Below are positions 1-64,000 of a stretch of DNA of 64,000 nt, one piece after another. Source of the stretch: Bacteroidota bacterium (GTDB lineage Bacteria; Bacteroidota; Bacteroidia; Bacteroidales; JAGONC01). The stretch spans positions 1-64,000 of the forward strand of contig JAPLDP010000085.1 of the NCBI GenBank assembly GCA_026391695.1. The letters run 5' to 3'. The position numbers and the translations under genes were made by a program. Numbering within the stretch: position 1 is the first letter of the stretch; each line of letters opens with the position of its first letter. A model generated the notes under the pieces. The model saw only the letters and a list, made by a program, of their open reading frames with translations, made no database searches and was not told where the DNA came from.

Positions 1-44
1 TATCAGAAACAAGATGGGTATTTGGGCTTTTTGTATCTTTACTC

Positions 45-116
45 ATGGAAAAGTTTGTTTAAAAGTTTATACACCTCAAAGATAATGATTATCAATGAGA
101 TAACAAACTTTTCCAT
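45..116. repeat. 15-bp perfect inverted repeat around a Fur-like box
   Basis: The 15 bases at 45-59 are the exact reverse complement of 102-116, with a 42-base spacer. A run of T follows the right arm at 117-122, so on the plus strand the structure could act as a terminator for a gene left of the window. The spacer holds the palindrome described separately at 80-94. No gene is visible in 1-209. Confidence 0.5.
80..94. promoter_or_regulatory. Fur-box-like palindrome
   Basis: AGATAATGATTATCA matches the 7-1-7 Fur consensus TGATAATNATTATCA at 14 of 15 positions. It lies inside the inverted repeat at 45-116. A TATCTTTA-like minus-7 element lies upstream at about 34-41. The regulated gene is not in view, and the Fur specificity of this organism is unknown, so this is a sequence match only. 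Confidence 0.35.
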
Positions 117-209
117 TTTTTTATGAATAATTCAGGTTAGAGTACGGATTTCTAAAATTAAACTCTTTGGTAAAAGTGAGATTGAATTCGTTTCAACAGG
201 TAGTCCCTT

Positions 210-428
210 CTATTCATTAAGAATATTTAAAAATCCTTTTGTAAAAGCTTGTCGTTTAAACTCTAAGAATTTATCATCAAGTTCAATTATTAGTTGGGCA
301 TTGTAAACAACAAATTTGTCTTTATAAGAACTATCAAATTTTTTTGCCTCAAAAATTTGATAACCCATTCCTGTTTCAGGTACGGATAGAAACTTTTCTG
401 TGTCTGAGGAATAGGCTTTGTAAATCAT
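210..428 (-). CDS. small hypothetical protein
   Basis: A 72-residue reading frame of mixed, charged composition with no signal peptide, membrane segment or Cys/His motif. I recognise no family. It is preceded on its strand by an A/T-rich leader and followed by A/T-rich non-coding DNA. Composition looks protein-like (well-spaced hydrophobics in the second half), which is why it is listed, but there is no homology evidence. The opposite-strand frame at 344-601 overlaps it and looks like a shadow. Confidence 0.4.
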   Translation of the reverse strand: MIYKAYSSDTEKFLSVPETGMGYQIFEAKKFDSSYKDKFVVYNAQLIIELDDKFLEFKRQAFTKGFLNILNE

Positions 429-632
429 TGTTGTGTTATTTTAAAATTGCTGCTAACTATTCAGGATTTCATCTGCAAATTACGAAAAAAATAAATATTA
501 AAGACAATTGGATATTTATAGTAGATAAATCTGGGTTGAACAAAGCCACCTATACATCAGAAGTACTAACTAGGAGAAAGCAATATTCATTTACTAATTG
601 ACAAAAGGCTTATAGGATATACAATGAGGGAA

Positions 633-653
633 TAGGACATACAGTTTGTCCTA
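633..653. other. short hairpin downstream of the propeller gene
   Basis: TAGGACA and TGTCCTA form a 7-bp stem with a 7-base loop, about 40 bases downstream of the stop of the minus-strand gene at 690-2138. There is no clear U-tract, so a terminator role is only possible. The rest of 429-689 shows no gene. Confidence 0.25.
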
Positions 654-689
654 CGGACGCAACGAATGCTTAGTTGTTATAGGCTGTTT

Positions 690-2138
690 TTAATTCTTAA
701 TCAATGTAAATGTCTGCTTAGTATCGTCTCCAAAACTGAACATATAAATACCTCCCGATAAATTACTAAGTTCAATTGTTGAATTTTCAGTATTCAGTTT
801 TCCTGTCATTGCTATTTTGCCCAATTGGTCGGTAATGGTATAAGTAGCACCAATCAGACTTGCATTCACCTGAACATTTATATTGCTGTTGGTAGGGTTT
901 GGATAAACCTTAAACAGATTTTGTTCAACGGCTTCGCTGATTCCGAAATTGTTAATCACAGTTAATATTGCAACCGTAGAAGTATCGCTGCAAGAAATAG
1001 AAGTTACAATGCAACGGAATTGTTGATTGTTATTTGCAAGTGTTGTGTTTGAAACAGTCAATGTGTCATTTGTTGCTCCGCTATATTGACCAGCATTGCT
1101 AATGTTCTGAAAACCCAAGCCTGCATCTGTTTGCCATTGGTAACTAATATTAGTTCCTGAAACGTGAAGAACAAATTGCGCGCTAACGCCAACGTTTACA
1201 TTTTGGTTTGCCGGCTGAGCAATAATCGAAAAGCACGCCTGAAACAACACAGGACCATGTGGTGATGCCAATTGGGTGGTAATCAGGTTCTGAACATTTG
1301 CTCCAAATAAATCACTCCGGAATACACGGTTAGCGCTCATATCTGTATAGTAAATCAATGAGTTGGTCGTATCAACAAAAAATCCACCTGGCTGAAAGTT
1401 AAAGAGAAGATTGTCGTTCGTGCCGTTATAGTTTATCTTTCTGCAGGTGCCGCCATCTCCAAAATAGATAACGCCATTCTTTACATCGAGTCCCAGATAT
1501 TCTACATCATAGCCGGAAACTATTGTTACGTTATTGGTTCCGTTCAGATCAACACGATATAAGCCCATAGTTGCACCAATAATATACTGTCCGTAAAACA
1601 AATATCCGTGGACCAAATCAATATCCACATCCCCAACGTAACCCAGACCTGAGAGGAAGGTTACTTGGTTTGTTCCATTCAGGTCCGCGCGATAAATTTT
1701 GTTTTCTGGTGTGCTTCCCCAGTAAATATGTCCATTTGCAGTGTCAACGGCAATGCCACAACTGTAACCACCGGCAGGGTAAGAAACTAAAGTATCGAAA
1801 CCGCTGCCGTCATAATTCATAGAGTAAATGCCATAATACCACGCCATATAAATCTTCTCATGTACTGGGTCAACATCAGCATCATAAAATGACTGAAAAA
1901 GTCCGCCTATATTAATAGTATCAAGATTGCTTCCGTCTATATTGGCAATTACAATCTGCGAATTGTTATTGTCGCCTATAAGCATTTTGTCGTATTGCGC
2001 ATTGGCACCTGCACTAAATAGTAGGAAGAGGATGAGCAGTTTAATACTGAATTGGTACTTGCAACTATCAAACCTTTTGGCTGTAGCAATAGTTGTCTTG
2101 GCCATAATATAACTAATTAAGATAATTGATTTTTTCAT
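690..2138 (-). CDS. secreted beta-propeller / Ig-like protein with T9SS sorting domain
   Basis: A protein of 482 residues from the ATG at 2138. That start was chosen because it is preceded by an A/T-rich TAAATTTAAATAAA leader and gives a basic N-terminus before the hydrophobic core LLILFLLFSAGANA; the frame stays open to 2216. The signal peptide (about residues 1-47) is followed by five or six YWTD-like repeats, recognisable as IYW/IYF/LFY strands ending in DLNGTN or NYNGTN, which should fold as a propeller. Next comes an Ig-like domain (Q-P-A-N-Q start, YQWQ and FRCIV strands). The last 70 residues carry VYPNPTN and the G-G-I-Y-M-F-S-F strand of a type A T9SS C-terminal sorting domain, so export through the outer membrane by the PorSS/T9SS machinery is expected. 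No enzyme motif is seen; a binding or adhesion role is inference. Confidence 0.85.
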   Translation of the reverse strand: MKKSIILISYIMAKTTIATAKRFDSCKYQFSIKLLILFLLFSAGANAQYDKMLIGDNNNSQIVIANIDGSNLDTINIGGLFQSFYDADVDPVHEKIYMAWYYGIYSMNYDGSGFDTLVSYPAGGYSCGIAVDTANGHIYWGSTPENKIYRADLNGTNQVTFLSGLGYVGDVDIDLVHGYLFYGQYIIGATMGLYRVDLNGTNNVTIVSGYDVEYLGLDVKNGVIYFGDGGTCRKINYNGTNDNLLFNFQPGGFFVDTTNSLIYYTDMSANRVFRSDLFGANVQNLITTQLASPHGPVLFQACFSIIAQPANQNVNVGVSAQFVLHVSGTNISYQWQTDAGLGFQNISNAGQYSGATNDTLTVSNTTLANNNQQFRCIVTSISCSDTSTVAILTVINNFGISEAVEQNLFKVYPNPTNSNINVQVNASLIGATYTITDQLGKIAMTGKLNTENSTIELSNLSGGIYMFSFGDDTKQTFTLIKN

Positions 2139-2428
2139 TTTATTTAAATTTAAAAAATTTCTACTCATTTGGCTTTTCGGTGTCGCCCCGTTTTTGTTGT
2201 GGTCGCTGGTCTCCACTTTTTAGATTTATTGATACCCTTCTTTAAATATTAAACAAATGTATATATTCCTGAACAGATTTCCAAATCATTAAGTAATGTA
2301 CCCTATAAATGCCTAATATTACCCCACCCATTAGCTCCTTTTATGCATTTTCTCATAAAAGTAATAGCTGGTATCAACTTTTAATAAATGATGACTGGGC
2401 TGCTCTCGTTTAACAACTTTAATCACAG

Positions 2429-2600
2429 GTATGAACCCCGGGGCAAGTTGAGCTTGCGAAATGCCGCTCCAGCGGCGCCCTGGCCCCTTTTTCCGCCCCA
2501 AGGGGCGGGGTATTATACCTTCCGACTTTGTCGGGATTATTCGACTTACAATTTTTGATGCACCTTCGGCTTTCAAAAATCGAGTCTCATAAATAAAAAA
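2429..2600 (+). repeat. hairpin-rich intergenic repeat, copy A
   Basis: This shares a frame of conserved blocks with copy B at 16377-16526: GGTATGAAyCCC at the left, CCGAC..GTCGGGATTA in the middle, TTCGACTT.CAA.TTTT, then GAGTCTCATwAATAAAAA at the right. Copy A contains four hairpins: GCCGC/GCGGC, CCGCCCC/GGGGCGG, CCGAC/GTCGG, and an A/T-rich one (TTTTTGA/TCAAAAA). It ends just before the promoter of the plus-strand gene at 2710. The open frame at 2331-2576 on the minus strand is an artefact of this repeat. The remainder of 2139-2428 shows no gene. Confidence 0.7.
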
Positions 2601-2612
2601 TAGGACAGAAAG

Positions 2613-2645
2613 TTTGTTTTTTAGAGAACCCTTTTTATATATTTG
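2613..2645 (+). promoter_or_regulatory. Bacteroidota-type promoter
   Basis: TTTG at 2613-2616 and TATATTTG at 2638-2645 match the Bacteroidota minus-33 TTTG / minus-7 TAnnTTTG consensus. The 25-base offset between element starts is close to the expected spacing. It points at the gene starting at 2710. Confidence 0.6.
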
Positions 2646-2657
2646 TTTTTGATAACA

Positions 2658-2678
2658 GCATCAAAAAAAATAGTTTTC
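2658..2678 (+). promoter_or_regulatory. leader motif shared with the MgtE-N/Nramp operon (copy 1)
   Basis: The motif CATYAAAAAAAATAGTTTTC (plus a leading G) matches 6379-6399 at 20 of 21 bases. Here it starts 12 bases after TATATTTG, and there 11 bases after TACATTTG, so in both cases it would sit near the 5' end of the transcript. Bases 2646-2653 and 2660-2667 can also pair (TTTTTGAT with ATCAAAAA). Function unknown. Confidence 0.4.
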
Positions 2679-2709
2679 TGATATATTTAATAAATACAAG
2701 GAGGCAGTT

Positions 2710-4149
2710 ATGAAGAAGGGTCTGACGCGAAGAGAAATGTTAAAACTTTCGGGTGGTGTCGTCGGAGGGCTGGCACTGGGAAGCACTCTGAGCAGCTTTG
2801 GTAGCAGACCGTCCGGTGTGCCATTAACGGATCCAGCTGAAAAAAATTCCTTATTTGACGCATTGCCTGTTTTTCCGCTTGGGGAAGAACTGGCAACAGA
2901 CGAGATGAGGATTACATTCCTGGGGACATCCTGCATACCACGGCTTTCACAGGAGTGCAACAGCATCTTTGTTGAAGTAGGCAGCGGGGATCAATTCGTT
3001 TTTGACTGTGGAACAGGCGTAGTAGCTAAATATAATGCCATGGGTATTCCGATGAGCAGGATGAACAAGATATTTCTGACACATCTTCATGGAGACCATA
3101 TGAGCGATCTGACCCACATTTATTGTTTCGGACCTGCAGAGGACCGTAAATCGCCCCTATACATATGGGGACCATGTAATTCCGGATTTACGTACACTGA
3201 TCCTGATGGAAATGTCCGTGGTCCCTTTGATGACGGGACTAAAGCTTTCTGTGAGAAATTCAGGGAAGTGATGCGTTGGCATACCGAAAGCTTCAGCTTT
3301 GGAGCAACCAGCTATCCTGATTACGAGATACCTTCTCAGGAAAGCTGGGGGCTGCCGGTTAATCCAGTTCCGGTGGGCTCCGATACGCCCGATGACGGCT
3401 TCGCCATTATACCCATAGAACTGGACTGGACAACATCAGGCATAGTGGCTGGTGATAATGTCGCTTATGATAATCCGGTCACCAAAGTAAAAATAACACA
3501 TTTCCCGGTGATACATTGCAGACAAGGGTCTATTGGTTACAAACTGGAGTGGAATGGCTTATCGATGATATTCAGTGGTGACACAAAGCCTAATTATCAT
3601 ATTATCAGGCAGGCAAGTGGAGTAGATGTGTTTATCCATGAGATGGTCATGCCTGCAGATGTCTGGGCAACAAAGAATTCGGGATTACATCCCGGAGATC
3701 CTAACTGGCCTGCAGTGTTTGGTTACGCCAAACAGGTCCAGAACAGCTCTCATACCCCGCAGGGTGCTTTTGGTTATATTCTGAGCCAGATTACTCCACC
3801 TCCACGACTAACTGTAGCTACACATTTCCAGGCTGCTGACGATACGATTGCTTCGGCTATGAAAAGTGTTCGTAACCATTATCCTGCAGGCGAGGTCACT
3901 TTTGCCACGGATCTCATGGTCTTAAACGTCTCCAAAACCCAAATTAGCCAGCGGAGAGCTGTTGTTTCAGCATTTGCCTTTTATCCGGTGAGTACACCAC
4001 TCGATGAAGTTAATACTCCGAAGTATTGGAAGTATAATGCTCAGAATAAAAAAGTCGGAGATCCATTCGCACAGATTGATATAACAGAGGCGGTTCCGGC
4101 TGTTGATCCGGATACAGGTGATGTCAATTATGATGAAAACGGCTATTGA
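2710..4149 (+). CDS. Tat-exported metallo-beta-lactamase-fold hydrolase
   Basis: A 479-residue protein. Its N-terminus has the twin-arginine motif TRREMLKL (Arg7-Arg8) followed by a Gly/Leu-rich hydrophobic segment, so export by the Tat route is expected, consistent with folding around metal before export. The MBL-fold metal site is visible: T-H-L-H-G-D-H (His125, His127, Asp129, His130), His269 in VIHCRQG, Asp291 in FSGDT and His372 in VATHF. The spacing recalls the RNase Z/arylsulfatase-like branch of the superfamily, but the long insertions (about residues 140-260) and export argue against RNase Z itself. Substrate is unknown. The start has an unusually strong Shine-Dalgarno AAGGAGG seven bases upstream, which is uncommon in this phylum. 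It probably stands alone or is co-transcribed with the next gene (62-bp gap). Confidence 0.85.
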   Translation: MKKGLTRREMLKLSGGVVGGLALGSTLSSFGSRPSGVPLTDPAEKNSLFDALPVFPLGEELATDEMRITFLGTSCIPRLSQECNSIFVEVGSGDQFVFDCGTGVVAKYNAMGIPMSRMNKIFLTHLHGDHMSDLTHIYCFGPAEDRKSPLYIWGPCNSGFTYTDPDGNVRGPFDDGTKAFCEKFREVMRWHTESFSFGATSYPDYEIPSQESWGLPVNPVPVGSDTPDDGFAIIPIELDWTTSGIVAGDNVAYDNPVTKVKITHFPVIHCRQGSIGYKLEWNGLSMIFSGDTKPNYHIIRQASGVDVFIHEMVMPADVWATKNSGLHPGDPNWPAVFGYAKQVQNSSHTPQGAFGYILSQITPPPRLTVATHFQAADDTIASAMKSVRNHYPAGEVTFATDLMVLNVSKTQISQRRAVVSAFAFYPVSTPLDEVNTPKYWKYNAQNKKVGDPFAQIDITEAVPAVDPDTGDVNYDENGY

Positions 4150-4211
4150 TTCATTGATTCATCCATGGATAGTAATTCGAATTATCATGTAACTTTTTAA
4201 TATTTATAGAG

Positions 4212-5534
4212 ATGTCAAAATCATCCATCCTCACTGTATTGATGTTTATTTCCGTGGTAATTTACGGACAAGACCTCACCATCACCTTTACCGCTACAGG
4301 TGCAGCCACCCAGATCGATAATGTGACAGCCACAAACCTCAGAACCAACCAAAGTGTCACCATGCCCGGTGATGATACTTTAATACTTGCAGTTAATACA
4401 GGAATCCCTTCCTTTTGGGATTTAAACCAAAAAGGAATCGTATTTCCAAATCCGTTTTCGGGCAAGACAACTTTGGTTACAAACATTCAGAAGCCGCAAA
4501 CGGTTTATATAAGAGTGCAGAATCTTACCGGGCAGACAATAGTCCAGGACCAAATTGACGTTCAATCCGGGTTACAGAATTTTGCATTTTCTGTATCCAG
4601 GACTGGGATTTATTTAGTCAGTCTCACAACTGATCAGGGAACGGCCAGTTATAAAGTCATCTGCACAAATGCAACTGAAACAGGGAACGGGATACAATAC
4701 GCCGGTATAGAACAAGGTACTGACCAGGCACCTTCAACACCCCAGTTTAAAAGTTATACGACCGTTTACTCCCTGGGATATGCGATTGGTGACATAATCC
4801 ATTATAAATGCAACAGTGGTATCTACACCACGATTATAACCGATATGCCTGCCTCCTCCAAGAATTACGAAGTTGAGTTTGTCGCCTGCGCTGATCCTGA
4901 CGGAAAGGGTTATGCAATTGTGAAAATCGGCACCCAGATCTGGATGGCCGAGAACCTGGCTTACCTGCCAGCTGTCAGTCCATCAAACATCGGTTCCGAT
5001 TCTGCAAAATACTATTATGTGTATGGTTATGAAGGAACAAGCGTCGATGCAGCCAAAGACTCGGCCAATTATGCAACCTTCGGGGTTCTTTATAATTGGC
5101 CCGCTGCTATGGATGGAGAGGATGGCAGTAACTCTGTTCCAAGCGGGATACAGGGAGTTTGTCCGACCGGTTGGCATATGCCGAGTGATGGGGAATGGAA
5201 AATTCTGGAAAAGAACCTCGGGATGAGTCAGTTGGACGCAGATAGCATCAATTGGCGGAATTCAGGGGAGGTAGGGAATAAACTTAAATCCTCAACAGGA
5301 TGGCTCGACGACGATAATGGCACCAATCTGAGTGGCTTCACTGCTCTGCCGGGCGGCTACCGCAACACTCATGGTGTATTTCGCAGCATTGATAACTATG
5401 CCCTCTTCTGGTCGGCCTCCAACACCGACACCTTATCCTGGTACCGGAATTTTGCCGGCATTGACGACGGCGTGTACCGGCACACCACCTTCAAGAGCCA
5501 TGGGTTTTCGGTCCGCTGCGTTAAGGACGACTGA
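4212..5534 (+). CDS. FISUMP-domain secreted protein
   Basis: A 440-residue protein with a signal peptide (residues 1 to about 19, ending VVIYGQ). After a short beta-rich N-terminal domain comes a region from about residue 75 to 155 that resembles a T9SS sorting domain (FPNPF, then a G-I-Y-L-V-S-L strand) but sits internally, not at the C-terminus. The last 210 residues are a Fibrobacter succinogenes major paralogous (FISUMP) domain: YAIVKIGTQIWMAENL, the CPTGWHMPSDGEW block, GYR, FWSAS and the terminal GFSVRCVKDD. The function of FISUMP domains is not established; surface exposure is likely. A bidirectional terminator follows at 5564. Confidence 0.88.
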   Translation: MSKSSILTVLMFISVVIYGQDLTITFTATGAATQIDNVTATNLRTNQSVTMPGDDTLILAVNTGIPSFWDLNQKGIVFPNPFSGKTTLVTNIQKPQTVYIRVQNLTGQTIVQDQIDVQSGLQNFAFSVSRTGIYLVSLTTDQGTASYKVICTNATETGNGIQYAGIEQGTDQAPSTPQFKSYTTVYSLGYAIGDIIHYKCNSGIYTTIITDMPASSKNYEVEFVACADPDGKGYAIVKIGTQIWMAENLAYLPAVSPSNIGSDSAKYYYVYGYEGTSVDAAKDSANYATFGVLYNWPAAMDGEDGSNSVPSGIQGVCPTGWHMPSDGEWKILEKNLGMSQLDADSINWRNSGEVGNKLKSSTGWLDDDNGTNLSGFTALPGGYRNTHGVFRSIDNYALFWSASNTDTLSWYRNFAGIDDGVYRHTTFKSHGFSVRCVKDD

Positions 5535-5563
5535 CCTCACCCCACTCTTCCTGTGGTTATGTC

Positions 5564-5606
5564 ACAAAGGGATGACTTCTCCGGCTCGGAGATGTCATCC
5601 CTTTGT
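5564..5606. terminator. bidirectional hairpin between convergent genes
   Basis: ACAAAGGGATGAC at 5564-5576 pairs perfectly with 5594-5606, with a nested CTCC/GGAG stem in the loop. The right arm also encodes the last codons and the TGA stop of the minus-strand DUF3795 gene. The 15-mer GAGATGTCATCCCTT at 5589-5603 recurs at 17303-17317 in another gene-end hairpin, so this may be a dispersed palindrome acting as a terminator. Confidence 0.65.
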
Positions 5607-5954
5607 TCTCTTTATGGTCTGCCGTTTGTTTGTCGCCATTTCAGAAGCATAATTATCATAGCCGATTTCCTTAATTCGTTTGATACATGCCGGCCGGTCT
5701 GAATTAAAAATTACTCCAAAAAGACGTGAAATGAAGTTGTTGAACTTTGTGCATGCCATGAAATCGACTTTTGTGCAATCGGCACAACTCAAATACTTAT
5801 TTTCGATAGCGCAGCGTCTGGTTTTGCACCATGTCGCTTTGACATTTTCAAGACAACCGGGGCACTTGCCTTTCAAATATGTCCGGCACGCACCACAGTA
5901 TAATCCGCAATAGGCTATCAGGTTCTTGTCTGTTACGATTTGCTTATTTCCCAT
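5595..5954 (-). CDS. DUF3795 cysteine-rich protein
   Basis: 119 residues from the ATG at 5954 (11 codons inside the longest frame; chosen because the family normally begins shortly before the first Cys motif). The pattern A-Y-C-G-L-Y-C-G-A-C, then K-C-P-G-C, C-K-T-R-R-C and Y-L-S-C-A-D-C is typical of DUF3795, a small soluble family thought to bind metal. The reaction is unknown. The three terminal residues (TKG) are encoded by the palindrome that forms the terminator shared with the converging FISUMP gene. No operon partner is visible. Confidence 0.8.
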   Translation of the reverse strand: MGNKQIVTDKNLIAYCGLYCGACRTYLKGKCPGCLENVKATWCKTRRCAIENKYLSCADCTKVDFMACTKFNNFISRLFGVIFNSDRPACIKRIKEIGYDNYASEMATNKRQTIKRTKG

Positions 5955-6051
5955 AATTCCGTTTTTAATGACTTCATTCCTTTTCAATAGTATTCAATGT
6001 TCCGGCTGCAAATGCATCGCGGATTGTTGCCTGTGCGGGTGGGCAAATTGC

Positions 6052-6116
6052 TATTAAATATGAAGTATGAAGCACTAAGTATTTAATATTTAGTACTTCA
6101 TACTTCATGCTTAATA
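6052..6116. repeat. long A/T-rich palindrome
   Basis: Two 32-base arms, 6052-6083 and 6085-6116, match as reverse complements at 28 of 32 positions with a single-base loop. The arms contain ATGAAGTATGAAG; similar TTCATTCTTCATGCTTCA text occurs at 9820-9838 before the tRNA. This looks like a dispersed intergenic palindrome of the kind common in Bacteroidota. The rest of 5955-6350 shows no gene. Confidence 0.6.
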
Positions 6117-6359
6117 GTCAGAATAAATCCGGGTTGGCATTTATGCGTTCGTATATTCCCCCGAATGGCAAATATAGTGAAAGTAATGTCCTTTTGGCTA
6201 TTCCGTGAGCAACTTAATATCTGTCGCTGTGCATAGTTAAAAATAGTTGTTAACATGGGATAGTTTTGTCCAGACGTGAAAGACGCAGTTTTGTAAAGTA
6301 TTGATATTCTCGCTATTAAAAAACAGGGAATTAAATTAGGTTTTCAGAAAACGATCCAA

Positions 6360-6399
6360 TACATTTGCGTTGAAAATGGCATTAAAAAAAATAGTTTTC
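6360..6399 (+). promoter_or_regulatory. minus-7 element plus shared leader motif (copy 2)
   Basis: TACATTTG at 6360-6367 fits TAnnTTTG; no good minus-33 TTG is seen. The 21-base motif at 6379-6399 matches 2658-2678 at 20 positions and starts 11 bases after the minus-7 element. A second TATATTTG lies at 6426-6433, so the transcription start is uncertain. Confidence 0.4.
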
Positions 6400-6501
6400 A
6401 GAGATGCCCATATCAGATAAAAATATATATTTGTTCTCAACGATTATTCACATCTAAATGGACGACGGACCGGCGCGATATCATTTAATTACCCTGGTAT
6501 A

Positions 6502-6560
6502 GAAGGATGACATCCCCGCTGATGTGCTTCCTTCATATTACCATTGCAGAAAGGAGGCAC
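6502..6560 (+). promoter_or_regulatory. candidate RNA switch sequestering a Shine-Dalgarno
   Basis: GTGCTTCCTT (6524-6533) can pair over all 10 bases, with one G-U, with AAGGAGGCAC (6551-6560), which contains the strong Shine-Dalgarno of the gene starting at 6563. The loop is 17 bases. An alternative upstream hairpin competes for the same bases: GAAGG (6502-6506) with CCTTC (6530-6534), and CATC (6511-6514) with GATG (6521-6524). The two cannot form together, which is the logic of a translational expression platform. The upstream sensor domain, if any (6380-6500), matches no aptamer I know. Confidence 0.5.
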
Positions 6561-6562
6561 AT

Positions 6563-7837
6563 ATGTCTATTCTCAAAACATTTTACCTGAGTCAGGTTAT
6601 AGGTAAGAAAGTTAATGACGCAAGTGACCATTACATTGGTAAAGTCACCGATTTTCTGGTTGACCTGGTCCCCTTGCTTTCCGATACGTTCTCGGCAAGA
6701 GCCAAAGTGACCGGAATAAGGATTAAAACACATGAAGGCAAGAAAAGCTATTCCATATCAGGCTTCAGCATACAGAAAGTAAAAAAGCATCTGGAGGTCA
6801 CTTGCCTAACCTTAATTGATCTTCCCAGGGAGATCGAAAATGAAGGAATTTTTCTTTGCGACTCTGTGCTGGACAAACAGATTGTTGATATAAACGGTCA
6901 TAAAGTTGTACGTGTCAACAACATACGGTTGGTCACAATAGCGACAGGAATTTACGCCATAGCTGTCGATATTGGAATGGAAGGATTATTGCGGCGTATC
7001 GGCATTGATAAATTAATGCAGAATTTTACCTCATTCTTCAGGTTGACCATCCCTTCAAAATTCATTCTCTGGGATGACGTTGAAGCCATCGATTACCGCA
7101 ACCTGAATATCAAGCTGTCGAAGTCATCATCGAAACTTAATACCCTTCACCCCTCCGATCTGGCAGATATTATAGAAGAGCTTGACAAGGCATCGAGCAA
7201 GATTGTATTCGAATCACTTGATGAGGAAAAAGCCGCCGATGTTCTTGAAGAACTCGAACCGCATGCCCAGGTCGATATGATTGAAAGCCTCCCCGTCGAC
7301 AAAGCAGCCGACGTTCTTGAGAAAATGCCGGCAGATGAAGCAGCAGATATCATCGAGGTCCTTGAGACTGACAAAGCCGAAAGCCTTCTGACCGAAATGG
7401 AACACGAAGCATCGCAGGAAGTCAGGGAACTGTTGAAATACCACGATAAGTCAGTTGGAAGTATCATGTCAACCGAATTTCTTGCCTTCCATAAATACGA
7501 CTCAGTTTCAGAAGTTCTTGCTGAACTTCGTATACAAAAACCTGAGGAGGCAACATTATACACTTTATTCGTGACAGGGCTGAATAATGAACTCATAGCT
7601 ACTTTCACACTGCGTGACCTGGTCATTACCGAGCCGGATCAAAAGGTGGAATCCATCATGCATCTTAACCCGGTAGTTCTTAATGATGAGGATGACATTG
7701 ATGAAATCGCCGAAGTGGTTTCCAAATACAACATGCTTGCTGTTCCTGTAACTGATCATAGAAAGAAATTACAGGGAATGGTGGTGGTTGACGATATCGT
7801 TGAAGATCTGATCAAGAAAGGCAGAACAAAACGTTAA
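6563..7837 (+). CDS. PRC-barrel / MgtE N-terminal / CBS-pair cytosolic regulator of a metal transporter
   Basis: A 424-residue soluble protein starting at the ATG at 6563, chosen because AAAGGAGG precedes it; the frame stays open back to a GTG at 6524 inside the hairpin. Residues about 1-75 look like a PRC-barrel-type domain (SQVIGKKVNDASDHYIGKV), and a second related segment follows (residues 95-175). Then comes an MgtE N-terminal superhelix with its short acidic repeats (EEKAADVLEEL, VDKAADVLEKM, ADEAADIIEVL) and a CBS pair (SIMSTEFLAF to GMVVVDDIVEDLI). In MgtE these parts sense cytosolic Mg2+ and gate the pore; here no pore follows in the same chain. The Nramp gene 13 bp downstream probably supplies it, so this is likely its sensor subunit. 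That pairing is inference from layout. Confidence 0.85.
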   Translation: MSILKTFYLSQVIGKKVNDASDHYIGKVTDFLVDLVPLLSDTFSARAKVTGIRIKTHEGKKSYSISGFSIQKVKKHLEVTCLTLIDLPREIENEGIFLCDSVLDKQIVDINGHKVVRVNNIRLVTIATGIYAIAVDIGMEGLLRRIGIDKLMQNFTSFFRLTIPSKFILWDDVEAIDYRNLNIKLSKSSSKLNTLHPSDLADIIEELDKASSKIVFESLDEEKAADVLEELEPHAQVDMIESLPVDKAADVLEKMPADEAADIIEVLETDKAESLLTEMEHEASQEVRELLKYHDKSVGSIMSTEFLAFHKYDSVSEVLAELRIQKPEEATLYTLFVTGLNNELIATFTLRDLVITEPDQKVESIMHLNPVVLNDEDDIDEIAEVVSKYNMLAVPVTDHRKKLQGMVVVDDIVEDLIKKGRTKR

Positions 7838-7850
7838 GACACACTTTACT

Positions 7851-9110
7851 ATGATGGCGGTATTTTCAAGAAGAAACAGATCTCTTGTCAAGAGGATTGT
7901 TTTATTTCTGACAATACTCGGGCCTGGCATTATAACCGGAAGTGTCGACAATGATGCCGGAGGTATTACAACCTATTCGGTTGCAGGAGCTGTTTATGGG
8001 TATAACCTGATCTGGACCTTAATCCCTTCATTCATAGTGCTCATCGTCATACAGGAGATGAATGCCCGTATGGGTATTGTCACCGGAAAAGGATTAGCTG
8101 ATTTAATCAGAGAAAATGCCGGGGTGAAAGTGACGTTCTTCATCTTTATCGGGCTGCTTCTCGCGGATATCGGCAATACCACAACTGAATTTGCCGGTGT
8201 TGCAGGAAGCATGAATGTCTTTGGGGTGAGTAAATACATCTCCGTACCTGTCGTTGGATTTATAGTATGGATACTGGTCGTCAAAGGAACGTACAAAATT
8301 GCGGAACGGATATTTCTGGTGTTAAGTGCAGCATTACTCATGTATATTGTTTCCGCTATTATGGGAAAACCCCATTGGGGGGAGATAGGGATGTCAATCA
8401 TTAAACCACAAATGGAATTTAGTACCGAATCCATCGCTTTGATCATCGGGATCATAGGGACTACCATAGCTCCATGGATGCAGTTCTATATGCAATCGGC
8501 TGTGATTGAGAAGAACCTGAAAATGAAACATTACAAATATACCCTCCTGGATGTGATAGTCGGTTGCACGGCCACTGTTGTTGTTGCATTCTTCATTATT
8601 GTGGCATGCGCTTCAACGCTCCATGAAAACAATATCACCATTCTGGAAGCAAAAGATGCAGCCATGGCTTTAAAGCCATTGGCAGGTAATCTGGCTTCAA
8701 TCCTTTTTGCTTTTGGGCTTTTTATCGCCTCTATTTTTTCAGCTACAATCCTGCCTTTGGCGACAGCATTTTATGTATGCGAGGCATTTGGATTTGAAGC
8801 AGGGATTAATAAAAAATGGGAGGAAGCACGCGAGTTTTATACGCTTTACACGGCAATAATTGTGCTGGGCATGATCATCATCCTGCTACCAAATGCGCCC
8901 CTGATAAAAATCACTTTGTGGTCGCAGGTGATTAACGGCATTCTTCTGCCAGTTGTGCTGATTTGTATGATCTTGTTGGTAAATAATCCGAAGATCATGG
9001 GTAAACATGTAAACAGACCGATTAACAACATCATCGGATGGAGTGCTGTGGCCATACTGATCTTACTTTCGGTTACATTGATCCTGATGCCTTTTCTGCA
9101 AAATTTATAA
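7851..9110 (+). CDS. Nramp-family divalent metal transporter with atypical site
   Basis: A 419-residue integral membrane protein with about 11 hydrophobic segments and the GPG..TG start of the Nramp fold. Aligning helix 1 on the conserved G-P, the canonical D-P-G-N reads D-A-G-G (Asp35 kept, Asn replaced by Gly38). In helix 6 the canonical M-P-H reads A207-P208-W209, so the metal-binding Met is replaced by Ala. The Met is known to favour soft transition metals, and its loss is reported for the Mg2+-transporting NRMT branch. Together with the MgtE-N/CBS partner encoded 13 bp upstream this suggests Mg2+ or another hard cation, but Mn2+/Fe2+ transport is not excluded. Inner-membrane location, one operon with the upstream gene. 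Confidence 0.85.
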   Translation: MMAVFSRRNRSLVKRIVLFLTILGPGIITGSVDNDAGGITTYSVAGAVYGYNLIWTLIPSFIVLIVIQEMNARMGIVTGKGLADLIRENAGVKVTFFIFIGLLLADIGNTTTEFAGVAGSMNVFGVSKYISVPVVGFIVWILVVKGTYKIAERIFLVLSAALLMYIVSAIMGKPHWGEIGMSIIKPQMEFSTESIALIIGIIGTTIAPWMQFYMQSAVIEKNLKMKHYKYTLLDVIVGCTATVVVAFFIIVACASTLHENNITILEAKDAAMALKPLAGNLASILFAFGLFIASIFSATILPLATAFYVCEAFGFEAGINKKWEEAREFYTLYTAIIVLGMIIILLPNAPLIKITLWSQVINGILLPVVLICMILLVNNPKIMGKHVNRPINNIIGWSAVAILILLSVTLILMPFLQNL

Positions 9111-9251
9111 AAGCCATTTAAACCGGTAAACTAAATGATGACGATTTACAATATTTGTACTTATATATCCAGATTAAGCAGAAGACATACATACCGCATA
9201 AGCTTCAGCAAGGCTTTCGATTTTTTTGTCCGCTGCCTTAGTTGATGCGTT

Positions 9252-9615
9252 CTAATTTTTCATACATCGCACTGAGAATCCATAATTTGTGTTGATAAGG
9301 CTGCGATAGACGGCGGTGGAATCATGTTCAATGGTGCGTATCCAGGCCGATGCTGTGCCGATACGTGTTGATGACTACCAGGATGTGGTCACACCAGCTA
9401 TGTCCTGTATCATAATTCAGATTTTCCTTCAGCCAGCACTGGTTGCCGATCTGAACCGTGTTGTACGATTGCCCATGATAAACTATTAGCAGTGTCGATG
9501 GGCAGAATTCACCCAGGATAGCGGTCTTCTCATCCACCTTGCATCCGGTGTGCAAAGTGATTAAGATATATGCTATTATTATAAGTGCCGGTGATAAGGA
9601 AGACTGATTTCCCAT
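9252..9615 (-). pseudogene. decayed FISUMP lipoprotein
   Basis: From the ATG at 9615 the protein has a lipoprotein signal (lipobox L-H-T-G-C) and then the first FISUMP block, YNTVQIGNQCWLKENLNYDTGHSWC. After that the frame breaks: the continuing frame stops at 9328, while another frame carries the end of the domain, including WIRTIEHDSTAVY and the terminal YGFSVRCMKN with a stop at 9252-9254. An in-frame TAG also lies just ahead of the C-terminal piece. About 100 residues of the domain core are missing, so an internal deletion plus frame change has inactivated it. The intact relative at 4212 shows what is lost. Bases 9111-9251 hold nothing recognisable. Confidence 0.85.
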
Positions 9616-9848
9616 TAAAATTATCGTTTCATAAATATACATAAAACTGATAATTTTTGATCAGAAATCCAGAAGCAATTCAAATTATCCTGATGGAAAT
9701 CATCTCCTGTATGTGGAATTATGAAAAAAACTGGAAGGGTAAAATGGTGGTAAGGAAAGGATTAATTTTTAAAATCCGATATTTGTCCGTGATTAAAAAT
9801 ATTTTTAATTTTACATCCTTCATTCTTCATGCTTCATTTTTCGATCTT

Positions 9849-9923
9849 GGGGTATTAGCTCAGTTGGTTCAGAGCGCATGTTTCACAGACATGAAGTCAC
9901 AGGTTCGAGCCCTGTATGCCCCA
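9849..9923 (+). tRNA. tRNA-Val (anticodon CAC)
   Basis: A cloverleaf folds cleanly: acceptor GGGGTAT with ATGCCCC (one G-U), D arm TTAGCTCAGTTGGTTCAGAGC, anticodon stem CATGT/ACATG around loop TTCACAG with anticodon CAC, and T arm ACAGG-TTCGAGC-CCTGT. Discriminator base A at 9923. The CCA end is not encoded. It reads GUG codons. A TAATTTTAC minus-7-like element lies at 9806-9814. The remainder of 9643-9848 shows no gene. Confidence 0.95.
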
Positions 9924-9973
9924 CAAAACGTATCTTCTGTCCATTCCGATATCGATTTCTTAGTGTTGGATAA

Positions 9974-10537
9974 TTACTGATTGTTTATACAGACCGGAAT
10001 CACAAATCCCACTGTTGTTATCATCCCGCTTATATTGAGTTCCTCCATAGCAGGGGGAACCAGGAGGTTATAGCGGATATCAAATGACAATGATACTTTA
10101 TCATTCAGCTTTATTGCCAACCCTCCACACACATGATAGCCATAAGTAAACGAATGATGTGCATGTTCAAGGCTGAGGTTTTTGTCGCTCTTTGCGCATA
10201 ATCCGAAACCTCCGCCTAAATACGGAACTACCTTAGTGTCGGGAACAGGTAATTCATAGAGCAGCGAAATAAAAACCGGAACCAGATACAGATGGTGCCG
10301 GCCGGAGTTATATTTGAAGGAGTTATATCCAAATCCGGCCGACACACCGATAGTGAGGCGGGATATCAACGGAAAATCATAGCCGGCAAAAACCACCGGC
10401 GACAAGAGGTAAAATTCGCGGGCAGCTTCATCTGTAAAGTCATAGATACCGGCCCTGGCTGTCACTTTCTGTGCCTGAACCTGGATCGATATCGAAAGAA
10501 TCAATACCTCACAGATTAAAATCTTCAATAACCTCAT
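9974..10537 (-). CDS. outer membrane beta-barrel protein
   Basis: A 187-residue protein with a signal peptide (residues 1-22, ending VQAQ). The rest shows alternating beta strands with many Gly and aromatic residues (VSAGFGYNSF, PYLGGGFGL, YGYHVCGGLAIKLNDKVSLSFDIRY), typical of small PorT/OmpW-like 8-stranded barrels in the outer membrane. Exact family not recognised. Its start overlaps the end of the upstream phosphoesterase gene by 29 bp, so the two are translated from one message. Confidence 0.75.
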   Translation of the reverse strand: MRLLKILICEVLILSISIQVQAQKVTARAGIYDFTDEAAREFYLLSPVVFAGYDFPLISRLTIGVSAGFGYNSFKYNSGRHHLYLVPVFISLLYELPVPDTKVVPYLGGGFGLCAKSDKNLSLEHAHHSFTYGYHVCGGLAIKLNDKVSLSFDIRYNLLVPPAMEELNISGMITTVGFVIPVCINNQ

Positions 10538-11372
10538 TAAAAATACCGATAGTTTTTACGTTTATCCTGTTTTCGCTGCTGTAAAAGGAGATTTTGACAA
10601 AATGGTAATAATCCCCTCCGGAACCATGATACAATGAAGCTTCCACTCCCCCTGTGGTCAGATAGGTCATCCCATCATATTCATACCTGTTGAAGACATG
10701 ATCATGCCCGGCAATAACAGCTCTTATCTTTGGATGTTGGAGAAAGAGAGAGTGGAGATCATCTGCATTTTTCAGGTTCGATCCCTTGAATTCACCCTGG
10801 GGATACAGTGGATGATGCATAAAAATAAAAATATTCTGAACCGTGTTCACCTCTTTAACTGAATCAAGCTGATGTATAAGCCAGTCCATCTGACCATTTC
10901 CAATGCTCTGCTCTTCGCCTCTCCGTTCAGTATCCAGAATGATAAAGAAAGTATTATGGTTGTTGAATGAGTAATAAAAGTTGTCATTTGGCAGGTTCAG
11001 TTGTTTCCTAAGAAATTCTTCCGAAGCAGGGTCGTTGCCTTCATGATTTCCCCTGACAAAGTAGAGGGGAGTCCTGTCGGTGAGGGGCTTTGAAATATGC
11101 CAGAAATTGAGCCATTCGACTTCATTTGCAGGCCGCAGCATGATATCGCCGCAGCAAATAGCCAAAACGGGTACAGGATCGATCTTGCTGATGTTACCCA
11201 CAAGCTGCCCGTATAGTCCATATCCCTGTCTTACATCGCCCATGACGATAAATGACCAGCCCTCATCACCCATTTCCTGAACATCATCCGCGCAATGAAT
11301 GAAACAAACCGGCACTATCAACAGTAAAAAGATTACCAGGGAGATTTGTTTTCTTTGAGGCATTTGAGGCAT
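10509..11372 (-). CDS. exported calcineurin-like metallophosphoesterase
   Basis: 287 residues. The N-terminus (MPQMPQRKQ then a hydrophobic run ending VCFIHC) is a signal or lipoprotein leader, with Cys as possible lipid anchor. The metallophosphoesterase motifs follow in order: F-I-V-M-G-D-V, C-C-G-D-I, R-G-N-H-E-G, M-H-H-P and G-H-D-H, giving a two-metal site. The fold resembles purple-acid-phosphatase/CpdA-like enzymes of the periplasm. Substrate unknown. It is the first gene of a two-gene unit with the barrel protein, and a 112-bp region separates it from the divergent lipoprotein gene at 11485. Confidence 0.85.
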   Translation of the reverse strand: MPQMPQRKQISLVIFLLLIVPVCFIHCADDVQEMGDEGWSFIVMGDVRQGYGLYGQLVGNISKIDPVPVLAICCGDIMLRPANEVEWLNFWHISKPLTDRTPLYFVRGNHEGNDPASEEFLRKQLNLPNDNFYYSFNNHNTFFIILDTERRGEEQSIGNGQMDWLIHQLDSVKEVNTVQNIFIFMHHPLYPQGEFKGSNLKNADDLHSLFLQHPKIRAVIAGHDHVFNRYEYDGMTYLTTGGVEASLYHGSGGDYYHFVKISFYSSENRINVKTIGIFNEVIEDFNL

Positions 11373-11484
11373 TCAAACAGTACAGGTTATAAAGATAATA
11401 AAAATCACCTGATATTTCATTATATCTTTACAAATGACTTAAAGTGACCATACCTGTTATGTTAATTAACTCAAAACGAATATA

Positions 11485-12018
11485 ATGCTAAAAAAAATTG
11501 CAATTATCTATTCAGTTCTGACTGCTATCTTATTCATTCTCGCCTGTGAGAAACTGGATGTAAAGGAGGATTTTGGTCTGGAAATGGAGATTATTGTCGC
11601 TTCTGCCACAGCCGATTTCGATGTGACAGTCATGCTGGATGCTGCTGCTGAAAGCAGCATTATTGACGAGTACAGTACACATATCAAAGACATCGAAATC
11701 CTGGAGGCAAAATATACCATTACCAATTTTGTAGGTACGGATGACCAGCAGATCGATACGATGACCATAACTGTCGCCGATGAAACAGGTGGCGGTATAG
11801 TGAATATCTCCACAATGAACAATATACTGCTGCCGCCATTGGTTGGCAAAGAAGAGGTATTGCCTGTCAATCAGGCAGGTGTAAGCCGTTTCATAGATCT
11901 TTTGAAAAGTCCGCCACATAAAACCCAGTTCCATTTATATGGCACAGCCAACAAAGGGCCACTGGATTTTACGATAAAACTCAAATTCGATGTACGGATG
12001 ACAGCTAATCCTCTGTAA
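11485..12018 (+). CDS. hypothetical lipoprotein
   Basis: 177 residues with a lipoprotein signal (L-F-I-L-A-C, Cys at about residue 21). The mature part is beta-rich and acidic with no motif I recognise; the pattern of alternating hydrophobics suggests an Ig-like or beta-sandwich fold. It is followed 43 bp later by a binding lipoprotein gene in the same direction, so the two probably form a unit. A TATCTTTA minus-7-like element at 11423-11430 is a weak promoter candidate. Confidence 0.65.
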   Translation: MLKKIAIIYSVLTAILFILACEKLDVKEDFGLEMEIIVASATADFDVTVMLDAAAESSIIDEYSTHIKDIEILEAKYTITNFVGTDDQQIDTMTITVADETGGGIVNISTMNNILLPPLVGKEEVLPVNQAGVSRFIDLLKSPPHKTQFHLYGTANKGPLDFTIKLKFDVRMTANPL

Positions 12019-12061
12019 GTTATAGGTTTAATTCATTGACAGAGCCAGATAAACAGCTATT

Positions 12062-13303
12062 ATGAATAAGTTTAATACACTGATACGGATATTGGTCGTG
12101 TGCTTATTATCCTTTACTTCATGTAATAAAGACAAAACTACTGATGAAATCGAGGGACGAGAAATAAAAATCGGACTTTTACTGCCGGTGACGGGGAGCG
12201 GAGCATCGGCCGGTGAGAGCATGCAGGCAGCAGTTAACATTGCTTATACGGATATAAATAATTTTCTCACTAACATAGGTTCCCTGTGGCGGCTGAATCT
12301 GACTATTGAAGACACCAAGACTGACACGGTAGTGGTGCGGCAAAAGCTGACGGCCATGAGTGAGAAGGGCATTCAGATTGTCGTCGGGCCATATAGCAGT
12401 GCTGAAGTGAGGGCTATAAAAAACTATGCCGATCAGATGGGCATTCTGCTGATAAGCCCTTCGAGTGTAGCTCCTTCCCTTGCCATTGCAGACGACAATG
12501 TTTTCAGGCTGGCGCCCTGCGATCAATACCAGGGAGAGGCTATGGCAGCCATGCTTGCCGCTGACAGCATGATAGTTTTAATCCCTGTTGTCCGTGATGA
12601 TATTTGGGGCAATGAACTTCTGGAAGCTACATCTGCAAAATTCAGCCAGGGAGGTGGAAGTACCATGGAAGCAGTAAAATATGATCCATCGGCACAGGAT
12701 TTTGCACCATACATCAGCCAACTTATCACTAAAGTCTCTGAAGCGCTGTCGTGGCATGCGGCTGATAAGGTCGGCATTTATCTCATCTCCTTTGGCGAGG
12801 GCACGACGATCCTCAACCTGGCATCATCTGAAATCCTTTTACAGGATATAAATTGGTATGGCAGTTCGGCTTATGCCGAAGAAAAGTCACTGCCGCTGAA
12901 TCTGCAGGCAGCAGCGTATGCCAGCTCACATGGCTTTTCCTGTCCTGTGTTTGGATACGATATGTCGGCCAAAGATAAGTGGCAACCCTTGCTGAATCAG
13001 ATACAGTCGACCATAGGCCGCAAGCCGGAAATTTATGCCCTGGTGGCTTATGATGCGCTGTGGCTGGCTGCATTGACGCACCTGGCAGTAGGCCATTATA
13101 CCGATATTAACACCCTCAAATATGCCTTCACGTGCCAAGCCAATAATTTTTTCGGCGTCACCGGAAGGACAACACTTAACAGTGCCGGCGACAGAACTTA
13201 TGCCACCTATGATTTCTGGGGGATAAAACAGTCCTTAAATGATTTTCAATGGCAGCTTGACGCCACGTACAATAATATGACCGGTGAGCTGGTGAGGTAC
13301 TAG
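12062..13303 (+). CDS. orphan branched-chain amino-acid-type periplasmic binding lipoprotein
   Basis: 413 residues. A lipobox-like L-S-F-T-S-C anchors it. The mature protein begins IKIGLLLPVTGSGASAGESM, the hallmark of the Leu/Ile/Val-binding (Peripla_BP_6) family, and continues with the two-lobed Rossmann-like pattern (VVGPYSSAEVRAI, LLISPSS, DNVFRLAPCDQYQGEAMA). Ligand could be an amino acid, amide or other small molecule. No ABC permease or ATPase gene is nearby, so it may be a sensor or a distant partner. The TAG stop lies at the first base of a short-repeat tract. Confidence 0.85.
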   Translation: MNKFNTLIRILVVCLLSFTSCNKDKTTDEIEGREIKIGLLLPVTGSGASAGESMQAAVNIAYTDINNFLTNIGSLWRLNLTIEDTKTDTVVVRQKLTAMSEKGIQIVVGPYSSAEVRAIKNYADQMGILLISPSSVAPSLAIADDNVFRLAPCDQYQGEAMAAMLAADSMIVLIPVVRDDIWGNELLEATSAKFSQGGGSTMEAVKYDPSAQDFAPYISQLITKVSEALSWHAADKVGIYLISFGEGTTILNLASSEILLQDINWYGSSAYAEEKSLPLNLQAAAYASSHGFSCPVFGYDMSAKDKWQPLLNQIQSTIGRKPEIYALVAYDALWLAALTHLAVGHYTDINTLKYAFTCQANNFFGVTGRTTLNSAGDRTYATYDFWGIKQSLNDFQWQLDATYNNMTGELVRY

Positions 13304-13359
13304 TCGGCAGTCGGCAATCAACAGTCAGCAGTCAGCAGTCGGCAGTTGTCAGTTGGCAA
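13302..13359. repeat. imperfect tandem repeat of AGTCGGC / AGTCAGC units
   Basis: The short gap between two convergent genes is almost filled by AGTCGGCAGTCGGCAATCA-like units (AGTCGGC, AGTCAGC, AGTTGGC). The left gene's stop and the right gene's stop both lie at its edges. Function unknown; such tracts can form alternative hairpins and may act at transcript ends. Confidence 0.6.
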
Positions 13360-14370
13360 TCAGCGGTGTTCATCATAATAAATTACCGATATAGCTTTCA
13401 CAGAGCGGTCGGAGAAAAAATCAAATGCCGGAAACACCGAAAAATCACCGCCATCCATGTCACCCTTGCGGTCAATGAGCAACAATTTCTGTTGGTCGTT
13501 GCGGTTAAAGATCTCACTGTATGAAAAAACACAGCGGTAGCCGTCGGCAGCGACGATGGCGAAGAGGCCATGCCGCAGGCTCCCTGCATTTATTGCATAT
13601 TCTTTTCCCAGCAAGTCGTCTATCGGCACACCATTAAAGGTTGATATACCGTGTATTCCACGTCCGCGGCCGTAAAAGACAGTGGGATAATGCTGCTTTT
13701 GATAGCCGTCGGGATACTTCTTAAGAGTGGTGATAAGTTCCGCATTATTGAATATCCGGATTTCAGGGGAATACAGGGGATCCATATCCCGTTTTACAGG
13801 AAAAGATTCCGGATAGGATCTGACCGTTATTTTCACCGGATTGGAGATGTTCCGTTCGGACACCAGGTCACAACCTGCCACCAGCTTAGGTTCTTCCGGT
13901 AGTGGCCACAGCTCTTTCGTCTTTGATGGTACAATGCGTGTCACCTGTATAGCAATGATAATGTTATGGCGTTGTGAAGGATAATATATCTCACCCCAGC
14001 TGAAAACCACTTTCTCCCCCTTATTATTTTCTACCTCGACAAACAGGTCGATGATGGGTGAAAACTCCATTTCATTCTTCTTTTTCAATATCCTGTCATT
14101 TAAAATATCATACAGCGAATAGCCATCATAGCGGTATGCGCCAACGAAAACTGCGCTGTCGTCCTGCAGTCGTGTTTCCTTACAGATGATAGAATGTAAT
14201 GGCAACAGGGATAAATCGGCTATTCCCGGATTGGCAATCTCGCCGGTTACTTCAATCCGGGGAACAGATAATAGACCTGTCAGCGCATCATCATAAAAGT
14301 CATTGGTCTGAGCCTGAAGCATTAAAACTGCAGTACAAAGTGCCATTAAAAGAATAACGGGTTTCTTCAT
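13360..14370 (-). CDS. secreted protein with two molybdopterin-oxidoreductase-like segments
   Basis: 336 residues with a signal peptide (residues 1-21, ending LMLQAQ). Two similar segments are visible. Residues about 30-130 have VTGEIANPG, then YDGYSLYDIL and VVFSWGEIYYP. Residues about 225-330 have HGISTFNGVPIDDLL, then VAADGYRCVFSYSEIFN. That arrangement recalls the sulfite-oxidase-type molybdopterin-binding fold, where a conserved Cys ligands Mo. Cys residues exist (C62-like ICKE, GCDL, YRCV) but none is clearly in the catalytic context, so it may be a non-catalytic relative. I am unsure of function. Convergent with the binding-lipoprotein gene. Confidence 0.55.
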   Translation of the reverse strand: MKKPVILLMALCTAVLMLQAQTNDFYDDALTGLLSVPRIEVTGEIANPGIADLSLLPLHSIICKETRLQDDSAVFVGAYRYDGYSLYDILNDRILKKKNEMEFSPIIDLFVEVENNKGEKVVFSWGEIYYPSQRHNIIIAIQVTRIVPSKTKELWPLPEEPKLVAGCDLVSERNISNPVKITVRSYPESFPVKRDMDPLYSPEIRIFNNAELITTLKKYPDGYQKQHYPTVFYGRGRGIHGISTFNGVPIDDLLGKEYAINAGSLRHGLFAIVAADGYRCVFSYSEIFNRNDQQKLLLIDRKGDMDGGDFSVFPAFDFFSDRSVKAISVIYYDEHR

Positions 14371-14408
14371 GGGATTTATTAATTATTTATGAATCATTTT
14401 AAGGAATT

Positions 14409-14636
14409 CTAATCATCTGACGTAGTGATATCTGAATCTTTGACTTTCAGGTCTTTCAATATCTCATCCACTTCATGCCCGGTGGATGCCAACTTTTCCT
14501 TGCAGATCTTTATCAGCCTGGCGGCGCGTTTGACTTTTTCTGACAGGATATCGACCGATATCTCACCCTGTTCGATTTCTTCAATGATGGCCTGAAGCTC
14601 TTCATAGGCCTCCGTGTAAGTGATCTTCTTTTCCAT
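14409..14636 (-). CDS. xseB: exodeoxyribonuclease VII small subunit
   Basis: 75 residues, matching XseB in length and in the pattern YTEAYEELQAIIEEIEQGEISVD..V.RA..LI..C...L followed by a short acidic tail; two amphipathic helices form the usual coiled hairpin. It assembles in several copies on XseA to give the enzyme that degrades single-stranded DNA in either direction into oligonucleotides. Its start overlaps the end of xseA by 35 bp, indicating coupled translation. Confidence 0.93.
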   Translation of the reverse strand: MEKKITYTEAYEELQAIIEEIEQGEISVDILSEKVKRAARLIKICKEKLASTGHEVDEILKDLKVKDSDITTSDD

Positions 14637-15963
14637 GATCTGTTTGTATTGAAGTGACGTTACTGTTGATAGTGCCGGAGAACAAGTGGGTTGTGATGGC
14701 CTCTCCCTGTTTCAGCACTCCGGCATCAACTAGAGGTTTCCCTTTGTATTGTGTTATACTGTATCCTCTCTTAAGAACATTCAGGGGATTGAGAAGCTGA
14801 ATTTTCGTTTCACTACTGTTGAGAGCATAATGTTTCCCGCTGATGTATGTCAATACAGTGTATTTTAAGGTGCCGTTAGCATCCAAAATTTCTTCGCCTG
14901 CGGAGAGCAGGAAATCGTGTATCGTTGTATGCAGGCCCCGGAGAACATGGCCGAACCCGAGCCTGTATGTATCCAGTATATGAAGCGTCAATGATCTGAA
15001 CAGCCTGATGCTCTCCTGCAGGTTATGATTTTCAGTGACAAGCATATTTTGAGCATAAGCGACGATTCTGTTCTGCATGTCATTTATCTGAACCGAAAAA
15101 TCATGAAACCGCTGCACGAGAAAGTGGCCGACATCGGTTGGTGTGATCTTATTGGTGTGGGCGATCATCTCTACGACTGTTTCATTTGTGGAATGGCCTA
15201 TGCCGGTAATGACGGGGATGGGGAAAAAGGCTACCTCCCTGGCCAGGGCATAGTGATCATAGCAGCTCAGGCCTATATCGTCACCCCCGCCGCGGATGAT
15301 GGCCACCGCATCAAAAAAGGAAGCCTTTCGTTTAATGATAGAGAGCTGCTTTATGATGGAGTCCACGGCTTTATCACCCTGTAAAATAGCCGGGAATAAA
15401 ACATGAATGAACGCATACCCCCAGGGATTATGATCCAGTGTGATCATCAGGTCGCCGTATCCCTTTGATGTTTCGACAGATATGATAGCGATATGTTTCG
15501 GCAGAAGGGGCATGCGAAGCTGTTTATTTTTTTCGAAGAGGCCTTCATTTTTCAGCTTTTCGATGGTATCTCTTTTTTCGCGGGCCATCTCGCCGAGGGT
15601 AAAGGCAGGCTCTATATCAAGGATATTCAACGCCAGGCCATAGACCTCATGGAACGTGATGGTGGCGAGCAACAGCACTTTCATGCCGCCGTCAAGGGGT
15701 TCTTTTGTGACATCTTTGAATTTGCGGGAGATGGCAAAATAATTGTCAGCCCAGATGGTTCCTCTCATCTGGGCTTTGATAGTGTTTTCCTGCTTTTCAA
15801 GAAGATCGGGATAACAATGGCCGCTATAGGGGTAATAATTCAGTTTGGCTATTTCGGCGATGACCCAAAAGCTGCTGGGAAATTCACCGGCCAACGCATA
15901 TTTTATGGCACCGGTGATCTCTGAAAGAGTGTATATGGTCCGGTCGTTAATGCTGTCGGGCAT
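14602..15963 (-). CDS. xseA: exodeoxyribonuclease VII large subunit
   Basis: 453 residues, the usual XseA length. The N-terminal OB-fold (YTLSEITGAIKYALAGEFPSSFWVIAEIAKL) binds single-stranded DNA. The catalytic domain has the conserved AIIRGGGD, YDHYALAREVAFFPIPVITGIGH and the D-V-G-H run, followed by a long helical region and a C-terminal segment with VLKRGYSITQYKGKPLVDAG. Catalytic subunit of exonuclease VII, cytosolic, DNA repair. It begins at the ATG at 15963, next to a 570-bp repeat-filled intergenic region, and is followed by the overlapping xseB. Confidence 0.95.
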   Translation of the reverse strand: MPDSINDRTIYTLSEITGAIKYALAGEFPSSFWVIAEIAKLNYYPYSGHCYPDLLEKQENTIKAQMRGTIWADNYFAISRKFKDVTKEPLDGGMKVLLLATITFHEVYGLALNILDIEPAFTLGEMAREKRDTIEKLKNEGLFEKNKQLRMPLLPKHIAIISVETSKGYGDLMITLDHNPWGYAFIHVLFPAILQGDKAVDSIIKQLSIIKRKASFFDAVAIIRGGGDDIGLSCYDHYALAREVAFFPIPVITGIGHSTNETVVEMIAHTNKITPTDVGHFLVQRFHDFSVQINDMQNRIVAYAQNMLVTENHNLQESIRLFRSLTLHILDTYRLGFGHVLRGLHTTIHDFLLSAGEEILDANGTLKYTVLTYISGKHYALNSSETKIQLLNPLNVLKRGYSITQYKGKPLVDAGVLKQGEAITTHLFSGTINSNVTSIQTDHGKEDHLHGGL

Positions 15964-16105
15964 CAGTGAGAGTTATTATCAGTTTTTCGACAGGAATATA
16001 TCCTGTATTAAAATCAACTGCAAAATAATAAATATCCATTGATTCATCTTAAAATTGCGGATTTATCTATGAAAATAAATTCTGTTAAGAGTATCATTTC
16101 TTTAT

Positions 16106-16337
16106 ATGCCGTTTTCTTTTGCTTGTCCAAAAGAAAACGGCGAAAAGAAAAGGACAGCCTGGGTTTTCGGCGACCCACTAAGGGCTTGATTCCTAAGCCA
16201 GTCGAGCCGTTCTCCAGACCAAAGTCTGGAGAACTTTTGTGCCTGGCTTTTAACGGAATCTTCGCCCAGTGGGTGCCCCGCCTGCAAACCCCAAGGCAAC
16301 TAAAATAGTGCTACTGGACAAGCAAAAGAAATGGCAT
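16106..16337. mobile_element. MITE-like element: 232-bp near-complete palindrome
   Basis: The ends are inverted repeats: 16106-16129 begins ATGCCGTTTTCTTTTGCTTG, and the reverse complement of 16315-16337 begins ATGCCATTTCTTTTGCTTG. The interior also folds on itself: CCCACTAAGGGCTTGATTCC on the left matches the reverse complement of the right at about 16250-16275, and an 11-bp perfect stem (16209-16219 with 16224-16234, loop CAAA) sits at the centre. A further 13-bp perfect hairpin lies in the left end (16109-16121 with 16128-16140). Open frames on both strands (16039-16308 and 16102-16299) are by-products of the palindrome. No clear target-site duplication is seen, and there is no transposase. 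Confidence 0.7.
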
Positions 16338-16376
16338 AATAATATTAATTTTTTTCATACTTTTATCCAATCAATT

Positions 16377-16526
16377 GGTATGAATCCCAAAGCAAGCTCT
16401 GGACTCAAATTCCGCAGCGAGCTGCGGGGAATCTGACCGATCCCGACTCGCTTCGCTGTCGGGATTAATTCGACTTTCAAATTTTACTGCACTTCGTTTG
16501 TAAAATTTGAGTCTCATTAATAAAAA
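16377..16526 (+). repeat. hairpin-rich intergenic repeat, copy B
   Basis: The counterpart of 2429-2600. Three hairpins: CCGCAGC/GCTGCGG, CCCGAC..GTCGGG and CAAATTTTAC/GTAAAATTTG, followed by GAGTCTCATTAATAAAAA. It starts 39 bases after the palindromic element and ends 10 bases before the start codon of the glycosyltransferase gene, in the same orientation relative to the gene as copy A. Confidence 0.7.
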
Positions 16527-16536
16527 CAAAAAAACT

Positions 16537-17319
16537 ATGCCCCGGATATCTGCAGTTTTAATTGTTTACAATGAGGCGCACAGCCTTCCTCCAACGCTCG
16601 AGAAACTTCAATGGTGCGATGAGATCGTGGTGGTGGATTCGGGGAGCACCGACCACACCGTTGACATTTGCCTCTCTTATAATTGCAGGGTGCTGCAGCG
16701 GGCATTTGACGGGTATGCCTCTCAAAAGCAGTATGCGGTAGATCAGGCTTCCAACGACTGGGTGCTGTCGATAGATGCCGATGAAGTTTTATCTGACGGA
16801 CTGGTAAAAGAGATGAAACAGGTTTTTGCTAAAGAATCGCTGGAAGTAGCCGGATTTTATGTTCCCCGCCGTACATGGTTCATGGGAAAAATATTGCGCT
16901 TCAGCGGATTACGGCGCGAAAAGCTTATCAGAGCCTTCGACCGCACCAAAGGGAAATTCACCACCTCAGCAGTACATGAAACCATAATGGTGACGGGGAA
17001 ACTATCCGCCTTCAGGCATCCGGTGATCCATTATACTTACAGCGACATTGCCGAGCATCTGAGTAAGACCAACAGGTACACTTCGCTGGCGGCGCAGGAT
17101 TATTTCAAGCTGCATAAAAGATCTTCCAGGCTGATGATCATCATGCAATTCCCTTTTAAATTTTTAACTGTCTTTCTCTGGAAAGGTGGTTTTCTGGATG
17201 GCTACCAGGGGTTTATGTTCGCCTTCATGCATGCGGTGTCATCCACCATCAAATATGCCAAGCTGCTGGAAATGGAAGCAGAAAAGGGATGTCATCTCGA
17301 ACGAGATGTCATCCCTTAA
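16537..17319 (+). CDS. family 2 glycosyltransferase (WaaE/KdtX-like)
   Basis: 260 residues from the ATG at 16537; the frame is open further up but only through repeat DNA. GT-A motifs: ISAVLIVYNEAHSLPPTLEKL, the D-S-G-S-T-D-H-T nucleotide-binding loop, and SIDADEVLS, whose D-A-D binds the metal-sugar nucleotide. The middle (RRTWFMGKILRFSG) and the long C-terminal helices resemble LPS core beta-glucosyltransferases of the WaaE/KdtX type, a plausible role in lipopolysaccharide. Soluble or peripherally attached to the inner membrane. The C-terminal residues GCHLERDVIP are encoded by a palindrome that also forms the terminator, so the tail was probably acquired when the repeat inserted. Confidence 0.85.
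   Translation: MPRISAVLIVYNEAHSLPPTLEKLQWCDEIVVVDSGSTDHTVDICLSYNCRVLQRAFDGYASQKQYAVDQASNDWVLSIDADEVLSDGLVKEMKQVFAKESLEVAGFYVPRRTWFMGKILRFSGLRREKLIRAFDRTKGKFTTSAVHETIMVTGKLSAFRHPVIHYTYSDIAEHLSKTNRYTSLAAQDYFKLHKRSSRLMIIMQFPFKFLTVFLWKGGFLDGYQGFMFAFMHAVSSTIKYAKLLEMEAEKGCHLERDVIP
17284..17317. terminator. palindrome covering the end of the glycosyltransferase gene
   Basis: AAGGGATGTCATCTCG (17284-17299) and CGAGATGTCATCCCTT (17302-17317) pair with a single T-T mismatch and a two-base loop. The stem encodes the final residues of the plus-strand gene and lies between two convergent genes. It shares the 15-mer GAGATGTCATCCCTT with the terminator at 5564-5606. Confidence 0.6.
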
Positions 17320-17320
17320 A

Positions 17321-18179
17321 TTACAATCCCTCTTTAATGACTTTCTTCGATAGATAGAGATTATCGTTTTGTAGGACAATTTGATATACTCCCGGTAAAA
17401 GAAAATCGCTATTAAATTTCAATTTATATTTCCCTTCCGATAATTCTCCTTCGCTTATAACTTTTACAATCCTATCATTCAAATCAACAAGCCTTAATGT
17501 CATCTGGCCGGGATCAAGAATCTTGAAACTAATTGTCACTGTTCCGTTAACCGGATTAGGATAAACCTGGAGGCTATTTTTATTGTCATTAGCCAAATCT
17601 TTCTTCTCTATACCGGTACCTGGGAGTACATCCCGGTTATACACCGACATCTGTGCTGAATCTTTTGTGCATGGCAATCCTGCGACACCGGCGAGGTAAT
17701 TGCACCAGTTGGTGAGGCATGCGGCGAAGCTGCTGCCAGGCAGATCGGGGTCGGTTTCACCGGGGTCATTGGCAACGGGAGTGAGGATAAACTTCGATGT
17801 GTACCAGTCGGCCACCACAGGATCGGTTGAAGCAGCCAGCATGTTGGTATTATGCAGGTAATTCAGATTATTCGGTCCGACACCCGATGTCCAGGCGGCA
17901 TCAATAATGCTCAGGCGGGGATAACAAACCTCCATGACACGTGCAACAAGGGCATAAGTACCAAAGAAGTAATCGCTGTGCATGGTGTTCCACCCTCCAT
18001 AGCGCTGGCTGGAATAAGCGGTTGTGAGGACGCCGATCCAGTTTTTTACGGCTATGGTGGCACCGGCCGTACCATGGGCTTTCAACACCGGGAAATCGAT
18101 GATGCATAGTTTTTCCTCACAGACTGCGTTCGGCACCACCTATGATTATACGCTTGGTCTCACTGCCGGTGACTGACAT
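17321..18179 (-). pseudogene. truncated DUF362 protein with T9SS sorting domain
   Basis: The long frame (17321-18139, GTG start) contains the second half of a DUF362 domain (IDFPVLKAHGTAGATIAVKNWIGV, a D-A-A-W-T-S-G block, TDPVVADWY) and ends in a T9SS type A sorting domain (VYPNPVNG to GVYQIVLQN). There is no signal peptide, although T9SS cargo needs one. Upstream, an ATG at 18179 opens a different frame (MSVTGSETKRIIIGG) that stops within about 20 codons, one base out of register with the long frame. A TATATTTG promoter remains at 18209-18216. So the promoter and the 3' half survive while the signal peptide and N-terminal half have been deleted. Confidence 0.7.
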
Positions 18180-18208
18180 TTTTATCCTGAATGAAAAATT
18201 CTTTCATA

Positions 18209-18216
18209 CAAATATA
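18209..18216 (-). promoter_or_regulatory. minus-7 element of the DUF362 remnant
   Basis: CAAATATA on the plus strand reads TATATTTG on the minus strand, matching TAnnTTTG, 30 bases before the ATG at 18179. No good minus-33 is visible. Confidence 0.4.
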
Positions 18217-18278
18217 GGGTAACATTCATACTTTTTCAGGATTAACAGAAAAGAGTTGTTTAATTATTTATGAATGGC

Positions 18279-19403
18279 ATGTCACTAAAAGACTTCATCA
18301 GATTATTTATTCAGTTGTTATGTTGTTGTTTGTGCAACCTGGGCCTGACACAAATACCCCTTTCCTTTGACCAAGAACAACATACGGAGATGTTAAAAAA
18401 CCTCTGTGATGAAGAAAGGGGCGATACGACTATACGGATAGTATTTTACAATCTTGAAAACTTTTATGATACCATTAATGACAGTCGTAAAATGGACGAT
18501 GAGTTCACGCCGGGGGGTGCTAAAGGCTGGAATGCATTCCGGTTCCGTAAGAAGCTGAACAACACCTATAAGACCCTTCTGGCCACCGGGGGCTGGGAGC
18601 CACCCGATATCATCGGCTTATGCGAGGTCGAGAACAGGTATGTACTCGATAAAATCATTCTCGGTACACCTTTAAGGCGTTTCAAATATCAGGTGATACA
18701 CTATGAATCGCCGGATGACCGAGGTGTGGATGTCGCTCTCTTCTATCGTCCGGGAGAATTTACCCCTGTCAGCCACAAACCTGTAGCAGTTCGCTTTCCA
18801 GGCGACAGCCTTGCAGTAACACGGGATATCCTGTATGTGAAAGGCATTGTCGCAGGTGCCGATACCATTCACCTTTTCGTCAATCACTGGCCTTCACGCT
18901 ATGGAGGTTATATGGCGAGCATGATGAAACGTTTCCGTGCTGCCGAAGTCTTGCGGCAACAGGTGGATTCACTGTTTTCTGTTAATCCTGTCTCGTATAT
19001 CATTATCATGGGTGATTTCAATGATGAACCAACCGACGAAAGCATAACCAGTATCCTCGGGGTTTATAAGGACACTGCGCGAATGCAGCCTGACAGGTTA
19101 TTCAACCTGATGCCGGAGGCCATCAGTTCTGATCACCCCGGCACCATTAAATTCAGAGATCAATGGTTTACTTTCGACCAGTTCATTGTATCAGGTTCAC
19201 TTTTAGGCGAGCAAAAGGATCAAAACCTCTTTGGTGCCTGTGCAGGAATTTTTTTTGCTCCATTTCTTCTGGAAGAAGATGAAGCCTATTTTGGCTTTAA
19301 GCCATACAGGACCTTCACCGGGCCAAATTACAGGGGAGGCTTTAGTGATCATCTGCCGGTGTATCTGGATGTGAGGATGAGACAGGTAGGGAATGGCGAA
19401 TAG
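18279..19403 (+). CDS. secreted endonuclease/exonuclease/phosphatase-family protein
   Basis: 374 residues from the second in-frame ATG (18279), which gives a tidy signal peptide (MSLKDFIRLFIQLLCCCLCN); the ATG at 18270 is equally possible. The catalytic motifs of the EEP fold are present in order: FYNLENFYD, IIGLCEVEN (metal-binding Glu), VDVALFY, LFVNHWPSR (His), IIMGDFNDEP (Asp and Asn) and the terminal GGFSDHLPVY (Asp-His). Members cleave nucleic acids, inositol phosphates or lipids; the substrate is unknown here. Export suggests nutrient scavenging such as extracellular DNA degradation. Confidence 0.88.
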   Translation: MSLKDFIRLFIQLLCCCLCNLGLTQIPLSFDQEQHTEMLKNLCDEERGDTTIRIVFYNLENFYDTINDSRKMDDEFTPGGAKGWNAFRFRKKLNNTYKTLLATGGWEPPDIIGLCEVENRYVLDKIILGTPLRRFKYQVIHYESPDDRGVDVALFYRPGEFTPVSHKPVAVRFPGDSLAVTRDILYVKGIVAGADTIHLFVNHWPSRYGGYMASMMKRFRAAEVLRQQVDSLFSVNPVSYIIIMGDFNDEPTDESITSILGVYKDTARMQPDRLFNLMPEAISSDHPGTIKFRDQWFTFDQFIVSGSLLGEQKDQNLFGACAGIFFAPFLLEEDEAYFGFKPYRTFTGPNYRGGFSDHLPVYLDVRMRQVGNGE

Positions 19404-19440
19404 CGAATGGCGAGGAGCGAATAGCGAATGGTGAGGGGCG
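19389..19440. repeat. GCGAATAGCGAATGGCGA short repeats
   Basis: Four imperfect units of GCGAATRGCGA follow the stop of the preceding gene. Related text is found at 23001-23020 and, in the opposite sense, at 32577-32595, always in gaps between genes. Confidence 0.55.
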
Positions 19441-19518
19441 GGATAAAAAACTTAGGATTTTGTGTTGAAGATGGAGGGATTTTTATAAATTCACGGCACG
19501 AAAAAGAGCCAGGCAAAA

Positions 19519-20352
19519 ATGGTTAATCACCTGACCAGTAATTATTTCACCAGCCAGCGGCAGGCATTTGAAAAAAACTTACCGCTTATCGACGATATTC
19601 ATAGCCAGGATGCCATCCATGATATACGGGTATCGCTAAAAAAAATCCGCACCCTTTTCATGTTATTTGAGTTCATCGCACCTGAAAAATTCAATAGTAA
19701 GATCTACTTCAGGAGTTTGCGCCGATTGTTCCGGCAGGTGTCCGTGATACGGGATCTGCAGGTACAGCAGAATCTCATTAAAGAGATGGCTGACATATCG
19801 GATGGCGATTGTGCCGGATTCATCGATTTTCTCGCTGATCTCGAAACAAGGGAAAGGAAAAAACTTGAGCAGTGGCTCACGGGTTTTGTCCTGCCTGACA
19901 TGAACGCATACCAGGCTGCTGTCGACACTTTTTCAGAAGAAATGGATGAGGGATTATTTAACGAAAAGCTGACTGCCTTCATCAATGAAAAGTTGATGAT
20001 AATAAAGAGTAAAAGTACGGGTATTCCGGATGATGAAACCCTTCATGATATTAGAAGACTTTTAAAGGAAGCCCGGTTCATGATTGATCTGAAATGTGCC
20101 GGAAATACCGACAAACTGCAAGTACCTGAACTACATAAGGCCATTAAGGCCGCTGAAGAGATTCTCGGTAAGTGGCACGACATGACCATCGGAGCCATTT
20201 TCATGCGGGATTACATAGCCGACCATAGTACACAGGATCAAAGCCCACCTGAATATTGCAACAACTTTCTGTCGTACCATCTTGAAGAAAAGGAGAGGCT
20301 TGAAAAAGTCTCCATCGCAGCCATCAACGGCATTATATCAGATTTTAAATAA
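19519..20352 (+). CDS. CHAD domain protein
   Basis: 277 residues made of helices with the CHAD signature: two H-D-I-R motifs (AIHDIRVSLKKIRTLF and TLHDIRRLLKEARFM), each starting one half of the pseudo-symmetrical four-helix bundle, plus FRSLRRLFRQVSVIRDLQV. The conserved His, Lys and Arg residues are known to bind polyphosphate. The usual partner, a CYTH domain, is not nearby. No signal peptide, so cytosolic; likely association with polyphosphate granules is inference. Confidence 0.9.
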   Translation: MVNHLTSNYFTSQRQAFEKNLPLIDDIHSQDAIHDIRVSLKKIRTLFMLFEFIAPEKFNSKIYFRSLRRLFRQVSVIRDLQVQQNLIKEMADISDGDCAGFIDFLADLETRERKKLEQWLTGFVLPDMNAYQAAVDTFSEEMDEGLFNEKLTAFINEKLMIIKSKSTGIPDDETLHDIRRLLKEARFMIDLKCAGNTDKLQVPELHKAIKAAEEILGKWHDMTIGAIFMRDYIADHSTQDQSPPEYCNNFLSYHLEEKERLEKVSIAAINGIISDFK

Positions 20353-20418
20353 ATTTCGTATCTTTACTTCAGTTACAAATTCTATTGTTTAATCCCCTCT
20401 TCACTTAAAATTTCAATT

Positions 20419-20803
20419 ATGATTTACATTACCAAAATTGTTGAGTACTCATACGAAGATGCCTTGGTGAAGGTGACGGAAGCGCTGAAAAAAAGAAGGT
20501 TTTGGCGTCATCACTGAAATTGATGTCAGGAAAACCCTGAAAGAGAAGATCAATGAAGATTTCAGGAAATACAAGATACTGGGTGCCTGCATTCCGCGGT
20601 TTGCCTTCCAGGCGTTGTCACTTGATCCAATGGTGGGGCTGCTGATGCCCTGCAATGTTATTGTGCAGGAACACCCCGATGACAAGGTGGAAGTCACCAC
20701 CTTTAATCCCATTTCAAATATGCCCGGAGTTGCGAATCCGCAGCTCGAGGATTTGTCGAAAGATATGGAATGTAAACTGACTGACGCCATTAAGCAATTA
20801 TAG
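20419..20803 (+). pseudogene. DUF302 protein interrupted by a frameshift in an A7 run
   Basis: The ATG at 20419 follows a Bacteroidota-like leader and begins MIYITKIVEYSYEDALVKVTEAL. At the seven-A run 20488-20494 the frame fails and stops after about 10 codons. Reading with six A restores EGFGVITEIDVRKTLKEKI and continues with GACIPRFAFQALSLDPMVGL and DLSKDMECKLTDAIKQL to the TAG at 20801, a standard DUF302 domain of about 127 residues. Either an assembly or sequencing error, a true mutation, or a slippage-controlled gene. The function of DUF302 is poorly known. Confidence 0.85.
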
Positions 20804-20823
20804 TGCTGAAAGAAGTATGTGCC

Positions 20824-22950
20824 TTACCAGGAAAAGATAAATGCCCCACTCTCCGGCACTATATATGGCATCTTCTTTAAATTGGTCCCTTCATCTCTCC
20901 ATTTCCCTGTTTTCCAGGATTTATTGGAAGAGTCAATGATTATGCAGGTTACATCAAACAGAGCATGGATATCTTCAAGGGTTATCCTGGCGTTATGACG
21001 GATGATGGCGAAATCGACTTGCATTTTTGCGCTGACAGATGAAGGCTTTCGGAAGTCATCATCAATGATGACTATCCGTTTATCCCTGAACTGTATGAAA
21101 TGACCATAAGAATAACAGCAAGGGTTGCCGGGGCACAGGCCTTTATAACGGGCTGTTTTGTCCAACATGATGGGGTAACCTGTTTTCAATCCAAGTGAAA
21201 TCCAGAAATCGCGTATTAAACGCTCGGTCTTTTTCCCGTCTGTCAATACTGCACTGTCTGCGATCAGAACATGCGACTTCCCATCGATGAGATCATAGGC
21301 CGATGACCCGGGTACACTATACACGGCTATGATGCACTGCCTGCAACGCTCCAGATTTCTTATGAATAACAGAGTACACAGCACCAGCAGGATCATCAGG
21401 GCAGATATAAGGTAGTTGGGCCTCCTCTTCTGCCAGAATATAACCAGGCTGACGATCATTCCATATATCAGGATGCATTGTAAAAGAGTCACCGAAATGC
21501 CGGTAATTGTTGAGTAGGGTAAATATTCAACTTTATCGACAGTGAATAACATCAACCGGGTCATAAACAAAATGATCGTTGCCAGCAAAGATGAAATGAC
21601 CGCGACAGGCGACATGATGAGGAAAATTATACCAGCATAGATGACGAAAGTGGACAAAGGTATTATGATCATATTAGCGAGAATGAAATAGACAGGGAAC
21701 TGATGGAAATACATCAATGCCAGAGGCAGCGTGCCGACCTGTGCGGCAAGGGTAACGGCTATTATAGACCAGATCTGGCCGGGTATCCACCTTTTGATGG
21801 AGAACATCTCATAGATAGGCCGTTGCAATGCGACAATACCTATTACGGAAGCATATGACAACTGGAAGCCGGTATCGCTGATCAGGAATGGACTGAAAAG
21901 AAGAAGAAGAAATGCCGACACGACGAGGGTATTATAGATGCTGGTCATCCGCTGTATGGAATTACCCACGGCAACAAGGCTGAACATGGCTGCAGCCCTT
22001 AGTATCGACGGTCCGAAACCCGTTATCAGAGAGTACAGCCACATCAGCATGATGACCAGCAGCGTATGACTAAAACGGCCCAATGCTCCTTTTCTCAGGA
22101 ATCCAAAAAGTGAATTCAGCACGACATAGATAAGCCCGACATGCATGCCCGACACGACGAGGATGTGCAGCACACCGGCTGCCGCAAAATCCTGCTGCAG
22201 GTCCGCATCGAGGTCATCCTTGGCGCCTATGAGTAAGGCTGTCACAACTGCAAATTCATCTTTATCAGTGAAGGTACGGCGAAGCGTGATCATGATCTTT
22301 TCCCTCAGCGCATTTGCAAAGGCTCTCACCGGTTTACCCCTGTTGCTGTCGAGCAACTTCCACGACCCAGATGACACGAAGGCTGAATGATATATTCCCT
22401 TATTTGCCAGATATTTCTTATAGTTGAACTGGGAGGGATTAGCCGGTGGGGTAATCAGACTGACCTTCTTCCTGAAAATGATCACATCTCCATACCTGAC
22501 ATCTTCTGACAGGCTGTCCTTCTGAAGATAAACGATTATTGTCCCGGTAGCGGCTGACCATTCTGCCGTATCTCTTGCAGCCCAGACTTTCATTCGGGCC
22601 GAATAGGATTTTTCTTTTTCCGATAAGGGCTCATTCACCATGCCAATTATACAATCAGGCGGGACCCGCCGGTTGATGATATGCTGGTGATCAAACATCC
22701 CTGTGGATTGGATGGTGATCTGATATCCAAAGATGTAAAAGAGGACCAGGATAGCTGCGCCCTGTATCCACTGGTGGGAATAGGCCATAAAACGGCCGGA
22801 ATGAAAAATAAGGAAAAAAATGCCAACCAAAAAAAGGTAAATAATCAGAGCCGGCATGTAAAACCGGTATCCGGTGAGGGAAGCAGTAACTATCCCGGCG
22901 ATATAAACCATCAGCAGCCGGAATAACGGAAATGGATTCCGGGAAATCAT
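20824..22950 (-). CDS. comEC: ComEC/Rec2-family DNA uptake channel
   Basis: 708 residues, multi-spanning. N-terminal membrane segments and the OB-like DUF4131 region (about 25-200, with YGDVIIFRKKVSLI) precede the competence core: LHILVVSGMHVGLIY, FGPSILRAAAMFSLV, SDTGFQLSYASVIGIVAL and LPLALMYFHQFPVYFILANMIIIPLS. ComEC forms the inner-membrane channel for transforming DNA. The C-terminal domain (from about 530) has the outline of the MBL-like domain but lacks the H-x-H-x-D-H metal motif, so it is degenerate, as I recall for many Bacteroidota homologues. It sits alone between the DUF302 remnant and the TPR genes. Confidence 0.92.
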   Translation of the reverse strand: MISRNPFPLFRLLMVYIAGIVTASLTGYRFYMPALIIYLFLVGIFFLIFHSGRFMAYSHQWIQGAAILVLFYIFGYQITIQSTGMFDHQHIINRRVPPDCIIGMVNEPLSEKEKSYSARMKVWAARDTAEWSAATGTIIVYLQKDSLSEDVRYGDVIIFRKKVSLITPPANPSQFNYKKYLANKGIYHSAFVSSGSWKLLDSNRGKPVRAFANALREKIMITLRRTFTDKDEFAVVTALLIGAKDDLDADLQQDFAAAGVLHILVVSGMHVGLIYVVLNSLFGFLRKGALGRFSHTLLVIMLMWLYSLITGFGPSILRAAAMFSLVAVGNSIQRMTSIYNTLVVSAFLLLLFSPFLISDTGFQLSYASVIGIVALQRPIYEMFSIKRWIPGQIWSIIAVTLAAQVGTLPLALMYFHQFPVYFILANMIIIPLSTFVIYAGIIFLIMSPVAVISSLLATIILFMTRLMLFTVDKVEYLPYSTITGISVTLLQCILIYGMIVSLVIFWQKRRPNYLISALMILLVLCTLLFIRNLERCRQCIIAVYSVPGSSAYDLIDGKSHVLIADSAVLTDGKKTERLIRDFWISLGLKTGYPIMLDKTARYKGLCPGNPCCYSYGHFIQFRDKRIVIIDDDFRKPSSVSAKMQVDFAIIRHNARITLEDIHALFDVTCIIIDSSNKSWKTGKWRDEGTNLKKMPYIVPESGAFIFSW

Positions 22951-23000
22951 CGCGGATGTTTATATTTTATCCGGAAAGGAGGAAAATGTGACCCTGGGAG

Positions 23001-23020
23001 AGGCGAATAGCGAAGGGCGA
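23001..23020. repeat. GCGAATAGCGAAGGGCGA repeat
   Basis: A second short instance of the GCGAATRGCGA family seen at 19389-19440, in the 82-bp gap between comEC and the TPR lipoprotein gene. Confidence 0.45.
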
Positions 23021-23032
23021 GATCGCTGGTCC

Positions 23033-23983
23033 TTATTTACAGTATTGGTCTATCAGTTTCTGTGCTTCGGCATAGCCCAGTTCGACAGTTTTTCTCCAGT
23101 CATCGCAGGCGTGTTGAGTATCCTTGGAGTAATAGAGGGCCAGCCCACGGTTATAATAGGCATCGCGGTATTCAGGCTTTAATTCAATAGCCTTTGAAAA
23201 GTCCAGGATGGCCTCCGCATATTGCTTCTGTGCTTTCCGGATGGCACCACGGTTATTATAGGCTTCGGGATTATTGGGCTGGAGCTCAATAGCTTTATTG
23301 TAATCGCTTATAGCGCCTTCGTAGTCTTTGGCCAGAGCTCTGGCATTACCCCTGTTGTTATATGCTTCAGGGTAATTGGGCTGCTTTTCGATGGCTTTGT
23401 TGAAATCGTCGATGGATTCATTGAACCTTTTCATGACAGCTTTGGCGATGGCCCTGTTATAATAGGCATTGGCATATTTCGGATTCAGGCTGATAGCCTT
23501 GTCGTAATCCTTTATTGCATCTTCAGGATAATTCAGATATGCCTTGGCCACACCACTGTAGTTCCAGGCAGCTTCGAATTCAGGCTTCAGCTCAATGACT
23601 TTGCCGAAATCGTTAATGGCGCCATCATAAATCCCCAACTCAATTCTTACCTTACCCCTGTTATAGCGTGCTTCATAATCATTTGGATTCTGCTCTACAA
23701 CTTTATCAAATTCATGCATAGCACCCTGGAAATCTTTGGCTTCAGCCTTTTTCACACCGGCATCCATGATGGAATCGCGGGGAGTGGAAGGGCCCGTATG
23801 ACTCTTATTCATCATGACAGATTTATCGCCAGACTTATCACTGGAATTTTTGAGTGACTCCAAGGACGTGGCCTTCTTAATATTTGCCTTATCTTCCGGT
23901 GTAAGTTTTTGTTTGCACGATGCAACAGTCAGCAGAGCTATGGCTGCCCCCACCAATATAAAAGAAGTTTTCATTATTTTCAT
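23033..23983 (-). CDS. TPR-repeat lipoprotein
   Basis: 316 residues with a lipoprotein signal (L-L-T-V-A-S-C, Cys23). After a Lys/Ser-rich linker (residues 35-70) about seven tandem 34-residue TPR motifs run to the end, each with the A-x-x-x-Y-x-x-A-I-x-D/Y-x-x-K-A-I-x-L-x-P-x-x-x-x-A-Y-x-N-R-G pattern. A scaffold for protein contacts at the outer or inner membrane; partners unknown. It starts at the stop codon of the TPR gene upstream (TAATG overlap), so the two are co-translated. The DNA-level periodicity here comes from the protein repeats. Confidence 0.9.
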   Translation of the reverse strand: MKIMKTSFILVGAAIALLTVASCKQKLTPEDKANIKKATSLESLKNSSDKSGDKSVMMNKSHTGPSTPRDSIMDAGVKKAEAKDFQGAMHEFDKVVEQNPNDYEARYNRGKVRIELGIYDGAINDFGKVIELKPEFEAAWNYSGVAKAYLNYPEDAIKDYDKAISLNPKYANAYYNRAIAKAVMKRFNESIDDFNKAIEKQPNYPEAYNNRGNARALAKDYEGAISDYNKAIELQPNNPEAYNNRGAIRKAQKQYAEAILDFSKAIELKPEYRDAYYNRGLALYYSKDTQHACDDWRKTVELGYAEAQKLIDQYCK

Positions 23984-24597
23984 TATTTGCAGTTTTTCTG
24001 TATTAATCTTTCAGCGCCCCTGTTTCCTTTGTCGAGTGATTTCTGGAAAGCCATGCAGGCACCTTGTGTATCGCCTGATTGAAGCTTGGCATAACCAAGG
24101 CTCTGGTAATTGATTGCATTATCAGGTTCCAATTCTGCTATTTTTGTGTAATCGCGTATGGCCTTCTGCAGATATCCAAGCTGAAATTCCGATTCAGCGC
24201 GATAAAATAATGCCTGTGTGTGATCACTGTTCTTTTCAAGTAAAAAATTCATATCCTGAATGGTTGACTGATAATCCTGGATAAGGTAATTGGCTTTACC
24301 ACGGAGCAAGTGTGATTCACTATTGAGTGGGTCGATCTGCAGGGCTTTATTATAGTCATCCAAAGCGGAGTGAATATCCTTTAATCGGATCAACGCCTGG
24401 CCCCGTCCGGTATAAGCCTCCGCGTTGGTGGAGTCGGCCTGTATAGCCCTGGTGAATTCATCCCTGGCCAGCAGGAAATTATTATTGGAAAGAGCCTGTC
24501 TGCCGGCAAGGTAGTATTGTTCAGCATCGCTCTGAGCATAACCTCCTGACATGCCCAGGATTAAAACAAGTATTAATAAAAAACCGACGTTCTTCAT
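23983..24597 (-). CDS. TPR-repeat secreted protein
   Basis: 204 residues from the ATG at 24597, chosen because it opens a signal peptide (MKNVGFLLILVLILGMSGGYAQ); the longer frame has an unlikely leader. Five TPR motifs follow (AEQYYLAGRQALSNNNF, AEAYTGRGQALIRLKDI, SESHLLRGKANYLIQDY and so on), ending with the D-T-Q-G-A-C-M-A-F-Q-K-S-L block also seen at the end of its neighbour. A paralogue-like pair with the next gene; periplasmic scaffold is the likely role. Confidence 0.88.
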   Translation of the reverse strand: MKNVGFLLILVLILGMSGGYAQSDAEQYYLAGRQALSNNNFLLARDEFTRAIQADSTNAEAYTGRGQALIRLKDIHSALDDYNKALQIDPLNSESHLLRGKANYLIQDYQSTIQDMNFLLEKNSDHTQALFYRAESEFQLGYLQKAIRDYTKIAELEPDNAINYQSLGYAKLQSGDTQGACMAFQKSLDKGNRGAERLIQKNCK

Positions 24598-24664
24598 AAA
24601 CTTTACATTTGCTGACAAAAGTAGGAGAAAAATCCATACCCTGCAACAGCCTGTCAAGGCTGGT

Positions 24665-25804
24665 TCAAATTGCAAGAGTCATGTGCAATGACTTCAGTTC
24701 GCCCATGATGAAGGCCGCTGTCCGGCCTGAAGCGCCGCTGCCTCCAAGCTTCATTTTAAGCTCATGGTAATCATCAGCCATTTTATTCCTCATATTGTCA
24801 TCATAAACACATTTTTTCAGGTTATCAGCCAGATTATCCACAGTGAAATCATTTTGTATCAGTTCAGGTGCGACAATACGGTCCATTATCAGATTGACTA
24901 ATCCGATATGCCTGACCTTTACAACACGTTTGGCAATCTGATATGACAAGTATCCGCCGCGGTAACAGATCACCTGGGGTGTGCCGATTATTGCGGTTTC
25001 GAGCGTAGCTGTCCCTGATGACACCACTGCAGCATGGGAGTGCTTTAACAGATCATAGGTCTGATCATATACTATTTTGACATCATATCCCTTAAAAATG
25101 CCATTATAAAAAGAAGCAGGAACCGACGACAATCCCGCGATGACAAACTGATATTCAGGAAAATACTCCACGGTGTGCAGCATGATTTTCAGGATACGGC
25201 TTATCTCCTGCCGGCGGCTTCCCGGCAATAGGGAAATGACAGGTCTTTCATCCAGACCATTTGAAGAGATAAACGATGCTTTATCCCGGAAGGGGTATTC
25301 ATCCGTAAGGGTATCGAGCAGCGGATGGCCGACAAATTCCACCGGATAATCGAACCGGGCATAGAATTCTTTCTCAAAAGGCAATATGACGAACATGCGG
25401 TTGACATACGCCCTGATCGTATTTATCCGCGATTGTTTCCATGCCCATACCTGGGGTGATACGTAATAAAAAACCCGTAAATGATGCTGGTGTGCAAACC
25501 TGGCAATTCTCAGGTTAAATCCGGGATAATCAATGAGAATGATGGCATCGGGATGAAATGACAGAATATCTCTGCGACATCTTTTAAAATTCATGACAAT
25601 AGCCGGAAGATGAGTGACCACCTCGGTAAAACCCATAAATGCCAGATCACGGTAATGCATTACCACTTCGGCTCCTTCACTTTTCATCCTGTCGCCGCCC
25701 CAGCACCGGAAACGGGCAGAGGGATCCCGCTTTTTTATCTCTCTGATCAGGTTCGACGCATGCAGGTCGCCTGAAGCTTCACCGGCGATGAGATAGAAAT
25801 TCAT
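24665..25804 (-). CDS. lpxB: lipid-A-disaccharide synthase
   Basis: 379 residues from the ATG at 25804; this start puts the hallmark G-E-A-S-G-D motif at residues 7-12, as in other LpxB. Further family blocks: YVSPQVWAWKQSRI, MFVILPFEKEFYARF, FVGHPLLD, LLPGSRRQEI and HAAVVSSGTATLETA. A GT19 enzyme on the inner membrane that joins UDP-2,3-diacylglucosamine and lipid X to make the lipid A disaccharide. Follows surE and a small membrane protein gene in one direction, the order commonly found in Bacteroidota. Confidence 0.97.
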   Translation of the reverse strand: MNFYLIAGEASGDLHASNLIREIKKRDPSARFRCWGGDRMKSEGAEVVMHYRDLAFMGFTEVVTHLPAIVMNFKRCRRDILSFHPDAIILIDYPGFNLRIARFAHQHHLRVFYYVSPQVWAWKQSRINTIRAYVNRMFVILPFEKEFYARFDYPVEFVGHPLLDTLTDEYPFRDKASFISSNGLDERPVISLLPGSRRQEISRILKIMLHTVEYFPEYQFVIAGLSSVPASFYNGIFKGYDVKIVYDQTYDLLKHSHAAVVSSGTATLETAIIGTPQVICYRGGYLSYQIAKRVVKVRHIGLVNLIMDRIVAPELIQNDFTVDNLADNLKKCVYDDNMRNKMADDYHELKMKLGGSGASGRTAAFIMGELKSLHMTLAI

Positions 25805-25817
25805 AATTTCATGTGTA

Positions 25818-26105
25818 TTATATCTGCCATTTATGGACAATCAAAAAAAAGAGTATAAAATAGATAAATGTGATCAATAAAACGCCGCGACCGGTTTTGT
25901 CGTATTTCCTGCCGATAAAATAATACCGGAAGATGAAGGCATTGACAGTGATACTAACAATCTGGAGTATGGACATTTTCACCGACAGGTCATTGGTTGC
26001 AATGGCATTAATCACAAATAATATCAGGTAAAGAAATCCGAAGACAATAGGCGGTGTGATGACGCCTAACACAACACCCAGCAGGAAAGAATCTTTATTC
26101 AGCAT
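25818..26105 (-). CDS. small integral membrane protein
   Basis: 95 residues with three hydrophobic segments (about 7-33, 44-62 and 75-92) separated by short basic loops (FIGRKYDKTGRG). No recognised family. It overlaps surE by 11 bp and lies 13 bp before lpxB, so it belongs to the same unit; a role in envelope lipid metabolism is only suggested by this position. Confidence 0.75.
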   Translation of the reverse strand: MLNKDSFLLGVVLGVITPPIVFGFLYLILFVINAIATNDLSVKMSILQIVSITVNAFIFRYYFIGRKYDKTGRGVLLITFIYFILFFLIVHKWQI

Positions 26106-26874
26106 GAAGGTTCCATTTTTTTAATTCAGAGATGGCGTGATGTGCGGTGAGGTCAAAATGGACAGGGACCACTGACACATAATTATGGGCCAGGGCCCAT
26201 TCATCGGTGTCATGACCATTCTCAGAGCTTTTAAAAGCGCCTGTAAGCCAGTAATAGTCGCGATCACGCGGGTCTTTTCGTTCATCAAACTCTTCCACCC
26301 AGGCACCTTTGCCCTGTTTACAAATTTTTATTCCTTTTATCTCACTGGCAGCGACGGCAGGGATGTTCACATTCAGGCTTGTAAATCCTGGCAGGCCATG
26401 TTTCAGGACACTTTCGGTGATGATTCTCACGTATGTTTCACATGCGCTTAAGTCAGCATTAAAAGAATAATCAGAAAGAGAGAAGCCTATGGCGGGTATT
26501 CCCTCGATGGAAGCCTCCAAGACTGCCGCCATGGTGCCTGAGTAAAGGATATTGATGGCAGAGTTGGTGCCGTGATTGATGCCAGACACCACCAGGTCGG
26601 GACGTCGGCGCAGCACAACACGTTGGCCCAGCTTCACGGCATCTACAGGAGTGCCGTTACAACTGTACCTTTCAAAATCAGTTTCCTTGCTGACAAGGCG
26701 CAACCGCAGCGGGACTTTGACCGTCACGGCATGACTCATGCCCGACATAGGCTCCTGCGGTGCAACCACTACCACACGGCCATAATCTCTCATGATTTTT
26801 GCCAGCAAATCAATGCCGGGAGCATGGATGCCATCATCATTCGTCACCAGAATCACCGGTTTCTCCATTACCAT
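26095..26874 (-). CDS. surE: 5'/3'-nucleotidase SurE
   Basis: 259 residues. The N-terminal V-T-N-D-D-G-I-H-A-P-G motif supplies the two Asp metal ligands (13 and 14), followed by VVAPQEPMSGMSHAVT (Ser ligand) and the SGINHGTNSAINILYSGTMAAVLEA block (Asn ligand). A metal-dependent phosphatase acting on nucleoside monophosphates in the cytosol, linked to survival in stationary phase in other bacteria. First gene of a surE-membrane protein-lpxB unit; starts may be at M1 or M3. Confidence 0.96.
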   Translation of the reverse strand: MVMEKPVILVTNDDGIHAPGIDLLAKIMRDYGRVVVVAPQEPMSGMSHAVTVKVPLRLRLVSKETDFERYSCNGTPVDAVKLGQRVVLRRRPDLVVSGINHGTNSAINILYSGTMAAVLEASIEGIPAIGFSLSDYSFNADLSACETYVRIITESVLKHGLPGFTSLNVNIPAVAASEIKGIKICKQGKGAWVEEFDERKDPRDRDYYWLTGAFKSSENGHDTDEWALAHNYVSVVPVHFDLTAHHAISELKKWNLHAE

Positions 26875-26992
26875 GTGGTCTTAAATATTTATATTCAACA
26901 TTTTACAATACAATGTGCAAAATTAGGTATTTACTGAATCAAAAAGGCGGGTTTAACAATTTTTATATGTTGCTGCCAGCCTGTCATGCCGA

Positions 26993-27577
26993 TTAAAAAC
27001 GGAGCAGCTCTTCATAAAAGCGATGAATAGGCAGTCCCATGACATTGAAAAAAGAGCCATCGACACGGGTCACAGCCACATAGCCGATCCATTCCTGTAC
27101 GCCATACGCACCGGCTTTGTCAAAAGGCCTGAAACGCTCAACATAAAATTCTATTTCTTCTTTGGTCAAAGGTTTAAACCAGACATCCGTGATGTCATAA
27201 AAAGATACTGTTTTATCTTTTGAACGGAGGCACATGCCGGTAATGACTTCATGCCTGTTGCCGGCCAGCATACCGAGCATCCTGATGGCTGCATTATGAT
27301 CCTTCGGCTTACCCAGGTTCTGGCCATTAAGCCAGACGATAGTATCAGCGGTGATGACCAGGGTTTGATCTGAAAAAAAGGAATCGGGAAAAGCATCCGC
27401 TTTTTTTGCGGCCAGATATAGTGGTATCTGTTCCCTTTGGAGATGTAATGGATAAGTCTCCTCCACTTCTATGGTCTGAATGTCGAAATTCAGTCCAAGC
27501 TCCCTGAGCAGAAACTGGCGCCGCGGTGAAGCTGATGCAAGGATGAAATGATATTTGTTGAGATTGTCAGTTTGCAT
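26993..27577 (-). CDS. maf: Maf-family nucleotide pyrophosphatase
   Basis: 194 residues. Family signatures: ILASASPRRQFLLRELGL near the N-terminus, VITADTIVWLNG, GKPKDHNAAIRML, the GNRHEVITG strand and FDKAGAYGVQEW. Maf proteins hydrolyse dTTP/UTP or modified nucleotides to monophosphates, acting as a house-cleaning enzyme and, in some bacteria, delaying septation. Nine bases separate it from kdsC upstream, so one operon. The 118 bp after it (26875-26992) shows no clear terminator. Confidence 0.95.
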   Translation of the reverse strand: MQTDNLNKYHFILASASPRRQFLLRELGLNFDIQTIEVEETYPLHLQREQIPLYLAAKKADAFPDSFFSDQTLVITADTIVWLNGQNLGKPKDHNAAIRMLGMLAGNRHEVITGMCLRSKDKTVSFYDITDVWFKPLTKEEIEFYVERFRPFDKAGAYGVQEWIGYVAVTRVDGSFFNVMGLPIHRFYEELLRF

Positions 27578-27586
27578 ATACCGGCA

Positions 27587-28108
27587 TTACCATGAAAAAG
27601 CTTCGTGGTCCATCCACTTACCCTGTATCTTCATCACCTGTTCGATGACATCCCTGACGCATCCACGGCCACCATTACAGGAGGAAATATATTTGGCGAC
27701 AGATTTGATCTCTTCGCAGGCATCGGCAGGGCAGGCAGGCATTCCGACAGCTTTCATCAGTGCATAGTCAGGTATGTCGTCACCCATGTAGAGAACATGT
27801 TCAGGATTGATTTTATGGCGGGTAAGATAATCATTCAGTTTCTGAAGCTTATTATCCACGCCAAGAAAAATATCTTTCACTTTGAGTCGCCTGAACCGGT
27901 TGACAATTGACCAGGACTTCCCCCCGGTGATGATAACCACACGAAAGCCCTTTTTTACCGCCAGTTGCAAGGCATAACCATCCTTGACATTGGCTGTTCT
28001 CAGCGCCTCGCCTGTTCGCATCAGCACCACAGTCCCATCGGTGAGAACGCCATCATAGTCAAAAACAAAGGTGGTGATATCTTTTAACTGTTCTTTATAA
28101 TTGTCCAT
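27587..28108 (-). CDS. kdsC: KDO-8-phosphate phosphatase-like HAD hydrolase
   Basis: 173 residues, the size of the KdsC/YrbI HAD subfamily without a cap domain. Motif 1 is F-D-Y-D-G-V-L-T-D-G (nucleophile and acid Asp), motif 2 V-I-I-T-G-G, and motif 4 Y-M-G-D-D-I-P-D. It removes phosphate from KDO-8-phosphate for lipopolysaccharide core synthesis, as a tetramer in the cytosol. Placed between the DUF2520 gene and maf, in line with the nearby lpxB and glycosyltransferase genes. Confidence 0.93.
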   Translation of the reverse strand: MDNYKEQLKDITTFVFDYDGVLTDGTVVLMRTGEALRTANVKDGYALQLAVKKGFRVVIITGGKSWSIVNRFRRLKVKDIFLGVDNKLQKLNDYLTRHKINPEHVLYMGDDIPDYALMKAVGMPACPADACEEIKSVAKYISSCNGGRGCVRDVIEQVMKIQGKWMDHEAFSW

Positions 28109-28149
28109 GGCTAACTGTCATTGGTGAAAGAATGTACAAATCTATCTGA

Positions 28150-28934
28150 TCATTTATAGTGAGCGACAATATTTCTGGTGATGATCTCATAAATTTCCCT
28201 GAAATCCGGATGTCCGGCAAGCATGAGCAGATGTTCTTCAATGACTGCCTTGTCATCCCGCACTGCCGGTCCTGTTTGAACGATATCAGGATTTTTTTTC
28301 TGGACTTTGCCGGCTGTCTCCAGGATCAGAGGCCTGATCAGATCAAAGGAAATACCCTCTGAATGGAGAATTTCCTGTGCAATGGTATACATATAATTGG
28401 GGAAATTACAGGCAAACACCGCTGCCAGATGGATCACTTTTCTTTTCTCAGAGTCCATGACATGCACCTGCTGCGCTATCTGCCCTGCCAGAAACATCAG
28501 AACATTGGTGCTACCGGTATGATTGCCCTCAACCACAATAGGCACATTTTTAAAGTCTATCTTTCTGTCGGGAGAAAAGGTCTGCAATGGATAAAAAACC
28601 CCGTAATTTTCTGAATGACCCATCAATATCTGTGCCGGCAGGGATCCGGATGTATGAACCAGAAGTTGGTCTTCTTTCAGCCGTATATAATTCAACAGGC
28701 CTGGCAAAGCATGATCCGGCACGGCAAAAATATAAATATCTGCATCCGGATTGAGAGATGTAAGATCAGAAGTGCTTGCGGCGTTGATCCTGTTAGCCAG
28801 CCGGGCGGCAGTTTCCAGTGAACGGCTCCAGACCTGTACGATCTGAAATCCTTTTTTTTTGAACGTTATGGCCAGGTGAGTGGCAATCCTGCCAGCACCG
28901 ATGAAAACTAAACGGTCTATGGATGATAGGGCCA

Positions 28935-28935
<1 letters not shown>
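28150..28935 (-). CDS. Rossmann-fold and DUF2520 protein
   Basis: 261 residues from the ATG at 28935, which overlaps the TGA of eno (TGATG) and places the G-A-G-R-I-A nucleotide-binding loop near the N-terminus. An NAD(P)-binding domain (about 1-130, with FAVPDHALPGLL and LVHTSGSLPAQIL) is followed by the helical DUF2520 domain (HLAAVFACNFPNYMYTIAQEIL). The fold resembles ketopantoate or pyrroline-carboxylate reductases. Substrate not known. Translation is probably coupled to enolase. Confidence 0.9.
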
Positions 28936-30242
<1,307 letters not shown>

Positions 30243-30863
30243 TTATTCTCCTGATTTTTTAGTTTTCCCGGTACTTATAGGCCTCCGTCCCAGGTCTTTC
30301 TTTGTAGCAGCCTTGACTTTCTGTGTGGCTGTCTTTTTTGGCGCTTCCTTTTTTGTCTTCGGAACACCGGTCACTTTCTTTTCAGCAGTGGTTTCTTTTG
30401 CACTTCCGGCTTCTTCCTTAGCTCCTTCGCCGGCTTTTTTCTTTGTTCCCCTCCTGAGCCGTGATGATTTTGCCTTTTTGACTTCCTTTTCGCCTTTGGA
30501 GATGACATTGAAGTCAACCAGCTCAATGAGTGCCATATCCGCATTATCGCCCTGCCTGATACCTGTTTTTAGTATCCGTGTATATCCTCCCGGACGGTCA
30601 GCTACTTTAACGGATATATCCCTGAATAATTCACCAACAGCATCTTTATTCTGAAGATATGAAAAAACAACCCGGCGTGAATGTGTCGAATCGACTTTCG
30701 AACGGGTGATGAGAGGCTCAATATACGTACGCAATGCCTTGGCCTTGGCCAGGGTGGTGGTGATCTTCTTCTTCAGGATCAGCGAAGCCGCCATATTCGA
30801 TAACATGGCATCCCTGTGTGCCTTTTTCCTTCCCAGATGGTTGAAACTATTCCTGTGTCTCAT
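30243..30863 (-). CDS. rplQ: 50S ribosomal protein L17 with basic extension
   Basis: 206 residues. The first 120 or so are a standard L17 ([21 protein letters not shown], then [19 protein letters not shown] and the [10 protein letters not shown] loop). The remaining 80 are a Lys/Ala/Thr-rich low-complexity tail ([28 protein letters not shown]) that should be disordered and may contact rRNA. Last ribosomal gene of the superoperon, five bases after rpoA. Confidence 0.97.
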
Positions 30864-30868
30864 CGCAA

Positions 30869-31861
30869 TTATTCCTTATCTAATTTATATTTTGAAATAT
30901 TCATCCCGAATTCAAGACCTTTGGTTTTCACCAGTTCTTCAAGTTCGGTGAGTGATTTCTTACCAAAATTCCTGAACTTAAGCAGGTCATTTTTGTTGAA
31001 TGTCACCAGATCGCCAAGAGTTTCCACATCGGCAGCTTTTAAACAATTCAGGGCTCTGACAGAGAGGTCCATATCAACCAGTTTGGTCTTAAGTAACTGC
31101 CTGATGTGCAGAGTGTTTTCATCAAATTCTTCGGTCACGGACTTTTCTTCGGTATCAAATGTGATCTTTTCATCTGAGAAAAGCATAAAGTGATGAATGA
31201 GTATTTTGGCAGCCTCCTTCAGAGCATCTTTCGGATGTATGGAACCATCCGTCGACACCTCAAGTATCAGCTTCTCATAGTCGGTCTTCTGCTCCACCCT
31301 GTAATTTTCGACAAAATACTTGACATTACGGACAGGCGTGAAAATGGAATCCATGGCTATAGTCCCGATAATGGCATTAAGCGGCTTATTTTCTTCTGAA
31401 GGAACATAACCCCGGCCCTTTTCAATGGTAAGCTCTATGGCTAACTTGATAGAAGGTTCCATGTTGCAGATGACCAGTTCAGGATTCAGAACCTGAAATA
31501 CCGACAGAAATTTATTGATGTCGCCGGCAGTAAAAACATCCTGATTGTTGATAATCACATTGACCTTTTCGCTGCTTTCGCTGCTGATCAACCTTTTAAA
31601 ACGGATTTGTTTCAGGTTCAACAGGATATCCGTGACATCTTCCACAACACCTTTGACTGTGGAAAACTCCTGCTCGACACCATCTATCCTCACCGAGATG
31701 ATAGCATAGCCTTCGAGGGAGGAGAGAAGGATACGTCGTAATGCATTACCGATGGTAATACCGAATCCTGGTTCCAAAGGCCGAAATTCGAAAGTGCCCT
31801 TATAATCATCGGCCTCGATCATGATAACCTTGTCAGGTTTCTGAAAAGCTAATATTGCCAT
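30869..31861 (-). CDS. rpoA: RNA polymerase alpha subunit
   Basis: 330 residues. The N-terminal dimerisation domain (to about residue 235) has [26 protein letters not shown]; after a short linker the C-terminal domain carries the HhH-type DNA- and activator-binding fold ([35 protein letters not shown]). Scaffold of RNA polymerase assembly. In its usual place between rpsD and rplQ. Confidence 0.98.
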
Positions 31862-31909
31862 GTGTTTTGAAGTTATATTTAAACTTTCGGACTGACGTTA
31901 AAATGGTTT

Positions 31910-32518
31910 TTACTTGGAATACAACTCAACGATAAGCTGTTCCTTGATATTTTCAGGTATCTCCTGCCGTTCCGGATAATTCATAAATTTTCCGACCATC
32001 ATATCATTGTCCCATTCGAGCCATGAAAAACGGCTAGCTCTACCCGAAAACAAAGAATTGGTGATGGTTTCCAGGGATTTTGAACGTTCTCTGACGCCAA
32101 CGATATCACCGGGTTTAAGAGAAAAGGACGGGATACTTACCACGTCACCATTCACGGTAATATGCCTGTGTGCGACCAGCTGCCGTGCAGCTGCCCGGGT
32201 AGGTGCAATGCCAAAGCGGAAAACGACATTATCAAGCCGGGATTCAATAAGCTGAAGGAGCACTTCGCCAGTGACGCCTTTTTTACGCGTGGCCCTCAGG
32301 AAGATATTTTTAAACTGGCGTTCCAGTATGCCGTATGTATATTTGGCCTTTTGCTTCTCCTGAAGCTGCACCCCATATTCCGACTGTTTTCTTCTCCTTT
32401 TTGAAGTGCCGTGCATTCCGGGAGGATAATTTTTCTTCTCGAAATATTTATCAGGCCCATAAATAGCTTCTCTGAATTTTCTTGCCACTTTCGTCTGTGG
32501 ACCAATGTACCTTGCCAT
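31910..32518 (-). CDS. rpsD: 30S ribosomal protein S4
   Basis: 202 residues. The S4 RNA-binding domain is clear ([27 protein letters not shown]). The N-terminus has no cysteines, so this is the zinc-free form; I find no Cys anywhere in the chain. S4 nucleates 30S assembly on the 5' domain of 16S rRNA and in many bacteria represses its own operon. Separated from rpsK by 86 bp containing a GCGAATGGCGA-type repeat. Confidence 0.98.
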
Positions 32519-32576
32519 ATTATTAAATTAAAATTGAAAAATTAAAAATTAAACCATCATTATGTTATATCGTATT

Positions 32577-32595
32577 TCGCCATTCGCCATTCGCT
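32577..32595. repeat. GCGAATGGCGAATGGCGA repeat inside the ribosomal operon
   Basis: On the minus strand the text TAGCGAATGGCGAATGGCGA lies between rpsK and rpsD. It belongs to the same short-repeat family as 19389-19440 and 23001-23020. Confidence 0.5.
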
Positions 32596-32604
32596 AATCC
32601 CGAA

Positions 32605-32994
32605 TTACACTCTCCTTCGCTTTGGTGGCCGGCAGCCGTTATGAGGCAAAGGAGTAATATCCTGTATTTCCATCACCTCAATGCCTGATGTATGAAGGGT
32701 ACGTATCGCTGATTCCCTGCCGGCACCCGGTCCCTTCACAAACACCTTCACCTTGCGCAGCCCAAAATCATACGCTACTTTTGAACAATCCTGTGCAGCC
32801 ATCTGGGCAGCATACGGCGTATTCTTCTTGGAGCCTTTGAAACCCATTTTCCCTGCCGAGGACCATGCGATGACCTGGCCATTCATATTGGTCAGCGAAA
32901 TGATGATATTATTAAACGATGCTTTAATAAAAGCACATCCAACCGTATCAACCTTAACAACTCTTTTCTTTGATGTTTTAGCTACTTTTGCCAT
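32605..32994 (-). CDS. rpsK: 30S ribosomal protein S11
   Basis: 129 residues with the conserved [30 protein letters not shown] and the C-terminal [18 protein letters not shown]. Lies on the 30S platform near the mRNA exit. Between rpsM and rpsD, the normal alpha-operon order. Confidence 0.98.
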
Positions 32995-33049
32995 ATCTAT
33001 TGCTGTTACTTTCTTTTATTTTCAAATGGTTATCTCACCCGGCCGACTG

Positions 33050-33430
33050 TTAAGCCTTAGGAGCTTTCTTTTTGTTGGCCACGGTTTTTCTCTTGCCTTT
33101 TCTTGTTCTGGCATTATTCTTTGTGCTTTGTCCCCTGGTAGGTAAGCCAAGACGGTGGCGGATGCCCCTGTAGGAGCCAATGTCCATGAGCCGTTTTATA
33201 TTCATCTGAACTTCTGAACGCAATTCACCTTCTATCTTGAAGTTTTCGTTGATGATGCTTCTGATTTTATTTTGATCATCATCACTCCAGTCCTGAACTT
33301 TTTTATTCCAGTCCACTCCGGCTTCATTAAGAATTTTTTGAGCGCTGCTTCTGCCTATGCCAAAAATATAAGTCAGTGCAACTTCTCCTCTTTTGTTCCT
33401 GGGTAGGTCTATACCTGCAATTCGTGCCAT
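33050..33430 (-). CDS. rpsM: 30S ribosomal protein S13
   Basis: 126 residues. [19 protein letters not shown] and [11 protein letters not shown] form the N-terminal helix-turn part; the [15 protein letters not shown] motif and the basic C-terminal tail contact tRNA and bridge to the 50S. First protein of the alpha group, after rpmJ. Confidence 0.98.
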
Positions 33431-33483
33431 ATGGTTAAATTATTGTATGGTTATCAATGAAAATCATCCTGATGAAATCCGGT

Positions 33484-33600
33484 TTATCCTTGTCTTTGCT
33501 TGTATTTCGGATTTTTTTTGTTGATGACATATAATCTCCCTTTTCTGCGGACAATTTTGTCCTCAGGGGTTCTCTTTTTTATAGATGCTCGTACTTTCAT
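33484..33600 (-). CDS. rpmJ: 50S ribosomal protein L36, zinc-free form
   Basis: 38 residues: it begins [20 protein letters not shown] and ends [12 protein letters not shown], matching L36 from end to end. The zinc ligands (C-x-x-C, C, H) are absent: the protein has no cysteine, with E-D-K where many relatives have E-C-K. Between infA and rpsM in the standard order. Confidence 0.95.
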
Positions 33601-33627
33601 TGGTTATATTGTTAGCTTGTTCAAATT

Positions 33628-33846
33628 TTATTTGTACCGGAAAGTTATCCGTCCTTTGGTCAGATCATAGGGTGACATTTCAATCCGCACCTTATCGCCC
33701 GGTAGTATTTTGATATAATGCATGCGCATTTTACCTGATATATGGGCAGTGATGATGTGACCATTTTCCAGTTCTACACGAAACATAGCGTTACCGAGCG
33801 ATTCCCTGACAGTACCGTCCTGTTCTATGGTTAATTGTTTCGCCAT
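33628..33846 (-). CDS. infA: translation initiation factor IF-1
   Basis: 72 residues, the normal length. An S1/OB-fold with [39 protein letters not shown] and [11 protein letters not shown]. Binds the 30S A site during initiation. Lies between map and rpmJ. Confidence 0.98.
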
Positions 33847-33871
33847 ACTGATAACTTACACATGTTTAACT

Positions 33872-34642
33872 TTACTGAATAACTTCTTCGATATATTGAA
33901 ACGTTGTTAAAATCTCGCATTTATCTTTTCTTATCGCCACTGCATGCTCAAAGTGAGCCGAAGCTTTATGGTCAACAGTACGAATGGTCCATCCATCTTT
34001 TTCAACTACGACCATTCTGGTACCAAGGTTGATCATCGGTTCGATACATATCGTCATGCCTTCGTTTAACTTAACTCCTTCGCCTCTTTTGCCATAATTC
34101 GGTACTTCAGGTTTTTCATGAAGATGACGTCCTATACCATGCCCAACAAGGTCACGAACGACAGAATAACCAAATCTCTCCACATGGTTCTGTATTGTGT
34201 GTCCTATGTCGCCGACTCTTTTTCCGGCAGTGGCCATGTCAATTCCCATGTACAGTGACTCCTTCGTTCTTCTCAGCAACTCCAGTACATCTCCCATAAC
34301 TTCTCCCACTGCAAAAGTATATGCTGAGTCACCATAATAGCCATTCTTAATTACACCGCAGTCGATGGAAATAATGTCGCCATCTTTCAATACCATGTCA
34401 CCCGGGATTCCATGTACAACCTGCTCATTCAGCGAAGTGCAGAGTGTGGCAGGAAATCCTTCATAACCTTTAAAGCCTGGTACGGCTCCATGATCACGGA
34501 TAAACTCTTCGGCCACTTTGTCCAGCATCTTGGTTGTGACGCCGGGTTTAATTAACTTGGCCACTTCAGCTAACGCTTTCCCAACAAGTAAAGAACTTTC
34601 GCGAATTAATTCAATTTCTTTTTCAGTTTTTATATAGATCAT
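33872..34642 (-). CDS. map: methionine aminopeptidase, type I
   Basis: 256 residues from the ATG at 34642 (an earlier in-frame ATG at 34654 would add MNFQ). Metal ligands are in family context: SIDCGV and GDSAYTF (Asp), GHGIGRHLHE (His), ICIEPM (Glu) and the final Glu in FEHAVAI. Removes the initiator methionine from new proteins. Placed after secY; adk, which separates these genes in many other phyla, is absent. Confidence 0.97.
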   Translation of the reverse strand: MIYIKTEKEIELIRESSLLVGKALAEVAKLIKPGVTTKMLDKVAEEFIRDHGAVPGFKGYEGFPATLCTSLNEQVVHGIPGDMVLKDGDIISIDCGVIKNGYYGDSAYTFAVGEVMGDVLELLRRTKESLYMGIDMATAGKRVGDIGHTIQNHVERFGYSVVRDLVGHGIGRHLHEKPEVPNYGKRGEGVKLNEGMTICIEPMINLGTRMVVVEKDGWTIRTVDHKASAHFEHAVAIRKDKCEILTTFQYIEEVIQ

Positions 34643-34678
34643 CTGAAAATTCATTCATTTCAACCGCTGTTTCTGTCA

Positions 34679-36046
34679 TCAGTATGCTCCACCGGATCCT
34701 GAAGCTCGGCCTCGGATCCTTCCCGATTTGGTTAATCCGTCATAATGGCGCATCAACAGATGACTTTCGATCTGCTGCAATGTATCCAGCACAACACCCA
34801 CCAAAATGAGCAGGGATGTCCCTCCAAAGAACTGGGCAAATTGTGTATTTACTCCCATAATCCTGATCAGTGCCGGCATGATGGCCACGAAAGCCAGAAA
34901 TATTGATCCCGGCAATGTGATTCTCGACATCACCGAGTCAACGAACTCTGCCGTTTTCCTTCCGGGCTTGATACCTGGAATAAATCCCCCGTTCTTTTTC
35001 ATATCGTCGGCAATCTGATTTGGATTAATGGTAACAGCGGTATAAAAATATGTAAATACAATGATCAGAACCGCAAATACAAAGTTGTACCAGAAGCCAT
35101 TCATGTCAGAAAAAGTAGATGCAAATCCCGACAGGGCCTGTGAGCCAAAGCGTGCAAATGTCAGTGGCAGGAACATAATGGCCTGGGCAAAAATGATAGG
35201 CATCACACCTGCCGCATTAACCTTTAATGGTATGTACTGCCTCACCCCTCCGTACTGTTTATTACCGACGATCCGCTTGGCATATTGCACCGGTATCTTG
35301 CGTGTGCCCTGAACAAGCAGTATACATAACAGAATGACCAGAAGGAGTGTTGCCAATTCGACGACAAATACGACCAATCCACCTCCTTTGGATTCCAGCC
35401 TCGAAACCAGCTCACCAAAAAGGGCAAATGGCAACCGGGCAATGATACCGATCATGATTATCAGCGAAATGCCATTCCCGATACCCTTATCTGTTATCCT
35501 CTCACCCAGGTACATGATGAACAATGAGCCGGCAGTGAGAATGACGATCGATGATATCCCGAAGAAGGATAAGACCGAATGGGCGCCGACTTCAGAACTA
35601 AACGGGTAAATAGCTTCTGCTGGAAGCCTGTTTACAAGGTTAGCAATATAAGCCGGTGACTGCAGAATCAGAATGACGACGGTAAGGTACCGTGTGATCT
35701 GGTTCATTTTTCTCCGGCCACTTTCTCCCTCGCGCTGCAGCTTCTGGAAATACGGTATGGCCATGCCCAGCAACTGAACGACAATAGAAGCGGAGATGTA
35801 CGGCATGATACCGAGAGCAAAGATAGAGGCATTGGAAAAGGCTCCTCCCGAGAACATGTTGAGCAGTCCCAGCAAACCTGATTTGGATTGAGCCTGCAGG
35901 TTGGCCAGTTGATTCGGATCAACACCCGGTATGACTATATAAGCCCCCAACCGGTATATCAGGATGATCCCAAGTGTGTAAAGAATCCTCTTCCTGAGAT
36001 CTTCTATCTTATAAATATTTCTTATTGTTTCGATGAACCGTTTCAT
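34679..36046 (-). CDS. secY: protein translocase subunit SecY
   Basis: 455 residues with ten transmembrane helices. Characteristic parts: LGIILIYRLGAYIVIPGVD, the plug/helix-2 region with NMFSGGAFSNASIFALGIMPYISASIVVQLL, and the long cytosolic loop before VMPIIFAQAIMF. The central pore of the Sec system in the inner membrane. Six bases after rplO, ending the spc group. Confidence 0.98.
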   Translation of the reverse strand: MKRFIETIRNIYKIEDLRKRILYTLGIILIYRLGAYIVIPGVDPNQLANLQAQSKSGLLGLLNMFSGGAFSNASIFALGIMPYISASIVVQLLGMAIPYFQKLQREGESGRRKMNQITRYLTVVILILQSPAYIANLVNRLPAEAIYPFSSEVGAHSVLSFFGISSIVILTAGSLFIMYLGERITDKGIGNGISLIIMIGIIARLPFALFGELVSRLESKGGGLVVFVVELATLLLVILLCILLVQGTRKIPVQYAKRIVGNKQYGGVRQYIPLKVNAAGVMPIIFAQAIMFLPLTFARFGSQALSGFASTFSDMNGFWYNFVFAVLIIVFTYFYTAVTINPNQIADDMKKNGGFIPGIKPGRKTAEFVDSVMSRITLPGSIFLAFVAIMPALIRIMGVNTQFAQFFGGTSLLILVGVVLDTLQQIESHLLMRHYDGLTKSGRIRGRASGSGGAY

Positions 36047-36052
36047 GGGCTG

Positions 36053-36499
36053 TTAGATTTTTGTTGCTACACCACCTGTGGATTCTATTGCTTTAATGGC
36101 TGTTGCCGTAAAGGCATGGGCTGCCACATCGATTTTGGTTTTGAGTTCGCCTCTGCCCAGGATCTTAATAAGATCATTTTTAGATACCAGTCCGTTTTCA
36201 ATAAATATTTTCTGGTTAAACTCGGAAATACCTTTAGCATCTGCCAGCGACTGCAAGATGTCAATGTTGATGCCCTTGTATGCCTTCCGGTTAAAGTTGG
36301 TGAATCCAAATTTTGGCACGCGTATATGCAAAGGCTTTTGACCTCCTTCAAAACCGAACTTGGTCTTATAACCGGATCTGGATTGGGCACCCTTATTACC
36401 TTTTGTGGATGTGCCTCCTTTACCGGAGCCCTGACCTCGGCCTATTCTTTTGCTTTTCCTGACTGATCCCTTTGCGGGTTTCAAATTACTTAAATCCAT
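36053..36499 (-). CDS. rplO: 50S ribosomal protein L15
   Basis: 148 residues. The extended Gly-rich N-terminus (RKSKRIGRGQGSGKGGTSTK, GAQSRSGYK) and the FEGGQKPLHIRVPKFGF block are diagnostic. A late assembly protein of the 50S, between rpmD and secY. Confidence 0.98.
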   Translation of the reverse strand: MDLSNLKPAKGSVRKSKRIGRGQGSGKGGTSTKGNKGAQSRSGYKTKFGFEGGQKPLHIRVPKFGFTNFNRKAYKGINIDILQSLADAKGISEFNQKIFIENGLVSKNDLIKILGRGELKTKIDVAAHAFTATAIKAIESTGGVATKI

Positions 36500-36525
36500 A
36501 TCGTCCAGTTATTTTTTTCAACAAA

Positions 36526-36705
36526 TTAAATTTCTTCGACGGTGAGCAGGTGTTTCACTTTGGCGATCATGCCCAGGACCTGTGGTGATGCTTCAACTTC
36601 AATGGTCTGATGCATTTTTTTGAAACCCAGTGCTTCAAGTGTCCGTTTCTGCCTTAAAGGCTTGCCTATGCCACTCCTTATTTGGGTTATTTTCAATTTT
36701 TTCAT
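36526..36705 (-). CDS. rpmD: 50S ribosomal protein L30
   Basis: 59 residues: MKKLKITQIRSGIGKPLRQK is followed by TLEALGFKKMHQTIEVE and GMIAKVKHLLTVEEI, matching L30 over its whole length. Between rpsE (21 bp gap) and rplO. Confidence 0.95.
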   Translation of the reverse strand: MKKLKITQIRSGIGKPLRQKRTLEALGFKKMHQTIEVEASPQVLGMIAKVKHLLTVEEI

Positions 36706-36726
36706 GGTGATCTGATTTAAGTGATG

Positions 36727-37245
36727 TTAACCATTGAACACTTTCTCCAGGCTGATACCGCGGAGTTGTGCCACAGCGTAAGGATCTCTCATTTGCATGA
36801 GCGCGTCGATCGTTGCTTTAACCACGTTATGCGGGTTGGACGATCCTTTGGATTTTGCCAGCACATCCTTAATGCCGACACTTTCGAGGACGGCACGCAT
36901 GGCACCACCGGCAATAACGCCTGTCCCGGGAGCAGCCGGTTTGAGGAAAACCCTCGCACCACCGTATTTTCCTGTCTGTTCGTGCGGTATAGTACTTTTC
37001 AGGATAGGCACCTTGATAAGATTTTTCTTGGCGTCATCGATACCTTTGGCGATGGCAGCCGTCACTTCCTTGGCTTTGCCAAGACCATAACCAACCACAC
37101 CACTTTCATTGCCAACAACGACAACGGCAGAGAAGCTGAATGTCCGGCCACCTTTGGTGACTTTGGTCACCCTCTGGATGCTGACCAGCTTATCTTTAAA
37201 CTCAATTTCGCTTGATTTTACTCTTTTTACATTTATACTTGTCAT
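36727..37245 (-). CDS. rpsE: 30S ribosomal protein S5
   Basis: 172 residues. The double-stranded-RNA-binding-like N-terminal domain ([35 protein letters not shown]) precedes the C-terminal alpha/beta domain ([21 protein letters not shown]). Important for translational accuracy. Five bases after rplR. Confidence 0.98.
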
Positions 37246-37250
37246 AATGA

Positions 37251-37613
37251 TTAAAATTTAAGGCCTACTTCCCTGGCCGCAGTGGCCAAAGATTTAACCC
37301 TGCCGTGATACAAATACCCATTACGGTCAAAAACAACATTATTAATTCCGGCTTTTATCGCCTTATCGGCTAAAAGCTTGCCAACCAGCCTGGCCTGCTC
37401 ATTTTTTGTGATCTTCTTACTGGCGATCTCAGGAATTCTTGAAGATGCAGCCACGAGTGTCTTGCCTTGACTGTCATCAATCAATTGGACATAGATTTGC
37501 TTATTGCTTCTGAAAACAGTCATTCGTGGCCTTTCAGGTGTCCCCTGCACGATCTTCCTGATCCTCATCTTGATCCGCTGGCGACGGAATATTTTCTTAT
37601 CATTTACTGCCAT
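37251..37613 (-). CDS. rplR: 50S ribosomal protein L18
   Basis: 120 residues from the ATG at 37613 ([15 protein letters not shown]); the upstream in-frame ATG adds only MFSV. Conserved parts: [20 protein letters not shown] and the terminal [19 protein letters not shown]. Binds 5S rRNA in the 50S central protuberance. Confidence 0.97.
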
Positions 37614-37641
37614 CACTGAAAACATTAAATGGTTAATAGAA

Positions 37642-38199
37642 TTATTTCTGAGCGGCTGCTTTTCCAGCCTTTCTCTTTATCTCTTCATTCAAAAACTTGA
37701 TACCCTTGCCCTTATATGGCTCCGGCTTCCTGAAAGAACGGAGCTTGGCAGCTATCTGTCCCAGCAATTGCTTATCGATACCTTTTATTGTAATCGTCGG
37801 ATTCTTACCCCTTTCGGCTGTTGTTGCAACTTTTATTTCAGGGGGCAGCTCCAGAACAATGTTATGTGAATAACCCACGGCTAATTCAAGTAGCTGGCCA
37901 TTTACACTGGCTTTATATCCGACGCCGACCAGTTCCTGGGTAATGGTGAAGCCCTCGCTTACACCTTTCACCATGTTGGCCAGCAATGCCCTGTAAAGTC
38001 CGTGCATAGCCTTGTCCTGTTTCTCCTCTGTGGGCCTCTCCAGAAGTATCTCCGTGTCCTTTACGCTGACCCTGATCCTGGGATTGATACTCTGCTCGAG
38101 TTCGCCTAATTTCCCTTTTACCCTGACAATATTGTCATCGCTGATTGAGATTTCTACACCCTGGGGCAGGGGAATCGGTAATTTTCCTATCCTTGACAT
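37642..38199 (-). CDS. rplF: 50S ribosomal protein L6
   Basis: 185 residues from the ATG at 38199 ([17 protein letters not shown]), the family's usual start, preceded by AAGGAGATTACAGAT, a readable Shine-Dalgarno. Two related domains and the near-C-terminal [13 protein letters not shown] signature are present. Binds 23S rRNA near the factor-binding site. Confidence 0.98.
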
Positions 38200-38215
38200 A
38201 TCTGTAATCTCCTTT

Positions 38216-38614
38216 TTAACTGACAAAACATAAGACCTCGCCACCAATCTTGAGCCTCCGGGCCTCTTTATCGGTCATGATACCCTGTGATGTGGATAAA
38301 ATCGCAATACCAAGGCCATTCAACACCCTTGGCAGCTCCTCCACTCCAACATATTTCCTTAAACCGGGTTTGCTCACTCTTTCCAGTTTCCTGATGGCAG
38401 AAATCTTGGATGTAGGATGATATTTAAGGGCAATCTTTATTTTCCCCTGTTTTTCATCATCTTCAAATTTATAATTCAGGATATAACCCTTATCTTGAAG
38501 AATCTTGGTGATCTCTTTCTTTTCATTCGATGCAGGAATTTCGACAATTCTGTGGTTTGCTTTCACAGCATTGCGTATCCTTGTTAAATAATCGGCAATC
38601 GGATCAGTAACCAT
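38216..38614 (-). CDS. rpsH: 30S ribosomal protein S8
   Basis: 132 residues. [18 protein letters not shown] at the N-terminus and the C-terminal [33 protein letters not shown] are typical. A primary 16S rRNA binder and the spc-operon repressor in E. coli; no such site was identified here. Confidence 0.98.
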
Positions 38615-38651
38615 TGTACTCGGATTAAATATTAATTGATGTTATTTTCTA

Positions 38652-38921
38652 TTACCAGCTTGCTTTTTTCACTCCCGGGATCAACCCTTGCAGAGCCATT
38701 TCCCTGAAGTTAATACGGGAAAGCCCGAACTGACGCATATACCCCCGGGGCCGGCCTGTAAGTTTACATCTGTTGTGTAAACGGACAGGAGAGGCATTCC
38801 TGGGTAATTTCTGCAGGGCAGCATAATCCCCGGCAGATTTTAAAGCAGCTCTTTTATCAGCATACCTGTTGACGAGTTTCTGCCTTTTAACTTCCCTGGC
38901 TTTCATCGATTCTTTTGCCAT
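38652..38921 (-). CDS. rpsN: 30S ribosomal protein S14, C-minus form
   Basis: 89 residues, the zinc-free long-type S14: only one Cys (in [13 protein letters not shown]), so the C-x-x-C pairs of the zinc form are absent. Ends [18 protein letters not shown] as usual. Five bases after rplE. Confidence 0.97.
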
Positions 38922-38926
38922 AGATA

Positions 38927-39484
38927 TTATTGATTTAAAATTTTAAACGGTAAACCAAATTCCTTTAATAATGCGAAAGCTTCCTTATCAGTGCGCGCAG
39001 AGGTGACAAACGTGATATCCATTCCGTTCATTTTTGCCACTTTGTCAATGTCGATTTCAGGAAAAATAATTTGTTCGGTTACGCCGAATGTATAATTTCC
39101 TCTGCCGTCAAATCCTTTGTCGCTGATTCCCCTGAAGTCCCTTATTCTTGGCATTGCCACTGATACGAGCCTGTCGAGGAATTCATACATCCTGTGCCCG
39201 CGCAGGGTGACCCTGACAGCAATAGGCATGCCGCGGCGCAGCTTGAAATTGGATATATCACTCTTCGACTTGGTGGCCACAGCCCTCTGCCCGGTGATCG
39301 TTGTCATCTCACTGATGCTGGATTCTATCAGCTTTTTGTCGGTGATGGCCACTCCGACACCCTGGTTGAGACATATCTTATGCAGCCTGGGGACCTGCAT
39401 GACCGTCGTATAACTGAACTGCTTCATTAAAGCAGGCACGATCTCTTCGTCGTATTTTTTCTTTAATCTTGGTACGTATTCCAT
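38927..39484 (-). CDS. rplE: 50S ribosomal protein L5
   Basis: 185 residues. [36 protein letters not shown] and [19 protein letters not shown] are family blocks. Binds 5S rRNA. Its start codon shares one base with the stop of rplX. Confidence 0.98.
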
Positions 39485-39807
39485 TACTTGATAACCCCCC
39501 CCGATTTTTTTGAATAACGAACTAGTTTATTGGTCTTGCTATCTTTCCTGCGCCCTGTCCTGGTGGGATGTCCTGCTCCGTCAATAACCTTCAGGTTGGA
39601 AATATGAATCGGTGATTCCTTATGTATGATGCCCCCTTTGGGATTCTGGGTGTTGGGCCGGCTGTGTTTTGATACCATGTTGATACCTTCCACGATAGCT
39701 GTCTGTTTATCTTTGTTTATGATAAGGACTCTTCCCTGCTGGCCTTTTGAATCCCCGGAGATAACCATCACTGTATCACCCTTCTTGATGTGCAGTTTAT
39801 GTATCAT
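39484..39807 (-). CDS. rplX: 50S ribosomal protein L24
   Basis: 107 residues with the KOW motif ([21 protein letters not shown]) and [19 protein letters not shown]. An assembly initiator of the 50S at the exit-tunnel side. Stop overlaps the rplE start. Confidence 0.98.
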
Positions 39808-39828
39808 ATGTGTTAATATTTGAATCCT

Positions 39829-40197
39829 TTAAAGCACCTCAGGTGCAAGTGAAACTATCTTCATATATTTTTTATCCCTCAGCTCCCTGGCTATGGGCCC
39901 GAAAATTCGCGTGCCGATCATCTCGCCAGCAGCGTTCAGTAACACAACAGCATTATCATCAAAACGGATATAAGATCCGTCATTTCGCCTGATCTCTTTA
40001 CTGGTTCTGACAATGACCGCTTTGGAGACTGTTCCCTTTTTAATGTTGCCTGATGGCAATGCATCTTTAACTGTGACAATGATCAGGTCACCCACAGAAG
40101 CATACCTTCTTTTGGTTCCGCCAAGGACCCTGATACAAAGTACCTCCCTGGCACCGCTGTTATCGGCAACGACAAGTCTTGATTCCTGTTGTATCAT
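39829..40197 (-). CDS. rplN: 50S ribosomal protein L14
   Basis: 122 residues, start [19 protein letters not shown], with [18 protein letters not shown] and [15 protein letters not shown]. Lies at the subunit interface. Two bases separate it from rpsQ. Confidence 0.98.
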
Positions 40198-40199
40198 AA

Positions 40200-40454
40200 T
40201 TATTTAGCTCTTTCAATGATTTCTACTAATCGCCAACATTTAGTCTTGCTTAATGGTCTGGTTTCAGCAATACGTACTGTATCGCCTTCATGGCTTTCAT
40301 TCTTTTCGTCGTGTGCAACAAAAGTGCTTGACTTTTTAACAAACTTGCCATACATGGGATGTTTCACCTTGCGTGCAACCTCCACGATAATGGTCTTATT
40401 CATTTTTTCGCTGACCACTATTCCGATTTTCTCTTTTCTAAGCTTTCTTTCCAT
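40200..40454 (-). CDS. rpsQ: 30S ribosomal protein S17
   Basis: 84 residues, OB-fold: [19 protein letters not shown], then [19 protein letters not shown] and the [17 protein letters not shown] signature. A primary 16S rRNA binder. Confidence 0.98.
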
Positions 40455-40465
40455 CTTAAAAAACT

Positions 40466-40690
40466 TTACTTTGTAACTTGCTCATTTTTTTTCAAAGCTT
40501 CTGCCATCCTGCGTTTATGCAATTCAGTTTCCAGCCTGGCAATGCCCTTCCTGTAAACCTTAATTTTATTAGGGTTCTCAAGAGGCGACACGGTGTGCGT
40601 CAGTTTCAGCTTTATCAGTTGTTTTTTTTCTTCTTCAAGTCTTTCAAGCAATTCAGGCGTTGAAAGCTCCCTGATGACGGATTGTTCCAT
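40466..40690 (-). CDS. rpmC: 50S ribosomal protein L29
   Basis: 74 residues, two long helices: [19 protein letters not shown] and [20 protein letters not shown]. Sits at the exit tunnel where it helps dock nascent-chain factors. A short Lys-rich tail. Confidence 0.97.
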
Positions 40691-40695
40691 AGTTA

Positions 40696-41124
40696 TTATG
40701 CTATTTCTTCAATATAATCTTTTCTGACAACAAATCTTGTGAGTACCGGCAATTTTTGGGCAGCCAGACGTAATGATTCCTTCGCTATATCGAGGGGTAC
40801 TCCATCTATCTCAAAGAGAATCCTTCCGGGCGTCACACAAGCTACGAACATCTCCGGGGCACCTTTTCCTTTGCCCATTCGAACTTCAGCAGGCTTCTTG
40901 GTTATAGGCTTGTCAGGAAATATTCTTATCCATATCTGCCCTTCACGTTTCATATGACGGGTGAGGGCCTGACGGGCTGCTTCAATCTGGCGGCCAGTGA
41001 TCCACTCCTGCTCCAGCGTCTTAATGCCAAAGGAGCCAAAAGCCAGTTGGTTGCCCCTCATAGCACATCCCTTCATTCTTCCCTTTTGCTGTTTTCTGTA
41101 TTTGGTTTTTTTCGGCTGTAACAT
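40696..41124 (-). CDS. rplP: 50S ribosomal protein L16
   Basis: 142 residues: [19 protein letters not shown], the [19 protein letters not shown] block and [20 protein letters not shown]. Organises the A-site tRNA region of the 50S. Five bases before rpmC. Confidence 0.98.
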
Positions 41125-41158
41125 AGTTACTATCGTTTAAGTTGAACTATTAATCTGT

Positions 41159-41881
41159 TTATCTTGGTCCGCGGCCTTTAGGTCTTCCACCTTTGGCTCT
41201 CACTCCCGGTGTGGGCTTTGCTTTGACCACCGAGCCGGAAGGTGAGAGTTCGCGTTTTTCGTATACCTCACCTTTGCATATCCACACTTTGATACCGATT
41301 CTTCCATAGGTTGTATGGGCTTCAGCTGTAGCATAATCAATATCGGCCCTGAGCGTATGTAGTGGGATGCGGCCTTCCTTATACTGTTCACTCCGTGCCA
41401 TTTCAGCACCACCAAGACGTCCGGATATCATGATCTTGATACCTTCGGCGCCGATCCGCATGGAGGAGGCTATCGCAGTTTTTATCGCACGGCGGTAGGA
41501 TATCCTGCCCTCAATCTGTTTGGCAACAGTATTGCCGACGATGATGGCATCCAGTTCAGGCCTTTTGATTTCCGATATGTTGATCTGCACTTCCTTATTC
41601 GTGAGCTTCTTAAGCTCTTCCTTAAGCTTATCGACTTCCTGGCCGGCCTTGCCGATGATGATACCGGGACGTGCCGTGTTAATGGTCACAGTCACCAGCT
41701 TCAACGTACGTTCTATGATCGTCCTGGAGATACCGGCTTTGGAAAGACGTGCATTCAGATATCTCCGTATTTTTTCGTCTTCTACAAGTTTACTTGCAAA
41801 ACTTTTCCCTCCAAACCAGTTGGAATCCCATCCACGGATGATCCCTAATCTGTTGCCTATTGGATTCGTCTTTTGTCCCAT
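41159..41881 (-). CDS. rpsC: 30S ribosomal protein S3
   Basis: 240 residues. N-terminal [20 protein letters not shown], a type II KH domain with [10 protein letters not shown], and the C-terminal [21 protein letters not shown] region that lines the mRNA entry channel. A short Gly/Lys/Arg tail follows. Confidence 0.98.
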
Positions 41882-41919
41882 TAAGTTTCTTTTTTGTGAT
41901 GATTGTTATTTGGGGTGAT

Positions 41920-42372
41920 TTATACGTTAGCTGTTTCTAATACTTTTTTCTTTTCTTTTACAGGCTTATCAACCACTTCTTTCATGCTGTCGAGCAGCAG
42001 GGTAATGTGATTGGAACGTTTCCTGATGCGGTAGGCGCGTCCCTGTGGTGCAGGCCTGACACGTTTCAATTGCCTGCCGCTGTCCACATATACCTCCTTC
42101 ACATAGAGATGGCTCTCTTCTATACGGGCACCTTCATTCTTGGCCTGCCAGTTGGCAATAGCGGATAGCAACAGCTTATGCAGGTCTTTTGATGGTTCCT
42201 TGTGGGTATTCTTTAATATATGCAGGGCAGATTCCACATCCACACCGCGGATGAGATCAGCAACCAACCGCATTTTACGAGGTGATGACGGACAGTTGCG
42301 AAGCTGCGCTGCAAATACCTTTTTACTTGCTTCCTTTATCTGCTCTGATCTGATTCGTTTTCTGGCTCCCAT
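41920..42372 (-). CDS. rplV: 50S ribosomal protein L22
   Basis: 150 residues. Core: [35 protein letters not shown] and the loop ending [20 protein letters not shown] that reaches into the exit tunnel. The C-terminus is extended by a Lys-rich stretch ([11 protein letters not shown]). Confidence 0.98.
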
Positions 42373-42395
42373 AGCTTTATAATTTCAATTATTTC

Positions 42396-42662
42396 TTACC
42401 TTTTACTTCCTGCATGACCTCTGAAGATGCGTGTCGGGGCAAATTCACCCAGCCGGTGCCCAACCATATTCTCGGTGACATACACCGGAATAAACTTGTT
42501 ACCGTTATGCACAGCAATGGTCAATCCGACAAACTCCGGTGAAATCACCGAACCTCTTGACCATGTCTTAATGACTGATTTCTTCCTGGTCTGAACGGCA
42601 TCTGATACCTTTTTCTCCAGTTTGTAGTGAATAAATGGTCCTTTTTTCAGTGAACGGCTCAT
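42396..42662 (-). CDS. rpsS: 30S ribosomal protein S19
   Basis: 88 residues: [41 protein letters not shown] and the [10 protein letters not shown] signature. Head of the 30S, partner of S13. Confidence 0.98.
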
Positions 42663-42684
42663 GATATAATGATTTAACTGTTCT

Positions 42685-43509
42685 TTACTTTTTTCTCTTT
42701 TCTATGATATATTTATTGGAGTCCTTTTTTGCCTTCCGTGTGCGGTAACCTTTGGCCGGTATACCCTTTCTGGAACGGGGGTGACCGCCGGATGCACGGC
42801 CTTCGCCGCCACCCATAGGATGGTCAACAGGATTCATGGCGACGCCTCTTGTTCGCGGGCGGCGACCCATCCAACGGCTACGGCCGGCCTTGCCCGATAC
42901 CTCCAGGTTATGGTCAGGATTGGAAACCATGCCAATGGTCGCCCTGCATGTCTGAAGAATCATACGTGTCTCGCCTGATGGCATCTTCAGAATGGCATAT
43001 TTGTTATCCCGTGACATAAGCTGTGCATACGACCCGGCACTGCGTGCCATCTTTGCACCCTCTCCCGGCCTCAGCTCCACATTGTGTATGATGGTGCCAA
43101 AAGGTATCTCGCTGAGGTACATCGTGTTTCCGATTTCCGGGGCAACACCTTTTCCCGAGCTGACCTGCTGGCCAACCTTGATACCATAAGGCGCTATGAT
43201 GTATCTCTTCTCGCCGTCAGCATAATATAACAGGGCCACCCGCGATGATCTGTTTGGATCATACTCGATGGACTTCACCAATGCAGGTATGCCCTCCTTT
43301 TCACGCTTAAAATCTATAAGCCTGTACTGACGTTTATGACCTCCGCCATGGTAACGGATAGTCATCTTACCTTCATTATTTCTGCCGCCGGTCTTGTGTA
43401 TCGGCACCAATAATCTTTTTTCAGGCGTGCTGGCTGTCAGGTCATCAAACGCACTGATGAGTTTAAAGCGCTGACCGGGCGTTGTCGGTTTGAATTTTTT
43501 TAAAGCCAT
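42685..43509 (-). CDS. rplB: 50S ribosomal protein L2
   Basis: 274 residues. [20 protein letters not shown], the RNA-binding core, and [20 protein letters not shown], whose His near the C-terminus is required for peptidyl transferase activity. Ends in a Lys-rich tail. Confidence 0.98.
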
Positions 43510-43513
43510 TTAT

Positions 43514-43804
43514 TTAAATATTGCTGTAAAAATCAATAGTTTCACCTTCTGCTAATGTGACAATAGCCTTTTTGTATGCATTCGTTCTACCTTGAAGAAT
43601 GCCTGACTTTGTATACCGGGATTTGATCTTGCCCGAATAATTCATCGTATTCACAGAGAGCACGTCAACGCCATAGATATCCTTTATAGCCTTCTTGATC
43701 TGAAGCTTATTAGCCCTCCTGTCGACGATGAATCCAAACTGGTTGAGCGCTTCTCCCTTGGCTGTCATCTTTTCCGTTATGATCGGTTCTAGTATGATAC
43801 CCAT
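43514..43804 (-). CDS. rplW: 50S ribosomal protein L23
   Basis: 96 residues: LEPIITEKMTAKGEALNQFGF, ANKLQIKKAIKDIYGVDVLSV and a basic loop. Docking site for trigger factor and SRP at the tunnel exit. Four bases before rplB. Confidence 0.97.
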   Translation of the reverse strand: MGIILEPIITEKMTAKGEALNQFGFIVDRRANKLQIKKAIKDIYGVDVLSVNTMNYSGKIKSRYTKSGILQGRTNAYKKAIVTLAEGETIDFYSNI

Positions 43805-43843
43805 TGTACTTTTATTTAAATGTTCTTTTTGAGCCTTCCGGTA

Positions 43844-44473
43844 TTATTCTGCCAAAACTTTTTCAATATCCTTCAGGGATCCTTCCACAATGAACAACCT
43901 GTTGTGTTTGAGGATGTCGTATGTGTTTATATCGGTCGCATTCATGATTTTCACCTGTTGCAGGTTCCTGGATGAAAGAAGGATATTCCGGTCGGAGGCA
44001 GGTACGACAAATAATGCTTTCTTGTTCCCCGTTTCAAAATTCTTTAGTATCTCTATAAAGTTTTTGGTCCGTGGTTTTTCGAACTTCAGATCGTCGAGGA
44101 TGATAATCTCATTATCTTTTGCCTTGTAACTTAATGCAGAGACACGTGCCAGGCGTTTGACCTTTTTATTCACCTTAAAATCATAATCTCTCGGATGGGG
44201 ACCGAATATCCTTCCGCCGCCCCTGAATAAGGGCGACTTGATACTTCCGGACCGTGCCGTACCGGTGCCTTTCTGCCGTTTAAGCTTCTTTGTGCTTCCC
44301 GACACCGCACTTTTCTCCAATGTGTCATGTGTACCCTGCCGTTGATTGTCCATATATTGCTTCGTGTCGAGGTATATGGCATGGTCATTTGGTTCTGCAC
44401 CAAATATGGCACTGTCCAGGGTAATGCTCCTGGATGTCTTGGTACCGTCCATTTGAAATACTGCTAACTCCAT
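43844..44473 (-). CDS. rplD: 50S ribosomal protein L4
   Basis: 209 residues with the tunnel loop region [35 protein letters not shown], and the C-terminal [20 protein letters not shown]-type segment. In E. coli it also represses the S10 operon; no leader site was recognised. Its start overlaps rplC by 10 bp. Confidence 0.98.
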
Positions 44474-45093
44474 CTTTCTAATATTAAATATGAACCATTT
44501 GGCCCAGGGACTGATCCTTTGACTATGACTATATTCTTATCAGGGATAAGTTTCATGATCTGAAGATTGATCATTTTAATCCTGCTGTTTCCAACCTGAC
44601 CAGCCATACGCGTTCCCTTGAATACGCGCGAAGGATATGATGATGCGCCGACAGATCCGGGTGCTCTCAGCCTGTTACTCTGGCCATGGCTGGCTTCGCC
44701 GACACCTTTAAAACCATACCGTTTCACAACACCCTGAAAACCCTTGCCTTTTGTATATCCTACCACATCGATAAACTCGCCTTCAATGAAAACGTCTACC
44801 GTAATAACATCGCCGAAAGTCTTCTGGTGTCCAGCTTCAAACCTAGTGAATTCACGGAGGATCTTCTTGGGAGTGGTTTTGGCTTTTATATAATGACCTT
44901 TCATGGCCTTGGTGGTCTTATTCTCCTTTTGGTCATCAAAAGCGAGTTGAATGGCCTCATAACCATCTGTATCCTTGGTCCTGACCTGTGTTACGATACA
45001 TGGCCCGGCCTGAATGACCGTACAGGGAATATTCTTTCCGTTGTCATCGTAAATGCTGGTCATTCCGACCTTTTTTCCTATAAGTCCTGACAT
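44464..45093 (-). CDS. rplC: 50S ribosomal protein L3
   Basis: 209 residues: [40 protein letters not shown]-type central loop, and [20 protein letters not shown]. An early 50S assembly protein near the peptidyl transferase centre. Confidence 0.98.
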
Positions 45094-45131
45094 GATATGC
45101 TGTTTTTAAGACTTTTATTTACTCTCGTTCT

Positions 45132-45437
45132 CTACACTTTTATTTCCACTTCAACACCGCTGGGCAATTCAAGTTTCATCAACGCATCAATGGTCTTGGA
45201 TGTGGTGCTGTAAATATCCAGAAGCCGCTTATAGGAACAGAGCTGAAACTGTTCCCTAGACTTCTTGTTTACAAATGTTGACCTGTTCACTGTAAAAATC
45301 TTCTTGTCCGTCGGCAATGGTATCGGACCACTGACAATAGCACCCGTCGATTTCACGGTCTTGACAATTTTTTCTGCAGACTTGTCAACAAGGTTGTAAT
45401 CGTAAGATTTTAATTTAATCCTAATCCTTTGGCTCAC
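45132..45437 (-). CDS. rpsJ: 30S ribosomal protein S10
   Basis: 101 residues: [20 protein letters not shown], then [20 protein letters not shown] and [20 protein letters not shown]. It follows fusA directly, with no tuf gene between, as is usual in this phylum. Also the NusE antitermination factor. Confidence 0.98.
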
Positions 45438-45492
45438 GGTTTTGAGATTTTGTTTATATCTTAAATCTATATGTGTTCTATTGTTCCTTCAT

Positions 45493-47595
45493 TTAAATCA
45501 GGACATACCCTTTGATCTTGTAAATGATCTCCTCTGTTATGTCCTGAGGTACTATTTCATAATGTGAAAACTCAAGTGTTGATGTGGCTCTCCCTGATGT
45601 GATGGTCCGCAATGCGGTGACATATCCGAACATTTCTGCCAGGGGAACCCTTGCTTTTAAAACCACTGCGCCAACCCTTGTGCTGATATCTTCGGTGTGG
45701 CCTCTGCGTCTGTTCAGGTCACCGGTAATGTCACCCAGATATTCATCAGGGGTGACGACTTCCATTTTCATGACAGGCTCGAGCAGAACAGTCTTGGCTT
45801 TTTTGGATGCTTCCCTGAAAGCTTTGTTGGCAGCGATTTCAAATGATAAAACATCAGAATCTACCGGGTGGTATGAACCATCCAGCAGCCTGACTTTCAG
45901 GTTATAGACAGGGAATCCAAGCAGTATGCCGTTATTCATGGCTGTCTTGAAACCTTTTTCAACAGCAGGGATGAACTCCCTGGGAATAGCGCCGCTTTTC
46001 ACTTCATTGATGAACTGCAAACCTTTCAATCCTGTGTCTGCCGGACCGACTTCAACAAGTATATCGGCAAATTTGCCACGTCCGCCCGACTGTTTTTTAT
46101 AGACCTCATGGTGTTCTACTGCATTGACCAAGGCTTCCTTGTATGCAACCTGAGGCTGACCTTTATTACATGCGATATTGAATTCCCTTTGTAAACGGTC
46201 AAGCAGCACTTCTAAATGAAGCTCTCCCATGCCGCTGATGATGGTCTGGCCCGTCTCTTCATCCACTTTGACCGAGAAGGTTGGATCTTCTTCAGCCAGC
46301 TTATGCAGCGATATATCCAGTTTATCGACGTCATCCTGTGTTTTTGGCTCCACAGCTATCCTGATGACAGGTTCCGGGAACTTAATGGATTCGAGTGCCA
46401 CCGGATACCGCGGATCGCAAAGCGTGTCACCGGTGCGTATTTGTTTCAATCCAACAGCGACGGCAATATCCCCGGCTTCCACATGCTGTACAGGATTTTG
46501 CTTGTTGGCATGCATCAGCAACAGACGGGATATTCGCTCTTTATGACCTGTTGTCGTGTTCAGAACAGTTTCACCGGCATCAAGGTGGCCGGAATAGATC
46601 CTGAAAAATGTGATACGTCCCACATAGGGATCTGCGGCTATTTTAAAAGCCAATGCAGTGAAGGGTTCATTTACATCAGCATATCTGGTTTCTTCTTTTC
46701 TCGTTACCGGATTAACACCTTTAACAGGCGGGATATCGGTAGGACAAGGCAGGTAACGTACAATGGCATCAAGTAGGTTCTGTATGCCTTTATTTTTGAA
46801 GGCTGCCCCGCACAATACGGGGGTCATGCGCAGTTCAATAGTAGCTTTGCGGATCGCTGTATGAATATCCTGCACAGTGATGGAGTCGGGATCATCAATA
46901 TATTTGGCAAAGAACTCTTCATCTTCTTCTGCAAGGCCTTCGATCATGAGATTTCTATACTCTTCCACTTCAGCTTTCATCACTTCGGGAACAGGGCTTT
47001 CGAAAAATTGCATGCCGAGAGAGTCATCATCCCATTTGTAAGTTTTTCTGTTGATAAGGTCAATCACCCCTGAAAAGGCATCTTCGGCACCGAGAGGAAG
47101 CTGAATGGGCAACGGCCTGGCGCCGAGTTTTCTTTTGATCTGTTCGATGACGCTGTAAAAATCCGCTCCTGCCCTGTCCATCTTATTGACAAAGCTGAGA
47201 CGCGGAACACCATATTTATCAGCCTGTTTCCAAACCGTTTCCGACTGTGGTTCCACGCCGCCGACGCCGCAGAAAATAGCTATAGCGCCGTCAAGGACAC
47301 GCAGGGAACGTTCCACTTCGACCGTAAAATCCACATGTCCCGGCGTATCAATAATGTTTATTTTGTGGCTTACCCCTTCCAAATCCCAGAAAACAGTAGT
47401 AGCTGTAGAGGCGATGGTGATGCCACGTTCCTGTTCCTGTACCATCCAGTCCATGGTGGCTGTGCCATCATGCACCTCACCCATGCGGTAATTGATGCCG
47501 GTATAATACAATATGCGCTCAGTCGTGGTGGTCTTGCCAGCATCGATATGAGCCATTATGCCGATATTGCGCGTATGTTTGAGTTTTTCCGACAT
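45493..47595 (-). CDS. fusA: elongation factor G
   Basis: 700 residues from the ATG at 47595 ([20 protein letters not shown]), the standard EF-G start; the frame is open for 60 more codons into rpsG, which is coincidental. GTPase motifs: [10 protein letters not shown] (P-loop), D-T-P-G-H-V-D-F and N-K-M-D-R. Domains II to V follow ([18 protein letters not shown], then the [20 protein letters not shown] block). Drives translocation and, with RRF, ribosome recycling. Confidence 0.98.
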
Positions 47596-47623
47596 TACTG
47601 TATTATACCCGTCTGTTGTATCG

Positions 47624-48091
47624 TTAAAATCTGAAATGGGAGAAGGCTTTGTTTGCCTCCGCCATCCTGTGTGTATCTTCTTTTTTCTTAAAAGCTGCAC
47701 CCTCTTCTTTATAGGCTGCCATAATTTCGCCTGCCAGTTTTTCCTGCATGGATTTCTCATGCCGTGCACGGGCATACTTGATCAGGTTTTTCATGCCTAT
47801 TGACAACTTTCGTGAAGGCCTGATCTCCGAAGGTATCTGGAATGTGGCGCCACCTATTCTGCGGCTTCTCACCTCAACAGAAGGTGTGACATTGGCCAGC
47901 GCTTTCTTCCATACCTCAAGCCCGTCTTCCTTGGTACGCTCAGTGACCTGATCAATGGCGTCATAGAAAACCTGAAACGCCACGCTTTTCTTGCCTCTCA
48001 GCATAATATTGCCAACAAATTTGGTCACCAGAGGATCATTAAACTTCGGATCCGGTGACAATTCTCTCTTTTTTGGCTTTGATTTCCTCAT
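47624..48091 (-). CDS. rpsG: 30S ribosomal protein S7
   Basis: 155 residues: [40 protein letters not shown] and [21 protein letters not shown] primary binder of the 16S 3' domain near the E site. Between rpsL and fusA. Confidence 0.98.
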
Positions 48092-48139
48092 CTCTGATGA
48101 ATTATTTTTAAATTTCCTAATCTAAAACTATTATTTGAT

Positions 48140-48158
48140 CATTGATCACTGATCAATG
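48140..48158. other. 19-base perfect palindrome after rpsL
   Basis: CATTGATCACTGATCAATG is a perfect palindrome around a central C, starting right after the rpsL stop. Related TGATCAATGATCAAT text is present between the two GH53 genes at about 50137-50166. It may be a member of a dispersed GATCA-rich repeat. Confidence 0.5.
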
Positions 48159-48159
48159 T

Positions 48160-48540
48160 CTACGCCTTTTTCTTCGGCCTCTTAGCCCCGTACTTGGAGC
48201 GGCGCTGTGCCCTGCCTTCGACACCTGACGTATCAAGAGCACCGCGGATGATGTGATACCTTACACCGGGAAGGTCTTTCACCCTGCCACCCCTGATCAT
48301 GACGATGGAGTGCTCCTGCAGGTTATGGCCTTCGCCGGGGATGTAGGCTGTCACTTCTGTTTGATTGGTCAAACGCACCCTGGCCACCTTGCGCATGGCT
48401 GAATTGGGCTTCTTTGGCGTGGTGGTATAAACCCTGGTGCAAACACCCCTGCGCTGAGGACAGGAGTCCAGAGCCGGAGACTTGCTTTTATACGTCAGCT
48501 TATTCCTTCCCTTACGTACTAATTGTTGAATAGTTGGCAT
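48160..48540 (-). CDS. rpsL: 30S ribosomal protein S12
   Basis: 126 residues. [20 protein letters not shown], then [20 protein letters not shown] and [19 protein letters not shown]. The K-P-N and K-D-L-P-G loops where streptomycin resistance mutations occur have the wild-type residues. First gene of the superoperon. Confidence 0.98.
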
Positions 48541-48590
48541 ATCAACGGTTTTGATTATTATTCACTTCGTCGTCCTCAAAAAAAGGACTG

Positions 48591-48598
48591 CAAAAGTA
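48591..48598 (-). promoter_or_regulatory. proximal minus-7 element for rpsL
   Basis: On the minus strand TACTTTTG within TGTACTTTTGCAG, 51 bases before the rpsL start. No TTG is seen at the proper minus-33 distance; an A/T-rich TTTTTTAC stretch lies there. Confidence 0.5.
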
Positions 48599-48794
48599 CA
48601 CAATTATTTATATTCTGAAGTAAAAAATCAGGAAAGAAATGATTTTGGTAAGACTGACAGGCTGACCGGAGCATGTGAACTGATCCTGTTAGCAGAAACC
48701 TATAGCTGTCTTACTTTGTCAGGTTTCCTAAATTGTTTTACTTTGATAATCACCACCTCAGTTTTTAAAAACCGGGCAGCAATTTTAGCGGGTG

Positions 48795-48824
48795 CAAAAG
48801 TACAACATTTTTTTAAAAAAACAA
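48795..48824 (-). promoter_or_regulatory. distal promoter for the ribosomal superoperon
   Basis: On the minus strand TTG (48822-48824), 19 bases, then TACTTTTG (48795-48802), followed by CACC. This matches TTG-N19-TAnnTTTG closely. It would give a leader of about 250 bases before rpsL. The region 48541-49053 has no convincing gene. Confidence 0.65.
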
Positions 48825-48987
48825 TTTTTGATAATATTTTTGCTAAAATTATCCGCACTTATGACTTGCCCTGCCATTAAGGACAGGAAGATAAGAGAGC
48901 GTGATCCTGGCATGAATCCAAGTCTGTTCATTTCGAAAAATCATAACTGATTAACTCGAAGACCGATCTTTAAAATCGATTATTATG

Positions 48988-48995
48988 TATCTTTG
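48988..48995 (+). promoter_or_regulatory. minus-7 element for the GH53 genes
   Basis: TATCTTTG, matching TAnnTTTG, 58 bases before the first GH53 start. The minus-33 region is unclear; a CGAT..ATCG short palindrome lies upstream at 48964-48979. Confidence 0.45.
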
Positions 48996-49053
48996 ACTGT
49001 GATTATCTCAATCAGCAACTGTCCTCAGGACGTTGATCCAAATAGTAAAACAA

Positions 49054-50127
49054 ATGAGGCCAAAACTCTTTTTAACGGCATTTTTTTTACTGATTATTAG
49101 CTGTGGTAAAGATAATGTTTCGGATAATTCTTCTCCAGATAATTTTATCCGCGGTGCTGACCTGTCATATCTTCCTGAAATAGAAACCTATTCGATTCGT
49201 TTTTATGATGCTGAAGGAAAATCTAAAGATGTTCTGACTATTCTGAAAGAAGCAGGCTGCAACACCATCCGGTTAAGGCTCTGGTATGCCCCACCAAGCA
49301 ATCATTCCGGATTTGATGAAGTCCTGGCCTTCTCGGAGAGAATCAAAAACGCCGGATTGAAAGTCTATCTCACCGTTCATTACTCTGACACATGGGCAGA
49401 TCCTGGGAAACAAACTATTCCTCTAACCTGGCAAAACTTAAATATCGACCAATTAAAGGATAGCATTTACGCTTATACATATCGGATTATGACAGCCATT
49501 CAACCGGATTTCATCTCTATCGGCAATGAAATAAACTCAGGACTCCTCTGGGATTTGGGCCAAATTGATCATCCAGCCAATTTCATTGCATTGCTGAAAG
49601 AAGGAACCCGTGCTGTCAGAGATGCCTCAGGTAAAACAAAAATCATCATCCACTTTGCCGGCATTGAGGGTTCAGATTGGTTCTTCAACCTGATCAGCAC
49701 CAACACTGTTGACTTTGATATCATCGGCATTTCCTATTATCCCTTCTGGCACGGAAAAGATCTGGAGTCCATGAAAAATGCATTGACCAGCCTAAGCAAT
49801 GTCAGCGGAAAAGAAATACTCATTGCCGAAACCGCTTACCCTTTTACATTGGGATGGAACGACTGGACGAATAATATCATCGGCACAGCTGATCAGTTAG
49901 TCTCCGGGTATCCTGCAACACCTCAGGGACAGGCCAGTTTTATGCTGGCCATGAAGGAAGCTATCCGGTCGGTAAACAAAGGTATTGGTTTCTGTTATTG
50001 GGGAGGTGAATGGATTGCTTTCAAAGGACCGCAGTCAACAAACGGATCAAACTGGGAAAATCTGACACTTTTTGATTTCGATAATAAAGCCCTTCCTGTA
50101 ATGAGTGTATTTAAGAAAGAACCGTAA
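49054..50127 (+). CDS. endo-beta-1,4-galactanase, GH53 (lipoprotein)
   Basis: 357 residues from the ATG at 49054, which places a lipobox (L-I-I-S-C) at the right distance; the upstream frame start lacks it. GH53 TIM barrel: IRGADLSYLPEIE, NTIRLRLWYAP, VHYSDTWADPGKQ, acid/base Glu159 in ISIGNEINSG and nucleophile Glu259 in ILIAETAYP, ending FCYWGGEW. It cuts beta-1,4-galactan side chains of pectin; the lipid anchor suggests the cell surface. First gene of a plus-strand enzyme cluster with a second GH53 and a GH2. Confidence 0.93.
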   Translation: MRPKLFLTAFFLLIISCGKDNVSDNSSPDNFIRGADLSYLPEIETYSIRFYDAEGKSKDVLTILKEAGCNTIRLRLWYAPPSNHSGFDEVLAFSERIKNAGLKVYLTVHYSDTWADPGKQTIPLTWQNLNIDQLKDSIYAYTYRIMTAIQPDFISIGNEINSGLLWDLGQIDHPANFIALLKEGTRAVRDASGKTKIIIHFAGIEGSDWFFNLISTNTVDFDIIGISYYPFWHGKDLESMKNALTSLSNVSGKEILIAETAYPFTLGWNDWTNNIIGTADQLVSGYPATPQGQASFMLAMKEAIRSVNKGIGFCYWGGEWIAFKGPQSTNGSNWENLTLFDFDNKALPVMSVFKKEP

Positions 50128-50196
50128 TCTTATACAATGATCAATGATCAATTATCAACGATCAATTGAACAGAATTAGTTATTAATGATTTAGCC

Positions 50197-51270
50197 ATGT
50201 CAAGAAAAGTATCGTTACCACACAGGAAACCAGCAGGTTATATTTACGTTTTACTGTTGACTCTATTTCAGATCATCTGGTATTCCGGTATAAACGCCCA
50301 GGAATATGCCATCGGAGCTGATCTTTCATTTCTGAAAGCCGCAGAAGACCAGGATTTTGAATTCAGGGAGAATGGCGCGGGAAAAGCCGGATTACAAATT
50401 TTCAGAGACCACGGCTATAACTGGATCAGGTTACGTCTTTTTCACACGCCCACCGAGCTTCCCAATGACCTGGAGTATACCATTGCCCTGGCAAAGGAAG
50501 CAAAGAACATGGGATACAAGTTCCTGCTTGATTATCATTATTCCGACACCTGGGCTGATCCGGGTAAACAGTATATTCCCAAATCCTGGGAGGGAAAAAC
50601 ACATGAGGAGCTAGTCGTTGCGGTATTTGAATATTCACGGGAGACAATGACTGCATTCAGGGATGCGGATGCTTCTCCCGATATGGTGCAGGTTGGCAAT
50701 GAAGTTATCAACGGCATGCTATGGCCTGATGGACGAATACCGGATAACTGGGATCACTTCGCCCAACTTCTACAGGCCGGTATTAACGGTGTGATCGCCG
50801 GCTGTGGCAATCTTCCCCGGCCCCAGATTATGATCCACATCGACCAGGGTGGAAATAAAGAACGAACAAAATATTTTTTCGATAAAATAATTGACTATAA
50901 CATCAGTTTCGATGTCATCGGACAGTCTTATTATCCCTGGTGGCATGGTAGTCTGCTGAACTTACGTGAAAATATGAATTTCATGGCACGCGAGTATAAA
51001 AAGCCCATTATTCTGGTTGAAGTTGCCTATTGCTCCAATCCTACCGAGTACGTCAATAAACCTGCACCATTTCCGGAAACACCAGAAGGACAAAAGGAAT
51101 TTCTTGCAGAGGTGAACCGCATTGTTTTGAGCACTCCCGACAATCTGGGTGCAGGGATTTTCTGGTGGGAACCTGCTACCATTTTTGACACTTCAAACCG
51201 GGATTTTTTTGATGATAAAGGCAATGTATTGCCGGTGATTGACGTCTTTGATAAGTATACAAGGCATTAA
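50197..51270 (+). CDS. endo-beta-1,4-galactanase, GH53 (secreted)
   Basis: 357 residues. Long signal peptide to INAQ (about residue 35), without a lipobox, so periplasmic or released, unlike the lipidated paralogue before it. The barrel has YAIGADLSFLKAAED, WIRLRLFHTP, DYHYSDTWADPGKQ, acid/base Glu169 in VQVGNEVINGM and nucleophile Glu275 in IILVEVAYC, ending FWWEPA. The pair may split surface cutting and periplasmic shortening of galactan. Confidence 0.93.
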   Translation: MSRKVSLPHRKPAGYIYVLLLTLFQIIWYSGINAQEYAIGADLSFLKAAEDQDFEFRENGAGKAGLQIFRDHGYNWIRLRLFHTPTELPNDLEYTIALAKEAKNMGYKFLLDYHYSDTWADPGKQYIPKSWEGKTHEELVVAVFEYSRETMTAFRDADASPDMVQVGNEVINGMLWPDGRIPDNWDHFAQLLQAGINGVIAGCGNLPRPQIMIHIDQGGNKERTKYFFDKIIDYNISFDVIGQSYYPWWHGSLLNLRENMNFMAREYKKPIILVEVAYCSNPTEYVNKPAPFPETPEGQKEFLAEVNRIVLSTPDNLGAGIFWWEPATIFDTSNRDFFDDKGNVLPVIDVFDKYTRH

Positions 51271-51326
51271 ATCATATCGTGTACTTGTTGACATTTTCAC
51301 CCAAATATACAATTTAGCTTCAATTA

Positions 51327-53693
51327 ATGAGAACCAAATTCCGCCTGCTGAATATTTTAATCCTATTAATCGGTTTTGCTTTTACCGGTTGTCAGGAGAA
51401 ACTTAAAAATACCTCCTGGTCAACTCAAAAATTCAACGGTAATTGGGAATTTATTCTTTCGGCCGACAGCACATCTATCTTTTCAACTGATATTGATGAT
51501 CTTCAATGGCAAAGTGTTAAACTGCCGCATTCTCCTGTTATAGAACCACTGGTCGTGAACAATCAGTGGCAAGGGATATGCTGGTACCGTAAAGACTTTG
51601 TACTGCCTGACTACACCAAAGGAAAACTTCTTTTCCTGAAATTTGAAGGTGCCATGAATGTTGCAGATGTATGGATAAACGGAATTAAAAAAATTACACA
51701 CCTGGGAGGATACCTGCCGTTTGCGGTTGATTTTACCAAAGAAGCCAATATTGGAGGACAGAATCATGTGATTGTAAGGTTGGACAACCGGGACAATCCT
51801 ATAACCGGGCCTAAGCCACTTAAACAGCTTGATTTCAATATGTATGGCGGATTATACCGTGACGCTTTTCTCATTATTAAAAATCCCCTTTTTATAACAG
51901 ATGCAGTTTATGCAAACAAGCCCGGCAGTGGAGGGATATTTATCAGCTATCCGGAAGTTTCGGAAAAAGAAGCCATTATTAAGGTAAAAACGCTTGTAAT
52001 GAATGCCGACAGCAGAGATAAACGTTTCTATATACAGCATGAATTATGGAAAGGAAATGAGATGACCGTCATGGTTAAATCATCAGAGCAATTTCTAGAG
52101 ACCGGTGATGACTGTGAAGTTGTTGTTGATATCAGTCTGAAATCACCTGAATTATGGTCACCGTCATCTCCCACTTTATATAAGCTGGTGACAGTGGTGA
52201 TCAATGACCGGCATGTCATTGATACGGATACCACCCGGATTGGCATCAGGCATTTCGATATTGCCCCAAATTATTTTGCTATAAACGGTAAAGAGATCTT
52301 CCTGCGTGGGGTTAATCGTCACCAAGAATATCCATATGTAGGTTATGCCTTAAGTAATGAAGCTCAATACAGGGATGCCCGGAAAATCAAGGATGCCGGA
52401 TTTGACTTTGTTCGTTTATCACATTACCCTCATTCACCAGCTTTCATGGATGCTTGTGATGAACTAGGCATTGTCGTTCTCGATGCTATCTTAGGATGGC
52501 AGTATTTCAGCGAGGATGATGCATTTCAATCACAGGTACTGCAATGTTGTCGTGATCTCATCCGAAGGGACAGGAATCATGCATGTGTAATGGCGTGGGA
52601 AGTTTCGCTAAATGAATCTGCCATGTCAAAAGAGTTTATTGATAAGGCTGTTGCCATTGCCCATCAGGAGTATCCTGGTGATCAATGTTTCACAGCCGGT
52701 TGGATAAATTACGGATATGACATTTTTCTTCAGGCACGGCAGCACCGTCTGCAATATTATGAAGAACCTGATAAACCATATATTGTATCAGAATATGGAG
52801 ATTGGGAGTATTATGCCATGAATGCAGGATTCAATCAGGAGCGATGGCAGGATCTTTTACAGGAAGATCGTTCCAGCAGGCAGTTGCTTTCAAGCGGGGA
52901 AACGAGGTTATTGCAACAGGCCACAAATATTCAGGAGGCACAGAATGATAATTTCACCACTCCTGCCTTTGCCGATGGATACTGGGTGATGTATGATTAT
53001 AACCGGGGTTTTGCCAATGACCTGGAAGCCTCTGGGATCATGTCGATAAACCGTCTGCCCAAGTTCGGTTATTACTTCTTTCAGAGCCAGCGCGATGCCC
53101 CTGAGGTTTTATCAACCTATACTTCTGGTCCGATGGCATTTATTGCAACTTACTGGAATGAGAAATCAGACCTTAATGTGCGCGTCTTCAGCAATTGCGA
53201 AGAAGTTGAACTGTCATTGAATGGTGAGGTAATAGCACGGCAAGGTCTGGATTCAAACCGGATGTCAACAAATCTGACACATCCACCTTTCACATTTAAA
53301 ATAAAGGAGTTCAAATCCGGTACACTCACGGCCAACGGTTATATCCATGGAGACAACGTCGTAAGGCATTCGGTTTCAACGCCTGGTAATCCTGTTGCTG
53401 TCAGGCTGAGCTATGATGAGAGTGGGTGTCCACCAAAAGCAAACGTCAATGATATTCTTTTTATATATGCTCGTCTCGAGGATATGAATGGCACGGTTGT
53501 TCCGGTGAATGGCGTAAAGATCGATTTTGCGATTACTGGAGATGCAGAGCTTATAAATCCGGATAATACAGATAGTGAGGCAGGCATTGCAACGGCCCTG
53601 GTCAGGATCGGTGAGGCACACGGAGAAATTTCTATCCGGGCTGTCTGTAAAAATCTTTTACCTGGAAATTTAAAAATACCTGTTGTGAGGTAA
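51327..53693 (+). CDS. beta-galactosidase-type glycoside hydrolase, GH2 (lipoprotein)
   Basis: 788 residues with a lipobox (F-A-F-T-G-C). Order: jelly-roll sugar-binding domain (about 30-190, FNGNWEF and GICWYRKDF), Ig-like domain, TIM barrel from about 325 (RGVNRHQEYPYVGYAL), acid/base Glu430 in V-S-L-N-E-S (usual form S-x-G-N-E), nucleophile Glu489 in I-V-S-E-Y-G, then two C-terminal Ig-like domains, the last resembling bacterial Ig/invasin modules. It likely releases galactose from galacto-oligosaccharides made by the GH53 enzymes. The barrel start and the wording of the acid/base loop differ from LacZ, so other beta-linked sugars are possible. Confidence 0.88.
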   Translation: MRTKFRLLNILILLIGFAFTGCQEKLKNTSWSTQKFNGNWEFILSADSTSIFSTDIDDLQWQSVKLPHSPVIEPLVVNNQWQGICWYRKDFVLPDYTKGKLLFLKFEGAMNVADVWINGIKKITHLGGYLPFAVDFTKEANIGGQNHVIVRLDNRDNPITGPKPLKQLDFNMYGGLYRDAFLIIKNPLFITDAVYANKPGSGGIFISYPEVSEKEAIIKVKTLVMNADSRDKRFYIQHELWKGNEMTVMVKSSEQFLETGDDCEVVVDISLKSPELWSPSSPTLYKLVTVVINDRHVIDTDTTRIGIRHFDIAPNYFAINGKEIFLRGVNRHQEYPYVGYALSNEAQYRDARKIKDAGFDFVRLSHYPHSPAFMDACDELGIVVLDAILGWQYFSEDDAFQSQVLQCCRDLIRRDRNHACVMAWEVSLNESAMSKEFIDKAVAIAHQEYPGDQCFTAGWINYGYDIFLQARQHRLQYYEEPDKPYIVSEYGDWEYYAMNAGFNQERWQDLLQEDRSSRQLLSSGETRLLQQATNIQEAQNDNFTTPAFADGYWVMYDYNRGFANDLEASGIMSINRLPKFGYYFFQSQRDAPEVLSTYTSGPMAFIATYWNEKSDLNVRVFSNCEEVELSLNGEVIARQGLDSNRMSTNLTHPPFTFKIKEFKSGTLTANGYIHGDNVVRHSVSTPGNPVAVRLSYDESGCPPKANVNDILFIYARLEDMNGTVVPVNGVKIDFAITGDAELINPDNTDSEAGIATALVRIGEAHGEISIRAVCKNLLPGNLKIPVVR

Positions 53694-53700
53694 TAAAATA

Positions 53701-53750
53701 AAAAAGGCTGTCCGGGTGATTAAAATAATCTCTGCGACAGCCTCTTTTTA
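53701..53750. terminator. bidirectional terminator between PUL halves
   Basis: AAAAAGGCTGTC pairs with GACAGCCTCTTTTT around a 22-base loop, giving A-runs on one side and T-runs on the other. It lies between the converging GH2 and SusE/F-like genes. Confidence 0.75.
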
Positions 53751-53766
53751 TTAACCGATCGCCGCT

Positions 53767-54909
53767 TTATTGCTGTTCGACCGTGTACTGCATGGTCGTC
53801 AGATCAACAGTGATCTTGTATTGGCCTGCAACACTGGGAGCGGGGATGCCAGGTGGATCCGGTACGCCTTCCGTAGGTCGATATATGAGAAATCCCTTTT
53901 TGTTGGATCCGTCACCATTTGTCCCCCATTGCGGAGCCCACTGACCTGACACTTCCAGGAATTTCATAGTACCTGTCGCATTAAGTGTAGTTATAATACT
54001 GAACACATGAGGCTGATCTTCTGTCAGTTTCAGCCCTGCAGTGTTATCCCATCCGGCAAGAGTTGCATCACCAAGCAGGTACAATTCCCCGGATGTCAGG
54101 AAGGTTTCATAGGCAAGCTGCAGTGTGTCGGCCATAATGTAATATGGTCCAGCATCGACACCAACGGGGATGGCAGGCGGATCCGGCACACTTTCCGTCG
54201 GCCTGTATACCAATATTCCTCCTTCAGCAGTACCGGTCGCATCTGTTCCCCACTGCGGAGCCCACTGACCTAAAACCGAAATGAATTTGATATATTGTGC
54301 GCTACCGGGTGTGAGAGTTTCCACTCTTGCAAATTGACCTTGTCCGATATGCTCCATCGGAAGTGCCAGTATATTGCTCCATCCTATAGTTGTACCGCTG
54401 CCGAGCAGATAGATCGGCTTTATAAATATCTCATCACTGTATGGCGTAATGGTCAGAGTGATCACAGCAGATATAACATTTGAATAAGTAGTTATACTGT
54501 TGACAAAAGAGCGAACGCGGAAGGCGAGATCATAGGCAACGTCAGGATCAAGCTCTAAAACCAGAAGAATCTTATTCATCTGGGTAACTGTCATTTCATA
54601 AGCCGTACTGGTGGTGGAAGTGAGGGTATACGGACTGGAGAAATTGTTTTGTTCCAGGTCCATCTCCAGGATATACTTTGTAGTCTCAAGATCAGTCAGA
54701 TTGTAATGTGTTTCAGACCATATGAACGTGGTAAGCACACTGTCGGCCTGATCTTTTAAAAGCACGAATGAGGATCCGCTAGTAGGGCTTGAAATTTCTG
54801 GTTTAACCGCCTGGCTTGGGTCCAGTTTCGGGTCTCTCAGCTCTTTCTCACAGGAAAAGAGTAAGCCTAATCCTATGAAAACTGTTACTATAAATGCTAT
54901 CTTTTTCAT
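53767..54909 (-). CDS. SusE/SusF-like surface glycan-binding lipoprotein
   Basis: 380 residues with a lipobox (G-L-L-F-S-C). The N-terminal SusE-type Ig domain (about 35-150, FIWSETHYNLTDLETTKYIL) is followed by two copies of a CBM-like module of about 105 residues. Both copies carry I/LYLLG..T.GW near their start and GQWAPQWGT, then YRPTE.VPDPP. Surface-exposed, binding the target polysaccharide for the SusCD transporter. Last gene of susC-susD-susE, 20 bp after susD. Confidence 0.9.
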   Translation of the reverse strand: MKKIAFIVTVFIGLGLLFSCEKELRDPKLDPSQAVKPEISSPTSGSSFVLLKDQADSVLTTFIWSETHYNLTDLETTKYILEMDLEQNNFSSPYTLTSTTSTAYEMTVTQMNKILLVLELDPDVAYDLAFRVRSFVNSITTYSNVISAVITLTITPYSDEIFIKPIYLLGSGTTIGWSNILALPMEHIGQGQFARVETLTPGSAQYIKFISVLGQWAPQWGTDATGTAEGGILVYRPTESVPDPPAIPVGVDAGPYYIMADTLQLAYETFLTSGELYLLGDATLAGWDNTAGLKLTEDQPHVFSIITTLNATGTMKFLEVSGQWAPQWGTNGDGSNKKGFLIYRPTEGVPDPPGIPAPSVAGQYKITVDLTTMQYTVEQQ

Positions 54910-54929
54910 TCCTATAATGTTTTAAAGAA

Positions 54930-56513
54930 TTAATAACCTGGATTCTGTATAAGATTTGGATTTGCGTTGAGATCTGAGGACGGGATCGGGAAGAGATTGT
55001 ACTTCACATCAGTAGCTAAGCCTCCACTCACATTTCCTTTCCAGGGCCAGAGATAATCGCCGCCGGTAAAGAGTCCATACCTGATCAGGTCAGTTCTCCT
55101 ATGGCATTCCCAGTAAAGTTCACGTGCTCTTTCATCGAGGATGAATGGCAGGTCAATCTGGGTAACATCTCCTGAAGCATCACCATAAGCTCTTTCCCTG
55201 ATTGCGTTGATATAACCGAGAGCAGTTCCTATATCTCCGCCTGTACCACCTCTCAGGACTGCTTCCGCATACATCAGGTAGACATCTGCTAATCTGAACA
55301 TCGGAAAGTCAGTATCCGTATGAACGAGATTAGAGCCCGGAGCACCACCCCTGGTCACATTTTTAAATTTGGTAGTCGGATATCCATTTGTAAAGTTGGA
55401 GATATCGGTGATTTCCAGACTTTGCCCATCAGTATAAAACGTGGCACGGCTATCTGTATTGCCGGTAATATCATCAAACTTATTTACGAAAGCGCTGGTA
55501 GCTCTGATACCTCCCCATCCTCCGTCGATGCCGAATGCACTGGGATTCATGTTACCGCCAACCTCGGAATGAATAATAAAGGTGGTTCCTCCCCATGTCC
55601 TCGTATTATTACCATCGAATGTAACCGGGAAGATGACCTCGTCGAGGTTGGCATTATCAGCCAGGAAGAGATTCTGATAAACCGGTTCAAGAGAATATCC
55701 TGCATCGATGATCTTATTACAATAAGTGAGACACTCGGTATATTTAGGTTCTCCGATATAGACCTCGGCATTCAAATACAGTTTTGCCAGAAGCATCCAG
55801 GCAGCTGCTTTGTCAGCCCGGGCATATTCGTTCTGCCTGGCATCGATAAGGAGGTTTTCAATATCCAGTAATTCGCTTTCAATATATTTATAAAGGTCAG
55901 GTCTTAAAATCCGTTGCGGGAAGAATACTCCAACCTGATCATTGTCGGTGACGAACGGTACATTGCCAAACAGATCCAGGGCATGCCAGTAACTCAGAGC
56001 CCTCAGAAAGCGTGCCTCTGCACGATAATATTGGATATCTGTTCTCAGCTGACCACTCACACCACGCTCATCAAGCTTGCTGTCGGCAGTTTGACGTATA
56101 TATTCATTGCATAGAGATATTTGGACGAAGATACGGGAATACATAGCCGCGATAAAGACATCACTTGCTCCCCAGGTCTGCCAGTGCAGATCTTTGATGG
56201 TCTGGTCATTCCATCCGATGACCGCCTCATCGGTCGTCAGTTCCTGATGATACCAGTAACCTCTGAGATATTGTCCGAATCCTTCATCTATGCCGCTGAT
56301 ATCAGAGTTGCCATGCGGGCCTGTCTGTCCGGATACGGCTAATCCGGCATATAATTTTGCCAGGACCTGCCTGTATGAGGAAGGATTATCATAAACTTTT
56401 GCAGCCGTTACTTCATCTTTATCCAATGGTATCGTATCCAGATCTTTAATGCAGGAAGAAAATGCCAGGACAAGTGCTGCAGTAATCAGAGTGATATTCA
56501 ATAACTTTTTCAT
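54930..56513 (-). CDS. SusD/RagB-family nutrient-binding lipoprotein
   Basis: 527 residues with a lipobox (L-A-F-S-S-C, Cys21). TPR-like helices of the SusD fold are visible: YRAEARFLRALSYWHALDLFGNVPFV, AAAWMLLAKLYLNAEVYIG, FPMFRLADVYLMYAEAVLRGG and the terminal PIPSSDLNANPNLIQNPGY. It forms the lid on the SusC barrel and binds oligosaccharide at the outer surface. 24 bp after susC. Confidence 0.96.
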   Translation of the reverse strand: MKKLLNITLITAALVLAFSSCIKDLDTIPLDKDEVTAAKVYDNPSSYRQVLAKLYAGLAVSGQTGPHGNSDISGIDEGFGQYLRGYWYHQELTTDEAVIGWNDQTIKDLHWQTWGASDVFIAAMYSRIFVQISLCNEYIRQTADSKLDERGVSGQLRTDIQYYRAEARFLRALSYWHALDLFGNVPFVTDNDQVGVFFPQRILRPDLYKYIESELLDIENLLIDARQNEYARADKAAAWMLLAKLYLNAEVYIGEPKYTECLTYCNKIIDAGYSLEPVYQNLFLADNANLDEVIFPVTFDGNNTRTWGGTTFIIHSEVGGNMNPSAFGIDGGWGGIRATSAFVNKFDDITGNTDSRATFYTDGQSLEITDISNFTNGYPTTKFKNVTRGGAPGSNLVHTDTDFPMFRLADVYLMYAEAVLRGGTGGDIGTALGYINAIRERAYGDASGDVTQIDLPFILDERARELYWECHRRTDLIRYGLFTGGDYLWPWKGNVSGGLATDVKYNLFPIPSSDLNANPNLIQNPGY

Positions 56514-56537
56514 AATTATTCTGAATTTGAAGGTTAA

Positions 56538-59500
56538 TTAAAACATGAGATTCACACCGAACACAAATACACGTGGTCGTGGGTATATCCTGTTATCAAT
56601 ACCATTACTGATTTCAGGATCGATACCTGAATACCTGGTAATCACAAAAGCATTGTTAACAGTTGCTGAAAGCAGTAGTTTTACCTTGCCATTAATAAGT
56701 TTGTTGAACAAATAACTCAGCGTGATATTATCCATTCTGAAAAATGAGCCATCCTGTATGAAATAATTTGACAGGTAACGAGGTGATACAAAGTTAATCA
56801 TCTTGACATCCGACGTCACATTGCCAATGTAAGGACCTTCGGGGCGATAAAGTCTTTCCCAGACTGCATTTTCGGAAATCACGTTGTTATAAATATAATT
56901 GCCGATGTTGGCACGTCCTGAAAAGGAAAAACTCCAGCTTTTATACTGCAAATTTGAAGATATACCAAAGTAATAATCCGGAGCTGGATCCTTAAAACGG
57001 TAACGGTCGTTATCGGTTATCTGTCCATCTCCATTTCTGTCAACATACATGCCTTCTATCGGATTACCGTGTGCATCGTATACTTGCTCAAAAACAAAAT
57101 ATGAGTTAGCCGCATATCCTACACTATTGACCTGGCATGTATTTCCAACACCTCCTGAAATACCCCCGGTCAGTACTCCTATGTAATTGGGATCATCGGT
57201 AACTGTCAGTTTTGTGATTTTATTAGCGTTGTAAGTGGCATTCAAATTAACTTCCCAGAAAAAATTCTCCCTTGAGACAGGTTTTGTATTAATTGAAAAC
57301 TCAACACCTCTATTTTCCATGTCTCCGACATTGGTCAGGAGATAGTTAGTGAGGTTTGCTCCGGCGGGAATCGGTATAAAATTGATAAGGTCCTTAGTCT
57401 GTTTGAAATAAAAATCCAGTGAGCCATAAAATCTGTCATTGGAAAAGCCATAATCCAGACCAAGATTCCAAGTGGTAGTTTCTTCCCACTTTATTTTTTT
57501 ATCGAATCCATTAGGACGTAAGGTTACGAGAAATTGATTCCCAAACTGATACATCGCATTTTGTTCACTGTAAGTATAACGGGCCAGATAGGGATAATCA
57601 CCCTGTCCGATGTCCTGCTGCCCGGTAATACCATATCCTGCTCTCAGCTTGAGTTGCGATAAAACAGTAACATTTTTCATCCACGGTTCTTCATTGATTT
57701 TCCATCCTATGGCAACAGCAGGAAACAAACCCCAGCGTGTATCGGGTGAGAACCTTGAAGTACCATCGTCACGTAATGTGAAGGTTATTAGATAGCGGCT
57801 CATTAATGAATAATTGACACGTCCGAAGAATGATACAAGGTAACTTTCTGTTGCATAATCAGAGCTGTCATTAACTACTGTTTTAATAATATTGGTCGAG
57901 TAATTTGAGCCTTTTCTCCAGAAATGTTGCCAGGAGTAACCTGCCATAATATCAAAGGTGCTTTTTAAATCACTGACGTTTTTAACATAATTCAAGTAAA
58001 AGTCGAGGAGTTCATTTTTCTTCTCCTGCTTATATACAGTGGATAAGCCACCTCCATAAACTGCATTGAATACCCAGGGGGCATAGTCAGGAACATACAC
58101 GGTTCCATCGCTTTTGGAATAATCATACCCCATATTCAGATTTGCACGCAGATCCGGGAGAAAGTGCAGTTTATAGTCGAGTTGAATATTGCCGATGATT
58201 CTTTTCACATCGGATTTATCATCTCGCAGGTTCAACAAAGCGACCGGATTGCTGGAGCCTTGTGATACAGGTGCGCCATTTGGCTGTGTCCATGCATAAT
58301 ATCCGCCATAATCTGTTGTGAGTGAATCCGGATTATTATTCACATCCGTGTAATGAACAGTATACACGGAATCAGACTTTACCGGTTTAGTGGGATCATA
58401 TTGCACCGCAGCACCGATAGCACCCTGATCGGCAAATTTATTTTTAATAAACATGCCTTTCACGTTGAAATTAATCTTCAAATGATCATCAAACAGCGAC
58501 GGATTCAATGTAGCCGACAGGGTTGTACGTTTCATATTATCCGTTTTCAGAATGCCATTCTCATCAGAGTAACCCAGGGAAACCATATAGGGCAGGATTT
58601 TATATGCACCGGTTGCGCTCAGATAATGATCCATTCCCAGGGCCGTCTGATAAATTTCATTCTGCCAGTCTGTACTAGCCTTCCCCAGCAGTGCTAATAC
58701 GTTCTCATTACTGGCATAACGGTTATTGATGATCGTACGGTACTCATCAGCTTTAAGTACATCAATCTTCTTGGGGATCGTATACACAGAAAAAGTCCCA
58801 TTATAACTAAGATTAATAGATTTACTGTCTTTGCCACCCTTTCCAACTGCTCCCTTTTTTGTGGTAATCATGATAACCCCATTGGATCCCCTTGAACCGA
58901 AGATAGCCGTTGCAGAGGCATCCTTCAGGACTGTAACTGATTCAATGTCACTGGGATTAATGAAACTTAAGGTATTTCTGGAGCCTGAAATACTTTCATT
59001 GTCCATGGGTACTCCATCGATCACTATTAAAGGATCATTGCTTGCTGATATGGAGGAGCCTCCCCTGATGCGTATAGTAGTTCCACCACCAGGTGCGCCA
59101 CCGGTTGACGTAATCTGGACACCGGGTATTTTACCAATGAGGAGCTGGGAAGGCGACGCAATTGAACCTTTATTGAAGTCCTTTAATTGAACAGCTGAAA
59201 CCGAACCTGTTGCATCATCCTTTTTCTGTATCCCATAACCAATCACAACCGTCTCACTCAGAAAGGTCGATTTAAACTTAAGAGCAACATTTACAACGGA
59301 ATTAGGTTGAACCAGGATTTCCTGGGTCTCATATCCGATAAATGAGAACACAAGCGTTGTATTGGGATTTACACGAATCTTGTAATACCCGTCAATATCG
59401 GTAACTGTACCCATCGTGGTACTCTTGATCAATATGGTGACTCCCGGAAGAGTTTGTCCATCTGAAGCATCGGTAACCCGCCCGGTAACATCACCTCCCT

Positions 59501-59576
59501 GAGCAAAACCTGTCGTATAGCACAAAATGAATAGCGACAGGAACAGGAGTAATTTAATAGTAAGATGTTTTCCCAT
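56538..59576 (-). CDS. SusC/RagA-family TonB-dependent outer membrane transporter
   Basis: 1012 residues. Signal peptide (to GFAQ), then a carboxypeptidase-regulatory-like domain (about 28-110, VTGRVTDASDGQTLPGVTIL), a TonB-box region and plug (ETVVIGYGIQKKDDATGSVS, VQITSTGGAPGGGTTIRIRG, IESVTVLKDASATAIFGSRG), and a 22-stranded barrel ending in Phe. No N-terminal STN domain, so control by an anti-sigma system is unlikely. Imports galactan oligosaccharides with energy from TonB. First gene of the minus-strand half of the PUL. Confidence 0.96.
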   Translation of the reverse strand: MGKHLTIKLLLFLSLFILCYTTGFAQGGDVTGRVTDASDGQTLPGVTILIKSTTMGTVTDIDGYYKIRVNPNTTLVFSFIGYETQEILVQPNSVVNVALKFKSTFLSETVVIGYGIQKKDDATGSVSAVQLKDFNKGSIASPSQLLIGKIPGVQITSTGGAPGGGTTIRIRGGSSISASNDPLIVIDGVPMDNESISGSRNTLSFINPSDIESVTVLKDASATAIFGSRGSNGVIMITTKKGAVGKGGKDSKSINLSYNGTFSVYTIPKKIDVLKADEYRTIINNRYASNENVLALLGKASTDWQNEIYQTALGMDHYLSATGAYKILPYMVSLGYSDENGILKTDNMKRTTLSATLNPSLFDDHLKINFNVKGMFIKNKFADQGAIGAAVQYDPTKPVKSDSVYTVHYTDVNNNPDSLTTDYGGYYAWTQPNGAPVSQGSSNPVALLNLRDDKSDVKRIIGNIQLDYKLHFLPDLRANLNMGYDYSKSDGTVYVPDYAPWVFNAVYGGGLSTVYKQEKKNELLDFYLNYVKNVSDLKSTFDIMAGYSWQHFWRKGSNYSTNIIKTVVNDSSDYATESYLVSFFGRVNYSLMSRYLITFTLRDDGTSRFSPDTRWGLFPAVAIGWKINEEPWMKNVTVLSQLKLRAGYGITGQQDIGQGDYPYLARYTYSEQNAMYQFGNQFLVTLRPNGFDKKIKWEETTTWNLGLDYGFSNDRFYGSLDFYFKQTKDLINFIPIPAGANLTNYLLTNVGDMENRGVEFSINTKPVSRENFFWEVNLNATYNANKITKLTVTDDPNYIGVLTGGISGGVGNTCQVNSVGYAANSYFVFEQVYDAHGNPIEGMYVDRNGDGQITDNDRYRFKDPAPDYYFGISSNLQYKSWSFSFSGRANIGNYIYNNVISENAVWERLYRPEGPYIGNVTSDVKMINFVSPRYLSNYFIQDGSFFRMDNITLSYLFNKLINGKVKLLLSATVNNAFVITRYSGIDPEISNGIDNRIYPRPRVFVFGVNLMF

Positions 59577-59654
59577 AGTGCTGTTGTGATTTAGTGAATA
59601 TTTAATTTGAAACAGATATTGAATATATCTGTCATTTGTTTAGATAGATCAGTA

Positions 59655-59662
59655 CAAATATA
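59655..59662 (-). promoter_or_regulatory. minus-7 element for susC
   Basis: On the minus strand TATATTTG, matching TAnnTTTG, 78 bases before the susC start. No clear minus-33 element, which fits an activator-dependent PUL promoter. Confidence 0.45.
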
Positions 59663-59779
59663 GTATAAAAAAATACAAATAATCATATATAGGGCATTTT
59701 CAAAATAAAACTTATCCGTGCTCGCCGTATAAAATCCTGTACTCACCGATTTTGTGTTTCATACTTGTACCGGCAGGTC

Positions 59780-59787
59780 TAATTTTG
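59780..59787 (+). promoter_or_regulatory. minus-7 element for the LiaF-like operon
   Basis: TAATTTTG within TCTAATTTTGCACC, 43 bases before the start at 59831. TTTG at 59751-59754 is a slightly distant minus-33 candidate. Confidence 0.5.
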
Positions 59788-59830
59788 CACCGTTAATGAA
59801 TTTCATGTTTAACCTTTAAATCATAAAAAA

Positions 59831-60565
59831 ATGGAAACACAGAATCACAATGAACCCTGCTGCAGAAGAAGAGGATTCGGCTCAAGTACACTGATATTCG
59901 GAATTGTCGTCATCTTGGCAGGCCTCGTCATGTTGCTCAGCAACACCGGCCTATTACCCCACAACTGGCATCATAATATTTTTTCGTGGGGCATGCTCAT
60001 CGTCGTCATTGGTTTGGTAAACATCATCGGCCGGAAATGGTGGTGGGGATTACTACTGGTCATCGCCGGAATATTCCTGATGCCCGACGTCTTTCATAAT
60101 GTATTCAGCGAGGATGTCAATTTCTGGCATGTCTTCTGGCCTGCAGTGATTATCTTATTCGGACTTGGGATGATCTTTGGCACAGGACATATGTTCAGGC
60201 ACAGACGTATCGACACTATCTCTTCAGGTGACGATTATATCGATGAAGTGGCTGTCTTCGGTGGCGGCGATAGGGTCGTCCATTCCGAGGCATTTAAAGG
60301 AGGGCGTATGGTAGCTGTATTTGGCGGATCTAAAATCGATCTTACCAACACAAAAATGGCTCCCGGCGTCAATGAGCTGGAAATGATCGTGGTCTTCGGC
60401 GGCAGCGAATTAGTCATCCCTGCCGACTGGAACATTAAAATAGAAGTATTTAGTATTTTTGGAGGATATTCCGACAAACGTGGCCCCACCCAGGTCGATT
60501 ACAGCAAAACACTGATCATCAAAGGCGTGACCATTTTTGGCGGCGGCGAAATAAAACGTAAATAA
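59831..60565 (+). CDS. LiaF-like membrane protein
   Basis: 244 residues. Four short transmembrane segments (about 17-115) form the LiaI/DUF5668-type domain (GSSTLIFGIVVILAGLVMLL, WHVFWPAVIILFGLGMIFG). The soluble C-terminal half (125-244) has the repeating beta pattern AVFGGGDR, VAVFGGSKIDL, VVFGGSELVIP and SIFGGYSDKR of the LiaF C-terminal/cell-wall-active antibiotic response domain. In Firmicutes such proteins hold a sensor kinase inactive until envelope stress. Its stop overlaps the kinase start (TAATG), so a similar partnership is likely here. Confidence 0.88.
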   Translation: METQNHNEPCCRRRGFGSSTLIFGIVVILAGLVMLLSNTGLLPHNWHHNIFSWGMLIVVIGLVNIIGRKWWWGLLLVIAGIFLMPDVFHNVFSEDVNFWHVFWPAVIILFGLGMIFGTGHMFRHRRIDTISSGDDYIDEVAVFGGGDRVVHSEAFKGGRMVAVFGGSKIDLTNTKMAPGVNELEMIVVFGGSELVIPADWNIKIEVFSIFGGYSDKRGPTQVDYSKTLIIKGVTIFGGGEIKRK

Positions 60566-61635
60566 TGCTTGACGGTATCCGGAAAAATATCTTCAGCCTC
60601 TCAAAATCCCACTTGGCCATACCTTATGTCATGATGTGGATAGCTGTTTCAGCTATCCACTTTTTCATTATGTTCCGGGTCTATAAGCTCACTGCCCCAC
60701 AAGCTCTTGGCGACAGCTTGGTATACAACGGCCTGTTTGCAATAATGGGTACCGGGTTGTGGTTCATGACCCGATATTCCGACATCAGGAAAAAAACGCT
60801 TGGCGAAATACTGATATTTCATATCACAGGTGTCACCGTCACATTATTAATATGGCTCGGTGCCGCCTATCTCCTGTTGAACCTGCTCTTTGAAAGCCAG
60901 CCTGCATACCGCCAGTTTCTGAAAGATTCGCTTGTCATCAGAATCATCAGTGGTGTGCTCTATTACGGACTGCTGGTTTCGATCGCCTACCTGATCATCA
61001 GCTTCCGCGAACTGAAAGAGAAAATGGAACATGAAGCCCAGCTTAAATCATCATTGCGCGACGCCGAGCTGAACTTGCTCAGGTCGCAGATACGTCCGCA
61101 CTTTCTCTTCAACAGCCTGAACTCCATCAGTGCACTCACCATTTCCAACCCGGATAAAGCCCAGGACATGATCATCAAACTGTCGGAATATATGCGGTAT
61201 TCCCTCAACCAGTCGGAAGAAATCCTCAGCGACCTGAAAAAAGAGCTGTACCATACCGGTTTATATCTCGATATTGAAAAGGTCAGATTCGGTGACAGGC
61301 TTATTATAACTGAAGAGATCAACGAGGAATGCCATATCTGCACATTGCCGGCCATGATCCTGCAACCTCTCATCGAAAATGCCATTAAACATGGTGTATA
61401 TGGCTCAACTGGGCAGGTGAAAATACATATTAAAGCTTATCTGCAGGGTGGCTTCCTGAGGATCAGCATATCCAATAACTTTGATCCGGTTGGCATCATT
61501 CGTAAAGGGACAGGCACCGGACTGAAAAACGTTGAAAACCGGCTGCTCACTTTTTATGACAGGCATGACCTGCTTAAGGTCAGCAAACAGGAGCAATATT
61601 TTGAAGTGTTTTTAAATATTCCGCAAAATGGATAG
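60565..61635 (+). CDS. LytS-type sensor histidine kinase
   Basis: 356 residues. Four transmembrane segments (about 18-150) with no extracellular domain of note, then the His_kinase phosphoacceptor block L-R-S-Q-I-R-P-H-F-L-F-N-S-L-N-S and an HATPase domain with L-I-E-N-A-I-K-H-G (N box) and G-T-G-T-G-L-K-N-V (G box). It probably senses the state of the membrane, perhaps through the LiaF-like protein, and phosphorylates the LytTR regulator encoded with an 8-bp overlap downstream. Confidence 0.94.
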   Translation: MLDGIRKNIFSLSKSHLAIPYVMMWIAVSAIHFFIMFRVYKLTAPQALGDSLVYNGLFAIMGTGLWFMTRYSDIRKKTLGEILIFHITGVTVTLLIWLGAAYLLLNLLFESQPAYRQFLKDSLVIRIISGVLYYGLLVSIAYLIISFRELKEKMEHEAQLKSSLRDAELNLLRSQIRPHFLFNSLNSISALTISNPDKAQDMIIKLSEYMRYSLNQSEEILSDLKKELYHTGLYLDIEKVRFGDRLIITEEINEECHICTLPAMILQPLIENAIKHGVYGSTGQVKIHIKAYLQGGFLRISISNNFDPVGIIRKGTGTGLKNVENRLLTFYDRHDLLKVSKQEQYFEVFLNIPQNG

Positions 61636-62377
61636 AAAAATCAAAGTGCTCATTGTAGATGATGAAATCCTGGCCAGGGAGCTGATAAAGAATTATCTGT
61701 CGGGAGTGCCGGGTATAGAGCTTGCCGGTGAGTGTGAAAATGGCTTTGATGCCCTGAAAGCAGTGCAGGACATTAAGCCCGACCTGGTGTTCCTCGACAT
61801 ACAGATGCCGAAGGTAGATGGTTTTGAGCTCCTCGAAGTCCTCGACCATAAGCCTGAGATCATCTTCACCACAGCTTATGATCAGTATGCCATTAAAGCC
61901 TTTGAACATAATGCTGTTGACTACCTGCTGAAACCCTTTTCAAAAGCCCGGCTTGAACAGGCTCTTGACAAAGCCAGAAAGAGGATAGCTCACAAGCCTG
62001 CATCGCCGGCAACAGCCATAGGACAGCTGCAGCAACACCTGGACGAAGCCGATAAGATCATCGACCGTGTTGTGACACGGATGGGATCAAAAATCATCAT
62101 TATCCCTGTTGGCACCATCCATTATATTGAAGCACAGGATGATTATGTGATGGTTTATTCGGATGCCGGCCGTCATCTGAAAGAAAAGACCATGAAATAC
62201 TTTGAACGCCACCTGCCTTCCAACTTCATCCGCATACATAGAAGTTATATTGTAAATGTGGATCAGATAGCCTCCATTGAACTTTATGAAAAGGACACCC
62301 ACCTGGTATCTTTAAAGGACGGTGCGAAACTGCGCACAAGCCAGGAGGGATATAAAAAATTACGGGATTTATTGTGA
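61628..62377 (+). CDS. LytTR-family response regulator
   Basis: 249 residues. Receiver domain (1-120) with acidic pair Asp11-Asp12, phosphoacceptor Asp57 in VFLDIQMP, Thr in FTTA and Lys in LLKPF. The LytTR DNA-binding domain occupies about 150-249 (IHYIEAQDDYVMVYSDAGRH, FIRIHRSYIVNVDQI). Transcription factor, likely also controlling its own LiaF-like operon. No obvious paired LytTR binding site was recognised by eye. Confidence 0.95.
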   Translation: MDRKIKVLIVDDEILARELIKNYLSGVPGIELAGECENGFDALKAVQDIKPDLVFLDIQMPKVDGFELLEVLDHKPEIIFTTAYDQYAIKAFEHNAVDYLLKPFSKARLEQALDKARKRIAHKPASPATAIGQLQQHLDEADKIIDRVVTRMGSKIIIIPVGTIHYIEAQDDYVMVYSDAGRHLKEKTMKYFERHLPSNFIRIHRSYIVNVDQIASIELYEKDTHLVSLKDGAKLRTSQEGYKKLRDLL

Positions 62378-62438
62378 TTTTTGGAGGCTGATAATCCACC
62401 GTATCTCATGCCATCTCGGTGGTTAATAGGCACTAATA

Positions 62439-62538
62439 TAACCGCAAAGGGCGCAAAGGAGGCGCAAAGGGTGCAAATGCTGAAATACGAAAATAAATCT
62501 TTGCGTTATCTGCGATACCTTTGCGTCCTCTGCGGTTA
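62439..62538. repeat. 100-bp inverted repeat with CGCAAAGG units
   Basis: The ends TAACCGCAAAGGGCGCAAAGG and, on the other strand, TAACCGCAGAGGACGCAAAGG are near-identical in inverted orientation, each with further GCGCAAAG units inside. An open frame through it (62381-62587) looks spurious. I recall similar AACCGCAAAG repeats between genes of many Bacteroidota. The rest of 62378-62697 is A/T-rich and gene-free; CCACCG/CGGTGG at about 62397-62423 is a weak hairpin after the response regulator gene. Confidence 0.65.
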
Positions 62539-62697
62539 CAAAACCTTTCACACACCTGAAACTTTCAAAAGGGAAGAAAAAAATTAAATTGATTTTCTAA
62601 TAATGGTATTTTACCCTTTTTATTAGTTTTATCCAAATAATAACTAAATTGGTTGAAATTTTCATGGTTATCATCTTCTATAGTTAATTATATCAAC

Positions 62698-64000
62698 ATG
62701 ACCGACATACAATTAACTCCCAATCCCTTTCCCGGAATAAGAAGCTATGAGCCGCATGAAGATTACCTGTTTTTTGGGAGAGATCAGCAGACCAAGGACC
62801 TTGTATCCCGATTATCCTCCTCCCATTTTCTGGCGATAACAGGCGCGTCGGGTTGCGGTAAGTCATCCCTTATCAAGGCAGGCTTAATTCCGGCACTGGT
62901 TAAAAGGAAAGGTGTAAAAGATCCCAACAGCTGGGAAGTCTCTATTTTCAGACCCGGTGATGATCCGATAGGCAGCATGGCTAATGCATTGTATGAAACA
63001 TGCCTGAGGACCGACCCTGCACAGAAGATGTTTCAGGATGCCTCTGATCTGGAAAAGGTGCTAAAGTCAGGGAAAAATGGTTTAATACAGGTACTTGGCA
63101 TGCAGCCAGCCCTGTCTGAAAGAAACAACCTGATCATCATCGACCAGTTTGAAGAGTTGTTCCGTTTTAAGAGCAGCCTGACAAGCTTTCACAACGTCAT
63201 TGAAGCTTCTCATTTCATTGATCTTTTCCTTATAGCCCTTGAACAGGATACAGTTCCTGCTTATGTAATTATATCAATGCGGTCGGACTTTATTGATGAA
63301 TGCACCGAATACACTGGACTCACCGAAAAGATAAACCAGGGGCATTATCTTGTGCCAAGAATGACAAAAGCCGAGATCCGTTCTGCTATTGTCGATCCGG
63401 TGCGGGTTTGTGGAGCTGTTATAACGGATGACCTGGTCGACAGGTTACTGGAGGAAGCCGGCAGCGATCCTGATCAACTCCCAGTACTTCAGCATGCACT
63501 GATGCGAATGTGGGAATACTGGCAACAGAATCCCGGCATTCATAAGCTGATTGATGAACACCATTATGAAGCCATCGGCACCATGAGTGAAGCCCTGTCG
63601 GTGCATGCAGAGGAGGTATACAATGAATTGCCCGACCGGCGACACCAGGATATTGCCGAGAGACTGTTTAAAGCTCTAACAGATGTAGGAGAGGATAACA
63701 GGGGAACACGCAGGCCAACGCAGCTCGGTGAAATATGTTCCATCGCTGGTGCAAAGGTTGAGGAAGTCATCACGGTGATCAACCATTTCAGGCAGCCCGG
63801 AAGGACATTCCTGATGCCTCCTTACCAGGTACAGCTTAATGAAGATACTGTCATTGACATCACTCATGAGAGCATCATGAGGATATGGCACCGTCTGCAT
63901 CAATGGGTGGAAGAAGAGACACGGTCAGCACAACTTTACATGCGCCTGTCGAAATCTGCCGAATTATACCAGGAAGGGAAAACCGGGTTATGGATTGATC
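62698..64000 (+). CDS. nSTAND-family NTPase, N-terminal part (runs off the window)
   Basis: 434 codons are in view without a stop. It begins MTDIQLTPNPFPGIRSYE, followed by the E-D-Y-L-F-F-G-R-D entry motif of nSTAND1-type NTPases. P-loop: I-T-G-A-S-G-C-G-K-S-S (about residue 50); Walker B: N-N-L-I-I-I-D-Q-F-E-E-L-F; sensor: I-S-M-R-S-D-F; winged-helix part: D-I-T-H-E-S-I-M-R-I-W-H-R-L. In relatives, WD40 or other repeats or an effector follow. STAND proteins are signal-transducing switches, some in antiviral defence; the role here cannot be told without the C-terminal half. Confidence 0.88.
   Translation, partial: MTDIQLTPNPFPGIRSYEPHEDYLFFGRDQQTKDLVSRLSSSHFLAITGASGCGKSSLIKAGLIPALVKRKGVKDPNSWEVSIFRPGDDPIGSMANALYETCLRTDPAQKMFQDASDLEKVLKSGKNGLIQVLGMQPALSERNNLIIIDQFEELFRFKSSLTSFHNVIEASHFIDLFLIALEQDTVPAYVIISMRSDFIDECTEYTGLTEKINQGHYLVPRMTKAEIRSAIVDPVRVCGAVITDDLVDRLLEEAGSDPDQLPVLQHALMRMWEYWQQNPGIHKLIDEHHYEAIGTMSEALSVHAEEVYNELPDRRHQDIAERLFKALTDVGEDNRGTRRPTQLGEICSIAGAKVEEVITVINHFRQPGRTFLMPPYQVQLNEDTVIDITHESIMRIWHRLHQWVEEETRSAQLYMRLSKSAELYQEGKTGLWID

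Follow-up and report, generated by a model that had tools for sequence, protein, structure and literature searches.

A conserved leader ORF and mutually exclusive helices point to a leader-peptide attenuator, probably reporting low Mg2+, in front of an MgtE_N-CBS/NRMT-type Nramp operon of Bacteroidota

The concept of intrinsic ribosome destabilisation reportedly goes back to Chadani 2017. In Escherichia coli, ribosomes translating the leader peptide MgtL drop off at an early EPDP motif when Mg2+ is low, and a single acidic pair reportedly does not destabilise the ribosome in every case (both from PMC11282234). In Salmonella, acidic codons 2 and 5 of MgtQ lower translation of the leader and raise that of mgtB via alternative stem-loops, and loss of the mgtQ start codon lowers the amount of transporter, as described in PMC8092293. 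Ribosomes of Bacteroidia, according to PMC9976891, ignore the Shine-Dalgarno sequence, their 16S tail being held by bS21, bS18 and bS6, and the Shine-Dalgarno sequence of rpsU is exceptionally strong, below -13 kcal/mol.

Here, we explored a leader in front of a predicted metal transport operon within a stretch of 64,000 nucleotides from a Bacteroidota bacterium (hereafter, the window). Its features are as follows.

6426-6433, plus strand: promoter-like -7 box TATATTTG, by sequence match to TAnnTTTG
6458-6502, plus strand: leader ORF of 14 codons, MDDGPARYHLITLV, of the M-D-[D/E]-x-P type, with the stop TAG at 6500-6502; putative peptide
6495-6514 with 6521-6543, plus strand: helix A, the proposed ON state (fold of the window; swap, covariation, geometry)
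6522-6533 with 6551-6562, plus strand: helix B, the proposed OFF state (fold, swap, covariation)
6550-6557, plus strand: Shine-Dalgarno sequence AAAGGAGG, pairing at -16.3 kcal/mol to an assumed 16S tail
6563-7837, plus strand: first gene, 424 aa, with a PRC-like start, MgtE_N and CBS (Pfam)
7851-9110, plus strand: second gene, an NRMT-type Nramp of 419 aa (Pfam)

Pfam agrees with the initial annotation that this is an MgtE_N/CBS plus Nramp operon, the PRC match of the first gene (20.2 bits) lying slightly under the cut-off of 21.2. No Pfam match to the membrane part of MgtE was found in the protein encoded by 6563-7837; a PRC-like/MgtE_N/CBS protein devoid of this part adjoins an Nramp pore and might regulate this transporter in response to Mg2+. 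The NRMT clade includes a proven Mg2+ transporter. In PMC8806188, the signature of this Mg2+-transporting clade is given as DxxG plus TxxA/T, with tryptophan in place of the helix 6b histidine. The Nramp protein encoded by 7851-9110 contains DAGG and TTIAPW and thus possesses the binding-site motifs of the NRMTs. Compared with solved structures, it matches 7qia, which we take to be the NRMT of E. lenta, with an E value of 9e-107, the next sequence following at 2e-29. Judged by its sequence, the window Nramp has the solved NRMT as its nearest relative of known structure, and we class it as an NRMT-type Nramp, a candidate Mg2+ transporter.

A single-protein query against the contigs of relatives yielded no match, and an alignment query was then used, from which the best 80 of 389 relatives were taken. 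There were 118 loci with a match to the N-terminal domain, or 114 after removal of 4 duplicates, comprising 100 close loci (E 1.4e-54 or better) and 14 distant ones (L122-L135, E 1.6e-23 or weaker). An Nramp gene lies downstream of the first gene in 89 of the 100 close relatives, with DAGG in 89/89 and TxxAPW in 86/89, the remaining 3 being incomplete sequences. Among the 11 close loci lacking the Nramp gene, the sequence available downstream extends over no more than 355 nt in 5 and over more than 1.4 kb in 6 (L011, L047, L070, L094, L102, L110); L011, L047, L094 and L102 have kept the leader and the first gene, with no Nramp within 1.4-2.3 kb downstream.

The upstream regions of the relatives contain a short ORF beginning ATGGACGA; its counterpart in the window was absent from the initial annotation, as was the promoter-like box. 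Of the 100 close relatives (drawn from the best 80 of 389), 92 have an M-D-[D/E]-x-P leader ORF in this position; the filter behind this count required position 5 to be proline and allowed few residues at positions 1-3. A looser filter for M[D/E] alone recovers the same ORFs, except for the altered starts of L083 (MGEDP) and L103 (ATA for ATG). A homologous leader is that of Bacteroides luti DSM 26991 (L040). Position 2 is D in 91/92 leaders and position 3 is D or E in 87/92. Among the same 92 leaders, codon 2 is GAC in 85, GAT in 6 and GGC in 1; codon 3 is GAC in 47, GAA in 30, GAT in 10 and other codons in 5; and codon 5, for Pro5, is CCT in 50, CCG in 37, CCC in 4 and CCA in 1. Codon 6 is GCG in 72/92, lacking synonymous variation of the kind seen at codons 3 and 5. 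In the non-redundant set of 47 leaders, left after those with at least 80% aligned identity were dropped, base entropy is 0, 0 and 1.08 bits across codon 5, and 0.30, 0.40 and 1.47 bits across codon 3. The first residues of the leader are, as read from these codons, conserved while synonymous positions vary, which is conservation at the peptide level. Conservation across the columns of the 92 leaders is seen at the beginning of the leader ORF, at the start codon of the gene and in the Shine-Dalgarno sequence together with the strand pairing to it; a conserved aptamer core, the mark of a riboswitch, was not found among these columns.

The leader ORF of the window starts 32 nt downstream of the TATATTTG box, whose consensus, TAnnTTTG, we take to be the Bacteroidota-type -7 box, and 73 of the 92 leaders have such a box no more than 70 nt upstream of the ORF, the commonest distance being 34 nt. 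The window has a second TAnnTTTG match at 6360-6367; a distal promoter there is possible but was set aside, the box of the relatives lying about 34 nt before the leader.

The exceptions among the close loci are diverse. In the leaderless loci L008, L033 and L110, the TAnnTTTG box lies instead 28, 50 and 11 nt before the gene, respectively, and the Shine-Dalgarno sequence is also gone in L008 and L110, but kept in L033. In L070, the leader start is kept, the hairpins and the Shine-Dalgarno sequence are absent and the gene begins directly after, a remnant that reflects either natural loss or an assembly fault. Only 16 nt of upstream sequence are available in L081, the upstream region of L113 is unrelated-looking and G+C-rich, and L120 and L121 are more distant loci. 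None of the 14 distant loci L122-L135 has an M-D-[D/E]-x-P leader; in L124, an upstream ORF starts with MDDLL. The distant relatives L125-L135 have a conserved hydrophobic ORF of 31-34 codons, for example MSRGVKFSLAVLRIYLFLLVVLMIYKFITVIKVV, about 110-120 nt before the gene.

The initial annotation placed the Shine-Dalgarno sequence within a 10-bp hairpin, and this hairpin (6524-6533/6551-6560, including one G-U pair) is present as the core of helix B, which two further A-U pairs extend to 6522-6533/6551-6562, up to the last base before the start codon of the first gene; the segment 6522-6533 is the anti-Shine-Dalgarno. The alternative hairpin proposed on shared bases (6502-6506/6530-6534 plus 6511-6514/6521-6524) was likewise recovered, as the core of a longer helix A, which captures the anti-Shine-Dalgarno and whose 5' arm overlaps the leader stop codon. 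The duplex energies of the two helices are nearly equal, -19.5 (A) and -19.0 kcal/mol (B). The fold of 6515-6565, at -16.1 kcal/mol, has a z score of -3.22, with 1/200 shuffles as good; the z scores are -2.16 (3/200 shuffles) for 6455-6570 and -1.43 (19/200) for 6490-6570. The whole leader, 6360-6600, is not unusually stable (z -1.16, 26/200 shuffles), nor is the fold of 6360-6460 unusual (z -0.49). That the upstream part resembles no known aptamer, as annotated, is borne out by Rfam 15: no family reaches the gathering score in the leader and none appears up to E = 1 on 6330-6620. Elsewhere in the window, Rfam identifies a DUF805 RNA (RF03081, 80.9 bits) at 2154-2221 on the minus strand, and an inverted repeat with 33-nt arms, 88% complementary and 1 nt apart, lies at 6051-6117.

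The two helices fare well in comparisons among relatives, where helix sequences differ while the pairing stays. When pairing partners were swapped among the 47 leaders, helix A scored -17.9 with its own partner vs -12.6 with swapped ones, the own partner being in the best 5% in 22/47, and helix B scored -16.4 vs -12.6 (14/47); for the control, an unpredicted pair of the same segments, the values were -6.5 and -7.0 (2/47). In the 92-row alignment with fixed structures, 71.3% of the cells are paired for helix A vs 65.1 in shuffles, and 76.5% vs 73.9 for helix B. Covariation is 0.308 vs 0.226 shuffled for helix A and 0.220 vs 0.186 for helix B, and in neither case did any of 500 shuffles reach the observed value; versions of the structures slid along the alignment gave at most 0.164 (A) and 0.123 (B), a comparison in which the fixed structures, coming from one member, are favoured. 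In this 92-row test, related rows can beat shuffles even without structure. Pairs changed on both sides show no excess, the observed number being reached by 437/500 shuffles for helix A and 84/500 for helix B. RNAalifold, run on the alignment of the 92 leaders, predicted no helix, only two pairs inside the leader start; a likely cause is the combination of two exclusive structures with indels, but the result still counts against the switch. Partner swapping and the fixed-structure counts were adopted after this null result. The initial annotation had staked its switch on conservation or covariation of the hairpins in homologous leaders, and on the swap and covariation counts the switch survives.

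The position of helix A was also compared with that of the leader codons. With the first 21 nt barred from pairing, the predicted 5' arm of helix A begins 20 to 35 nt downstream of the Pro5 codon in 92/92 leaders, and 24 to 26 nt downstream of it in 58, whereas its start relative to the stop codon ranges between 28 nt upstream and 7 nt downstream. The ribosome edge was taken to lie at stop+12 when the A site holds the stop codon, and at +15 when Pro5 occupies the P site. On these assumptions, 4 nt or more of the arm would be covered by a ribosome at the leader stop in 92/92 leaders, and the arm would be left free by one at Pro5, again in 92/92. Both hold in all 47 non-redundant leaders vs 44% of 940 shuffles, which separately show the stop overlap in 84% and the free arm in 55%; the folding energy is -17.7 vs -10.9 in shuffles, and the spread of arm starts is 2.7 vs 12.6 nt. 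An equilibrium model gives weaker support than the geometry: the mean predicted probability of an open Shine-Dalgarno sequence in the 47 leaders is 0.14 for free RNA, 0.26 with a ribosome at Pro5 and 0.13 with one at the stop, the sequence being more open at Pro5 than at the stop by more than 0.2 in 15/47 and the reverse in 2/47. For the window leader, the corresponding probabilities are 0.03, 0.44 and 0.03.

Leaders of the same type precede other genes. A covariance model of the 92 NRMT-operon leaders (R1) yielded 16 matches in 15 of 149 relatives and 8 matches in 8 of 395 genomes of the class, including, outside the NRMT operon, leaders of CorA (L147, L157), MgtE (L148, L149) and OprB porin (L151) genes, four of the five assigned with Pfam and L149 by reading the sequence; the match L158 was judged to be due to chance. 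The leader MDEGPATRLLTVSMER (L151 and L234, in G068:C2) is followed by the gene of an OprB-family protein of 460 aa, which may be a porin through which Mg2+ enters; the helices of this leader do not clearly outperform shuffles. Further upstream regions, those of 45 MgtE and 110 CorA genes, were then read. Strict motif ORFs occur in 10/155 of these in sense (8 CorA, 2 MgtE) vs 0/155 in antisense, and looser ones in 22 vs 4. Altogether, by judgement after reading that was not blind, a leader precedes 6 of 64 MgtE genes (L148, L149, L214, L217, L226, L229; the 64 being 17 and 45 from two upstream surveys plus 2 from the R1 matches) and 13 of 111 CorA genes of the relatives (L147, L290, L298, L313, L320, L321, L323, L325, L328, L337, L343, L356, L358), those of L356 and L358 having no proline. 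The majority of the CorA and MgtE genes inspected lack a leader of this type, among them the two CorA genes of the window's own genome (L246, L274), and the strict motif is absent from the first 17 MgtE upstream regions.

The hairpins of the CorA and MgtE leaders differ in sequence from those of the NRMT operon. Among 24 candidates, 21 leaders were scored, and both helices were matched by no more than 5/100 shuffles in 12 of these, but not in L151, L157, L284, L290, L302, L325, L331, L335 and L338; the unscored L214, L217 and L229 contain, by eye, CTGTAAGG / CCTTACAG / TGTAAGGAG or near forms. A second model, built from 13 CorA and MgtE leaders only and run on 117 relatives (R2), gave 23 matches: 9 training leaders, 4 more CorA upstream regions (L325, L331, L356, L358), 6 NRMT leaders, the OprB leader and 3 judged to be chance (L359, L365, L367). 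It missed, at E 0.05, the window's own leader, and also missed that of G016. Thus, the NRMT and the CorA/MgtE leader groups find each other. The genes behind the accepted leaders are those of Mg2+ transporters, the porin excepted; the choice of models and genes is biased to the surroundings of Mg2+ genes, except that the R1 and R2 searches covered whole genomes. Candidates left uncounted include, for CorA, the poorly fitting L302, L331, L338 and L268, although R2 matched L331 (E 0.003), and the partial L284 and L335; for MgtE, the loose matches L212 and L219, as well as L015, L017 and L023, flagged by a loose rule among the first 17 regions and judged to be non-leaders. A pattern search of 247 genomes was too loose, with 27 places, two of which (G000, G287) were judged true from the matched letters only.

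Taken together, these comparisons of sequences give good support to the anatomy of a translational attenuator with a leader peptide, and we consider it probable that the window leader is such an attenuator, most likely reporting low Mg2+. The mRNA would start shortly upstream of the 14-codon ORF (MDDGP...). A ribosome translating it fully would stop at 6500-6502, cover the 5' arm of helix A and prevent this helix from forming; the anti-Shine-Dalgarno, 6522-6533, left free, would then pair with the emerging Shine-Dalgarno sequence in helix B, and the operon would be OFF. If the analogy with MgtL and MgtQ applies, the ribosome would drop off or pause on the acidic start (Asp2, Asp3, Pro5) when Mg2+ is low; upon this early loss or pause, helix A would form and capture the anti-Shine-Dalgarno, turning the MgtE_N-CBS/NRMT operon ON. 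The sensor, accordingly phrased, is most likely the ribosome translating the leader peptide. We infer translation of the leader, Mg2+ as the signal and drop-off rather than stalling, the reading of Mg2+ through drop-off coming from the analogy and the target genes. In favour of the attenuator, the leader losses in L008 and L110 came with loss of the Shine-Dalgarno sequence, as seen in their upstream regions. Counting against it are the RNAalifold null, the 15/47 of the equilibrium model, acidic pairs that do not always destabilise the ribosome, the leaderless majority of CorA and MgtE genes, the window leader missed by R2, the proline-less L356 and L358, and the porin target.

The anatomy alone names no signal, and the same hairpin logic could answer another trigger, namely, nascent-peptide stalling, general translation stress or a small molecule. 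Antibiotic-sensing attenuators of this kind are known, including that of Bacteroides tetQ (PMC5418344), and other uORFs of Bacteroidota encode arrest peptides before secretion genes (PMC10987492). We nonetheless regard another trigger as unlikely, given that the target genes are those of Mg2+ transporters of three unrelated families and one porin and that the acidic start resembles MgtL and MgtQ. The translational riboswitch of the initial annotation stands in its mutually exclusive, translation-controlling helices, with pairing kept in homologues, but not in its RNA aptamer, for which there is neither a conserved core nor an Rfam match. A metal ion bound by the RNA and exchanging the helices would fit alternative helices in front of a metal transporter, and Mg2+ stabilises RNA generally; yet the helix sequences vary freely and nothing is conserved as an RNA core beyond a reading frame with synonymous variation. 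The aptamer reading was dropped because it is the M-D-[D/E]-x-P frame that is conserved in 92/100, and because leaders of this type, occurring also upstream of CorA and MgtE genes, have hairpins of different sequence there. Thus, the window leader is very probably not an aptamer riboswitch, and we hold a metal-binding one to be improbable.

The Shine-Dalgarno sequence itself, annotated as strong, proved to be exceptionally so, although its pairing energies are based on an assumed 16S tail, as a search of the window's own genome did not recover the 3' end of the 16S rRNA. Besides the window, 74 of the 92 leaders pair at or below -13 kcal/mol with this tail, the range given for rpsU in PMC9976891, which would be expected if bS21-lacking ribosomes read the operon, as in the case of Flavobacterium rpsU, and the leader only tuned the outcome. 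That the strong Shine-Dalgarno sequence is the main switch appears very improbable to us: it leaves the conserved leader ORF, its spacing and helix A unexplained, helix B itself requires a purine-rich strand at this place, and L298 and other leaders have weak forms. The strength of the window Shine-Dalgarno sequence may serve initiation, or helix B alone. Finally, a functionless hairpin and ORF that arose by chance would agree with the unexceptional stability of the whole leader and with the RNAalifold null, but is hardly credible in the face of a leader in 92/100 relatives and of the swap, covariation, antisense and geometry controls.

More tentatively, and with somewhat more doubt than conviction, we propose that, beyond the low-Mg2+ attenuator of the window, Bacteroidota possess a ribosome-based Mg2+ sensor of their own, with MD[D/E] leaders that originated independently of MgtL and MgtQ and that control NRMT-Nramp, MgtE, CorA and perhaps a porin by hiding the Shine-Dalgarno sequence. 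Given that this sequence is hidden and freed in a phylum that normally ignores it, Shine-Dalgarno use may be a device kept for such switches. A literature search, with subscription papers and most preprints outside its coverage, found no report of such leaders in Bacteroidota. If the proposal is true, enterobacteria are not alone in sensing Mg2+ via the instability of ribosomes on an acidic nascent chain: such sensing arose at least 2 times, with one design serving three transporter folds in Bacteroidota. Whether ribosome stability is a widespread gauge of Mg2+ would then become testable with natural sequence variation, strong Shine-Dalgarno sequences would have a role in a phylum where they are scarcely used, and Mg2+ control in Bacteroidota of the gut and the environment would become more accessible.

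How, then, does this leader compare with described systems? Like MgtL and MgtQ, it has a short ORF before the gene of a (predicted) Mg2+ transporter, early codons for acidic residues, frequently accompanied by proline, and alternative structures set by the extent of leader translation, the latter seen in the structures and the geometry, though in 15/47 leaders at equilibrium and not at all with RNAalifold. Metal riboswitches, such as M-box and yybP-ykoY, are also leaders of metal transporters with alternative structures, but the window leader has no Rfam match and conserves a reading frame rather than an RNA core. The attenuators of ermC and Bacteroides tetQ share the leader peptide, the exclusive helices and the hidden ribosome-binding site but respond to antibiotics, with no acidic MD[D/E] start described in the available text of PMC5418344. 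In the leaders mgtL (mgtA of E. coli and Salmonella; PMC11282234) and corL (corA; PMC11552253), as in the proposed mechanism, full translation of a 5' leader turns a Mg2+ transporter OFF, and corL precedes corA just as some Bacteroidota leaders precede CorA genes; their output, however, is Rho-dependent transcription termination, whereas the window leader would hide the Shine-Dalgarno sequence. The likeness to MgtQ as described in PMC8092293 is as follows: in both cases, a very short ORF with early acidic codons precedes a Mg2+ transporter gene, and translation is controlled through alternative stem-loops, one of which hides the ribosome-binding site. There are also differences, in that mgtQ is intergenic within the mgtB leader, whereas the leader ORF of the window would lie at the mRNA start; MgtQ has 8 codons, with Asp2 and Glu5, and its proline acts through base pairing only; and its target is a P-type transporter in another phylum, with no recognisable sequence relation to the window leader. 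Loss of the mgtQ start codon results in less transporter, and the free RNA of the window is likewise predicted to be OFF (0.03).
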